Virus record (IMG/VR): IMGVR_UViG_3300043772_002313
Coordinates: 1 to 39,167 of that record
From: a virus
DNA length: 39,167 bases
Direction: 5' to 3' (one strand)
Shown here piece after piece: positions 1 to 39,167 of this stretch (within the stretch, counting starts at the first letter, position 1; each line of letters starts with the position of its first letter). The notes under the pieces are model-generated. The model made no database searches. It was given only the letters and a program-made list of their open reading frames with translations, and was not told the origin of the DNA. A program made the translations under genes and the position numbers.

Positions 1-316
1 TAACAACAGTTGGGTTGTAAACACTAATACATAAACATTCAGTAGGTACTGGAGTTGGTGTGGGTGTTGGGGTAGGTGTTGGGGTAGGTGTTGGTGTTAA
101 ACAAGTGTAATACCTAAAAAATTTACAGCCCTCAATATCAATCACCTTAATTAATAGTTCTTCAACCCCACCAAATTCACTAGGTGTTATTAATTCAATA
201 GATGGGGGTATTGTAGTTATTCCCGAAGCGACCAAATAACAATAGGTATCCGTGATATCACAAATATAGATATCATATGGTGAATGACCCGATATTCCAG
301 TTAACTCAAAATTCAT
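1..316 (-). CDS. Partial Thr-Pro-linker protein, probable tail fibre or adhesin component
   Basis: The reading frame opens with ATG at 316 and runs off the left edge, so the C-terminus is missing. The visible 105 residues hold a globular N-terminal part (about 1-75, including DIYICDITDTYCYL), then a (TP)n linker at about 76-92 and a Cys-containing segment. The start codon overlaps the stop of the upstream gene (ATGA), which indicates translational coupling in one minus-strand operon. Pro-Thr linkers joining small domains are common in surface-exposed virion proteins, so a fibre or adhesin role is inferred from composition and neighbours only. No family was recognised. Confidence 0.6.
   Translation of the reverse strand, partial: MNFELTGISGHSPYDIYICDITDTYCYLVASGITTIPPSIELITPSEFGGVEELLIKVIDIEGCKFFRYYTCLTPTPTPTPTPTPTPTPVPTECLCISVYNPTVV
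50..98. repeat. Short tandem repeat encoding the Thr-Pro linker
   Basis: Near-perfect 12-base units (GGTGTTGGGGTA) start at 63, 75 and 87 with degenerate 6-base versions before them. Read on the minus strand they encode alternating Thr and Pro. Unit length is a multiple of three, so slippage or recombination would change linker length without breaking the frame. Confidence 0.7.
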
Positions 317-672
317 ATATAAAATGAAGGTGTTGGTGTATAAATTGGGTATGATGGTGTAATACTTGGTGTTGATGTTGGATAAAAAGTGTGTGTAGGC
401 GTGATTGTTGGAGTACTAGTGGGTGTTGGAGTCGGTGTTGGTGAAGGAGTTGTCCTAACAACATTCATAAAATAAGGGCAATCTGTACTTTTAACCAAAA
501 TAGTGTATGTACCATATACCTCACATGGTGGGATAATACCTTCTGTATTAAATGAATAAGGGATATTTACATCACCTAGATTTATAGTAATATCTTGATT
601 ATCCGGTTTGAATAAAATATTCACCAATTCACCATTAAAGTTATTACTTGATATTGTTATCGTATTATTCAT
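313..672 (-). CDS. Small virion-type protein with C-terminal Pro/Thr/Ser tail
   Basis: This 119-residue protein has a beta-rich N-terminal domain (about 1-72) followed by a low-complexity tail of PTPTPTPTSTP type running to the end (about 75-119). It sits 2 nt downstream of the large papain-domain gene and its TGA stop overlaps the next start, so all three genes look like one operon. The next gene downstream has a similar domain-plus-Thr-Pro architecture, which suggests duplicated fibre modules. No enzyme motif is visible. The adhesin or fibre role is inferred. Confidence 0.65.
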   Translation of the reverse strand: MNNTITISSNNFNGELVNILFKPDNQDITINLGDVNIPYSFNTEGIIPPCEVYGTYTILVKSTDCPYFMNVVRTTPSPTPTPTPTSTPTITPTHTFYPTSTPSITPSYPIYTPTPSFYI

Positions 673-674
673 TA

Positions 675-3446
675 TTAAAAATTATTTTCAATGGCAATAC
701 AGATTTCCCCATTTTGATTTATTAATTTTTTCATATCGTTGAAGGATATAAATGCGTGTCCTTGTTTACCCCAAGTTTTTCCCCAACTATTTTTAATTCT
801 AAATAACTTTTTATTTTTATCAACCCCATTAATAACATAAGCGTGTCCTCCTATAATTCCACCGGTTGGTCGTATAATACCATTTTTATCTGGTCTAAAC
901 ATACCACGATACCAATATGTTCCAACAACAACTGGTCCCAATTCAAATACCGCTTTAATTAACGTATCAACATCAAATGCCCAATAATACGATTGAATCA
1001 TATTCTGGTCTTTTAAGAATTTAGCCCCAGCTCTAACAGAAGTGCCATCATAATTTTCACCAGGCCAAGCATCTAATTTTTGTGCTTGAGAATAAATCAA
1101 TTCCGGTGATACAATTGGTGCGATACCCTTATGTTCAACTGGCCCATCTTCAATCCAATGTGCCCAAGAATAACCAACACAATATGGTTTATTACCTTGA
1201 TTTCCCCACCATCCATCACTATTCCAAAATCTTAACATTGGTTGTGGTGAAGGTGATGGTGTTGGTTGTGGTTTTCTACTAGGTGTTTTAACGACCTTTT
1301 TTGAATTAATTCTGGTTTTAATTAAATTGAAATTATTTTTAATTAAATATTTGTTATCCCTAACATCTGGAATAAACATTCTACCCAAAAATTTATTATC
1401 TTCAGTTATTTCAATTGGTGATTCAATTGTTGAACCATTACTAATAACATATGTGAAATCATTTTCAGGGCAAACTATTGTAGAACAATCTGGACAATCT
1501 GGGTTAAACATTTCAAACTTATCTTTAAGAAGATTGAAATTATGTTTTACTTCAGGTGCGGATAATGGTACAACATACATTCTAAATTGTGATACCGCAC
1601 CCTCAAAAGTACCCGCGAAATGTTGATTAATTAAAATATTTGTATTCAAACCACTGAAGGTTGTTCCACTTAATATATCATTTGATAAACATTCTGGGTC
1701 TTGTATGTATGGTCCATTTAATTGTGTTGATGAACTAAAAGTTAAATTCTCAATCAACCCTTGTGTACCACCACCCCATGAAATGTTAAATGGAACTCCA
1801 ATTTGTTTTTCCTTATCCGTATTTAACCCTCTAGGGATTATTTCTTCAAAATTTTCAATTGTATGAAATATTTTACCATTAAGGTAAATTCTTAACCTAC
1901 CTTTACGATAATCTTTTTCCCTTAACCAATCTTCATTGATATTAACCAATTCAACTTGTTGAGGTATTGGTGAACCAGAATGATTATATTCCCCACTAAT
2001 CAATGATTGAGTATTATTCGCCAATGATTCAAGATAACTTGTTTTTGTGATAACATCTAACCCTCCTTTATAAAATAAATCACAATCATCCAAAAATTCA
2101 TATCGTTGCCAAACAACATTAACCATAAACCAATGTTCACTATCCAACCATTCAGGATTTTCTTGTTGGCATCTAGGGTATATTGGACCAGTACAATGAT
2201 TTTCAATTGTATAACCTGTTGTATACGTTATTGAACTATCACAAGTATCCGCAGTAATACAATCACCAGTAAATCGTAATACCCTAACACAAATGGATGG
2301 GTTTTTAACATCACCAGATAACTTAAAAGATATCGCATTGGAAATTGAATCATATAATGGGTCGGATTCACACGTATTCTCAATACTTGATGAACATGAA
2401 TGTTTTTTACATTCCCAACCACAAGTACCATATTCCGGTGTTGAACATCCACAATATTTACATTCATAACATGATGACTTCACGTTTGAACATTTATCAC
2501 ACCCATTGTTTTGATGATAATCATATTTGTCATCCATTGAACGAGGTGGGTAAACATAAACACAACGACTATTTGTATTCCCAGTATCACAACAAGCACA
2601 AGTATCCACTTTTTCGTGTAGTTCTTCCGTAACCCTAGTATAACCACTAATTGGTGAACCATTCGCATGATGATAAAATTTATTCTCAGCTCTAGTCCCC
2701 AAATAGAAAAAAGTGTTTTTATTATCCGGATATAAAGTATTTAGTGTGGTTTGACCACTACTAGGTGTAAATTCATTGAATAATCTAGGTTTAAGAATTA
2801 ACTCAATACTCCATCCTTTATTCATTCTATTTGGCATGACTTCATAATCATATCCAAATAATTTATAAAACCCTTGATAAAAACCACCATATAGTTCATG
2901 GTATCTTCCAATCCCCGGCAATTCTTTACCAACAACTTCATATAAAATAACGTCATTAAAACCTGAAAAAACAATATTTTGTGATGTATAACCAGTAGTT
3001 TGAAATAATTTCATTCTACGATCAAACTTAAGACGATCAAACTTATCATTATCCGATAATAATCCTTTTGTAAACGTAATCGTATTTCCGGTCATCTTAT
3101 CCACCAAACCATTATCAATACCAGTCAACCCAATATCACATAAGGTTGTTGATGAAAAACATGTTAAATCTTCATCGTTAATATTATAATAATTTTGTGA
3201 TACAAAAATATTTCCAGGATTATATGAACCATAAACCAATGGTAAATCTAGTTGGGAAGTTTCTTCATTATTTGTATCAAAATATAATGGCAATTTATTA
3301 CCATAAGTTTGAGCAATTAAGAATGGGGAAAATACAACTTCTTGATTGTAATCCATTTCATCTGAAGTCATGGCAACATAATATGTATCACGACTCAACG
3401 TAATTTTCCAATTTGGATTAAAATATTGATTAATATTTTGTGGCAC
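675..3446 (-). CDS. Large virion-type protein with C-terminal papain-like (C1A) peptidase domain
   Basis: This 923-residue protein starts at GTG (3446), after AAAAAAGAATAAC; the next in-frame Met is residue 26. The first ~700 residues look structural: a Cys-rich cluster with repeated CxxC pairs lies at about 280-360, and a region resembling a concanavalin/LamG jelly roll (RLRIYLNGKIFHTIENF) at about 515-650. A PTPSPSPQP linker at about 725-736 leads into a 187-residue papain-type domain. Its apparent catalytic set is Q750 (oxyanion), C756 (KPYCVGYSWA), H868 (GGHAYVINGVD) and N886 (KNSWGKTWG). All key residues are present, so the protease is probably active. Substrates could be virion proteins (self-processing) or host surface polymers. 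The C1A call is firm; the tail-fibre role is inferred from size and neighbours. Confidence 0.85.
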   Translation of the reverse strand: MPQNINQYFNPNWKITLSRDTYYVAMTSDEMDYNQEVVFSPFLIAQTYGNKLPLYFDTNNEETSQLDLPLVYGSYNPGNIFVSQNYYNINDEDLTCFSSTTLCDIGLTGIDNGLVDKMTGNTITFTKGLLSDNDKFDRLKFDRRMKLFQTTGYTSQNIVFSGFNDVILYEVVGKELPGIGRYHELYGGFYQGFYKLFGYDYEVMPNRMNKGWSIELILKPRLFNEFTPSSGQTTLNTLYPDNKNTFFYLGTRAENKFYHHANGSPISGYTRVTEELHEKVDTCACCDTGNTNSRCVYVYPPRSMDDKYDYHQNNGCDKCSNVKSSCYECKYCGCSTPEYGTCGWECKKHSCSSSIENTCESDPLYDSISNAISFKLSGDVKNPSICVRVLRFTGDCITADTCDSSITYTTGYTIENHCTGPIYPRCQQENPEWLDSEHWFMVNVVWQRYEFLDDCDLFYKGGLDVITKTSYLESLANNTQSLISGEYNHSGSPIPQQVELVNINEDWLREKDYRKGRLRIYLNGKIFHTIENFEEIIPRGLNTDKEKQIGVPFNISWGGGTQGLIENLTFSSSTQLNGPYIQDPECLSNDILSGTTFSGLNTNILINQHFAGTFEGAVSQFRMYVVPLSAPEVKHNFNLLKDKFEMFNPDCPDCSTIVCPENDFTYVISNGSTIESPIEITEDNKFLGRMFIPDVRDNKYLIKNNFNLIKTRINSKKVVKTPSRKPQPTPSPSPQPMLRFWNSDGWWGNQGNKPYCVGYSWAHWIEDGPVEHKGIAPIVSPELIYSQAQKLDAWPGENYDGTSVRAGAKFLKDQNMIQSYYWAFDVDTLIKAVFELGPVVVGTYWYRGMFRPDKNGIIRPTGGIIGGHAYVINGVDKNKKLFRIKNSWGKTWGKQGHAFISFNDMKKLINQNGEICIAIENNF

Positions 3447-3460
3447 GTTATTCTTTTTTA

Positions 3461-3490
3461 GATAAATACTCGGTTAATGAATATTTATTA
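3461..3490. promoter_or_regulatory. Divergent intergenic AT-rich motifs before the 3446 (-) and 3506 (+) genes
   Basis: The 59-nt gap between two divergent genes contains GTATTTATC on the minus strand (3469 to 3461) and TATTTATTA on the plus strand (3482-3490), each oriented in the sense of the gene it precedes. Similar motifs recur before other genes in the window. They may be late promoter or translation-initiation elements, and chance in an AT-rich genome is not excluded. Confidence 0.35.
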
Positions 3491-3505
3491 ATAAAGTAAT
3501 TCTAT

Positions 3506-4348
3506 ATGTTGGAGTTTAATAAAGAATATTATAGTAATAATTGTTATTTTCTTATAAAAGAAGGTAAAAATAAAATCATGGTTTTTTATTCCGTAGCGGA
3601 TACTTTAACCGAATCAAGAAAAAATGACACTCGTGTAGATTTTGATAAAAAAGATGAAAAAGAAGTTAAAGAACAAATTTCAAAATTCTTAAAAAATAAA
3701 AAAAAGTTATCAAAAAACTACATCGCCAAAAAATTTGAGAAAATTAAAGATGGTGAAATTGAAGAACTTGTTGATTCGGACGGTGCCATGTTGGGATCTA
3801 ATATTCCAATAACAAACCAAGTGTTATCACCAAAAAGTACAATGGACCAGACAGTCGCCGCGGCTCGCATCGCACAAGACCCATTTAGATTAGGTTATCG
3901 TGTATATTGGGGGGAAAGTGAAGATGAAAAGTCAAATACAATTTCTGAAACTGATGTTCATAAAAATTTTGGTTGGGATGAAACAGAATACCTGGACTAT
4001 GATGAAACGGTTGAAACCCTTGAAGATATGGGGGTTGAAAATCCTGAAGAACGTGCTAACGAATTCGGTAAAGATCCAAAACTTGAAAAGGGAAAAGTTA
4101 AAGGTGCGTTCATTAAACAACGACTATCCGAAAAAGAAAAAATTGAGGAAGAAAAAAAACAAATGTTAAAAATGGTAGAAGATATCTTAACAAAAAAAAA
4201 TAAAGATAAATCCGATATCATTGAAAAAGAACAAACAAAACCAATTGATACATTCTTAAAAAAGAATATTGAGTCAATTAAAAAAATAGCGAAAAAAGAA
4301 GGTGTATCCATAAATGATATTATTAAAGCATTAAAAAACAATGAATAG
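3506..4348 (+). CDS. Hypothetical protein, charged C-terminal coiled coil
   Basis: This 280-residue protein matches no family I can name. Residues 1-80 are mixed alpha/beta with a Lys/Asp-rich stretch. Residues 95-200 contain a conserved-looking block (TVAAARIAQDPFRLGYRVYWGES). Residues 200-280 are highly charged and predicted helical, consistent with a coiled coil. It is the first gene of a five-gene plus-strand operon and its end overlaps the next gene by 8 nt. Its position beside fibre-like genes suggests a virion or assembly role, but that is inference. Confidence 0.7.
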   Translation: MLEFNKEYYSNNCYFLIKEGKNKIMVFYSVADTLTESRKNDTRVDFDKKDEKEVKEQISKFLKNKKKLSKNYIAKKFEKIKDGEIEELVDSDGAMLGSNIPITNQVLSPKSTMDQTVAAARIAQDPFRLGYRVYWGESEDEKSNTISETDVHKNFGWDETEYLDYDETVETLEDMGVENPEERANEFGKDPKLEKGKVKGAFIKQRLSEKEKIEEEKKQMLKMVEDILTKKNKDKSDIIEKEQTKPIDTFLKKNIESIKKIAKKEGVSINDIIKALKNNE

Positions 4349-4808
4349 TGATTTATATGGAAATATAATCCCCCTACCAAAAACAATCGTTAATTATCTA
4401 CAACAATGTTTTGACTCAGCAAATGGTCATGAACGAATTGAAGGATATAAACGAAATAAAGAATTGCGTGAAAAGAAAACAATAACTTATTCACAACTTA
4501 AAAGAATGAAAAATTGGTTTGACAACTTCAATGGTAATGATGATGACAAACCTTTTATATTGAATGGTGGACACTACGTTAAAGATTGGGTTAACAATAC
4601 CCTAACTACAATGCGTGATGGTGTTGAATTAGGTAAAGAAATAAAATCTATAGTATTACCAAACCAATACCTAGACCCACATCAAAAAGATAATATAACG
4701 GATCTTAATAGACCATCAAAAGCACATAAGTCTTCTTTAGACTATTATAATTCCGAAATAACAGAAAACCTTAAAAGAATAAACGATTTAATTAAAAAAA
4801 TAATCTAA
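4341..4808 (+). CDS. Hypothetical protein of a small phage family
   Basis: The 155-residue product is acidic/basic mixed and largely helical, with the segment LKRMKNWFDNFNGNDDDKPF near residues 54-73 followed by a Trp-containing helix (HYVKDWVNNTL). The start ATG lies inside the end of the preceding gene, so the two are translationally coupled. I recognise no catalytic or binding motif and assign no function. Confidence 0.65.
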   Translation: MNSDLYGNIIPLPKTIVNYLQQCFDSANGHERIEGYKRNKELREKKTITYSQLKRMKNWFDNFNGNDDDKPFILNGGHYVKDWVNNTLTTMRDGVELGKEIKSIVLPNQYLDPHQKDNITDLNRPSKAHKSSLDYYNSEITENLKRINDLIKKII

Positions 4809-4810
4809 TT

Positions 4811-5104
4811 ATGCCAGCTAATGAACCATTAAATTTTGACCAACCGAATAACAAATTATCACAAATCGCACAAGGTGAACGTGGTAAATTATTCCCTAAA
4901 AATGATTATAAAAAAACCAATGAATATACCTCAACAAATCCGGACGCTTTAGCGACTGGTGATGCTCAAGGTAAAGGAACTGGTGCTTTTTTAGATACTA
5001 ATAACGATAACGCAGGTGCGATTCAAGATATCGTTGAACGTAAAAAAGAAATAGTGATCAATACTTATAAAAAAGTTAATCCATACACAACACCAAAAGC
5101 TTAA
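4811..5104 (+). CDS. Small hypothetical protein
   Basis: A 97-residue hydrophilic protein rich in Asn, Lys, Asp and Gly with little obvious secondary structure (for example LDTNNDNAGAIQDIVERKK). It begins 2 nt after the upstream stop and ends 1 nt before the next start, so it is embedded in the operon. Composition suggests a flexible or virion-associated peptide. No homologue is recognised. Confidence 0.6.
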   Translation: MPANEPLNFDQPNNKLSQIAQGERGKLFPKNDYKKTNEYTSTNPDALATGDAQGKGTGAFLDTNNDNAGAIQDIVERKKEIVINTYKKVNPYTTPKA

Positions 5105-5105
5105 C

Positions 5106-5513
5106 ATGAATCTTTACAATACAGTTAAAAACCTTATACTTGAAGTAGCGTCGGTTAATTCGGTGATTAAGGCGATTAAACATAAACAAAAAATCATCAT
5201 CTATTATGATGGGGATGAACCAGGTGGTAAAGGTCTGCGTGAAATTGAACCTGTTTGTTTTGGATATAGTAAAGCAGGGAATCCTATAGTTAGAGCTTGG
5301 GATGATAAAGGTGCTTCACATACCCATTATAAACGTAAACAACCACTACCAGGATGGAGGATTTTTAGAGTTGATAAAATATTGTCATTTAAGCCAACGG
5401 GTGAACCATTTTTAATCCCAAGACCAGGTTATAACCCAAATGGGGATAAAAGTATGACAAGGGTAATAATTAACGCTAAATTTGATGATAATAATAACGA
5501 TTTAATCGCATAA
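5106..5513 (+). CDS. WYL-like domain protein with candidate N-terminal capsid-targeting leader
   Basis: The 135-residue protein contains a WYL-like beta fold: an early strand (KQKIIIYYDGDEPGG, about 28-41), REIEPVCFGYSKAGNPIVRAW at about 45-65, and PGWRIFRVDKI at about 81-92. WYL domains usually bind ligands or nucleic acids and act as regulators; here the domain stands alone. The first 13 residues (MNLYNTVKNLILE) end in I-L-E, which fits the (I/L)xE rule for gp21-type prohead proteases, so the body may be released inside the head. The leader proposal is inference. Confidence 0.6.
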   Translation: MNLYNTVKNLILEVASVNSVIKAIKHKQKIIIYYDGDEPGGKGLREIEPVCFGYSKAGNPIVRAWDDKGASHTHYKRKQPLPGWRIFRVDKILSFKPTGEPFLIPRPGYNPNGDKSMTRVIINAKFDDNNNDLIA

Positions 5514-5515
5514 GT

Positions 5516-6097
5516 ATGAATAACGAAAATGATTTAATTAAAAGATTAATGGTATCCAAAGCAATCATGGATAAACATAATACAATGGGTAGAGGTAGTG
5601 TCCCAACAAATATTAACTCAACACCAATGGTTGAAGATTATCAAGCACCAACTGCGAACTACAACCTACCAGAAGAATTTATGGCCGAACAAAAAACAAT
5701 ACCAAATCCACAACCATTAACCACGGATCGTATAATGAGTTCAAAACTACCTGACGCAATAAAACAACTTATGATTGAAAATCCAATCGCTCAACCAACA
5801 TCAATGGGGGGTAATACAACATTATCCGATGATTTAGTTGAAAAAGCATCAAGATTAATGAACAAAGGTACTACACCAATAACTGAACCAAGACAAAAAC
5901 AAACACCTCAACAATCCATACCTTCCATAACAGCTGATGATATTAGATCAATAGTTCGTGAAACAATGGAAGAAGTACTTAAAGAAAATGGTCTACTTGT
6001 AGAATCAACATCCAAAACAAATGAACAATTTAAGTTTAGAGTCGGTCAACATATGTTTGAAGGGAAACTATCCAAAATACGAAAAATTAGTGAATAA
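5516..6097 (+). CDS. Hypothetical protein, helical C-terminal region
   Basis: This 193-residue protein has a Pro/Gln/Asn/Thr-rich, probably disordered middle (about 35-140), then an amphipathic helix (DDIRSIVRETMEEVLKEN, about 141-158) and a short C-terminal domain (FKFRVGQHMFEGKLSKIRKI). It is the last gene of the operon and its stop lies 3 nt before a strong terminator. A structural or scaffolding-associated role is possible from the disordered and helical make-up, but no family was recognised. Confidence 0.65.
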   Translation: MNNENDLIKRLMVSKAIMDKHNTMGRGSVPTNINSTPMVEDYQAPTANYNLPEEFMAEQKTIPNPQPLTTDRIMSSKLPDAIKQLMIENPIAQPTSMGGNTTLSDDLVEKASRLMNKGTTPITEPRQKQTPQQSIPSITADDIRSIVRETMEEVLKENGLLVESTSKTNEQFKFRVGQHMFEGKLSKIRKISE

Positions 6098-6100
6098 ATT

Positions 6101-6130
6101 AAAACCCCCATTAAAAACGGGGGTTTTTTG
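6101..6130 (+). terminator. Rho-independent terminator, possibly bidirectional
   Basis: A perfect 9-bp stem, AAAACCCCC (6101-6109) with GGGGGTTTT (6119-6127), encloses a 9-nt loop and is followed by T through 6129. It ends the 3506-6097 operon. The A-tract on its left would also serve the convergent minus-strand gene, whose stop codon lies inside the loop. Confidence 0.9.
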
Positions 6131-6458
6131 TTTTACCTCGTTTATGTAGTGAATGACGAATAGACTCCTCAATTAATATTCCAGCACCAGTACTTAATAT
6201 AATCAAACCAATAGTTTGAATATTACTTATTTGTTTTTGATCTGGATATGTACTATAACCAGGTGTAAAAAAAGGATATACTTGAGCACCATATAAGTAT
6301 GTAAACCCACCACCAGCTAATAACATTCCACCAGTGAATGTTAAATCCAAATCATTCCCACAACCAAAACGAATACCATACCCATATCCATATGGTCCAC
6401 GTTGACCAAAACAATTAATACTTGTTAATAGGAATAATGTTAACACCAACTTTTTCAT
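6111..6458 (-). CDS. Small exported protein, possible superinfection or envelope factor
   Basis: The ORF is open to 6485, but the ATG at 6458 is chosen because it begins a classical signal peptide, MKKLVLTLFLLTSINCFGQ, in the style of Bacteroidota secreted proteins. The mature part is Gly/Tyr-rich (YGYGYGIRFGCGND), and a second hydrophobic segment (TIGLIILSTGAGILI) lies at about 80-95, so it may be anchored in an envelope membrane. It stands alone on the minus strand between a terminator and a divergent gene. A lone secreted protein in a phage suggests a host-envelope function such as superinfection exclusion; this is inference. The Cys at the end of the signal peptide does not form a clean lipobox. 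Confidence 0.6.
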   Translation of the reverse strand: MKKLVLTLFLLTSINCFGQRGPYGYGYGIRFGCGNDLDLTFTGGMLLAGGGFTYLYGAQVYPFFTPGYSTYPDQKQISNIQTIGLIILSTGAGILIEESIRHSLHKRGKTKNPRF

Positions 6459-6482
6459 AATCTTTATCTTTAATTTATTTAC

Positions 6483-6490
6483 CAAATTTA
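6483..6490 (-). promoter_or_regulatory. Possible Bacteroidota-type -7 box (TAnnTTTG) for the exported protein
   Basis: The minus strand reads TAAATTTG from 6490 to 6483. A start about 7 nt downstream would leave a leader of roughly 18 nt before the ATG at 6458. No good TTTG -33 partner is seen at 19-21 nt, so this is weak. Confidence 0.3.
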
Positions 6491-6519
6491 CAAAAAATAT
6501 TTATTCAGATATTGTTTGA

Positions 6520-6606
6520 ATGAAAAAAACATTTATATTTGTAGAAGAAATCACAAACAAAAAAAAATTAAAAAATATATTTGACCAATTAAAAAATAAT
6601 AACTAG
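6520..6606 (+). CDS. Possible 28-residue peptide
   Basis: An ATG at 6520 opens a short Lys/Asn/Phe-rich frame ending in TAG at 6604-6606, preceded by TATTTATTC at about 6499-6507. The reading frame could be chance in AT-rich DNA. It also overlaps a promoter-like box at 6534, with which it competes as an explanation. Confidence 0.2.
   Translation: MKKTFIFVEEITNKKKLKNIFDQLKNNN
6534..6541 (+). promoter_or_regulatory. Possible host-type promoter box for the 6636 gene
   Basis: TATATTTG matches the Bacteroidota -7 consensus TAnnTTTG. A TTTG lies at 6515-6518, but the 15-nt spacing is shorter than the usual 19-21. If active, it would give a leader of about 90 nt for the gene at 6636 and could also feed the RNA at 7596. 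Confidence 0.3.
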
Positions 6607-6635
6607 TTTTACTAAAAATCTTTAATCTTATTCTT

Positions 6636-7550
6636 ATGAAAAAACATTCGTTAGCAACAAAAGGTTTATCCTTATCACAAGCACAATCAATTTCTAATTT
6701 GTGTAATCAACGTGCGTCAGATATCGCAGCTGAGTTAAATGGTATCAACAATGTTGAGAAGAAATTAACAATTGGTGATCAAACTTATGTTGAGACAGTT
6801 GGTAAACCAGTACCTACTAATCTAACTGAATTGTTGTTAGAAAAAGCTAAACTACACGCCACTCAAGCATTCTTAATGGAGAATATTAAAGCGAAGGATT
6901 CTTTAATTAAAGAAGCTCGCTATATGGATATAGAGTTGACAATTGAACAACCTACTAGACCTAAATTGGAGGTGTTTGAACCATTAGATAATGTTGATGA
7001 AAATTTTGGTTGGTCACAACTAACTGAAAATGAAATCAATGAATATACTGAAGCGGAAGCTTATGCCGCACATATTGGTCAGTTCATTCATAAGAATGGT
7101 CCGTTAGATTCTTTAAGAAAAGAATTACCTAAAATTAAAACTTTAGAGTGGATTGAAATTGAACAAGGGAAGAAAACCCCTTTAATGGTACACATCCACC
7201 ACACTAACGAACAGTTGTTAACCATTCATAATGAATTGGCGGCTAAACATCGTCAGTACGAACAACGAGTAAACTATTTTAAGGCTAAAGTTAAAGATCT
7301 AACTACCGCTGAAAATGCTCGTATTGCCAGACACAATGCCGATGGTTTTTCTAGAGTTAATTCATCTAATGATGTATTGAATAGTCAATACCAAAAAGAA
7401 TACGCTGCGTACAACGCTGAGTTAACTAGACTACGAGAAGAACTTGAGTTCAATCGTCAAACTAAAATTAGTGAAATCGCCGCGTTAAGAATCAACGTTG
7501 ACTCAAGATTCCAGGACGTTATTGACCTTTATTTATCACAATTGAATTAA
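6636..7550 (+). CDS. Hypothetical coiled-coil protein
   Basis: This 304-residue protein opens MKKHSLATKGLSLSQAQSIS and is largely helical. Long charged helices lie at about 60-100 and about 195-290 (for example NAELTRLREELEFNRQTKI), typical of a coiled coil. There is no signal peptide or enzyme motif. It is a single-gene unit, preceded by a possible host-type promoter and followed by the structured RNA region, so the RNA could be its 3' untranslated region. No function can be assigned. Confidence 0.7.
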   Translation: MKKHSLATKGLSLSQAQSISNLCNQRASDIAAELNGINNVEKKLTIGDQTYVETVGKPVPTNLTELLLEKAKLHATQAFLMENIKAKDSLIKEARYMDIELTIEQPTRPKLEVFEPLDNVDENFGWSQLTENEINEYTEAEAYAAHIGQFIHKNGPLDSLRKELPKIKTLEWIEIEQGKKTPLMVHIHHTNEQLLTIHNELAAKHRQYEQRVNYFKAKVKDLTTAENARIARHNADGFSRVNSSNDVLNSQYQKEYAAYNAELTRLREELEFNRQTKISEIAALRINVDSRFQDVIDLYLSQLN

Positions 7551-7557
7551 TAAGGTT

Positions 7558-7590
7558 GGGGGTGGTTAAACAGAAGTTGATATCACCCCC
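7558..7590 (+). other. GC-rich hairpin after the coiled-coil gene
   Basis: GGGGGTG (7558-7564) pairs with CACCCCC (7584-7590) around a 19-nt loop. No T-run follows, so it is not a typical terminator. It may protect the mRNA 3' end or be the first helix of the RNA element that follows. Confidence 0.6.
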
Positions 7591-7595
7591 ATTTA

Positions 7596-7878
7596 GGTTT
7601 GATAGGGTAGGTTTTCTGAAAATATAAGATATAGTATATACAGCCTAAGATAACTGCAACAAGTAGTTATAACTTAATATTTTCCGCTCTATCTACAAAT
7701 TCTTAAAACTGAGTTTTGACTCTAATGACCACACAGGTTAACCGGATAGGTACAACTGGGTGGTAAAAACAAGACTTAGATTTTGATTTTGCCTTTGAGT
7801 AGGTAGAGGTCTTTGATATTGGTATTGGTTTTAACTTTATCTATGTATCCTACTTTATCAAACCACTTATTTTTTTTT
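7596..7878 (+). ncRNA. Candidate structured non-coding RNA (or long structured 3' UTR)
   Basis: The 431-nt gap between genes has no ORF worth calling but can form nested helices. GGTTTGATAGGGTAGG (7596-7611) pairs over all 16 positions with 7849-7864, with two G-U pairs. Inside it, CTCTATCTAC (7687-7696) pairs with GTAGGTAGAG (7799-7808), TCTAA (7721-7725) with TTAGA (7776-7780), and ACCAC (7728-7732) with GTGGT (7760-7764). Local hairpins occur at 7650-7670 (ATAACT/AGTTAT) and 7705-7717 (AAAAC/GTTTT). A run of nine T at 7870-7878 follows the closing helix and could end the transcript. No match to tRNA, tmRNA, RNase P or 6S RNA was recognised. The pairing is seen in the sequence; RNA function is inference. 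Confidence 0.55.
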
Positions 7879-7914
7879 CAACATTTATAATAAATCCACA
7901 AATAAAAATTGACT

Positions 7915-7943
7915 TATAGGTATCAAAAACCTATATTTTCTTT
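7915..7943 (+). terminator. Weak terminator-like hairpin
   Basis: TATAGGT (7915-7921) pairs with ACCTATA (7929-7935), giving a 7-bp stem and 7-nt loop, followed by a broken T-run (TTTTCTTT). It could stop read-through from the upstream RNA before the glycosyltransferase operon. Confidence 0.4.
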
Positions 7944-7959
7944 AATGGGTTAACCCCAC

Positions 7960-7967
7960 TATAAATA
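7960..7967 (+). promoter_or_regulatory. T4-late-type promoter match (TATAAATA)
   Basis: An exact TATAAATA, the consensus read by gp55-type sigma factors, lies 14 nt before the ATG at 7982. It supports 7982, not the internal ATG at 8093, as the translation start of the glycosyltransferase gene. Confidence 0.5.
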
Positions 7968-7981
7968 AAAATTAATTAAAT

Positions 7982-9268
7982 ATGATAAATAACAACCCCT
8001 TGAATGGTCGTGATAAGATTAGAGTGTTAGCTCTAGCTTCAGACCAGTCGGGGGTTGGCTGAGGTAAATACCGTACAGTCGACCCCCATGTTATGCTACA
8101 GGAAATGTATGGTGATGAATTCCATGTAGATATTGACCCAAATCCAAACATCAATGACGCAAATTATTGGAGAAAATATGATATTGTTCATGTTCACCGA
8201 AATATTGGTCATTCATACGAACAGAATTTGGAAATTATGGACTTCTTGAAAAAAGAAGGAATCGTTACTGTTTATGATATTGATGATTATTGGCTACCAA
8301 CAAAAGAACATCCAATTCATTCATTGATTGTTAAACATAAAATACATGAAAAAATCGTTGCTAACCTTAAAAAAGCGGACTACGTGACGACAACAACAAG
8401 TGTGTTCGCTAGTGAAATTATGAAGTTTAATAAAAATGTTCATATTTTTCCCAACGCAATCAATCCAGATGAAAAACAATTTAATGTACCAACATTAGAG
8501 TGTGATAAGGTTAGAGTTGGTTGGATTGGTGGGTCATCACATTTTCACGATCTTAAATTATTAGATGGTTTTATTGGTAAAAATTCATCAATCAATAAAG
8601 ATATCCAATATGTATTGTGTGGTTTTGACACTAGAGGTTCAGTTACTGAAATCAATCAACAAACTGGTGAAGAACGTAAAAGGGATATTAGACCAGAAGA
8701 AACTGTATGGACTAAATACGAAGCGATTTTCACAAATAATTATAAAACTGTTGACGAAAATTATTTGAAATTTTTACAACAATATAAAGATGAACAATAT
8801 GTTTGTGATTATACATTACCATATAGAAGAATTTGGACTTTACCAGTGAACACTTATGCGTCGCATTATTCCAATATTGATATTTCATTAGCACCAATAA
8901 AGAACCATGTTTTCAATAGAATGAAATCACAATTAAAGGTCATTGAAGCTGGTTTTTATAAAAAGGCGTTAATCGCATCAAATGTTGGACCATATACAAT
9001 TGATTTGACACATTCATTAAAAAATGGTATATTTGGTGATGGGAACGCGTTATTAGTTGACGAGGTTAAGAATCATAGTGATTGGTCGAAGTATATTAAA
9101 AAACTAGTTGAAAATCCAAATATGGTTAAAGATATGGGTGAACGATTATATGAAACAGTTAAAGATACCTACAACCTTAGAACGGTTACCAAAAATAGAC
9201 GTGAATTTTATAAAAGTATAGTAAATGTTAAAGCATCCGATAACCAAAATCTTGTTCATGGATATTGA
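7982..9268 (+). CDS. GT-B glycosyltransferase (family 4-like) with in-frame TGA at codon 27
   Basis: The frame opens at 7982 with MINNNPLNGRDKIRVLALAS, the first Rossmann strand, and reaches DQSGVG before TGA at 8060-8062. It then continues unbroken with GKYRTVDPHVMLQEMYGDEF to TGA at 9266. Without the TGA and the following Gly codon the junction reads GVGKYR, the usual GVGxYR pattern of this phage glycosyltransferase type. A GGGGGT/ACCCCC stem (8050-8055 with 8082-8087) brackets the site. The C-terminal half carries VGWIGGSSHFHDLKLL and the donor-site block KSQLKVIEAGFYKKALIAS. A truncated start at 8093 is the conservative alternative, but it would lose the first strand and conserved Gly loop. 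The stop overlaps the next gene by 44 nt. Confidence 0.75.
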
Positions 9269-9935
9269 ATCCGTGGGGATTGAAAAAGATTATGACACTT
9301 GTGTTATTAATAAACCAGAAGTGGCAAAACAATTTATCAATTATTATGATTGGTTTTTGAAAAGATTTCCAGAAGAGGAACTTGTTCGTGAAAATCAAAA
9401 AAATAGGATCTTCGCGAACAGGTGTGCCTTAGTTCCAGAATTCGCAAAAATAGTTTGTGTATCATTTTCATTTGTTTTAGATAATGGTGAAGTAAAAACA
9501 CAATCGTTTTATGGTGATGATGAAAAAGAAATCCTTAAAAGTTGTCAAACATTATTAAATAGATGTTCAAAACTAGATTTCTACTTATGTGGTCATAACT
9601 TGAAGAATTTTGATATCCCAATGTTGGCAAAAAGAATGATAATTAATGGTTTATTACCCCCAGCGTTACTTCCAACATATGATACAAAACCGTGGGAAAT
9701 TAAAGCAATTGATACAAAAGAAGTTTGGCAATATGGTGCTTATTCATCTATTGGGTCATTAGACTTAATGTGTTCGTCATTAAATGTTAAATCATCAAAA
9801 GATGGTGAAATAACCGGTGATAAAGTTCATCACGCATATTGGAATGAAAAAAGAATTGATGATATTGTTAACTATTGTGAAAAAGATGTTAATGTATTAA
9901 TTGACGTAATAATAAAATTAAAAGACTTAAAATAA
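9225..9935 (+). CDS. DnaQ-like 3'-5' exonuclease (possible DexA analogue)
   Basis: This 236-residue protein has the DEDD exonuclease motifs in order: Exo I as D13/E15 (LFMDIES), Exo II as GHNLKNFD with D130, and Exo III as YCEKD with Y217/D221, which makes it the DEDDy type. The fold resembles the RNase H-like domain of family B polymerases. It would degrade or proofread DNA 3' to 5', and its size is close to that of T4 exonuclease DexA. The start at 9225 includes the strand ITKILF before Exo I and overlaps the glycosyltransferase end. The exonuclease call is firm; the DexA equivalence is a guess. Confidence 0.85.
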   Translation: MLKHPITKILFMDIESVGIEKDYDTCVINKPEVAKQFINYYDWFLKRFPEEELVRENQKNRIFANRCALVPEFAKIVCVSFSFVLDNGEVKTQSFYGDDEKEILKSCQTLLNRCSKLDFYLCGHNLKNFDIPMLAKRMIINGLLPPALLPTYDTKPWEIKAIDTKEVWQYGAYSSIGSLDLMCSSLNVKSSKDGEITGDKVHHAYWNEKRIDDIVNYCEKDVNVLIDVIIKLKDLK

Positions 9936-10558
9936 TGAATAGTAAAGAATTAGAAGATTTGGAATACCTTAAATCAAAAATTGAAGAAATAAAAAACCTT
10001 TATGGTGATTTAGATGATGTATCCGTTGATGATTTATTGGAAGATGATGATGATATATTCAATGAATATGGATTGGATATTAAACAACTTGAAGAAGATA
10101 TGAACAACTATAGTACAACCCTACCATTGGGTTATCAAAAACTTCAACAAGATGTTAAAACACCTAGTTATAATTATGGTGGTGATTCAGGATTTGATTT
10201 ATATTCAACAGAAGAAATAACAATCCCCCCTTTTGGTAGAGTGTTAGTTCCAACTGGTCTTGCTTTTGATATTCAAGATGGATATGAAATTCAGGTTCGT
10301 AGTAAAAGTGGTCTTGCCATCAATCAAGGATTAATGGTATTAAATTCACCAGGAACGGTGGACAGCTCTTACTCCGCGGAGGTTAAGGTGATTATTTTTA
10401 ACACAAATCAAACATCATTTACAATCACTAAAGGAATGAAGGTCGCTCAAGCGGTATTGTGTCCGGTGGTGAACGGAAAATGGGTTAAATTAAATGAAAT
10501 AAACGAAATACCAGACAAAGATCGTGGAGATCGGGGGTTTGGTTCAACAGGAATATAA
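9935..10558 (+). CDS. dut: dUTP diphosphatase (trimeric dUTPase) with acidic N-terminal extension
   Basis: This enzyme hydrolyses dUTP to dUMP and pyrophosphate, keeping uracil out of phage DNA and supplying dUMP for dTTP synthesis. All five motifs are visible: SGFDLYS (85-91), RSKSGLA (122-128), GTVDSSYSAEV (140-150), GMKVAQAVL (167-175) and RGDRGFGSTG (197-206). The last is the C-terminal arm that closes the active site. Residues 1-60 are an unusual acidic, helical extension (VDDLLEDDDDIFNEYG) not found in ordinary dUTPases of about 150 residues. The start codon overlaps the exonuclease stop (TAATG). Confidence 0.92.
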   Translation: MNSKELEDLEYLKSKIEEIKNLYGDLDDVSVDDLLEDDDDIFNEYGLDIKQLEEDMNNYSTTLPLGYQKLQQDVKTPSYNYGGDSGFDLYSTEEITIPPFGRVLVPTGLAFDIQDGYEIQVRSKSGLAINQGLMVLNSPGTVDSSYSAEVKVIIFNTNQTSFTITKGMKVAQAVLCPVVNGKWVKLNEINEIPDKDRGDRGFGSTGI

Positions 10559-10563
10559 GATAT

Positions 10564-11175
10564 ATGGAATATTATAAAACTGAATTATGTGATTTATTTA
10601 TTAAATATAAATCAGATAAATGTCCGCAAATTTTACATTCATATTCAAATGAATATTATAAATTATTAAATCAAATAAAAAACGATGTTAAACACGTTAT
10701 TGAAATCGGTATTGGTAATGATGAATTAATGAAACCAATTTGTGGTTTTTCATATGAAGTTGGTGCTAGTCTACGTGCTTGGAGGGATTTCTTTAATAAC
10801 GCAAACATATATGGTTTAGATATACGTGAAGATGTATTGTTTAATGAAAATCGTATTAATACATTCTATACGGACCAATCTAAGGAAATTGAATTAGAAA
10901 AAACAATTAAGAATATTAAAGAATTCAATAACAATGAATCATTAGAATTTGATTTAATAATTGATGATGGTAGTCATATTGTTGAACATATGTTATTATC
11001 AATTAATACCTTAGCAAAACACTTAAAAATTGGAGGTATTTACATTATTGAAGATATTCAACATAAAGATATAAACATATTTACCAATCTTAAAATAGAT
11101 AATTTTGAAATTATTAAAATCCATACTGGATTAAATTATTGGGATGATTTTGTGGCTTATAAAAAAATAAAATAA
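10564..11175 (+). CDS. Class I SAM-dependent methyltransferase-like protein
   Basis: The 203-residue protein has a Rossmann methyltransferase layout: motif I HVIEIGIG (about 43-50), a ribose-binding acidic strand end YGLDIRED (about 84-91), FDLIIDDGSHIVEHML (about 129-144) and GGIYIIEDI (about 158-166). The DDGSH block resembles sugar O-methyltransferases of macrocin type. Within a glycosyltransferase cluster it probably methylates a sugar, but the acceptor is unknown. It begins 5 nt after the dUTPase stop. Confidence 0.75.
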   Translation: MEYYKTELCDLFIKYKSDKCPQILHSYSNEYYKLLNQIKNDVKHVIEIGIGNDELMKPICGFSYEVGASLRAWRDFFNNANIYGLDIREDVLFNENRINTFYTDQSKEIELEKTIKNIKEFNNNESLEFDLIIDDGSHIVEHMLLSINTLAKHLKIGGIYIIEDIQHKDINIFTNLKIDNFEIIKIHTGLNYWDDFVAYKKIK

Positions 11176-11176
11176 T

Positions 11177-11731
11177 ATGACTAAAACATTTTATAAAACA
11201 GTAATGCGACCACTTGAGTCCGAAATGGAATTAAGAAGATTTTGTCGTGATGTAAAAGAAATAATTGGGGACACTCCAACCATTGTTGAATTAGGTTCGT
11301 ATATGGGTGAAAGTAGTGTTATATTCGCACAAGAATTCCCAAATGGAAGAATAATCTGTATTGATGCTTGGGAAGGTGGGTTTGATAATGCGGATTCAGC
11401 TAGTCATGCGGATTATGGTGATGTTGAAGACCAGTTTGACTTAAGGATGAAGGATTTCCCTAACATTGAAAAAATAAAGGGATATTCAACGGATTTTTCA
11501 TTTGAGTGTGATATGGTTTATGTTGACGCTTGTCATAAATATGAATGTGTTATTAACGATATAAATCACTGGAGACCATTAACAAAAAAGATATTGTCTG
11601 GACATGATTATAATACAGAGGAATTTATTCGTATACATCCCCATATCGCTGGAGTAAAAAAGGCGGTAAACGAATTATTAAATAAACCCCATAAAACTTA
11701 TGGTGACGGATCTTGGTACTATAAATTATGA
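11177..11731 (+). CDS. SAM-dependent methyltransferase (Methyltransf_24-like)
   Basis: This 184-residue protein shows motif I TIVELGSYMGESS (about 35-47), IICIDAWEGG (about 59-68) and a DMVYVDACHKYECVINDI block (about 111-128), where small sugar or catechol-type O-methyltransferases carry an Asp-His metal or catalytic region. It overlaps the following glycosyltransferase by 4 nt (ATGA), so sugar modification is the likely theme. Its acceptor cannot be read from the sequence. It differs clearly from the preceding methyltransferase, so this is not a recent duplication. Confidence 0.78.
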   Translation: MTKTFYKTVMRPLESEMELRRFCRDVKEIIGDTPTIVELGSYMGESSVIFAQEFPNGRIICIDAWEGGFDNADSASHADYGDVEDQFDLRMKDFPNIEKIKGYSTDFSFECDMVYVDACHKYECVINDINHWRPLTKKILSGHDYNTEEFIRIHPHIAGVKKAVNELLNKPHKTYGDGSWYYKL

Positions 11732-12441
11732 TAACAATATATACTTTAACATATAATGAAGAAGTAATGATTGAATTTTTTATTCAACATTATAGAAGAA
11801 ATTTCCCTAATTGTATTATTAACATATTTGATAATGAATCAACTGATAATACAGTTGAGATAGCTAAATCTTATGGTTGTAATATTACAACCTATAAAAC
11901 AAATGGTACAATTTCGGATTCGGAATATCTTAATATAAAAAATAATTGTTGGAAAAACGCAACAACTGATTGGGTATTAGTTTGTGATTGTGATGAATTG
12001 TTAGATATTAATGAAAATGATTTGACGAATGAAGTTAATAATAACACAACAATCATACAGACAAAAGGATTTGATATGATTAATCTATCTGAAAACCCCA
12101 CTGATATAACGTTAGAAAATATAAAAAATGGAGTTCATAATCAGATGTATAACAAAAAAATATTATTTAACAAGACAAAAATAAACGAAATAAATTACCA
12201 ACCTGGTTGTCATTTAGCAACACCAAAAGGTGAAATCAATCATTCAAGACAAATATATAAACTATTACACTACAAATACATAAACCTTAATTATTTAATT
12301 GAAAGATATAGATTATTTAATTCTCGGTTATCCGATGAAAATAGACTTAAAAGATGGGGGATACAATATACCTATAATGAAGAAATGATCACATCACAAT
12401 TCAACGAATTAAAAATAAAAAGTGAAAAAATTTATGAATAA
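11728..12441 (+). CDS. Glycosyltransferase family 2-like
   Basis: The 237-residue protein has a GT-A core: N-terminal strand ITIYTLTYNEEVMIEFFI, the nucleotide-sugar region IFDNESTDNTVEIA (about 33-46) and a metal-binding DCDE (DWVLVCDCDELLDI, about 85-98). It would transfer a sugar from a nucleotide donor. It lacks transmembrane segments and is probably cytoplasmic. The start overlaps the upstream methyltransferase by 4 nt. Donor and acceptor are unknown. Confidence 0.8.
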   Translation: MITIYTLTYNEEVMIEFFIQHYRRNFPNCIINIFDNESTDNTVEIAKSYGCNITTYKTNGTISDSEYLNIKNNCWKNATTDWVLVCDCDELLDINENDLTNEVNNNTTIIQTKGFDMINLSENPTDITLENIKNGVHNQMYNKKILFNKTKINEINYQPGCHLATPKGEINHSRQIYKLLHYKYINLNYLIERYRLFNSRLSDENRLKRWGIQYTYNEEMITSQFNELKIKSEKIYE

Positions 12442-13222
12442 TGTTTTAATATTATTATCGGATAATCGCGATATTAATGATAACTTAAATAACTCTGATT
12501 ATAATACATTAACCGCTATTATTAATTACCAATATTCAGAAAAACATAATTATGACTTTAAGTATTTAAGACCACATCTAAATAATAATTTTTCATTATT
12601 TAATTGTGTATCACCGACAAATCAACCAAGACACTCATCTTGGGCTAAATTATTGTCAACCATAAAAGTTTTAATTGATTACCCACAATATGAATATATT
12701 GTTTACATTGATTCGGATTGTATTTTTTCAAATCAAAATTTATCAATTAATGATTATCTTAATCAAATTAAAAATATTGACAAACAACAATTAAATCGTA
12801 ATAAAGATATTTTTTTTGTTAATAACAAACCTTGGGACCCTAATTTACCTTGTGCCGGGTTTTTCATATTACGTAATACTGAAAATTCATTAAACATATT
12901 AAAAAATTGGTATAATAATAATGATAACCCTTATTACGATAAAATTCACGTTTGGGAACAATACCCACTACAATATAACATAATTAATAGATATCACAAT
13001 AATATTGAAATTATTGATGATTGGATGTTTAGACCATTTGATAACCAGTTTTTAAGACATATTGGTTCAGAAGAAGGTTATAATAGGATACCTTTTTTCA
13101 AAAATTATATAAACACCCATTTACATAGTGTTAATATTAATACTATTATTGAAAATATAAAAAATAATTTAATAACATATAACACTTATGATATCCATAA
13201 TATACTCAACCCACAAGGATAA
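12434..13222 (+). CDS. Glycosyltransferase, GMA12/MNN10 (GT34)-like
   Basis: I start at the ATG at 12434, which overlaps the upstream stop by 8 nt; a GTG at 12422 is possible. The 262-residue protein carries SSWAKLLSTIKVLIDYP and the DxD motif in YIVYIDSDCIFSN (about 88-100). It then has CAGFFILRNTENSLNILKNW (about 138-157), the layout of galactosyl or mannosyl transferases of GMA12/MNN10 type. The role is transfer of a hexose in the glycan-building cluster. The family assignment is by motif order only. Confidence 0.7.
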   Translation: MNNVLILLSDNRDINDNLNNSDYNTLTAIINYQYSEKHNYDFKYLRPHLNNNFSLFNCVSPTNQPRHSSWAKLLSTIKVLIDYPQYEYIVYIDSDCIFSNQNLSINDYLNQIKNIDKQQLNRNKDIFFVNNKPWDPNLPCAGFFILRNTENSLNILKNWYNNNDNPYYDKIHVWEQYPLQYNIINRYHNNIEIIDDWMFRPFDNQFLRHIGSEEGYNRIPFFKNYINTHLHSVNINTIIENIKNNLITYNTYDIHNILNPQG

Positions 13223-14702
13223 TACCTACAATCAAAATTTCAAAAAACATCTTTTAACCACAGTTGGGTTAAAGGATGTTCAAATTTTGGAATTTGAAAA
13301 CCATAACCAATATTCATTGGCCCAGGTTTATAATAAAGGAATCAATCAATCAACAAATGATATAATTGTCGCTTGCCATAATGATATAAAACTTGAAAAA
13401 AACTGGGGAAAAAAATTATTAGAAGATTTCAATAACAACCCAGATTTTGGTATCATAGGAAAAGCAGGTTCTTGTTATTTCCCAGAGTCAGGAATTTATT
13501 GGGAAAAGATGTACCAAACAATGGTGGGACAAGTTTATCACCACCCAGAAAATGGAAAAAAATTCTTAAGTAAATATTCTCCAAAACTACCATTTTTAAT
13601 ACCGGTCGTAACCGTTGATGGGTTATTCATAGCGTTCAATAAAACAAAAATTAAACACACATTTGACGAATCAATAGGTAGATTCCATTTCTACGATCAC
13701 GGATTTTGTATACCAAATTATTTGGATAATATAAAACTAGGTATAACATCATCATTTGAAATAACACACCAATCTGTTGGTAGACCAAATGAAGAATTCT
13801 TCCAGTCAAAAGATCAATTTGTAAATAAATATAAACAACACCTACCACTAGATCTTAAACCACAACAAATATTTATCCCGGAAATAAAAGAAAAACCATT
13901 GAAGAATAACAATAAGGCGGCGGTAATAATACCAACAAAAGGAAAATTAAACCTACTCTTTGATTGTATTGATTCATTCCATAAACATTGTAATCCAAAC
14001 CTATATGATATTTTTATCGCAGATACTGGTTCAACGGATGATGAAAAAAATGAAATAAGATTAAAATATAAAAACACAAATGTTAATCTAATAGAATATG
14101 ATTATTATAACTTCGCCAAAATAAATAACGATGTTGTATCAAACCACCTAACAGATAAACATGAATTTATCATCTTCTGTAATAACGATATTAAAATACT
14201 TAATAACGTCGTTTATGGTATGTTAAAAACATTCAAGGAAAAACCAAAAGTTGGAACAATTGGTTGTAGACTTCATTTTGAAGATAACACAATTCAACAC
14301 GATGGTATAATGTTATATATCCTTAATAAAAATAACACAATAGGCGTAACCCACCATGGTTTGAGAAATTATTTTAACTATAATACTTCATTAATAAAAC
14401 GAACAGGTTCAACCGCAGCATTACTAGGGATAAGAAGAAATACCTTTACAAATTCTGGAATGTTCAACGAAGGATATATAAATTGTTTTGAAGATGTTGA
14501 ACTTAACCTAAAAACATTAACATCTGGTTATGATAACTATTATGACGGTTCATTGGTTGCTTACCACTACGAAAGTCAAACCAGAAATGAAGATCAAGAT
14601 AATCTAAAAAAATTAAACGAAGATTATAATAATAGATTATTCCCATTCATTAATAAAAACTGGGATTTTCTTAAAGAACATACTGTTAAAATACCCGGAT
14701 AA
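13188..14702 (+). CDS. Two-domain glycosyltransferase (tandem GT2-like)
   Basis: This 504-residue protein contains two GT-A-like domains. The first (about 1-225) has MISIIYSTHKDNTYNQNF and the DxxD-type ACHNDIKLEKNWGKKL. The second (about 240-480) is a standard GT2: KAAVIIPTKGKLNLLFDCID, FIADTGSTDDEKNE and FCNNDIKILNN, with a C-terminal FEDVELNLKTL block typical of rhamnosyl-type transferases. Tandem domains often add two sugars in sequence. It overlaps the previous gene by 35 nt and ends the first half of the glycosyltransferase cluster. Confidence 0.82.
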   Translation: MISIIYSTHKDNTYNQNFKKHLLTTVGLKDVQILEFENHNQYSLAQVYNKGINQSTNDIIVACHNDIKLEKNWGKKLLEDFNNNPDFGIIGKAGSCYFPESGIYWEKMYQTMVGQVYHHPENGKKFLSKYSPKLPFLIPVVTVDGLFIAFNKTKIKHTFDESIGRFHFYDHGFCIPNYLDNIKLGITSSFEITHQSVGRPNEEFFQSKDQFVNKYKQHLPLDLKPQQIFIPEIKEKPLKNNNKAAVIIPTKGKLNLLFDCIDSFHKHCNPNLYDIFIADTGSTDDEKNEIRLKYKNTNVNLIEYDYYNFAKINNDVVSNHLTDKHEFIIFCNNDIKILNNVVYGMLKTFKEKPKVGTIGCRLHFEDNTIQHDGIMLYILNKNNTIGVTHHGLRNYFNYNTSLIKRTGSTAALLGIRRNTFTNSGMFNEGYINCFEDVELNLKTLTSGYDNYYDGSLVAYHYESQTRNEDQDNLKKLNEDYNNRLFPFINKNWDFLKEHTVKIPG

Positions 14703-14725
14703 TTTTTTATTCGTTATATTTATTT

Positions 14726-14755
14726 ATGAAGGGTGGTATATCATCTACCCTTCAT
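14726..14755 (+). other. Leader hairpin before phoH
   Basis: ATGAAGGGTGG (14726-14736) pairs over 11 positions, one of them G-U, with 14745-14755 around an 8-nt loop. It is not followed by a T-run, so it is not a standard terminator. It lies just downstream of TATTTATTTA (14721) and 19 nt before the PhoH start, so it may be an mRNA stabiliser, processing site or translational control hairpin. Confidence 0.55.
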
Positions 14756-14774
14756 AAAACCTTAAAACATATAT

Positions 14775-15557
14775 ATGCCTAGAGGACGTAAACCATCCAC
14801 CAAAACCACGAGTGGTAGTGAGGGGGAAAAACCAACAAAACTATTTCCAGTTGATAAAAAACAAATGGATATCAATAAAGCCATTGAATCAATTCAGATT
14901 AAGATTGTTTGTAAAAATGAAAGTCAAAAAAAAGTTGTTAACGCAATAAAAGATAACGAAATCAGTATAATCTCAGGACTTCCAGGTAGTGGGAAAACTT
15001 TTTTGGCGTGTGTTGAAGCATTAAAGTTGTTAAAGTCGGGGGTGTTTAAGAAAATTATACTTGTAAAGTCTGTTACTGAATTGAAAAATGAATCAATCGG
15101 CAGTTTGCCTGGCTCGTATGACATGAAGGTAGAACCATTTATGAATTCATTTATGGATAATTTTGAAAAAATCATAGGTGAAGAATTAACCCATCGTTTA
15201 TTTGATTTGGGTGTTATAAAACCATTAGTTCTCGCGTACGCAAGAGGTCGTTCCTTGGACGATTCTGTCATTATAGGTGACGAGTGTCAGAATATTACTA
15301 TTGATAATATGCACACCTTATTAACTAGGATTGGGAATAATTCCAAGATGATACTCCTTGGTGATAAAAAGCAAAAAGATATCAAAAACAAACGTGAATC
15401 ATCATTAGAGATCATTATGGAAATGTTTAAGGATGAAGAAGATTTTGGATGTGTTGAAATAACAGATTTAAAACATATTGTTCGTAATAAAATCATTCAA
15501 CGTATTGAGGCGAAGTTTGACGAATTTGAAGAAAAACGATATAAAAAACCAGAATAA
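14775..15557 (+). CDS. phoH: PhoH-like ATPase
   Basis: The 260-residue protein is a P-loop NTPase of the PhoH family. Walker A is GLPGSGKT (68-75), Walker B is SVIIGDE (164-170), and a downstream MILLGDKKQ (about 192-200) forms the sensor region. It has a short basic, Thr/Ser-rich N-terminal extension (MPRGRKPSTKTTSG). PhoH proteins are common in large phages and are thought to act on RNA or in phosphate stress, but their phage role is not settled. The gene has its own leader hairpin and a strong terminator, so it appears to be a single-gene unit. Confidence 0.9.
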   Translation: MPRGRKPSTKTTSGSEGEKPTKLFPVDKKQMDINKAIESIQIKIVCKNESQKKVVNAIKDNEISIISGLPGSGKTFLACVEALKLLKSGVFKKIILVKSVTELKNESIGSLPGSYDMKVEPFMNSFMDNFEKIIGEELTHRLFDLGVIKPLVLAYARGRSLDDSVIIGDECQNITIDNMHTLLTRIGNNSKMILLGDKKQKDIKNKRESSLEIIMEMFKDEEDFGCVEITDLKHIVRNKIIQRIEAKFDEFEEKRYKKPE

Positions 15558-15562
15558 AAAAT

Positions 15563-15595
15563 AACCCCATCCTAATTAAGGTGGGGTTTTTTGTT
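15563..15595 (+). terminator. Rho-independent terminator after phoH
   Basis: AACCCCA (15563-15569) pairs with TGGGGTT (15582-15588), extended by CCT/AGG with a bulged T, and is followed by a run of T to 15592. It begins 6 nt after the PhoH stop. Confidence 0.88.
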
Positions 15596-15610
15596 TAACC
15601 TTTACAAAAA

Positions 15611-15622
15611 CGATATTATAAA
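15611..15622 (+). promoter_or_regulatory. TATAAATA-type late promoter candidate
   Basis: TATTATAAATAT precedes the ATG at 15635 by about 15 nt and follows directly after the phoH terminator. A new transcript must start here for the downstream genes to be read independently, and the motif fits the gp55-type consensus TATAAATA. Confidence 0.45.
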
Positions 15623-15634
15623 TATATTGTTAAT

Positions 15635-16252
15635 ATGAAAAAGGAAAATTTAAGGGTTGGGATTGACGTTAATGGTGTTTTGAGGGATACCATTACCAAG
15701 ATTGAACAAACCTACCAGAAGTTTATGATTGATAAGACGGAAGGAATTGAGGATGAAGATGATTTTGAATATAAAATCACACAACCAATTAACACTTCAG
15801 ACTTAAAAAATCATTTTTCATTTAGAAATGACGAAGAATTATTTTCATTCTTATATGAAGAATTTCCGATGGAAATATTTGGTCACGCACCATCAAGAGA
15901 ATATTCCACCTTCAACGACTTAAATGATACATACTTAAACCTTCGTGATGAAATTGACTTTATTATCGTGTCAAACGAAATTGGTAAATCCAAACCGGCA
16001 ACATTATTTTTCTTATCCAAATTTGGTTGTCAATTTGAAAAAGTAAAATTTTATAGTGATTACACAATTAATTCAATGTGGGACGAAATTGACGTTTTAC
16101 TTACAGCAAATCCCACCTTATTATTAAACTATCCTAAAGATAAATTGGTGATTAAATATCAAACGGAATATAACATTGACACTCCCTTTGATAACACAAT
16201 AAACACAATAAAAGAGCTAGACGCTAAATTAAAAACCCTTGAACTATGTTAA
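15635..16252 (+). CDS. HAD-superfamily-like protein with altered catalytic motif
   Basis: This 205-residue protein resembles phage HAD-type 5'-nucleotidases. Motif I reads VGIDVNGVLRDT, so the nucleophile D11 is kept but the usual second Asp (DxD) is Asn13. Motif II-like FIIVSNEIGKSKPATLFFL (about 109-127) supplies Ser and Lys. The expected acidic pair of motif IV appears as DVLLTANP. Loss of the second Asp suggests reduced or changed phosphatase activity, perhaps a binding role. It overlaps the next gene by 7 nt. Deoxynucleotide phosphatase is the best guess for the ancestral function. Confidence 0.6.
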   Translation: MKKENLRVGIDVNGVLRDTITKIEQTYQKFMIDKTEGIEDEDDFEYKITQPINTSDLKNHFSFRNDEELFSFLYEEFPMEIFGHAPSREYSTFNDLNDTYLNLRDEIDFIIVSNEIGKSKPATLFFLSKFGCQFEKVKFYSDYTINSMWDEIDVLLTANPTLLLNYPKDKLVIKYQTEYNIDTPFDNTINTIKELDAKLKTLELC

Positions 16253-16539
16253 AAATTCTAAACGAGGAGTATTTTTTGGATTTTGATAGAATTGAAGATT
16301 ATATCAACATCCCCAAGACAAAAGAAGTTGTTGAATCTGAAGAAGATGATGATTTGGATGACGCAACACAACAGATTAGTATTGTAAAATACGAAATGAT
16401 AAAAATGATGGTTGATGTTATACTTAGCGAAGGTGGTGAAGTTGATGAAGTCATGGGAACTAGGAGTTCTGAATTATCAATACCTTTTAAGTTAGCGTTT
16501 AACAGCTTATTAAATAAAAAAATCTTAAACAAATACTAA
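16246..16539 (+). CDS. Small hypothetical protein
   Basis: The 97-residue protein has an acidic stretch (ESEEDDDLDD, about 31-40), a helical body (KYEMIKMMVDVILSEGGEVDE) and a C-terminal helix. The opening MLKILNE fits an (I/L)xE prohead-protease type leader, though this may be coincidence. It starts inside the end of the HAD-like gene and lies 1 nt before the next glycosyltransferase. No family is recognised. Confidence 0.55.
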   Translation: MLKILNEEYFLDFDRIEDYINIPKTKEVVESEEDDDLDDATQQISIVKYEMIKMMVDVILSEGGEVDEVMGTRSSELSIPFKLAFNSLLNKKILNKY

Positions 16540-16540
16540 T

Positions 16541-17605
16541 ATGAACCAGGAAAATTTAGTTAAATTAGAAAAATCAATTCAAAACTTAAAAGACAAAACG
16601 TCTAAAATTTACTTGTTAGTACAGGATACTAAAGGTAATGCTAAAGCGTCGGTAGCATATATCTACAATTTAGGTATGGCTTTACATAACGCAGGATATA
16701 ACCCAGTTATATTACATGAAAAACCAGATTATTATGGTGTTAGTGATTGGTTAGGTGGTGAATATATGGATACATTACCCCACCAAGCAATTGAGGGTAA
16801 TAAATTGGAGGTTGCACCAGATGATTTCATTGTATTACCAGAACTATATGGTTTTATTATGGAACAAATCGCTAAGCTACCTTGTGGTAAAATCATCTTA
16901 AGTCAAGCGTATGACCACGTATTTGAAACGTTAAACCCAGGACAGACTTGGAGTCAATTTGGATTTATTAAATGTATCACAACAACTGAAAAACAAAAAG
17001 AATATTTGTCAAACATTTTCAGACACGTGTCATTTGATATTTTAACACCTTTTATTTCGGATTCATTCACACCTAACACTTTACCTGTTAAACCATTCGT
17101 CGCTGTTCACACTAGAGATCAACGTGATGCGGTTAATTTAATTAAACAATTCTATATCAAATACCCACAATATAGATGGATAACATTTAGAGATATGCGT
17201 GGGTTATCAGAATCTGAATTTGCTAAACAATTAAATGAATGTTGTTTATCTATTTGGATTGATGAAAATAGTTCTTATGGTACATTTCCATTGGAGTCAA
17301 TGAAATCAAATGTTCCGGTATTAGGATTAGTACCAAATATGGTTCCAACTTGGATTAACGAAAATAATGGTTTTTGGGTGAATAACAAATTAGACGTTAT
17401 TGATTATACCGCCGATTTTTTACAATCGTGGTTAGAAGATTCAATTGCTGACACAATATACACTGAAATGGGGAATACTATTTCTGAATTAACAACAAGA
17501 GATGAATTCAACACAACCGCCGTGGAATTATTTAATAAATATTTTACAGCGAGATTGGAAGCTTTTGAAGCACAAGCAACTAAACTACAAACTATTGAGG
17601 AATAA
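16541..17605 (+). CDS. GT-B-type glycosyltransferase
   Basis: The 354-residue protein has a GT-B layout. The N-terminal domain begins at the strand KIYLLVQDTKGNAKASVAYI (about 22-41), with HNAGYNPVILHEKPDYYG and DFIVLPELYGF further on. The C-terminal domain contains VAVHTRDQRDAVNLI and the donor-site region SSYGTFPLESMKSNVPVLGLV (about 246-266), where the Glu matches the conserved acidic residue of family 4-like enzymes. There is no membrane segment. It is followed 1 nt later by a GT2 gene, so the two probably act in the same glycan pathway. Confidence 0.75.
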   Translation: MNQENLVKLEKSIQNLKDKTSKIYLLVQDTKGNAKASVAYIYNLGMALHNAGYNPVILHEKPDYYGVSDWLGGEYMDTLPHQAIEGNKLEVAPDDFIVLPELYGFIMEQIAKLPCGKIILSQAYDHVFETLNPGQTWSQFGFIKCITTTEKQKEYLSNIFRHVSFDILTPFISDSFTPNTLPVKPFVAVHTRDQRDAVNLIKQFYIKYPQYRWITFRDMRGLSESEFAKQLNECCLSIWIDENSSYGTFPLESMKSNVPVLGLVPNMVPTWINENNGFWVNNKLDVIDYTADFLQSWLEDSIADTIYTEMGNTISELTTRDEFNTTAVELFNKYFTARLEAFEAQATKLQTIEE

Positions 17606-17606
17606 T

Positions 17607-18419
17607 ATGGAAAATACTACAACTTTAAACGTATCGGTTATATTGCCGATTAAATCAGCTAAGACTGTTGGGTTTGTTGATTTTTTTGAACGAGCGATAA
17701 AATCTTTAACAACACAAAAGGTTGGTGTTAATGAATTAATAATCGTTCATACAAATGAAGATCATTTGGTGGAATACTTAAATAATTTTGACTTCGGTGG
17801 TCTTAATGTTGTTAAACATACTTGGACGGATGATGCAAGTTATACATCACAAGTTAATTTTGGTGTTGAAAAAGCAACATCTGAATGGGTTACACTTTTT
17901 GAGTTTGATGATGAATATGCGAATATTTGGTTCAAAAATGTTCAAACATATATCAACGCATATTCGGATGTTGAAGTATTTTTACCAATCGTTGTTGATG
18001 TTGATAATAAAGGTGTTTTCGCTGGATTTACAAATGAAGCAACCTTCGCCGCTAACTTCACACAAGAAATTGGTGTTTTAACACATGAAACATTGTTGGA
18101 TTATCAAAACTTCCAAACATCTGGAATGGTTATCAAAAAAACAACTTTTGTTGAAAATGGTGGATTCAAACCATCATTTAAGTTAACATATGGTTATGAA
18201 TTATTCTTAAGATTAACAAATCGTTCAACGAAAATTATGACAATTCCAAAAATTGGTTATAAACATATTAATTTACGTGAAGGTTCAATCTTCTGGAATT
18301 ATAAAAATGGTGATACAAGATTAACAGAAAATGAAGTTAAATTTTGGATTGACCAAGCGAAAAAAGAGTTTTATCACACACAAGATAGAAACATAAAGTA
18401 TGAACCCCAAACAGTTTAA
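17607..18419 (+). CDS. Glycosyltransferase family 2
   Basis: The frame is open upstream to 17502, but the ATG at 17607, 1 nt after the preceding stop, places the first GT2 strand (TTLNVSVILPIKSAKTVGF) at the N-terminus. The 270-residue product has an NELIIVHTNE donor-binding strand (about 44-53), WVTLFEFDDEYAN with an acidic DDE in place of DxD (about 93-105), and a C-terminal acceptor-side segment. It overlaps the sigma factor start by one base, so glycosyltransferase and late sigma genes are co-transcribed. Confidence 0.78.
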   Translation: MENTTTLNVSVILPIKSAKTVGFVDFFERAIKSLTTQKVGVNELIIVHTNEDHLVEYLNNFDFGGLNVVKHTWTDDASYTSQVNFGVEKATSEWVTLFEFDDEYANIWFKNVQTYINAYSDVEVFLPIVVDVDNKGVFAGFTNEATFAANFTQEIGVLTHETLLDYQNFQTSGMVIKKTTFVENGGFKPSFKLTYGYELFLRLTNRSTKIMTIPKIGYKHINLREGSIFWNYKNGDTRLTENEVKFWIDQAKKEFYHTQDRNIKYEPQTV

Positions 18420-19165
18420 TGTCAGACGAAATCAATTCAACAAACGATACGGTTGAGTTAAATAAGAAGGGTAAAAAAACTTCAAGCTCTAATTATTTTG
18501 ATACTAGAGAAGAATTGGCGGTGGTAGAATACCTATCCGCCACTTCTTTTGAAGAAAAGAACAAAATATACAATACATATTTACGTAAACCCTTGGATAA
18601 GATGATATCTTCAATTATTAGAAGATATAAATTATATAGAAAAGATATGGATTTCACTGAAATACATATAGACACTCACTCGTTTTTGATGACAAAAATT
18701 GATAATTTCAAACCATCAAAAGAAAAAAAAGCATATTCATATTTTGGAACCATTTGTAAAAACTACTTAATGGGACAAATGATGAAGGATCAAAAAGAAA
18801 CGAATCGTAAAATTTCATATGAAGATATTTCATATGACTTAGAAAATGATGAACGTTTAACGTATTATATTGATTCTGACTATTTGGATTATCAACATGT
18901 TATCAGTAAATTATTAACTGAATTGGATAATTTTATTAAAACTGAAAAATTGACAGATAATGATGTTAAATTAGGTATGGCATTATACGATATTTTTGAA
19001 AATTATGAAAATATCTTTATTGGGAATGATAACAATAAATTTAATAGAAATATTATTTTGTTATCACTACGTGAAATGACTAATTTATCAACTAAAGAAA
19101 TAAGATGTTCAATGAAGAAGTATAAAGCGGTTTATGGTGGTCTTATTGAAAATATGGTAAAATAG
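18419..19165 (+). CDS. 55: gp55-like late RNA polymerase sigma factor
   Basis: The 248-residue protein has a sigma region 2-like core. IIRRYKLYRKDMDFTEI (about 60-76) is followed by a helix, then NFKPSKEKKAYSYFGTICKN (about 97-116) and LMGQMMKDQKETNRKISYED (about 118-137), the pattern of -10 recognition helices. T4 gp55 (185 residues) redirects host polymerase to TATAAATA late promoters, and TATAAATA-type motifs occur before several genes here. The protein is longer than gp55 because of a C-terminal helical part. The sigma call is fairly firm; equivalence to gp55 is inferred from context. Confidence 0.75.
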   Translation: MSDEINSTNDTVELNKKGKKTSSSNYFDTREELAVVEYLSATSFEEKNKIYNTYLRKPLDKMISSIIRRYKLYRKDMDFTEIHIDTHSFLMTKIDNFKPSKEKKAYSYFGTICKNYLMGQMMKDQKETNRKISYEDISYDLENDERLTYYIDSDYLDYQHVISKLLTELDNFIKTEKLTDNDVKLGMALYDIFENYENIFIGNDNNKFNRNIILLSLREMTNLSTKEIRCSMKKYKAVYGGLIENMVK

Positions 19166-19188
19166 TTAAAACAAACTATTTATAAGTT

Positions 19189-19563
19189 ATGGGAAGATTA
19201 GGAAAAAAAGATATTAGTCTTAATAAAGATTCTGTATTAGCTTTAATGCAGGAAATTTATAATGAACTTGTTGAACAACGTAATACTGCGATTAGGATAC
19301 AAAATAAAATGTTGTCAATGATGAAGGATCCTCAAGATATGACACTTATCGGTCCGGTTATTGAAAAACAACAAAAAATTATCAATGATTGTGTAGATAA
19401 GAAGTTATCCTTGTCAAAACTACAAGCGAGTATGTGGGAGAAATCTAATCAAAGTCAACAAGAAAATTTCTCCATAGCTGATATTGATATGGATGATGAA
19501 GTGATTAAAAGTTTAATTGAAAAGGACACTGATCCAAAAAATTCACAATATAAATTAAAATAA
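19189..19563 (+). CDS. Hypothetical helical protein (small terminase-like or late-transcription partner?)
   Basis: This 124-residue, almost entirely helical protein contains QEIYNELVEQRNTAIRIQNK and a second long helix (VIEKQQKIINDCVDKKLSLS). That helical-hairpin layout recalls the small terminase gp16 core, but similarity is only structural impression. The position directly after a gp55-like gene also allows a gp33-like co-activator. A TATTTATAA motif sits 4 nt before the start. Neither role can be decided from sequence alone. Confidence 0.55.
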   Translation: MGRLGKKDISLNKDSVLALMQEIYNELVEQRNTAIRIQNKMLSMMKDPQDMTLIGPVIEKQQKIINDCVDKKLSLSKLQASMWEKSNQSQQENFSIADIDMDDEVIKSLIEKDTDPKNSQYKLK

Positions 19564-19568
19564 TTGAT

Positions 19569-21491
19569 ATGCCACAACTGGACTTAAATAATGGGTTTTT
19601 GAATATTGAAAATAAATTAAAAGCAACAAAAGCTTTTAGTGATCTTAATACTCAGTATAAAAACGCGAAAAAACAATCCGGTAAAACTTTTGAACAAAAA
19701 AAAAGTGATATTGTTCAATCTTTAAGTGGTGCTAGTAAAAAAATTGATAACATTAGTCAAACCGCTAAAACGTATCAAAAAAAAGTAAAAACACAATTTG
19801 AAGAATTGTTAAATTTAAGTAAATTAACTTCAAACTCCAACTCTAATCGTTATATTAAAAGAAAATTATTAGAAACAATTAGAATTATTGAACCACAAAT
19901 ATCAACAATATTATTAGAAGACACCTTAAAAGCAATAGGTTGTGATCAAACACAAACATATGTTGGTGGTCAAAAAATATATCTTAAATTATCATCAATT
20001 GATTATTTGGGTATATTAAAACAAGACCCAAGTTCAGATCAAGCAAAACCTTTATACGAAAAAAATGATACAATAAATCCCCAGGGAATTCCATATTCAA
20101 TGAATCGTCAGTTGTATAAACGTATACAATCAACAAATGATTATAAAACGGATTATAACGAAGAATATAAGGGTTCATCTGGACAAGGTTTGTTTAATAT
20201 AAAATTTTTAGATAACCACCCAATAACAAATGAAAGTGGTGGTTGGTATGAAATAACTTTATCCAATAGAGCTGGTAATGTTAATTCAGTTAAAGAATTT
20301 ATTGTTGACTATTATACCTCAATTAAGATTTTTGAAAAACAAAATGTTATGGCCGGTATAATTGAGGCTCTAACTGGAGCAATTTCAATTAATATTGGAA
20401 ATGGGGATTATACAATTGATGATACGTCAAAATTATTCATATATATTCAACGAATATTGGGTTTATGTTTTGACAATAGAAGTGAAATTGATGTTGCTGG
20501 AACATCTAAAATATCCGAGTTTGATGGTGATGATCAATCATTTTATGAATTGAATGAAATTGATTTAAGAAATATTAATTCACGTAGAAATAATATAAAA
20601 CGTGGTGTTGTTCAGTTTGAATCATGTGATAATGTTGATTTACCAGTTAATTATTTAGGTTTATTAAATGACCTAAATACTATTACATTTGTTAAAGACG
20701 AAGATTTTGTTGATAAAGCGGATAAATTAACCAATAATATAGTTGATGATGAAAATAAAAAGGGTTTAGGGTTTGATCTTAATGTGGATGATGATATTAT
20801 TAAAACGATGGTTAAGGGGTTAGTATTATCCTTATTCTCCCCAAAAGTTTTATTACCCATTTTTTCAATGGTTGAATCATTAACCCAGAATGCAACACAA
20901 GTCATTGATTCATTTGTTAAGTTTATGAAGAAGTTTAGTTCATATGTTAAGTCAGTTATTTCAAAAATAGGTGGTTTATTTGTGAAAACATTATTCACCA
21001 TTATTAAATCGGATATTGTCAGATTAATTCAGTCGGTATTACGTGATTTAGTAAAGGAACGTATTCGTCTTAAGTATAGACGGATAATAAAATTAATTGA
21101 ACTACTATTAATTGTTGCTAGGTTTGTTAATGATTGGAGGCAATGTAAAAGTGTTATTGATGAACTTTTTATGTTGTTAAATTTAGCTAGAGGTAAAAGT
21201 TTTGGGTCAGGAATCCCACTACCATTATTATTCGGTTCACAACTATTAGAAGGTACGTCCCCAACTAGAGCGTATATTAACACAATTGAAGATTTACAGT
21301 CATTAGGTATACCAACAGGACCGATGCCGGATGGTAGTCCAAATTTAACAATGTTGTCCATGTTTTCATCAATTAAAGGTCAGGCGGATGAATTAGCTGA
21401 AAATGGTAAAGTAGAAATTGCTATACCACCATTAACAATCACACCAGCTGGGATAACAATCCCATTAAAAGCTTCAGGAAAAAGTATATAA
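19569..21491 (+). CDS. Probable baseplate or tail structural protein
   Basis: This 640-residue protein begins with a helical, Lys/Gln-rich coiled-coil region (about 1-95). A mixed middle follows, then a hydrophobic helical stretch at about 420-540 (MVKGLVLSLFSPKVLLPIFS and further helices) and a Gly/Pro-rich C-terminus (PPLTITPAGITIPLKASGK). It lies directly upstream of a small coiled-coil gene and the gp5-like hub gene, so a hub or wedge role is likely by position. The hydrophobic region is unusual for a purely structural protein and might contact membrane or tail lumen. No family is recognised. Confidence 0.65.
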   Translation: MPQLDLNNGFLNIENKLKATKAFSDLNTQYKNAKKQSGKTFEQKKSDIVQSLSGASKKIDNISQTAKTYQKKVKTQFEELLNLSKLTSNSNSNRYIKRKLLETIRIIEPQISTILLEDTLKAIGCDQTQTYVGGQKIYLKLSSIDYLGILKQDPSSDQAKPLYEKNDTINPQGIPYSMNRQLYKRIQSTNDYKTDYNEEYKGSSGQGLFNIKFLDNHPITNESGGWYEITLSNRAGNVNSVKEFIVDYYTSIKIFEKQNVMAGIIEALTGAISINIGNGDYTIDDTSKLFIYIQRILGLCFDNRSEIDVAGTSKISEFDGDDQSFYELNEIDLRNINSRRNNIKRGVVQFESCDNVDLPVNYLGLLNDLNTITFVKDEDFVDKADKLTNNIVDDENKKGLGFDLNVDDDIIKTMVKGLVLSLFSPKVLLPIFSMVESLTQNATQVIDSFVKFMKKFSSYVKSVISKIGGLFVKTLFTIIKSDIVRLIQSVLRDLVKERIRLKYRRIIKLIELLLIVARFVNDWRQCKSVIDELFMLLNLARGKSFGSGIPLPLLFGSQLLEGTSPTRAYINTIEDLQSLGIPTGPMPDGSPNLTMLSMFSSIKGQADELAENGKVEIAIPPLTITPAGITIPLKASGKSI

Positions 21492-21495
21492 TATT

Positions 21496-21699
21496 ATGGA
21501 GGAGTACGAAAAAGCGTTAGAAATTATTAATGATTATAAATCTAGGACAAATAAAGATTTAATGTTTGCGATGGATAAAATAAATGAAGATTTTGAATTC
21601 ACAAAAAAACAATTAATTGATTTATCCCACCATTTAGATAAACTAGAAGAATCTTATAATTTATTATTAAAGGAATATAAAACAAGGACAAATGGATAA
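21496..21699 (+). CDS. Small coiled-coil protein
   Basis: A 67-residue, entirely helical protein with heptad-like spacing (DINEDFEFTKKQLIDLSHHL in the middle, approximated by EDFEFTKKQLIDL). It starts 4 nt after the preceding gene and overlaps the gp5-like gene by 8 nt. Position suggests a baseplate assembly helper or chaperone; nothing in the sequence proves it. Confidence 0.6.
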   Translation: MEEYEKALEIINDYKSRTNKDLMFAMDKINEDFEFTKKQLIDLSHHLDKLEESYNLLLKEYKTRTNG

Positions 21700-23275
21700 T
21701 TCCGCATCACAAATATTTTTTCAAGGTGTTGTATATGACACTCAAGACCCCCTATTATTGGGTAGGTTAAGGGTTGTTCCATTAAATAAAGATTATGACG
21801 CTATTATTAAATCTATTGAAAATTGGAATGAAAAAACAGATGTTTGGACAACTAAAGACCCTTTAATATTTTTACCATTATTACCATTCTTTTTGAATAT
21901 CAACCCAAAAGTTGGGGAGTTGGTAAATATTTTTTATCAAAATAAAAACTTCACTTATACCAATCAATATTATATTACCGGACCATTATCTTCACCGATG
22001 TTATCCACATATGAGGCAAGTGAATCATCTAGAAAAATGTTGGGTGAAGGTATTAGATACAAACAAAATTTAACACTTAAAAAATCGGATGGTAGTTATT
22101 GGGATGAAAATTCTAAAGGGGTGTTCCCTGAACCTGAAGATAACGGAATATTGGGTAGGGGTACTGCGGATGTTATCATAAAAGAAAATGAAGTATTAAT
22201 TCGTGCGGGTAAAACAAATGAACTAAACGTTAATAAATACCCTATTGCTAATGATAAACGTGCTTTTCTACAATTATCAAATTTCACTCAAGAAAAACTT
22301 TTAGAAGAAACAAAAACAATACCAAAATTAATAACACCAACTAAAGTTGTTAAAAAGATGGTAGTTTGGGATATCTTAAATTTGGAAAATACTCAAGATA
22401 AATTCACTGGTTCAGTTGGAATATACAATGTTATTGGTAGTCAAAAAGTTAATACCGATAACTTCAATTACGATACAATTCAGAATTTAAGTATTGGTAC
22501 GGATTATGTTGGACCAATTGAAGAATATAAGTTCAACGCATCAAGTGTTGAGGAGGTATCCAATCTAATTAACAATGTTATTGATGGTCTTGTTGATGGT
22601 TATATTAACATATCTGGTTATACCACAAACAATCAAAATAACTTAATTAATCAATTCCCATTTATTATCACACCATCAAAAATGACGTATGATAAAGGAT
22701 TCACCCAAAAGATGATTCAAATAGGAACACAACAAGATATTAATGAAGTAAACAATTATATTAACTTCCATAAGAAAATAAAACCCGCGAATTCAACAAA
22801 AACTGGATTTGTATTGGTATGGGATAATAAAAATGGGGATGCGTTAATCGGTAAACAACAAGAATTGAAATTTGAAAATGTTGATGTTTTTGGAACAAAT
22901 AATATTGATATCACTTATGGTGTTATGGGAGCTCAAAAATTATATTTATTATCCCACGATTCGGATGGTCCAAAAGGAAAAATTGACTTATCAAAAACAA
23001 TATATGGTATTGAACAATCAAGATTTGTCGGTGGGTTTAATGGTCAAGGTGTGGAAAATGGGATTTATTCAAAAACTTATCCAACTGTTAGGGGGGATAA
23101 ATTGATGGAGTTATTATCCAAAATTTTTGATTTTATTACCGGACACGTTCACCCAATCGCAACAATGCCCCCAGTTCCAATATCAGCAGGAAATGGTCAA
23201 ACAACGGAAGAGATATATTCAATACTAGCAAACGCACAAAATTCAATATTAAATCAAAATATTCGGATTAATTGA
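21692..23275 (+). CDS. gp5-like baseplate hub / OB-fold protein
   Basis: The 527-residue protein opens with an OB-fold signature, FFQGVVYDTQDPLLLGRLRV (about 9-28), of the type found in T4 gp5 and VgrG. The KVGELVNIFYQNKNFTYTNQ block at about 74-93 fits the strand pairing of that domain. Late segments include FVGGFNGQ and a histidine-containing HVHPIATMPPVPISA near the C-terminus (about 488-502). No lysozyme domain is visible, unlike T4 gp5. It probably forms the central hub that carries the spike and contacts the tail tube. Confidence 0.72.
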   Translation: MDNSASQIFFQGVVYDTQDPLLLGRLRVVPLNKDYDAIIKSIENWNEKTDVWTTKDPLIFLPLLPFFLNINPKVGELVNIFYQNKNFTYTNQYYITGPLSSPMLSTYEASESSRKMLGEGIRYKQNLTLKKSDGSYWDENSKGVFPEPEDNGILGRGTADVIIKENEVLIRAGKTNELNVNKYPIANDKRAFLQLSNFTQEKLLEETKTIPKLITPTKVVKKMVVWDILNLENTQDKFTGSVGIYNVIGSQKVNTDNFNYDTIQNLSIGTDYVGPIEEYKFNASSVEEVSNLINNVIDGLVDGYINISGYTTNNQNNLINQFPFIITPSKMTYDKGFTQKMIQIGTQQDINEVNNYINFHKKIKPANSTKTGFVLVWDNKNGDALIGKQQELKFENVDVFGTNNIDITYGVMGAQKLYLLSHDSDGPKGKIDLSKTIYGIEQSRFVGGFNGQGVENGIYSKTYPTVRGDKLMELLSKIFDFITGHVHPIATMPPVPISAGNGQTTEEIYSILANAQNSILNQNIRIN

Positions 23276-23298
23276 TATTTATATCTAAACGAGGTTAA

Positions 23299-24765
23299 AT
23301 GTCAATACATAAATCATATTTTAGTAGAAATAACACCATAATATCCAATAGTTATACAAACACAGGAAAAAATCCGGTTGTTGAACTTTTTTATGGATCT
23401 TCAATAAATAACAACTACCCAACAGGGTTTAGTCGTTTTATTTTTAATTTAGACCTAGATTTATTGAATGAAAAAGTTAATGATGGGACTTTATCCCTTG
23501 ATTGTGATGAAAATGTATCACACATCCTTAAAATGACAAATACATCAATCTTTAACATTGAGGAATTATATACATCAACATCCCAAGGAAGAAAAAGGGC
23601 AACATCGTTTGACTTAATATTATTTAGGATTCCATATATTGATAACGATATGGACAATCCCCAATTATGGGATGAAGGTGTCGGTTATGATTTCGCCGAA
23701 CTTAAATATGAAATCGCTAGTGATAAAAATTATTCAATTCGTCCATCCAATTGGTATCAAACAACAACAATAACAAATTGGACCGAACCAGGAATCTATA
23801 ACAACAAAAATCAGGGAGTTGTTAACTATAGTGGATTGACAATTATTGATATCCAACATTTTGAATTTGGAAATGAAAATATCGCTTTTGATATGAGCGA
23901 TGAAATAAACGGAATTTTGGATGGTTCAATAACGAACGTATCTGGTTGGGGTATAGCATTTAGACCTGAAATTGAAAATTTTTCTGGTTTAACTTCAAAC
24001 TACGAGGTTCAATTCTTTACAAAACACACACAAACATTTTACGAACCATACCTAGAATCAAAATTTAACGACTTAATTGATGATGCGAGAAATTCATTTG
24101 TTTTGGGCAAGGTTAATAAATTATATTTGTATTTGTTTGACAACGGAACCCCGCTTAATTTGGATAGTACTCCAAATGTTGATATTCTTGATAACGCGGG
24201 TAATCCGATACCTGGGTTAACCGACCTAATGACTTGTCAACGATCAAAAGGGATTTATGAAGTAGTTGTTCCACCACTTTTGGGTTATAAAACACCATGT
24301 ATGTTTTCCGATAAATGGAAAAACTTAAAGTTAAATGGTTTTGACCTACCACCAGTATTAAATGATTTCACAATCTATCCATTGAAAAAATCAATACAAA
24401 TTGGAACCACAACAAATGATCCGAAATTATATGGTTTTGACTATTATGGTATAAAACAAGATGAAAAAATATATAACACCGATGTTCGTAAAGTGGGGGT
24501 GATAATTAAACAAGCTTATACAACAAATAAGTTATTACCGCACGTTGACGCATTCTATAGAATTTATGTTAAAGAAGGTCAAACGGAAGTTGAAGTTCAA
24601 GACTGGACTCAAATAAATCGTACACCAAATGAATATTTTTTCATGTTTGACACAAGGGATAAAATTCCCAACGAATACTTTATTGATATAAAAGTAAATT
24701 CTAGTGGCGAAGTGAATACTTATAAAAGACAAATAAAATTTCAAATAATAAACTATAAAGACTAA
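23299..24765 (+). CDS. Beta-rich tail or baseplate structural protein
   Basis: The 488-residue protein is mostly predicted beta strand. It contains ELFYGSSINNNYPTGFSRFI (about 28-47), INGILDGSITNVSGWGIAF (about 203-221) and FYRIYVKEGQTEVEVQDW. The GWGIAFRPEIE segment is typical of jelly-roll domains. It follows the gp5-like gene by 23 nt, and a GAGG lies 10 nt before the start, one of few Shine-Dalgarno-like sequences here. Baseplate wedge or fibre-attachment is the likely place. No named family is recognised. Confidence 0.65.
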   Translation: MSIHKSYFSRNNTIISNSYTNTGKNPVVELFYGSSINNNYPTGFSRFIFNLDLDLLNEKVNDGTLSLDCDENVSHILKMTNTSIFNIEELYTSTSQGRKRATSFDLILFRIPYIDNDMDNPQLWDEGVGYDFAELKYEIASDKNYSIRPSNWYQTTTITNWTEPGIYNNKNQGVVNYSGLTIIDIQHFEFGNENIAFDMSDEINGILDGSITNVSGWGIAFRPEIENFSGLTSNYEVQFFTKHTQTFYEPYLESKFNDLIDDARNSFVLGKVNKLYLYLFDNGTPLNLDSTPNVDILDNAGNPIPGLTDLMTCQRSKGIYEVVVPPLLGYKTPCMFSDKWKNLKLNGFDLPPVLNDFTIYPLKKSIQIGTTTNDPKLYGFDYYGIKQDEKIYNTDVRKVGVIIKQAYTTNKLLPHVDAFYRIYVKEGQTEVEVQDWTQINRTPNEYFFMFDTRDKIPNEYFIDIKVNSSGEVNTYKRQIKFQIINYKD

Positions 24766-24771
24766 ATTATC

Positions 24772-24942
24772 ATGGCAGATCCAATAAGTGCTAATACAGA
24801 ATCAATCGTTTGTAAAATAGATTGTTCAGGGAATACTCAAACAATAACACCTCCACACGCAACATATTCAAATGAACGAGGGGAAGATGTTATCCAATTA
24901 AACACAATTCAATTAGGTGGACAAAATGGATTATATTCGTAA
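24772..24942 (+). CDS. Small hypothetical protein (56 residues)
   Basis: An ATG at 24772, 6 nt after the upstream stop, opens a frame to TAA at 24940-24942: MADPISANTESIVCKIDCSG, then a Thr/Pro/His segment and ending QLGGQNGLYS. Spacing, the overlap with the next gene and ordinary codon use support expression. It may be a minor virion component; no family is seen. Confidence 0.55.
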   Translation: MADPISANTESIVCKIDCSGNTQTITPPHATYSNERGEDVIQLNTIQLGGQNGLYS

Positions 24943-25336
24943 TATTATAAAACAAGTTTTACGAGAAGAACATTCATCCCGTTATATGTTTTTTCAAAAT
25001 ATTGAACAAATGAAAAGACAGTGTGAAATTCTTCTTGAAATGAACGAAAATGAAATCACAACCATTTTAGAGGATGGTCATGATTGGGCCCAAGACCATA
25101 TCGCCGAAGCGAAAAATAATATGGACCAAGTTTTTGACTTTATAATGAATGAAGTTAAAGGTGAAGATGTTATCTTAGATGAAGCAAAAAAGAAGAATAC
25201 ACCAACAAACAAACGTTTATGGGATAACGCCTTAAACTGGGCGAAATCACGTTATAAAGTTTGTCCTAGTGCGTACTGTAATGGTGCCGCCGTTAAACGT
25301 TATAACTCCCAGGGGGGTAAATGGGTTAGAAAATAA
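24926..25336 (+). CDS. Small protein with basic Cys-containing C-terminal module and leader peptide
   Basis: The ATG at 24926 is preferred to a GTG at 24917; it overlaps the upstream gene by 17 nt. The 136-residue product begins MDYIRNIIKQVLRE, ending in L-R-E, a possible gp21-type cleavage site. Its C-terminal part (about 92-136) has NKRLWDNALNWAKSRYKVCP, then SAYCNGAAVKRY and GGKWVRK. This compact basic motif of the PSAYxNG...GGxW kind recurs in large phages, often as a small DNA-associated domain. Packaging into the head with DNA would suit the basic body. Function is not known. Confidence 0.6.
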   Translation: MDYIRNIIKQVLREEHSSRYMFFQNIEQMKRQCEILLEMNENEITTILEDGHDWAQDHIAEAKNNMDQVFDFIMNEVKGEDVILDEAKKKNTPTNKRLWDNALNWAKSRYKVCPSAYCNGAAVKRYNSQGGKWVRK

Positions 25337-25359
25337 TTATGAAAATCATTATCACGGAA
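25336..25359 (+). repeat. 24-nt direct repeat, copy 1 (leader cassette)
   Basis: These 24 bases, covering three bases before the ATG and the codons for MKIIITE, are identical to 25779-25802. Codon-for-codon identity between genes with different bodies suggests recent exchange of a leader cassette. Confidence 0.85.
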
Positions 25360-25770
25360 GATCAAAACGAAAAAGTTAATCGTAAAATTAAATTAGTGGT
25401 TGAAAAACTTGGTTTAACTCAAGCTAGAGAAGTGTTTGGTGATAAAATTATTAGACTAACATATCTTAACAATCCATTATCGTACTTAAATCAATTCAAC
25501 AATTTAACCCCAATTGAAAAAGATGATAAAATCTATTATGTTGATAATGATAACATCCCAATATTCTTCTACTTCAAAAAAAGTGAATTAAACAAACTTG
25601 GTTATTATTATATAAATAATGAAAAAATTTGGTCATTTTTTTATAAAGTTATGTGGTATGATGATGATGTTACAAAAAGAATTATTCACAACTGGTTAAA
25701 AACCGAATATAACTTATCCAACCTTAATGTAAAAACATCAATTTTAAGCAATTTTGAACCAATTAATTAG
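25339..25770 (+). CDS. Small protein with MKIIITE leader
   Basis: This 143-residue protein begins MKIIITEDQNEKVNRKIKLV; the leader ends in I-T-E, fitting an (I/L)xE site. The body has aromatic-rich strands (DDKIYYVDNDNIPIFFYF) and a helical end (VTKRIIHNWLKTEYNL). It lies 2 nt after the preceding gene and 11 nt before the next, which has the same leader and a related C-terminal layout (an F/W-rich helix with NWxxxxY). The pair may be diverged duplicates. No function is recognised. Confidence 0.6.
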   Translation: MKIIITEDQNEKVNRKIKLVVEKLGLTQAREVFGDKIIRLTYLNNPLSYLNQFNNLTPIEKDDKIYYVDNDNIPIFFYFKKSELNKLGYYYINNEKIWSFFYKVMWYDDDVTKRIIHNWLKTEYNLSNLNVKTSILSNFEPIN

Positions 25771-25778
25771 TATTTATC

Positions 25779-25802
25779 ATTATGAAAATCATTATCACGG
25801 AA
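25779..25802 (+). repeat. 24-nt direct repeat, copy 2 (leader cassette)
   Basis: Identical to 25336-25359 over 24 bases, including the three bases before the ATG. The flanks differ immediately on both sides. Confidence 0.85.
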
Positions 25803-26162
25803 CAACAACTTAATTCAAAACTAACCCCTATTTTTGATAAATACGTTACAAGGATGTACCCAGAATTGTTATCAAAAAATACGAACTTAAAAATGAGTCC
25901 GGATGAAACAACAATATATATTGTTAACCCACAATATAAATCGTTTGATTTAAAAAACGAAATTGTTGCGTTTTTTTACGATTATTATCAAACAGATGAA
26001 AAACATCTATATCTGGATGATAAATATATTTCAACCCTATCAACCGTTTTTGGTGAAGACAAATGGGCGGAACTTTTCTTAAACTGGATAAATAAACAAT
26101 ACGAAGAAAAGTTAAAATACATGTTCAATGAAATATCTTGGGAAATAACGGCGGTTGAATAA
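25782..26162 (+). CDS. Small protein with MKIIITE leader
   Basis: A 126-residue protein beginning MKIIITEQQLNSKLTPIFDK. The leader is identical to that of the upstream neighbour; the body is different in sequence but ends similarly in an aromatic helix (WAELFLNWINKQYEEKLKYM). A TATTTATC motif ends 4 nt before the start, too close to be a conventional promoter. The leader suggests head packaging and cleavage by the prohead protease; the body's function is unknown. Confidence 0.6.
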   Translation: MKIIITEQQLNSKLTPIFDKYVTRMYPELLSKNTNLKMSPDETTIYIVNPQYKSFDLKNEIVAFFYDYYQTDEKHLYLDDKYISTLSTVFGEDKWAELFLNWINKQYEEKLKYMFNEISWEITAVE

Positions 26163-26199
26163 AAAATTAAAATTCATATACCCAATTAAACTTTTTTCA

Positions 26200-26227
26200 C
26201 TACATTTGAATATATAATCCAATGTAG
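26200..26227 (+). promoter_or_regulatory. Inverted repeat with host-type -7 box before the 26230 gene
   Basis: CTACATT (26200-26206) and AATGTAG (26221-26227) form a perfect 7-bp inverted repeat ending 2 nt before the ATG. TACATTTG (26201-26208) inside it matches the Bacteroidota box TAnnTTTG. The site could be an early promoter with an operator, or a hairpin masking the start. Confidence 0.4.
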
Positions 26228-26229
26228 TC

Positions 26230-26649
26230 ATGAAAAAATTCTTCAAACGCTTATTAAAACGCCTTTACGTTAAATGGGCATTAAGCACAAGGTATAAAAT
26301 GTTCAACCACAACGAACAAATGGATACAACAACAAAAACAAGTTTATCCATATGTAGAAGATTAATTAATCACGACAACTCAAAATTCTTAATAGCCCCA
26401 CTATCAGGAAAAAGATATATTAAAAATGAAGAAGTCGATTTATTCATTATAATCTACGATAATCACTTATCAATAACAAACCATGTGTATCATTATGATG
26501 TTGTCTTAAATCAACGAGAAATTGATAAAATCAATAATATGTATGACAATAAGACAGAAAGAATTAGACAACAATTTGAAAATGAAATAATGGGTCAAAT
26601 AAACAGTTCCCTACAATCAATTCAAGACAAACTATTAAAGAAGTCTTAA
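26230..26649 (+). CDS. Hypothetical basic-N-terminus protein
   Basis: The 139-residue protein opens with a strongly basic amphipathic helix (MKKFFKRLLKRLYVKWALST), then a mixed alpha/beta part (NEEVDLFIIIYDNHLSITNH) and a C-terminal coiled-coil helix. It has its own possible host-type promoter and a terminator, so it may be an early single-gene unit acting on the host, for example at the membrane or on nucleic acid. No family is recognised. It overlaps the convergent gene's end by 15 nt. Confidence 0.6.
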   Translation: MKKFFKRLLKRLYVKWALSTRYKMFNHNEQMDTTTKTSLSICRRLINHDNSKFLIAPLSGKRYIKNEEVDLFIIIYDNHLSITNHVYHYDVVLNQREIDKINNMYDNKTERIRQQFENEIMGQINSSLQSIQDKLLKKS

Positions 26650-27030
26650 TATTCTCTCAACCAAAACATCAATATCAGATTCCTTCAATGACTTCTTCTT
26701 ATAAGAAGTCATTTTTGGTTTATTACCAGTACCACTCTTATCATGCGTTTTCTCAGCCCTCCTCTTTTGTGAACAAGCATTCCTCTTCTCTGCGTCCGTC
26801 ATCTTACCAGCAACACCCGCCGCACGACACTTCGGATAACCCTTATCTTTAGCCTCATCCCTACCACATGGGGGGTGTTTACCATCAACCTTGCGACAAA
26901 TATTTACCCATGGACCTTTAGGTTGCGAAGATCCTTTAGGTTTTTTCTTCGTACCAAACCAAACACCCAAATCTTCAACGATTAAGTCATCAGTAATCTC
27001 AATCCATTCATCTATCTTGATATTTCTCAT
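26635..27030 (-). CDS. Small basic Cys-containing phage protein
   Basis: The 131-residue protein has a central module with PWVNICRKVDGKHPPCGRDE, then YPKCRAAGVAGKMTDAEKRN and ACSQKRRAEK. The conserved Cys and many Lys/Arg suggest a small metal- or DNA-binding domain recurrent in T4-type phages. The C-terminus (DIDVLVERILRLL) is an amphipathic helix. The N-terminus MRNIKIDE contains I-D-E, a possible but weak gp21-type site. It diverges from the 27070 gene across a 39-nt gap. The exact role is unknown. Confidence 0.65.
   Translation of the reverse strand: MRNIKIDEWIEITDDLIVEDLGVWFGTKKKPKGSSQPKGPWVNICRKVDGKHPPCGRDEAKDKGYPKCRAAGVAGKMTDAEKRNACSQKRRAEKTHDKSGTGNKPKMTSYKKKSLKESDIDVLVERILRLL
26687..26716 (+). 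terminator. Plus-strand terminator lying within the opposite-strand gene
   Basis: AATGACTTCTT (26687-26697) pairs perfectly over 11 bp with AAGAAGTCATT (26703-26713) around a 5-nt loop, with T continuing to 26716. On the plus strand it would end the 26230 transcript; on the minus strand no T-run follows. It lies inside the coding sequence of the convergent gene. Confidence 0.7.
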
Positions 27031-27044
27031 AATCTAAACTATAA

Positions 27045-27054
27045 TTATAAATAT
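27045..27054. promoter_or_regulatory. TATAAATA-type motif in divergent gap
   Basis: ATTATAAATATC lies between the divergent genes starting at 27030 (minus) and 27070 (plus). It reads TATAAATA toward the plus gene and TATTTATA toward the minus gene, so it could serve either or both. Confidence 0.4.
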
Positions 27055-27069
27055 CAAACAAATAACAAA

Positions 27070-27309
27070 ATGGAAGATCAACTATACGGAAAATTATTCA
27101 ACTCAATACCACTACATAATCAAGACCATATTGATATATTACTTGACTCCTTAAATAAAGATACCTCAATACATATCCTTATCCACGCCGTGAAATACGC
27201 ACACGAATCAAACATATTCACATTAGGCGAATCCGAAGTATTATCAAAAGCAATTAGAATCTTAACCAAAAAAGAAATGGGGGCCGAACAATCAAACCCC
27301 CAAGAATAA
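27070..27309 (+). CDS. Small hypothetical helical protein
   Basis: A 79-residue acidic, helical protein (HIDILLDSLNKDTSIHILIH, then YAHESNIFTLGESEVLSKAI). It stands alone on the plus strand between minus-strand genes; its stop abuts the stop of the convergent gene at 27310. Its repeated helices could form a small helical bundle. No family or catalytic motif is visible. Confidence 0.6.
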   Translation: MEDQLYGKLFNSIPLHNQDHIDILLDSLNKDTSIHILIHAVKYAHESNIFTLGESEVLSKAIRILTKKEMGAEQSNPQE

Positions 27310-27663
27310 TTATTGTTTAGGTAGCCCCTTTAACACATTAGCAACCGCCAACGATGTTTTTGGCCCCCATTTACCATCAGGAATTAACCCAGACTTATAT
27401 TTTTCATTCAACTTTTTCTGTAAATCCATAACCTTCTGGTTAAAAATACCAGGTTGAATATTCTCAACTTTACCTTGAGGTGGTGTTGTAGTTTGTGTAG
27501 TTGTTGTTTGTGTTGGTACTTGTTGTTGGGGAGTTATTGTATTTAATATTGAATTTTGACTACTCAACCCAGGAACTTCAGTCCCTTGTTCATTAACATA
27601 ATTCTTATGTTGATTCAAGATATTCTTCTTATCTTCTTCAGTTATATAAAATCTATTTTTCAT
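27310..27663 (-). CDS. Peptidoglycan-binding-domain protein with leader peptide
   Basis: This 117-residue protein has three parts: a leader MKNRFYITEEDKKNIL (1-16) extending to VNEQ (23-26), a Gln/Thr/Pro linker (about 35-72), and a C-terminal PG_binding_1-like domain (VMDLQKKLNEKYKSGLIPDG with GKWGPKTSLAVANVL, about 77-110). Such domains anchor proteins to the cell wall. The leader aligns with that of the next gene and includes possible (I/V)xE cleavage points (ITE, VNE). The combination suggests a head- or tail-carried protein that meets peptidoglycan during entry. It lies 2 nt after the upstream gene. Confidence 0.7.
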   Translation of the reverse strand: MKNRFYITEEDKKNILNQHKNYVNEQGTEVPGLSSQNSILNTITPQQQVPTQTTTTQTTTPPQGKVENIQPGIFNQKVMDLQKKLNEKYKSGLIPDGKWGPKTSLAVANVLKGLPKQ

Positions 27664-27665
27664 AA

Positions 27666-28565
27666 TTAACCCAATTTTGTTATTATCGCGTCAATATCCG
27701 CAGTAGTTAATTGTCCAGTAGGTTGTTGAACCCCCAATGATGTTTGAATCAATTTGTTATTCGTAGTAACTTGTTGAATAAATTGTTGTTGTCTTTGTTG
27801 TATTGTGAGTTGATTTACTACAGGTTTTTCTTTTTTACCCAATAATTCATTCCAATTTTTGAGTTTATTACCAACACAATATGTTGAACTTAATGTTTTA
27901 ATTATTTGACTATCTTTACCATAAAACCTAGCAGTATTATCACCATATTCTAATTCACCAGTGCCACAAGTTAATTTTAAGTTATAATCCGCCAGTTTTT
28001 TTTTATCATCATTAATAACCCCTTGAATAATAACACTATTATTTTTATAGTTTGGATATATTACCGATGTTGAATTAATTGTAAAAGATTTCGGTTCAGC
28101 TCCCTCACCCGCTCTAGAATTAACTACAACATCAGATGTTACCTTATATTGACCATTTGTTTTATTCAGCCCACCAGTTTGTTGAACATTTTTTTCAACT
28201 TGTTGTTTAGGTTGTGTTTTACAAAATTGTTGGTTAAAAAAATTGACAGTATTTTTATCCTGGGGGGTTAAAGTAATAGTATTAACCTTGAATGTTTTAG
28301 GACAAGTAAAAAACATGTTAAACGTACTTAAATTGTCTGTAAATGAACTTTTAGCTCCATTACTATCCGAAGTAAAGACCGAATTTATTGGGAAATAATA
28401 TGTTGTACCATCACTCGAACTAAATCTATGATCACGAGTTAATTTTATTGTCTTTTGAACCTGTTGTTCACTTATAACATTCAAATATTGATTCTTCGTA
28501 GCGTCTTCATGTAAAGACAATATACGTTTAACCTCCTCAGAATTTATATCAAATTTATTTTCCAT
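27666..28565 (-). CDS. Hypothetical protein with shared leader peptide
   Basis: The 299-residue protein begins MENKFDINSEEVKRILSLHE and matches the 27310 leader at the pattern MxNxFxI..E...K.IL..H. I-S-E at 31-33 followed by QQ fits a gp21-type cut. The body is Thr/Asn/Gln-rich and beta-predicted, with two similar-looking blocks (about 45-115 and 135-235), each containing a CKTQ- or CVGN-type Cys near the end, perhaps repeated domains. The C-terminus is helical. It is co-transcribed with the peptidoglycan-binding gene. Function is unknown. Confidence 0.6.
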   Translation of the reverse strand: MENKFDINSEEVKRILSLHEDATKNQYLNVISEQQVQKTIKLTRDHRFSSSDGTTYYFPINSVFTSDSNGAKSSFTDNLSTFNMFFTCPKTFKVNTITLTPQDKNTVNFFNQQFCKTQPKQQVEKNVQQTGGLNKTNGQYKVTSDVVVNSRAGEGAEPKSFTINSTSVIYPNYKNNSVIIQGVINDDKKKLADYNLKLTCGTGELEYGDNTARFYGKDSQIIKTLSSTYCVGNKLKNWNELLGKKEKPVVNQLTIQQRQQQFIQQVTTNNKLIQTSLGVQQPTGQLTTADIDAIITKLG

Positions 28566-28593
28566 AATATCATTGTTATTATAATAAATATCA

Positions 28594-30129
28594 TTAAAAA
28601 TTTAATTGGTATAAAAAATTACCACAATCGTAGATTTTAGGTAATATATCTAATAAATCCTTGTCATTTTTTTTAATTTCAGACCTAGAATATCTTTTAT
28701 GTTTATATAAATAAAAATAATTGGGTGATAAATCATCAACTAACTTAAAACCAAATTTTTCAATATCACCACCCCAACGATTATCAATTACCCAATTTAT
28801 TTTAGATGGTGTGTAGGTTTTAATCAAATATCCCAAAAGGATTTCAATCCCACCATTGATAGAATAATTTTTTAATTCACAATAATATACTACCTCAAAA
28901 CTATTATCATTCTTTTTATTAAATGAAGTAATACCAATGATTTTATTGTTATAATACACCCCAATATCAATAGATGTTGATTTCAATGGGACAAAACTAT
29001 TTTCACTTAAAAACTTATTTTTTAATTTTTTATTAATAGGTTTTATTTCACAATCATCTATATCTATTTTATATTCATTCAACCCTAATAACCTAATTAA
29101 ATCATTTTTAACAATATCTTGATTATCATCCCATTCGTCCTCAAAAATATGAATTAACTTAACTCCATTTTCAATACATTTTTTAGTTTTATTAATATGA
29201 TAGTCAGATTCTCTAAATACATCTGAATGAAAATATAACCCATTGAACTCAACACCAATGTTGAATTCAGGTAAGTAGATATCAATTTCTTGACCACCTA
29301 AAATTTTAGTATTGTTATTTTCAACAATAACACCCAAATTACTTAAAAATTCACTTAATTGTTTTTCTTTAATTGATCTAATAGTATTTACTGGATTACA
29401 AACTAAACAAGGATCGACAGAATTAGTCGTTCTATGAACGAATGTTGCCACTATTGTTGAATATTCAGATAAACAAGTACCACACTTTATGGTTAGTTGA
29501 TACCCATTCCTATTAATAATATTATATTCACTGTATTTGTTTAAGAAATTATTTAGTTGTGATTCTTTAAGTTTATCTCTGCTTCTGTTTAAAACTAACG
29601 GTGTTGACACACCATAACGTTCAATATTAGTGTTAAGTGTTTTTTGTTTCACTTCAGGTAATTTATTCATTGAATTCACCCCATGTTTTTCAAAAATCTT
29701 ATTTTGTATATATTGATTATCTTTGAATAAATTATCCACCCCATATTTTTCTATATTGGTTTTAGATGTTTTATCCCTAATTTCTTTTGAAGCTATCGGT
29801 GCGTTGCCCCCATATTTAATGTTATTGGTTTTTTTAACGTTTTCAATATGTACTTCACTTTTATTAGTACATGTTAATGAACAGTAAACACCATACCCTT
29901 CCTTTAATGACCTACCAAATTTTAATTCTTTTTCACAATATTCACAACATGGGATATCTTTAACGTTATATATATAGTGCCAAATACGTTGTTTTAATGA
30001 AATTTCTGGAATATGATTTGTATAGTTATTCACGTCATTAAATAACTCATTATGTTTTTTCTTCAAAAAACGTTCGGTTGTTTTATACCCCGATTTATTA
30101 TCGTTAAGAAAAAAATTAATTAAATCCAT
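28594..30129 (-). CDS. Free-standing homing-type endonuclease (Vsr/EDxHD-like) with Zn clusters
   Basis: The 511-residue protein starts with a Cys cluster (C61, C62, C65, C83, C87). Repeats of the NIEKYGV kind follow at about 105-175, typical of modular homing endonuclease DNA-binding regions. A second Cys set is at C216, C219, C241, C244. The nuclease core (about 275-335) shows E281/D283 (QEIDIYLPEFNIGVEFNG), E294, H301 and HIFEDEW (H327-W333), the Vsr-like EDxHD arrangement. The last ~150 residues resemble the GNAT-like tail of the second endonuclease at 30776. It lies next to the tail tube gene, a conserved target type for such mobile genes. Activity looks intact. Confidence 0.75.
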   Translation of the reverse strand: MDLINFFLNDNKSGYKTTERFLKKKHNELFNDVNNYTNHIPEISLKQRIWHYIYNVKDIPCCEYCEKELKFGRSLKEGYGVYCSLTCTNKSEVHIENVKKTNNIKYGGNAPIASKEIRDKTSKTNIEKYGVDNLFKDNQYIQNKIFEKHGVNSMNKLPEVKQKTLNTNIERYGVSTPLVLNRSRDKLKESQLNNFLNKYSEYNIINRNGYQLTIKCGTCLSEYSTIVATFVHRTTNSVDPCLVCNPVNTIRSIKEKQLSEFLSNLGVIVENNNTKILGGQEIDIYLPEFNIGVEFNGLYFHSDVFRESDYHINKTKKCIENGVKLIHIFEDEWDDNQDIVKNDLIRLLGLNEYKIDIDDCEIKPINKKLKNKFLSENSFVPLKSTSIDIGVYYNNKIIGITSFNKKNDNSFEVVYYCELKNYSINGGIEILLGYLIKTYTPSKINWVIDNRWGGDIEKFGFKLVDDLSPNYFYLYKHKRYSRSEIKKNDKDLLDILPKIYDCGNFLYQLNF

Positions 30130-30149
30130 ATTTTTTTATAATATGTACT

Positions 30150-30195
30150 ATTTATAAGTAATGAATAAATAATTCACTTTATTATAAATATAACA
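30150..30195. promoter_or_regulatory. Divergent promoter region between endonuclease and tail tube
   Basis: The gap contains TATAAATA on the plus strand at about 30183, ahead of the tail tube gene. On the minus strand ACTTATAAATAGTAC lies about 30 nt before the endonuclease ATG. Both fit a gp55-type late consensus in the correct orientation. Confidence 0.45.
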
Positions 30196-30222
30196 ATAAA
30201 AAATTAAAAAAAACAATAAATT

Positions 30223-30708
30223 ATGGCGGATTTATTAATGAAAATGCCCACGTATGAACCAAAACGTAATAACCGATTCATATTGAGGTTCCCATCTGAA
30301 CTAGGAATTAACGAATGGTTTGTTGAATCAGCAGCTAGACCACACATAACAATTCAATCAACTGAAATCCAATTCTTAAACACATCAACTTATGTTGCTG
30401 GTCGTTTTACTTGGGGTGAAATTAACGTAACCTTCCGTGATCCAATCGGACCTTCAGCATCACAAGCGTTGATGGAGTGGGTACGTTTATGTGCCGAATC
30501 TGTAACTGGTCGTATGGGTTATGCTGTGGGTTACAAAAGAAATGTTGACCTGGAAATGTTAGACCCAACAGGTGTTGTGGTTGAAAAATGGATACTTGAA
30601 GGTACTTGGTTAAAAGATGTTAACTTTAACTCACTAGGTTATGGTGATGATAAAGTATCTACAATTACCGCACAACTTCGTCCAGATCGTTGTATCTTGG
30701 TATACTAA
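30223..30708 (+). CDS. 19: Tail tube protein (gp19-like)
   Basis: The 161-residue protein matches T4 gp19 (163 residues) in length and character: NRFILRFPSELGINEWFVES at the N-terminus, ITIQSTEIQFLNTSTYVAGR, and a C-terminal LKDVNFNSLGYGDDKVSTIT followed by LRPDRCILVY. Hexameric rings of this protein stack to form the inner tube through which DNA passes. The gene is isolated on the plus strand, with a promoter candidate before it, a strong terminator after it, and an endonuclease on each side. No sheath gene (gp18) lies next to it in this window. Confidence 0.92.
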   Translation: MADLLMKMPTYEPKRNNRFILRFPSELGINEWFVESAARPHITIQSTEIQFLNTSTYVAGRFTWGEINVTFRDPIGPSASQALMEWVRLCAESVTGRMGYAVGYKRNVDLEMLDPTGVVVEKWILEGTWLKDVNFNSLGYGDDKVSTITAQLRPDRCILVY

Positions 30709-30729
30709 TATAGTTGGTTTATATATATT

Positions 30730-30773
30730 AAATCCATATACCCATTACAATAATGGGTTATATGGATTTTTTT
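30730..30773 (+). terminator. Strong terminator after tail tube gene
   Basis: A 17-bp stem with one bulge, AAATCCATATACCCATT (30730-30746) against 30752-30769, encloses a 5-nt loop and is followed by T to 30773. It ends the gp19 transcript 22 nt after the stop and also borders the convergent endonuclease gene. Confidence 0.93.
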
Positions 30774-30775
30774 GT

Positions 30776-32458
30776 TCAATCTTTTTGAATTCTTAATTCA
30801 TATTTATACAAACCACAATTCCATATTTTACTAAACCCCAATTCTTTGGTTAGTTCATTTTCACTTTTATTAAAGTCAAGATGGGGATATTTTTTCTTTA
30901 AGTTATTTTTACCAAATACGAATTTATGAAATCGTTTATAACGATTAAATTTTGATGAATAATAATAATATTCTGGTGGTAAAATCTTAATTAATTCAAA
31001 CCCTAATTTAGTATAAAGATTATTATCACCATCAATAGTCCATCTACGATCAGCAAAACTAATAATAGACACAGGGTTATGTTCATTAATAAAGTGTTTA
31101 ACCATTTTTGAAGCTAAACCACTTATAATATAGGTGTTGTTTGTAGCGAATCTAGTTAATTCATATTCACCATGTTTAGTCTTAGTCATATTTCTTTTAC
31201 CATTAAAAGTCATTACACCAACTAATTCATCGTTATAATACCCACCATAACAAATCGTTGATTTATCATTCCCCTGGATATGGTACTTATCCAAAAATTC
31301 TTTTTTAATTTTACTATCAATAGTTTTAATAACAATTTGTCTACCACCTATTCTAACACCATCACCCTTACCTAATAAATGTTTTATTTTTGATTTAGTT
31401 ATTTCTTTATTAGCCATCCATTCATCCTCAAAAATATGGTAAAGTTTATACCCCAACTTATAACAATCTAAAGTTTTGTTTAAATGGTATGTTGAGTTTT
31501 TACCCATTTCTTCGGTATGGAAATATAATCCATTATACTCAAAACATATTTTTAATTCTGGGATGATAATATCAATTTCTTTACCTTCTAATATTTTTCT
31601 ATTCTTACCTTTAATAGTATTAAATCCTAAAGATTCTATATATTCACGTAATTCAATTTCACCCTTTGAAGTCCAGGTAGGTGTTATTGTTTTGTTTATT
31701 TCAATGATTTGATTGGTTAATTTTTCACTCGTTTTTTCGGATACTATCCTTGAATTGGGGTATAATAATTTATATTCACTTATTGTCATGTTATGTTGAA
31801 ATGATAAATGTGTGTTAGTTATTCCAACCATTTTCTCACCACAAATTTCACAAATAACATGTGAATCTTCAGAATTTAATTTATGTTGTTTTTCATACAC
31901 TTCTTTATGTAAATGTATTTCATTTGGGAATTCAATAAGATAATCATATATTGATCTATTATGAACATTTTTAACATGTTGTTCAAAACAACCTGTATTA
32001 TTTTCAATATCGGTAGTTGTCCAGTCACATAATGAACATTTTCTAGTATCTTTTATTTCTAATTCAATTTTATCAAAGTAATCTTCATACCACTTTTTAC
32101 CATTTTCATTTTCATATTTTTTTCGTTGATAATTATTTTTAGGTATTTCAACGTCTGGTTGAGTTTGAATTATGTGTCTAGTAATTTCCCCCGATAAGTT
32201 ATTTACATCTTTAATAACTTTACCTGTTAATTTACATTTAAGACCATAACGATTGGAGTCGTATTGAATAACTTTAGTTTTAGAAATATCAATTTCGTTT
32301 TTAATTTGACCACCTTTTGATTTAATCGGAACATTATTTTCCTTTAATATTGAACTAATTTTTTTATGACCAACGTTAAACTTTTTAGCTAAAATATGAG
32401 TACCCATACCTTGATTTGTATATAGGTCAATAATTTCTAATATTTTTTCTTGTTCCAT
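30776..32458 (-). CDS. Second homing-type endonuclease (HTH, Zn fingers, EDxHD core, GNAT-like tail)
   Basis: The 560-residue protein has an N-terminal helix-turn-helix (about 5-42, HILAKKFNVGHKKISSILKE). Two C2H2-like fingers follow: C141, C144, H161, H166 and C203, C206, H217, H222; the second resembles a Ros/MucR finger. The nuclease core has E294/D296 (KEIDIIIPELKICFEYNG), E307, H314 and HIFEDEW (H341-W347). The C-terminus (about 375-530) looks like a GNAT acyltransferase-type fold (ISGLASKMVKHFINEHNP, ADRRWTIDGDNNLYTKLGFE). It is a paralogue of the 28594 gene in the nuclease and tail but has a different DNA-binding front end. It ends in TGA. Confidence 0.75.
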   Translation of the reverse strand: MEQEKILEIIDLYTNQGMGTHILAKKFNVGHKKISSILKENNVPIKSKGGQIKNEIDISKTKVIQYDSNRYGLKCKLTGKVIKDVNNLSGEITRHIIQTQPDVEIPKNNYQRKKYENENGKKWYEDYFDKIELEIKDTRKCSLCDWTTTDIENNTGCFEQHVKNVHNRSIYDYLIEFPNEIHLHKEVYEKQHKLNSEDSHVICEICGEKMVGITNTHLSFQHNMTISEYKLLYPNSRIVSEKTSEKLTNQIIEINKTITPTWTSKGEIELREYIESLGFNTIKGKNRKILEGKEIDIIIPELKICFEYNGLYFHTEEMGKNSTYHLNKTLDCYKLGYKLYHIFEDEWMANKEITKSKIKHLLGKGDGVRIGGRQIVIKTIDSKIKKEFLDKYHIQGNDKSTICYGGYYNDELVGVMTFNGKRNMTKTKHGEYELTRFATNNTYIISGLASKMVKHFINEHNPVSIISFADRRWTIDGDNNLYTKLGFELIKILPPEYYYYSSKFNRYKRFHKFVFGKNNLKKKYPHLDFNKSENELTKELGFSKIWNCGLYKYELRIQKD

Positions 32459-32492
32459 ATAACAAATATAAATAAAAAAATCAACAAGAAAA

Positions 32493-32520
32493 AAAAAGGT
32501 CAGATTTCTCTGACCTTTTT
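32493..32520. terminator. Bidirectional terminator between capsid gene and endonuclease
   Basis: AAAAAGGTCAGA (32493-32504) and TCTGACCTTTTT (32509-32520) form a perfect 12-bp stem with a 4-nt loop. A long A-tract on the left means the minus-strand transcript from the capsid gene also ends in a T-run. It separates the head operon from the endonuclease. Confidence 0.93.
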
Positions 32521-32540
32521 AAGTATTATCAAATAATTGA

Positions 32541-34328
32541 TTATCTCAATTCTTTAATATCAAATGTACGAACACCGTCAACAGTAATTTTCGCGTAAAA
32601 TCTTGAGTTAACCATCTTTTTCGCGTACCTTGTCATTATACCTTTAATTGGTGTAAAGTTAAATGGATTGTACATTGTTGGTGTTAATTGTAATGGAACG
32701 TATGGTGCGTAGATATAACCAGTATCCAATAAAGATGTTCCTTTGTGCCCTAACAATACAGTGTTTGGTGGGAAGTAAGGATCACGATATACTTGGTAAC
32801 GACCAGCTAATGTACCAACTCTTTCAATACCCATGTTGTATTGATCTTGTTCAGGTGAAGCGTTAGATACGTGGAAGTATTCTAAATCATCAAAAATAGC
32901 AGAAACCTCAGAAGAAACTACAATCCAGTTAGCACCACCTCTTAAAGTAGATTTGTGGATTTGAGCAGACAACTGGTTGATAGCAGTGATCAACGTTTGG
33001 TTCCAATCTTTTTGAGTATAAGAAGTTGTTAAACCATTAACTCTTCTCCATCCGTTGTAATCCCATCTTAAAGACCAAGCAGCACCTTTACGTAAATCAC
33101 GTAAGATTTCACGGTCGATTTCAGCAGCAACTTGCTCAGACAATAACGCTGTTAATTCAGCTTCAGCATCAATATTATGGAATGCAGCAACGTCTTGAGC
33201 TAATTCAGGAGACCATTGAGCTCTTAATTTTCTTTCAGTTACAGAAACTGTTACAGATTCTAAATCAAAAGAAACCTCACCGATTTTATCTTCAAATTCT
33301 AAATCAGCATATCTTCTATATACAGCAGTGAAAGCTGTAGCCGCAGTTAAACCATTGATTGTAGCTCCTGTGTAACCATCTAATGTATCAGTACCACACT
33401 CAGCACATACTGGACAAGATAAATCAACTTCTAAATAGATACATCCTTCAGCATCACATACATTGTAGTAAGAACCACCATTTCCTGTAGAAGGGAAAGA
33501 AGTTGAAGCTTGACTACCATATTGAACGATACCTTTACCATATTGTTGAGTTACAACTCTAAATAATAAAGAACCTTCACCTAAAGCACATGGAGTTGAA
33601 TCAACATCAATACCTGCACCAGCGATGATATGTAAATCAGATAAGAAAGCTTCAGTATCCATTTCATTACCATCTGGTCCGATTAATTTACCAGCTCCAG
33701 AGTTAGCGAAATTACATAATTTAACGATTAATTTACGTTGGTTAGTTCCATCTAAAGAAGTACCAGTGTAGTTTACTAATTTACCATTGTTCCAAACTTG
33801 AACAGTAGTGTCAGAAGTTACAGCAGTCCATTGACCTTTAGAGTAGTCAAATAAACCAGCAGGATCCATTCCAGGTTCAGCACCTTCGTAGAATAAATCA
33901 TATAAGTTTTTAGCGAATCCAGCGTCACCATAACCATCACCTACAGCACCTCCAGCACCAATTGGTGAGAAATGTTGGTTGTTAGTATCATAACCTTGGA
34001 TTTTAGGTACGAAGTAGAACAATTTACCGATTGGTAAGTTCATTGCTTGTACAGAAACGATTTCGTTAGCTAACAATTTAGAGAAAACACGTCTTACGAT
34101 TGGGAAAACAACTGTTTCAAAAGCTCCGTTAGAACCTTCAGAAGTTGCTTCGTTGATTAAGAAAGATGCTTGGTTTTCATATAATTGCGCTACGTTTTCT
34201 TTTAAGTGACCTTTAAGACCGTCTAAGAATCCTAATTTGTCCCATTTGTTAATAGTATCTTCTTTGATAACTTTAAGGTGTTTTAGTCCAATGTTACCAA
34301 CAAGACCTGATTCTAATAATGCTCCCAT
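32541..34328 (-). CDS. 23: Major capsid protein (gp23-like)
   Basis: This 595-residue protein is longer than T4 gp23 (521) but follows the same plan. The N-terminal ~60 residues are a helical propeptide (LGFLDGLKGHLKENVAQLYE) ending in FLINE at 56-60, then ATSEGSNGAFETVVFPIVRR. I-N-E before Ala61 fits the gp21 cleavage rule, and the position is close to E65 of T4. Later blocks include FYFVPKIQGYDTNNQHFSP and LRAQWSPELAQDVAAFHNID, a recognisable gp23 core sequence. A CPVCAEC insertion lies in the middle. Codon use is less AT-rich than that of neighbours, as expected for the most abundant virion protein. Confidence 0.95.
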   Translation of the reverse strand: MGALLESGLVGNIGLKHLKVIKEDTINKWDKLGFLDGLKGHLKENVAQLYENQASFLINEATSEGSNGAFETVVFPIVRRVFSKLLANEIVSVQAMNLPIGKLFYFVPKIQGYDTNNQHFSPIGAGGAVGDGYGDAGFAKNLYDLFYEGAEPGMDPAGLFDYSKGQWTAVTSDTTVQVWNNGKLVNYTGTSLDGTNQRKLIVKLCNFANSGAGKLIGPDGNEMDTEAFLSDLHIIAGAGIDVDSTPCALGEGSLLFRVVTQQYGKGIVQYGSQASTSFPSTGNGGSYYNVCDAEGCIYLEVDLSCPVCAECGTDTLDGYTGATINGLTAATAFTAVYRRYADLEFEDKIGEVSFDLESVTVSVTERKLRAQWSPELAQDVAAFHNIDAEAELTALLSEQVAAEIDREILRDLRKGAAWSLRWDYNGWRRVNGLTTSYTQKDWNQTLITAINQLSAQIHKSTLRGGANWIVVSSEVSAIFDDLEYFHVSNASPEQDQYNMGIERVGTLAGRYQVYRDPYFPPNTVLLGHKGTSLLDTGYIYAPYVPLQLTPTMYNPFNFTPIKGIMTRYAKKMVNSRFYAKITVDGVRTFDIKELR

Positions 34329-34364
34329 TTTAATTTTGGTTTTTATTTGTTTTTAAGTTTATTT

Positions 34365-35759
34365 TTATTTAAGTTTACCCATAAGATCCTTCATTCTTAA
34401 GAATTGAGGATTTTCATAAGTTTTTGATTCAATCAAATTGATTGCAGAACCTGTTGTTGGAGTGTTGTTAATAGTTCTCTCAACCGATTCATTGATTGAT
34501 GTTGTGTTAGTAGACCCTTTCAATTCATCTTTAATTGAATGATACAAGTTTTTAGACTCTTTTAACGTTTCAACATTATCAAATCTTTTTAAGATATTGA
34601 TTTTTTCTTGTTTAGTTGTTGTGTGTTCAGTGAATAAACGTGTAGCATACGCAAGATTTGAGTTAAATACCGCAACTTCATTTAATTTATCTCTAAATAC
34701 GTTAAGTGCTTTTCTGTATTCCTCATTCTTTTCACGAAGAAGTGTTAGTTCTCTTTCATTTTGATTTTCTTCTAAAGCGGTATTAAATTTAGAACCTGCT
34801 TTTGGTTTAGGAAGACCTCCTTTTCTACCAGCTTTACTACCAGTACCTAAAGTTCTAGTACCTTCTTTTGTTTCAGATTTCTTAACAGATTTTTTAACCG
34901 GTTTGAATTCGCCATCTAGGTTTTCACCATCTTTGTATTCAAACTTAGCTTTTCCAGTACCAACAGATTTTGGTGCTTCTTTCATCTTAGTTTTGAAACC
35001 TTGTCCTTGGTTTGGTTTTGATGAATATTTGAATTTATCCGCTTTACCCATTCCAACACCTTTAGCTTTGAAAGATTCCATAACTTCTTCTAAATCAGTC
35101 ATTTCATCTTCTTCATACATTTCATCGTCCATTTCATTCAAATCGTCAAAATTGAATTCATCATCCATTTCAACTTCATAAACGATTTCGTCAGAATTTT
35201 CGGTAGCAAATAATTTATCAACGATATCCTTAGCTTCATCATTAGAATAATCCTCATCAGATTCTAATTCCATAATTTCATTGTTAAACATATCATCTTC
35301 AGATTCACCAACAACCATATATTCTTTGTTAGTTTCGTTGTCTTTAATATTGATATTACCAGACTCATCTTTTTTAACTACGATTTTATCGTTTGGACCA
35401 AGTAATTCAAACACTTTAAGAATATTATCAGTGTCTTCTTCCCCCGTTAAGTCAATAACTGGTTCTTCCATGTCCTCCATTTCGTCGTCCATATCAACAT
35501 CCATTTCTTCCTCATCTTCCATGTCAAAATCACCATCCATTTCGTCAGATTCATCTTCCATTTCATCTTCGTTGTCCATGTCAACATCCATTTCAATCTC
35601 ATCTTCTTCATCTTGTTCAGTTAGAGATTCTTTTACTAGGTCTTTGATTTCTTGCTTCATTGTAGATGCAAGTATTCCTTTTGCGTTCTCAGCAACTGTT
35701 TCCTCCAAATTCTTCATTTGGATAAGTGCTTCTTCTACCAAAGATTTTTCTTTACTCAT
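34365..35759 (-). CDS. 22: Prohead core scaffolding protein (gp22-like)
   Basis: This 464-residue protein has an exceptionally acidic region at about 50-235 (EEDEIEMDVDMDNEDEMEDE and similar), a basic Gly/Lys-rich middle (about 240-330) and a helical C-terminus. The latter contains KLNEVAVFNSNLAYATRLFT and INILKRFDNVETLKESKNLY, resembling the conserved end of T4-type gp22. It would form the internal core around which gp23 assembles and then be degraded by gp21; L-N-E, L-E-E and similar sites are present. It directly precedes gp23 by 36 nt on the same transcript. It is larger than T4 gp22. Confidence 0.85.
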   Translation of the reverse strand: MSKEKSLVEEALIQMKNLEETVAENAKGILASTMKQEIKDLVKESLTEQDEEDEIEMDVDMDNEDEMEDESDEMDGDFDMEDEEEMDVDMDDEMEDMEEPVIDLTGEEDTDNILKVFELLGPNDKIVVKKDESGNINIKDNETNKEYMVVGESEDDMFNNEIMELESDEDYSNDEAKDIVDKLFATENSDEIVYEVEMDDEFNFDDLNEMDDEMYEEDEMTDLEEVMESFKAKGVGMGKADKFKYSSKPNQGQGFKTKMKEAPKSVGTGKAKFEYKDGENLDGEFKPVKKSVKKSETKEGTRTLGTGSKAGRKGGLPKPKAGSKFNTALEENQNERELTLLREKNEEYRKALNVFRDKLNEVAVFNSNLAYATRLFTEHTTTKQEKINILKRFDNVETLKESKNLYHSIKDELKGSTNTTSINESVERTINNTPTTGSAINLIESKTYENPQFLRMKDLMGKLK

Positions 35760-35777
35760 TTTCTAAAATTTATTTTA

Positions 35778-35786
35778 TTATAAATA
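35778..35786 (-). promoter_or_regulatory. Candidate promoter for scaffold-capsid operon
   Basis: The minus strand reads TATTTATAA here, 19 nt before the scaffold ATG. Because a terminator lies just upstream at 35838-35863, a promoter for gp22-gp23 should lie in this short interval, and this is the best motif in it. Confidence 0.45.
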
Positions 35787-35837
35787 TGTTGTATTTTAGA
35801 AAAAGTCAGGAAATGAATATTTTTTTTTACTATAAAA

Positions 35838-35863
35838 TAAAAAAGGAGGTAAAATACCTCCTT
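35838..35863 (-). terminator. Terminator after the 35889 gene
   Basis: AAGGAGGT and ACCTCCTT (35843-35850 with 35856-35863) form an 8-bp stem with a 5-nt loop; on the minus strand a T-rich tract follows. The stem arms equal the Shine-Dalgarno and anti-Shine-Dalgarno sequences. Confidence 0.8.
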
Positions 35864-35888
35864 ATCATTAATTAAATTACTTTATTGA

Positions 35889-36104
35889 TTACTCAATTAC
35901 TTCATCAATTTTACTTTCTACAATCCCGGTGATTCTCCAGTCCATTGTATAATTTTCATAAAGTTTGGTAACCTTAGCTTCAACATCGGTTGGTGAATAA
36001 CCTAATACCAATTTTTCTTCACGCATTTTTTTTACTTTACCTGATTCAGTATCCAATAAATCTGAACAGATTTTCGCCACAAAATATTTTTCTCCTTGTT
36101 CCAT
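35889..36104 (-). CDS. Small DUF4494-like protein
   Basis: The 71-residue protein (EKYFVAKICSDLLDTESGKV, then EEKLVLGYSPTDVEAKVTKL) resembles the short DUF4494 family found in Bacteroidota and their phages: a beta strand, a tG..kk.e turn, and an A/VEAk helix followed by strand and D-x-I end. Function is unknown. It starts 5 nt after the prohead protease gene and ends at a terminator, so it is the last gene of the gp21 operon. Confidence 0.6.
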   Translation of the reverse strand: MEQGEKYFVAKICSDLLDTESGKVKKMREEKLVLGYSPTDVEAKVTKLYENYTMDWRITGIVESKIDEVIE

Positions 36105-36109
36105 AATGA

Positions 36110-36820
36110 TTATTTATTTCCCAAATAATGATTTAATTTTTTCATTAAGTCAAGGGATTTATTATCATTACTCAAACGTTCCACTTTTTCTTCTTCAATG
36201 TTTTCATCAAATTTTTGTCTATCTTCAGGATTAAGAAAAAGATAAGCACCAGGCGTTGAGGGTGATGATACTAAGTCAAAACAAATTAATTCAAAATCTT
36301 TTTGAACTTCATTTTGATCACCCACCTTTTTAAGTGAACCAACTCCTCTAGATGAAATCCCCAGTGTTACACCTTGACGTAGGTAGTTAGCGGCCATATC
36401 CCCCTTGGTTGATACAATACCTCGTTCGTGAAAACCTGGACTTGTTAATAGTTTTAATTTACCCATTAATATATTTCCATCCCACCACACTTCGGTGATG
36501 ATGTGTGATACACGATCAAGGTCTATTAAAGATGATTCGGGGTGATTTAACTCAGATAAAGAAATACCTTTTTCAATCATTTTTTTATAGTTATCGGCTT
36601 CACGTTTTAATATACTTTCAGGGTATACTCTACCATTTCTATTTGGTGTATTATATTTTTGTAGTACCGCATAAAACTCAAAAGGTTTTGAATAATCCAT
36701 GAAATTTTTGGATTCCATAATATATTGATTATTAGTATCTTTTGGTGATATAAACCCAGCATCTTCTTCAATAAGAATACCTTTACCTATTTCATTTGGT
36801 CTTAATATCTTTAAACTCAT
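36110..36820 (-). CDS. 21: Prohead protease (gp21-like, S80-type)
   Basis: The 236-residue protein (T4 gp21 is 212) has the catalytic layout of phage prohead proteases: His93 in SELNHPESSLIDLDRVSHII (about 89-108), and Ser156/157 in the LGISSRGVGSL block (153-163), with Asp182 (FDLVSSP) a possible third member. It would cleave scaffold and capsid precursors after (I/L)xE, leaving mature gp23. The end is a short basic helix. It lies between the 155-residue gene and the small DUF4494-like gene in the same order as the T4 head cluster. Confidence 0.9.
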   Translation of the reverse strand: MSLKILRPNEIGKGILIEEDAGFISPKDTNNQYIMESKNFMDYSKPFEFYAVLQKYNTPNRNGRVYPESILKREADNYKKMIEKGISLSELNHPESSLIDLDRVSHIITEVWWDGNILMGKLKLLTSPGFHERGIVSTKGDMAANYLRQGVTLGISSRGVGSLKKVGDQNEVQKDFELICFDLVSSPSTPGAYLFLNPEDRQKFDENIEEEKVERLSNDNKSLDLMKKLNHYLGNK

Positions 36821-36841
36821 GTGTTTTTTTATTAATAAATA

Positions 36842-37309
36842 TTAAGCTAATTCCATTTGTTTAATTTCTTGTTTATTTTTACTTTTGGTTAAATGAAAGG
36901 TAAAGTATTTATTTGGATAAAAATTATTTTCGTGGATAGTATTAACAACATTAATTAATGCGGTTTGTAATTCTAATGATTTGAAATCTAAATTCGTATT
37001 TTTAAGATAGAAATTTATTTCAAGATTCATAAATGATTTTTTATTAAGATTAATTCCACTAGGTCTCAAATCCAAATCCACGATATAATTAGTATTGAAA
37101 ATATCTTGATTTAGTGAATATAAAATTGAATGTTTAATTTCTCTACTTAAATTTAACACAACTCTTGACCAATTATCGTTATCTTCTATTGGTTCAACCC
37201 AAGTTTGAATGTTTAGGTATAAAGATTTAAGGGATACGGAATCAACTGTTCCATAAATTATTTTTGATATTTCATAACCTTTAATTTTTGAGGTTTTTCC
37301 TTTTTTCAT
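36842..37309 (-). CDS. Hypothetical protein in head operon
   Basis: A 155-residue protein starting at the ATG at 37309 (MKKGKTSKIKGYEISKIIYG). It contains LYLNIQTWVEPIEDNDNWSR, DLDLRPSGINLNKKSFMNLE and a C-terminal helix, suggesting a mixed alpha/beta fold. It precedes gp21 by 21 nt and is preceded by a TATAAATA motif (minus strand, 37360 to 37353). A head assembly or neck role is suggested by position only; no family was recognised. Confidence 0.6.
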   Translation of the reverse strand: MKKGKTSKIKGYEISKIIYGTVDSVSLKSLYLNIQTWVEPIEDNDNWSRVVLNLSREIKHSILYSLNQDIFNTNYIVDLDLRPSGINLNKKSFMNLEINFYLKNTNLDFKSLELQTALINVVNTIHENNFYPNKYFTFHLTKSKNKQEIKQMELA

Positions 37310-37324
37310 TATATATCATATACT

Positions 37325-37360
37325 ATATGTTTATTTTTTAATAATATAAACATATTTATA
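37325..37360. promoter_or_regulatory. Inverted repeat and TATAAATA in the divergent bS21 region
   Basis: ATATGTTTAT (37325-37334) and ATAAACATAT (37346-37355) form a perfect 10-bp inverted repeat with an 11-nt spacer. TATTTATA (37353-37360) overlaps its right arm and reads TATAAATA toward the minus-strand gene. It may be an operator or late promoter shared by the bS21 gene and the 37309 gene. Confidence 0.45.
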
Positions 37361-37397
37361 GTTATAGTCAAAAAAATAAATTTAATAATTAGTTAAT

Positions 37398-37592
37398 ATG
37401 TTAATAGTAAAAGTTGGGAATGACAAAAATATTGAACGAGCGTTGAAACAATATAAATCCAAAGTCATTAAAACTAGACAAATGAGTAAATTAAATGAAG
37501 GTAAAGAATTTATTAAACCTTCAGTTAAAAAAAGAAACGTGCTTAGTAAGGCTAAACACGTTAATCAAAAATATAGAAGAAACGAAGATTAA
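37398..37592 (+). CDS. rpsU: Ribosomal protein bS21 homologue
   Basis: The 64-residue protein matches bS21 in length and pattern: LIVKVGNDKNIERALKQYKS, then FIKPSVKKRNVLSKAKHVNQ and a Lys/Arg-rich end. The LIV..gd.N.ERALk.yK start and FIKPS middle are typical of Bacteroidota bS21. bS21 sits on the 30S platform near the 3' end of 16S rRNA. In Bacteroidota it helps mask the anti-Shine-Dalgarno sequence. A phage copy could replace the host protein and favour phage mRNAs; this is inference. It is a plus-strand gene inside a minus-strand head cluster and shares its stop region with the convergent gene. No Shine-Dalgarno precedes it. Confidence 0.88.
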   Translation: MLIVKVGNDKNIERALKQYKSKVIKTRQMSKLNEGKEFIKPSVKKRNVLSKAKHVNQKYRRNED

Positions 37593-38302
37593 ATTTCTTC
37601 TGATAAATTTTTAAGTTTGAAGTATGTTATTTTAGAATATTCTTCAGACTTAACTTTTTCTATAGTTTCGTCAATCGTTGAACTAATATCTTCCCCCGAA
37701 TTTTCTTTAAGGGTATTTAATTTTGTAATAACATTTTCTTTAAGAGGTTGGAATTTTTCTTTAAGTTCTTCATCCTTTGATTCCATAACCATATTAAAAA
37801 CTTTTTGTTCATCTTCAGTTAAAGAATTGTAATGGTTAGTTATTGTTTTATTGGCAATATTAACCATTGTGGAAATTGGTAAATTAATAAATTCATTATC
37901 AGTTTTAACTGGTTTAGTTAAACCCTCTTTAATCATTTGTTTCGCTATTATGCGACCCTCAAGATTTAATATACCACCATTAAATAAGTTATCAATTACT
38001 TCATAACTATTTTCAACGTTTACATTATTAACCCATTTTTTAATCGGAGCTAAATCCTTTTCCTGGATTTTATTAACAGTGTTTTCATAAAAGGTGATTG
38101 ACTCATGAATAAACTCATTAGCAACACTCTCGTTTAACCCCTTATTAGACGATAATTCGTCGTATAAATAAAAAAGTTTAGCGATGTTTCTATCACCCAA
38201 AACATATTGGTTAAACTTCTTTATTTCATTCTTAAACGAGTCTTGTGTGTAAGACTCGTTTAATATATGTTCAATTTTAGTTTTTAATAATCCGAATTTC
38301 AT
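37589..38302 (-). CDS. Helical head-core-like protein
   Basis: I prefer the ATG at 38302 (MKFGLLKTKIEHILNE); an upstream ATG at 38332 overlaps the portal stop and could also be used, adding ten residues. The 237-residue protein is nearly all helical and charged, with LNE, LKE and similar sites. T4 places core proteins gp67 and gp68 between the portal and protease genes, and this protein has the same position and character, so a prohead core role is likely. L-N-E at about 14-16 may be cut by gp21. A TATTTATAA motif lies between the two starts. Confidence 0.6.
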   Translation of the reverse strand: MKFGLLKTKIEHILNESYTQDSFKNEIKKFNQYVLGDRNIAKLFYLYDELSSNKGLNESVANEFIHESITFYENTVNKIQEKDLAPIKKWVNNVNVENSYEVIDNLFNGGILNLEGRIIAKQMIKEGLTKPVKTDNEFINLPISTMVNIANKTITNHYNSLTEDEQKVFNMVMESKDEELKEKFQPLKENVITKLNTLKENSGEDISSTIDETIEKVKSEEYSKITYFKLKNLSEEI

Positions 38303-38324
38303 ATTTACTTTTTTATTATAAATA

Positions 38325-39167
38325 TCAATCATTTAGAAGTTTGTTCAATTGTGACTCAATATCTCCTAAAGAATTTCTTGCTTTTGATAAATCAATGTAT
38401 GATTCCTCCTCAATTAAATTACTATTTTCAACTAATATCTTAAGATTATCCCTAGTTTTCCCTTCAGGTGTTACACCAGCTTCACCTCCCGGTTCTGGTC
38501 CTGGTGGTGGTGGCATTGGCGGTAATCCCATATCTCCACCCATTTCTCCTCCTGGTGGTGGCGGTGGTGTAGCAGTTACAGCTTGTGTTGAACCAGATTT
38601 AGTACCATATAATTTATCAATATTATCAAATAACCCTGTATGTGTGATAACCGTCGCGGTGTTTGTTAATTCAGCCGCAACCGCACGTTCAATACGTTGT
38701 TGTTGTAAATCTAACCTAATTTCTTCATCTGAAAAACCTAATATATGTTTTTTAGCCCAAGACGCAGAAACTGGTGCGAAATTATCTTGTAATGGTGTTA
38801 CAGCATCCTTATACAACAACATCTTCTCCTTCCATACGTCAATCTTTAATAAATCCGCCTGTGAGGAGGGGTTTGTTAAGTTTAATGTAAATGAACGTAA
38901 TTCATCTTCAAAACCTAATAAAAATAAATGTATGATTGCTATTTTGTTTAGTTCACCTAACGCACATTTTTGAATTTTGTTAATAGTTCTAGCAAAACGA
39001 ATATCCATTAACGATAAATCTTTACCCCCACCAACTGGTTCTTCAAACCCTAAAAAGGCTTTTGGAACACGTAAAGCGGTTAATAATTTTTTCTGGATGT
39101 ACTCAATATCTGCGATTTCTCCAAGGTTAGAATTTTTAATAAAAACTCCCGATTCGACAGCAAAAGT
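38325..39167 (-). CDS. 20: Portal vertex protein C-terminal part (gp20-like)
   Basis: The frame continues beyond the right edge, so only the last ~280 residues are seen; the Met at 39008 is internal. The segment GEIADIEYIQKKLLTALRVP, then DLSLMDIRFARTINKIQKC, matches the conserved gp20 region before and within the stem. A Pro/Gly-rich tail (PPPPPGGEMGGDMG, PPMPPPPGPEPGGE) follows, as in many T4-type portals, and then a short helical end. Twelve copies form the ring through which DNA is packaged and to which the tail attaches. The stop is TGA and overlaps the possible 38332 start. Confidence 0.9.
   Translation of the reverse strand, partial: TFAVESGVFIKNSNLGEIADIEYIQKKLLTALRVPKAFLGFEEPVGGGKDLSLMDIRFARTINKIQKCALGELNKIAIIHLFLLGFEDELRSFTLNLTNPSSQADLLKIDVWKEKMLLYKDAVTPLQDNFAPVSASWAKKHILGFSDEEIRLDLQQQRIERAVAAELTNTATVITHTGLFDNIDKLYGTKSGSTQAVTATPPPPPGGEMGGDMGLPPMPPPPGPEPGGEAGVTPEGKTRDNLKILVENSNLIEEESYIDLSKARNSLGDIESQLNKLLND

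Follow-up and report, generated by a model that had tools for sequence, protein, structure and literature searches.

The question raised by this locus is how a phage glycosyltransferase gene is expressed when a stop codon lies in frame directly after its first 26 codons. The window, i.e. the whole stretch of DNA that was analysed, is a 39 kb virus record (39,167 nucleotides). A preliminary description of it had reported an in-frame Gly-TGA-Gly at codon 27 followed by an open frame, and had proposed that the ribosome hops over 6 nt from one glycine codon to the other. The interruption was verified at the window coordinates, and the frame is open from GGT (8063-8065) through TGA (9266-9268). The 6-nt Gly-to-Gly hop is supported and is now the best-supported reading of the gene, and it remains unproven by experiment. 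We regard expression via programmed translational bypassing, in the form of a 6-nt Gly-to-Gly stop hop, as very likely, with no peptide, ribosome-profiling or reporter data at hand. The features of the gene and its surroundings are as follows.

5516-6097, + strand: upstream gene, which in related phages directly precedes the glycosyltransferase or an inserted homing endonuclease
7982, + strand: ATG start of the glycosyltransferase, from the window sequence
7982-8059, + strand: coding segment 1 of the glycosyltransferase, 26 codons, MINNNPLNGRDKIRVLALASDQSGVG, holding the N-terminal extension that is specific to gapped copies
7993-8057, + strand: 5' stem-loop, in which CAACCCCT (7993-8000) pairs with GGGGGTTG (8050-8057), based on folding and covariation
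8050-8087, + strand: take-off stem-loop, in which 8050-8061 pairs with 8076-8087 and, inside it, GGT (8063-8065) pairs with ACC (8070-8072)
8057-8059, + strand: putative take-off codon GGC (Gly26)
8060-8062, + strand: in-frame stop TGA, first half of the 6-nt coding gap
8063-8065, + strand: putative landing codon GGT, second half of the 6-nt coding gap
8066-9268, + strand: coding segment 2 of the glycosyltransferase (KYRTVDPH...), PHROG 7162, with its stop TGA at 9266-9268

The body of the window gene matches PHROG 7162, glycosyltransferase. No relative of the protein was found in the PDB, one distant relative was present in the genome contigs searched, and no Rfam match was obtained near the hop site.

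The conserved gap was established by searches of increasing freedom. An IMG/VR protein search returned 78 relatives, most of which read PSD.(S/T)GVGKFRS without a stop; the same Gly-stop-Gly insert was present in five contigs, three of them identical at the hop site and one carrying TAA. A DNA pattern with both Gly codons fixed and the middle codon free recovered 31 contigs, each with TGA or TAA. When the three codons around the stop were all left free in a scan of 2.9 million contigs, every one of the 32 matches was GGY-TRA-GGN. The Gly-stop-Gly site is far beyond chance (32/32 viral contigs with this spacing), and a sense codon in place of the stop was never found in any copy with the 6-nt insert. 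The gapped glycosyltransferase copies, 32 of which are distinct, are spread across dozens of viral contigs and many samples, and the in-frame TGA of the window gene is genuine and not a sequencing error.

Divergent phages share the stop and the Gly codons on either side of it. The take-off codon is GGY in every gapped copy, followed directly by the stop in all of them except one (L198), and the landing codon is GGN immediately before AAR for gaps of 5, 6, 11, 13 and 45 nt. The third bases of the two Gly codons are not always identical. The stop itself varies, TGA and TAA being used interchangeably in the 6-nt class and TAG in the 5-nt form (L187). About 100 gapless relatives read SGVGKFR or SGVGKYR, which is the motif of the predicted hop product, and the earlier claim that this product would match the usual GVGxYR pattern of the enzyme held. 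It is possible that the flanking Gly codons stem partly from the insertion process rather than from landing-site selection. One gapless copy (L263, near 2001) reads SGVS-KFR, a rare natural change at the Gly that is used elsewhere for take-off.

Copies whose halves lie in different frames were found with a variable-gap pattern, and one more was added by a profile search with free upstream context. The gap is 5 nt in L187 (GGT-TAGGT-AAA), 11 nt in L174, L177 and L195 (GGT-TAACTAAAGGT-AAA) and 13 nt in L264 (GGC-TGAATTTAAAGGA-AAA). These gaps sit at the same point as the 6-nt gap and each ends in GGN-AAA; they are out of frame, and therefore read-through cannot join the halves of those members. 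A 45-nt gap in L198 (374-538, - strand) is in frame and holds an 11-bp hairpin that includes CCCCCAC/GTGGGGG; it is a single copy whose body is cut by the contig end. A single rule, to leave GGY and to land on the last GGN before AAR, yields the gapless protein for every gap class. No bypass candidate was found among other genes split out of frame, in a search that required a first part of at least 60 aa and was thereby blind to the out-of-frame copies of the glycosyltransferase itself.

Purifying selection acts on both halves of the gene. Among gapped copies, pN/pS was 0.25 for the 17 codons up to and including the take-off codon and 0.22 for the 30 codons that follow the gap, and the intact bodies are about 386-400 aa long. 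Internal initiation is not a general answer, because the first 62-165 codons past the gap contain no ATG, GTG or TTG in five members (L026, L080, L091, L097 and L168).

The genetic code of these phages was examined over about 2420 ORFs, in which TAA, TGA and TAG are all ordinary terminators. A scan for conserved stops spanned by coding sequence, restricted to non-overlapping ORFs to exclude antisense frames, identified the glycosyltransferase site as the only recurrent conserved in-frame stop. Searches for a suppressor tRNA were negative, including in phages with some 25 tRNA genes, and no tRNA gene was found in the 39 kb window. Stop reassignment through an alternative code was rejected, as all three stops serve as terminators and neither a suppressor tRNA nor any other recurrent conserved in-frame stop was found. 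Some relatives (L131, L132, L144, L145 and L146) carry about 24-25 tRNA genes with tRNA-Gly(UCC) present; tRNA-Gly(GCC) was not found in them, and one has a tmRNA.

The start codon of gapped copies lies 9-11 codons upstream of that of gapless ones. In a tree of 135 bodies, this N-terminal extension is present in 30 of the 31 gapped rows versus one of the 104 gapless rows, and the two exceptions are artefacts, one of a truncated contig and the other of an upstream in-frame Met. The gap state changes 20 times on this tree, at least 10 of the changes being forced by well-supported branches, and the extension tracks the gap in a sign test over 10 independent pairs (p about 0.004). The extension also follows the gap rather than the neighbouring endonuclease gene described below: L029 and L237 have the endonuclease without gap or extension, and the window, L104, L174, L177, L195 and L198 have gap and extension without the endonuclease.

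The extension contains the 5' arm of a long hairpin. The opposite, 3' arm (GGGGTTG or GGAGTTG) runs up to and includes the first bases of the take-off codon, and in the window it stops at the first G of that codon. In comparison with protein-preserving synonymous shuffles, this 5' stem-loop had a mean z of -5.2 in 29 distinct gapped copies versus 0.0 in 94 gapless copies, and in the window its MFE was -33.0 (z -7.4). The arms covary among copies (CAACTCCAG/CTGGAGTTG in L264, CAACCCCAG/CTGGGGTTG in L107, ACTCCGG/CCGGAGT in L085 and CCCCTGA/TCAGGGG in L187). With the arms placed using each sequence's own fold, the inner pair at position -7 was standard in 21/21 distinct arm sets, with six pair types, and the covariation score was 0.307 versus 0.168 in shuffles and at most 0.13 with the partner slid. 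RNAalifold on a plain MAFFT alignment gave no consensus structure because the register of the 5' arm differs between subclades. The same stretch also encodes a conserved extension peptide (P..GR.+I+VLV).

A second structure, the take-off stem-loop, had been described in part as a GGGGGT/ACCCCC stem (8050-8055 with 8082-8087). That stem held and extends to 12 bp, GGGGGTTGGCTG (8050-8061) pairing with CAGTCGACCCCC (8076-8087) around GGC and TGA, with z -8.3 versus synonymous shuffles. It encloses the take-off codon, the stop and the landing codon, the GGT being paired in an inner stem, and only one of the two stem-loops can form at a time. The take-off stem-loop is strong in the window and in the majority of TGA copies, and in the TGA/GGC subclass it surrounds the stop and GGC; most TAA copies, and the 5-, 11- and 13-nt copies, have it in weak form or not at all. 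The preliminary description had missed three features: the hairpin built by the extension, which is the more general of the two, the sister copies with out-of-frame gaps, and the link to a homing endonuclease.

An endonuclease gene of about 300 aa lies directly upstream of most gapped copies and overlaps their start. Its product contains a resolvase-like helix-turn-helix and NUMOD3, the latter matching the I-TevI DNA-binding domain in the PDB (1i3j); it also has a nuclease domain of the PD-(D/E)XK type (Pfam MTES_1575, E 2e-5, under the curated cut-off). The endonuclease or a remnant of it was found upstream of 26/32 gapped versus 2/98 gapless copies (Fisher p 2e-19). In the gapless L029 and L237, which have the endonuclease and no extension, the enzymes may have a different target site, or a gap may once have been present and then disappeared.

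The same upstream neighbour occurs with and without the endonuclease insert. Between this upstream gene and the GVG codons lie 90-210 nt in almost every gapless copy; the distance is about 1,060-1,260 nt where the endonuclease is intact and 180-470 nt where it is degraded or lost (684 nt in L104). In the window, the match to the upstream gene ends 1,956 nt before GVG and another ORF (6636-7550) lies between. This 304-aa ORF lies at the place taken in other phages by the endonuclease, has no Pfam or PHROG match, and is followed by a long non-coding stretch (7551-7981). Some gapped and gapless copies form close pairs (L177/L201 with 93% body identity, L264/L237 with 90%). The distances of the endonuclease, the gap-region DNA and the body correlate about equally with one another (Spearman 0.53-0.69), and therefore independent travel of the cassette is shown only by the close gapped/gapless pairs on the tree.

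The conserved gap, frames, hairpins and linkage are shown by the sequence; the hop itself, its efficiency and immunity to cleavage are inferred. In the mechanism that we propose, the ribosome would stall after translating 26 codons, its A site occupied by the stop and its peptidyl-tRNA-Gly paired with GGC. The tRNA-Gly would then release GGC, the mRNA would move by 6 nt, and the same tRNA would re-pair with GGT, so that decoding would resume at AAA to give ...SGVG-KYR..., the protein that gapless relatives encode directly. Across the family, the movement would span 5-13 nt (perhaps 45 in L198) with re-pairing at the GGN before AAR. Likely drivers, as in T4 gene 60, would be the 5' stem-loop, whose 5' arm is supplied by the N-terminal extension and which would re-form in the wake of the ribosome, and, for the majority of TGA copies, the take-off stem-loop around the stop. 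The gap is inferred to have arisen as part of a homing-endonuclease cassette with the endonuclease gene upstream; it would probably make the gene uncleavable, and the hop would keep the gene working. In the window, the endonuclease would have gone while the bypass remained.

The rival that survives best, and is still unlikely, is read-through, in which the stop is decoded as an amino acid to give GVG-X-G-KYR with two extra residues. Stop-codon read-through is common in nature, and the 6-nt gap keeps the frame, which leaves this explanation open only for the in-frame 6-nt class taken alone. It is impossible for the 5-, 11- and 13-nt members. Further against it, TGA and TAA are interchangeable and L187 has TAG, with no suppressor tRNA found; none of the roughly 100 gapless copies has extra residues in the motif, and the insert was never seen with a sense codon.

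Two other explanations are very unlikely. In the first, the gene yields two products, a 26-aa peptide and a second protein re-initiated downstream of the stop. An ATG does lie nine codons past the gap in the window and in many members, and initiation at the ATG at 8093 had been listed among the earlier alternatives; it failed, since several members (the five named above) lack any ATG, GTG or TTG over the first 62-165 codons past the gap. Conservation is also strong in the residues ahead of that ATG, and purifying selection acts on the upstream half, which on this account would be merely a fragment.

In the second, the halves are joined by ordinary frameshifting or by a slip on an internal Shine-Dalgarno sequence like that of RF2, the kind of shift differing by member. 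In its favour, the shift codon is closely preceded by GGGGTT, an arrangement resembling that of prfB, and inspection shows an open -1 frame in the 5- and 11-nt members and an open +1 frame in the 13-nt member. However, tRNA-Gly cannot, by inspection, re-pair after a -1 (TGG) or +1 (GCT) shift, the 6-nt members need no net shift, the product would differ for each class, and these phages show no use of Shine-Dalgarno sequences (31/541 versus 23.6 expected). The idea of an internal Shine-Dalgarno sequence was dropped on this lack of use and on the covariation of the GGGG with the extension. A decayed pseudogene or a sequencing error, suggested by the metagenomic origin of the sequences, is all but excluded. 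Against it stand 32 distinct copies from many samples and independent contigs, of which some recur identically on different contigs, along with intact bodies, purifying selection in either half and selected RNA structure; the earlier alternatives of assembly error and decay failed accordingly.

Programmed bypassing thus remains the preferred reading, and its nearest known counterpart is T4 gene 60. The likeness to that gene had been suggested before and held more deeply than was claimed: both have a Gly take-off codon, a stop immediately 3' and a matched Gly landing codon (PMC5009743, PMC11194080, PMC3014915), together with a 5' stem-loop, an early position in the gene, an adjacent homing endonuclease gene (mobA in T4) and, as far as the window and most TGA copies are concerned, a take-off stem-loop. 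In T4, mobA is the neighbour of gene 60, and the 50-nt insert may serve as a shield from the nuclease (PMC3014915, PMC5009743). The glycosyltransferase gap satisfies the gene 60-type sequence criteria that were tested, with the take-off stem-loop as an exception in that only part of the family has it in strong form; the product is inferred from sequence. The two systems also differ in several respects. The gap of gene 60 is 50 nt, whereas that of the glycosyltransferase family is 5-13 nt (once 45, in L198, the size closest to T4 gene 60). Gene 60 is a topoisomerase gene with a KKYK nascent-peptide signal, and no KKYK was seen in the glycosyltransferase family. MobA is of the HNH type, whereas the endonuclease described here is PD-(D/E)XK-like. 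Unlike gene 60, the host gene is not split, and the family occurs in many phages instead of one.

Matched codons likewise flank the stop in the synthetic 'stop hops' (Weiss et al. 1987, cited in PMC5009743), in which 9 nt give one amino acid (+5 and +6 hops); those are laboratory constructs, unlike the natural glycosyltransferase gaps. The byp elements of Magnusiomyces capitatus mitochondria are also untranslated inserts bypassed from a take-off to a landing codon. They occupy 81 sites in one mitochondrial genome and are apparently independent of mRNA context (PMC5009743), whereas the glycosyltransferase family has one site, in phages, with selected hairpins and a linked endonuclease. The +1 frameshift of prfB (RF2) shares a G-rich stretch a few nucleotides before the shift codon and then a stop. 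In contrast to prfB, no +1 product fits here, the phages show no Shine-Dalgarno use, and the G-rich bases make up a hairpin arm in covariation with the extension.

No report of this glycosyltransferase bypass family was found in the literature searched. A 2016 review stated that natural in-frame stop hops were unknown and that counterparts of T4 gene 60 had long been expected (PMC5009743); programmed bypassing in phages has so far firmly rested on that one gene. The evidence leans, by a modest margin, towards a bolder reading, in which widespread phage mobile cassettes would consist of a homing endonuclease, a hairpin-building start extension and a bypass gap of 5-45 nt. The endonuclease would spread the cassette, the gap would give immunity to cleavage and the stop hop would make the insert harmless; on this reading, stop hops would be seen in nature for the first time, and the mobA/gene 60 arrangement would have originated a second time independently. 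If bypassing is true, dozens of members with five gap lengths, three frames, gapless sisters and covarying hairpins would permit a comparative study of which parts of the signal are needed, and the family would put to the test the proposal that bypassing evolves to remedy homing-endonuclease insertions. Gene callers shorten such genes (the ORF of the window gene was listed from 8093), and therefore others may be hidden.

Two further proteins were observed elsewhere in the window, both on the - strand. A 511-aa homing-endonuclease-like protein (PHROG 3339; Pfam DUF7487) is encoded at 28594-30129, and a 923-aa protein with a C-terminal papain-like cysteine protease domain (PF00112) is encoded at 675-3446.
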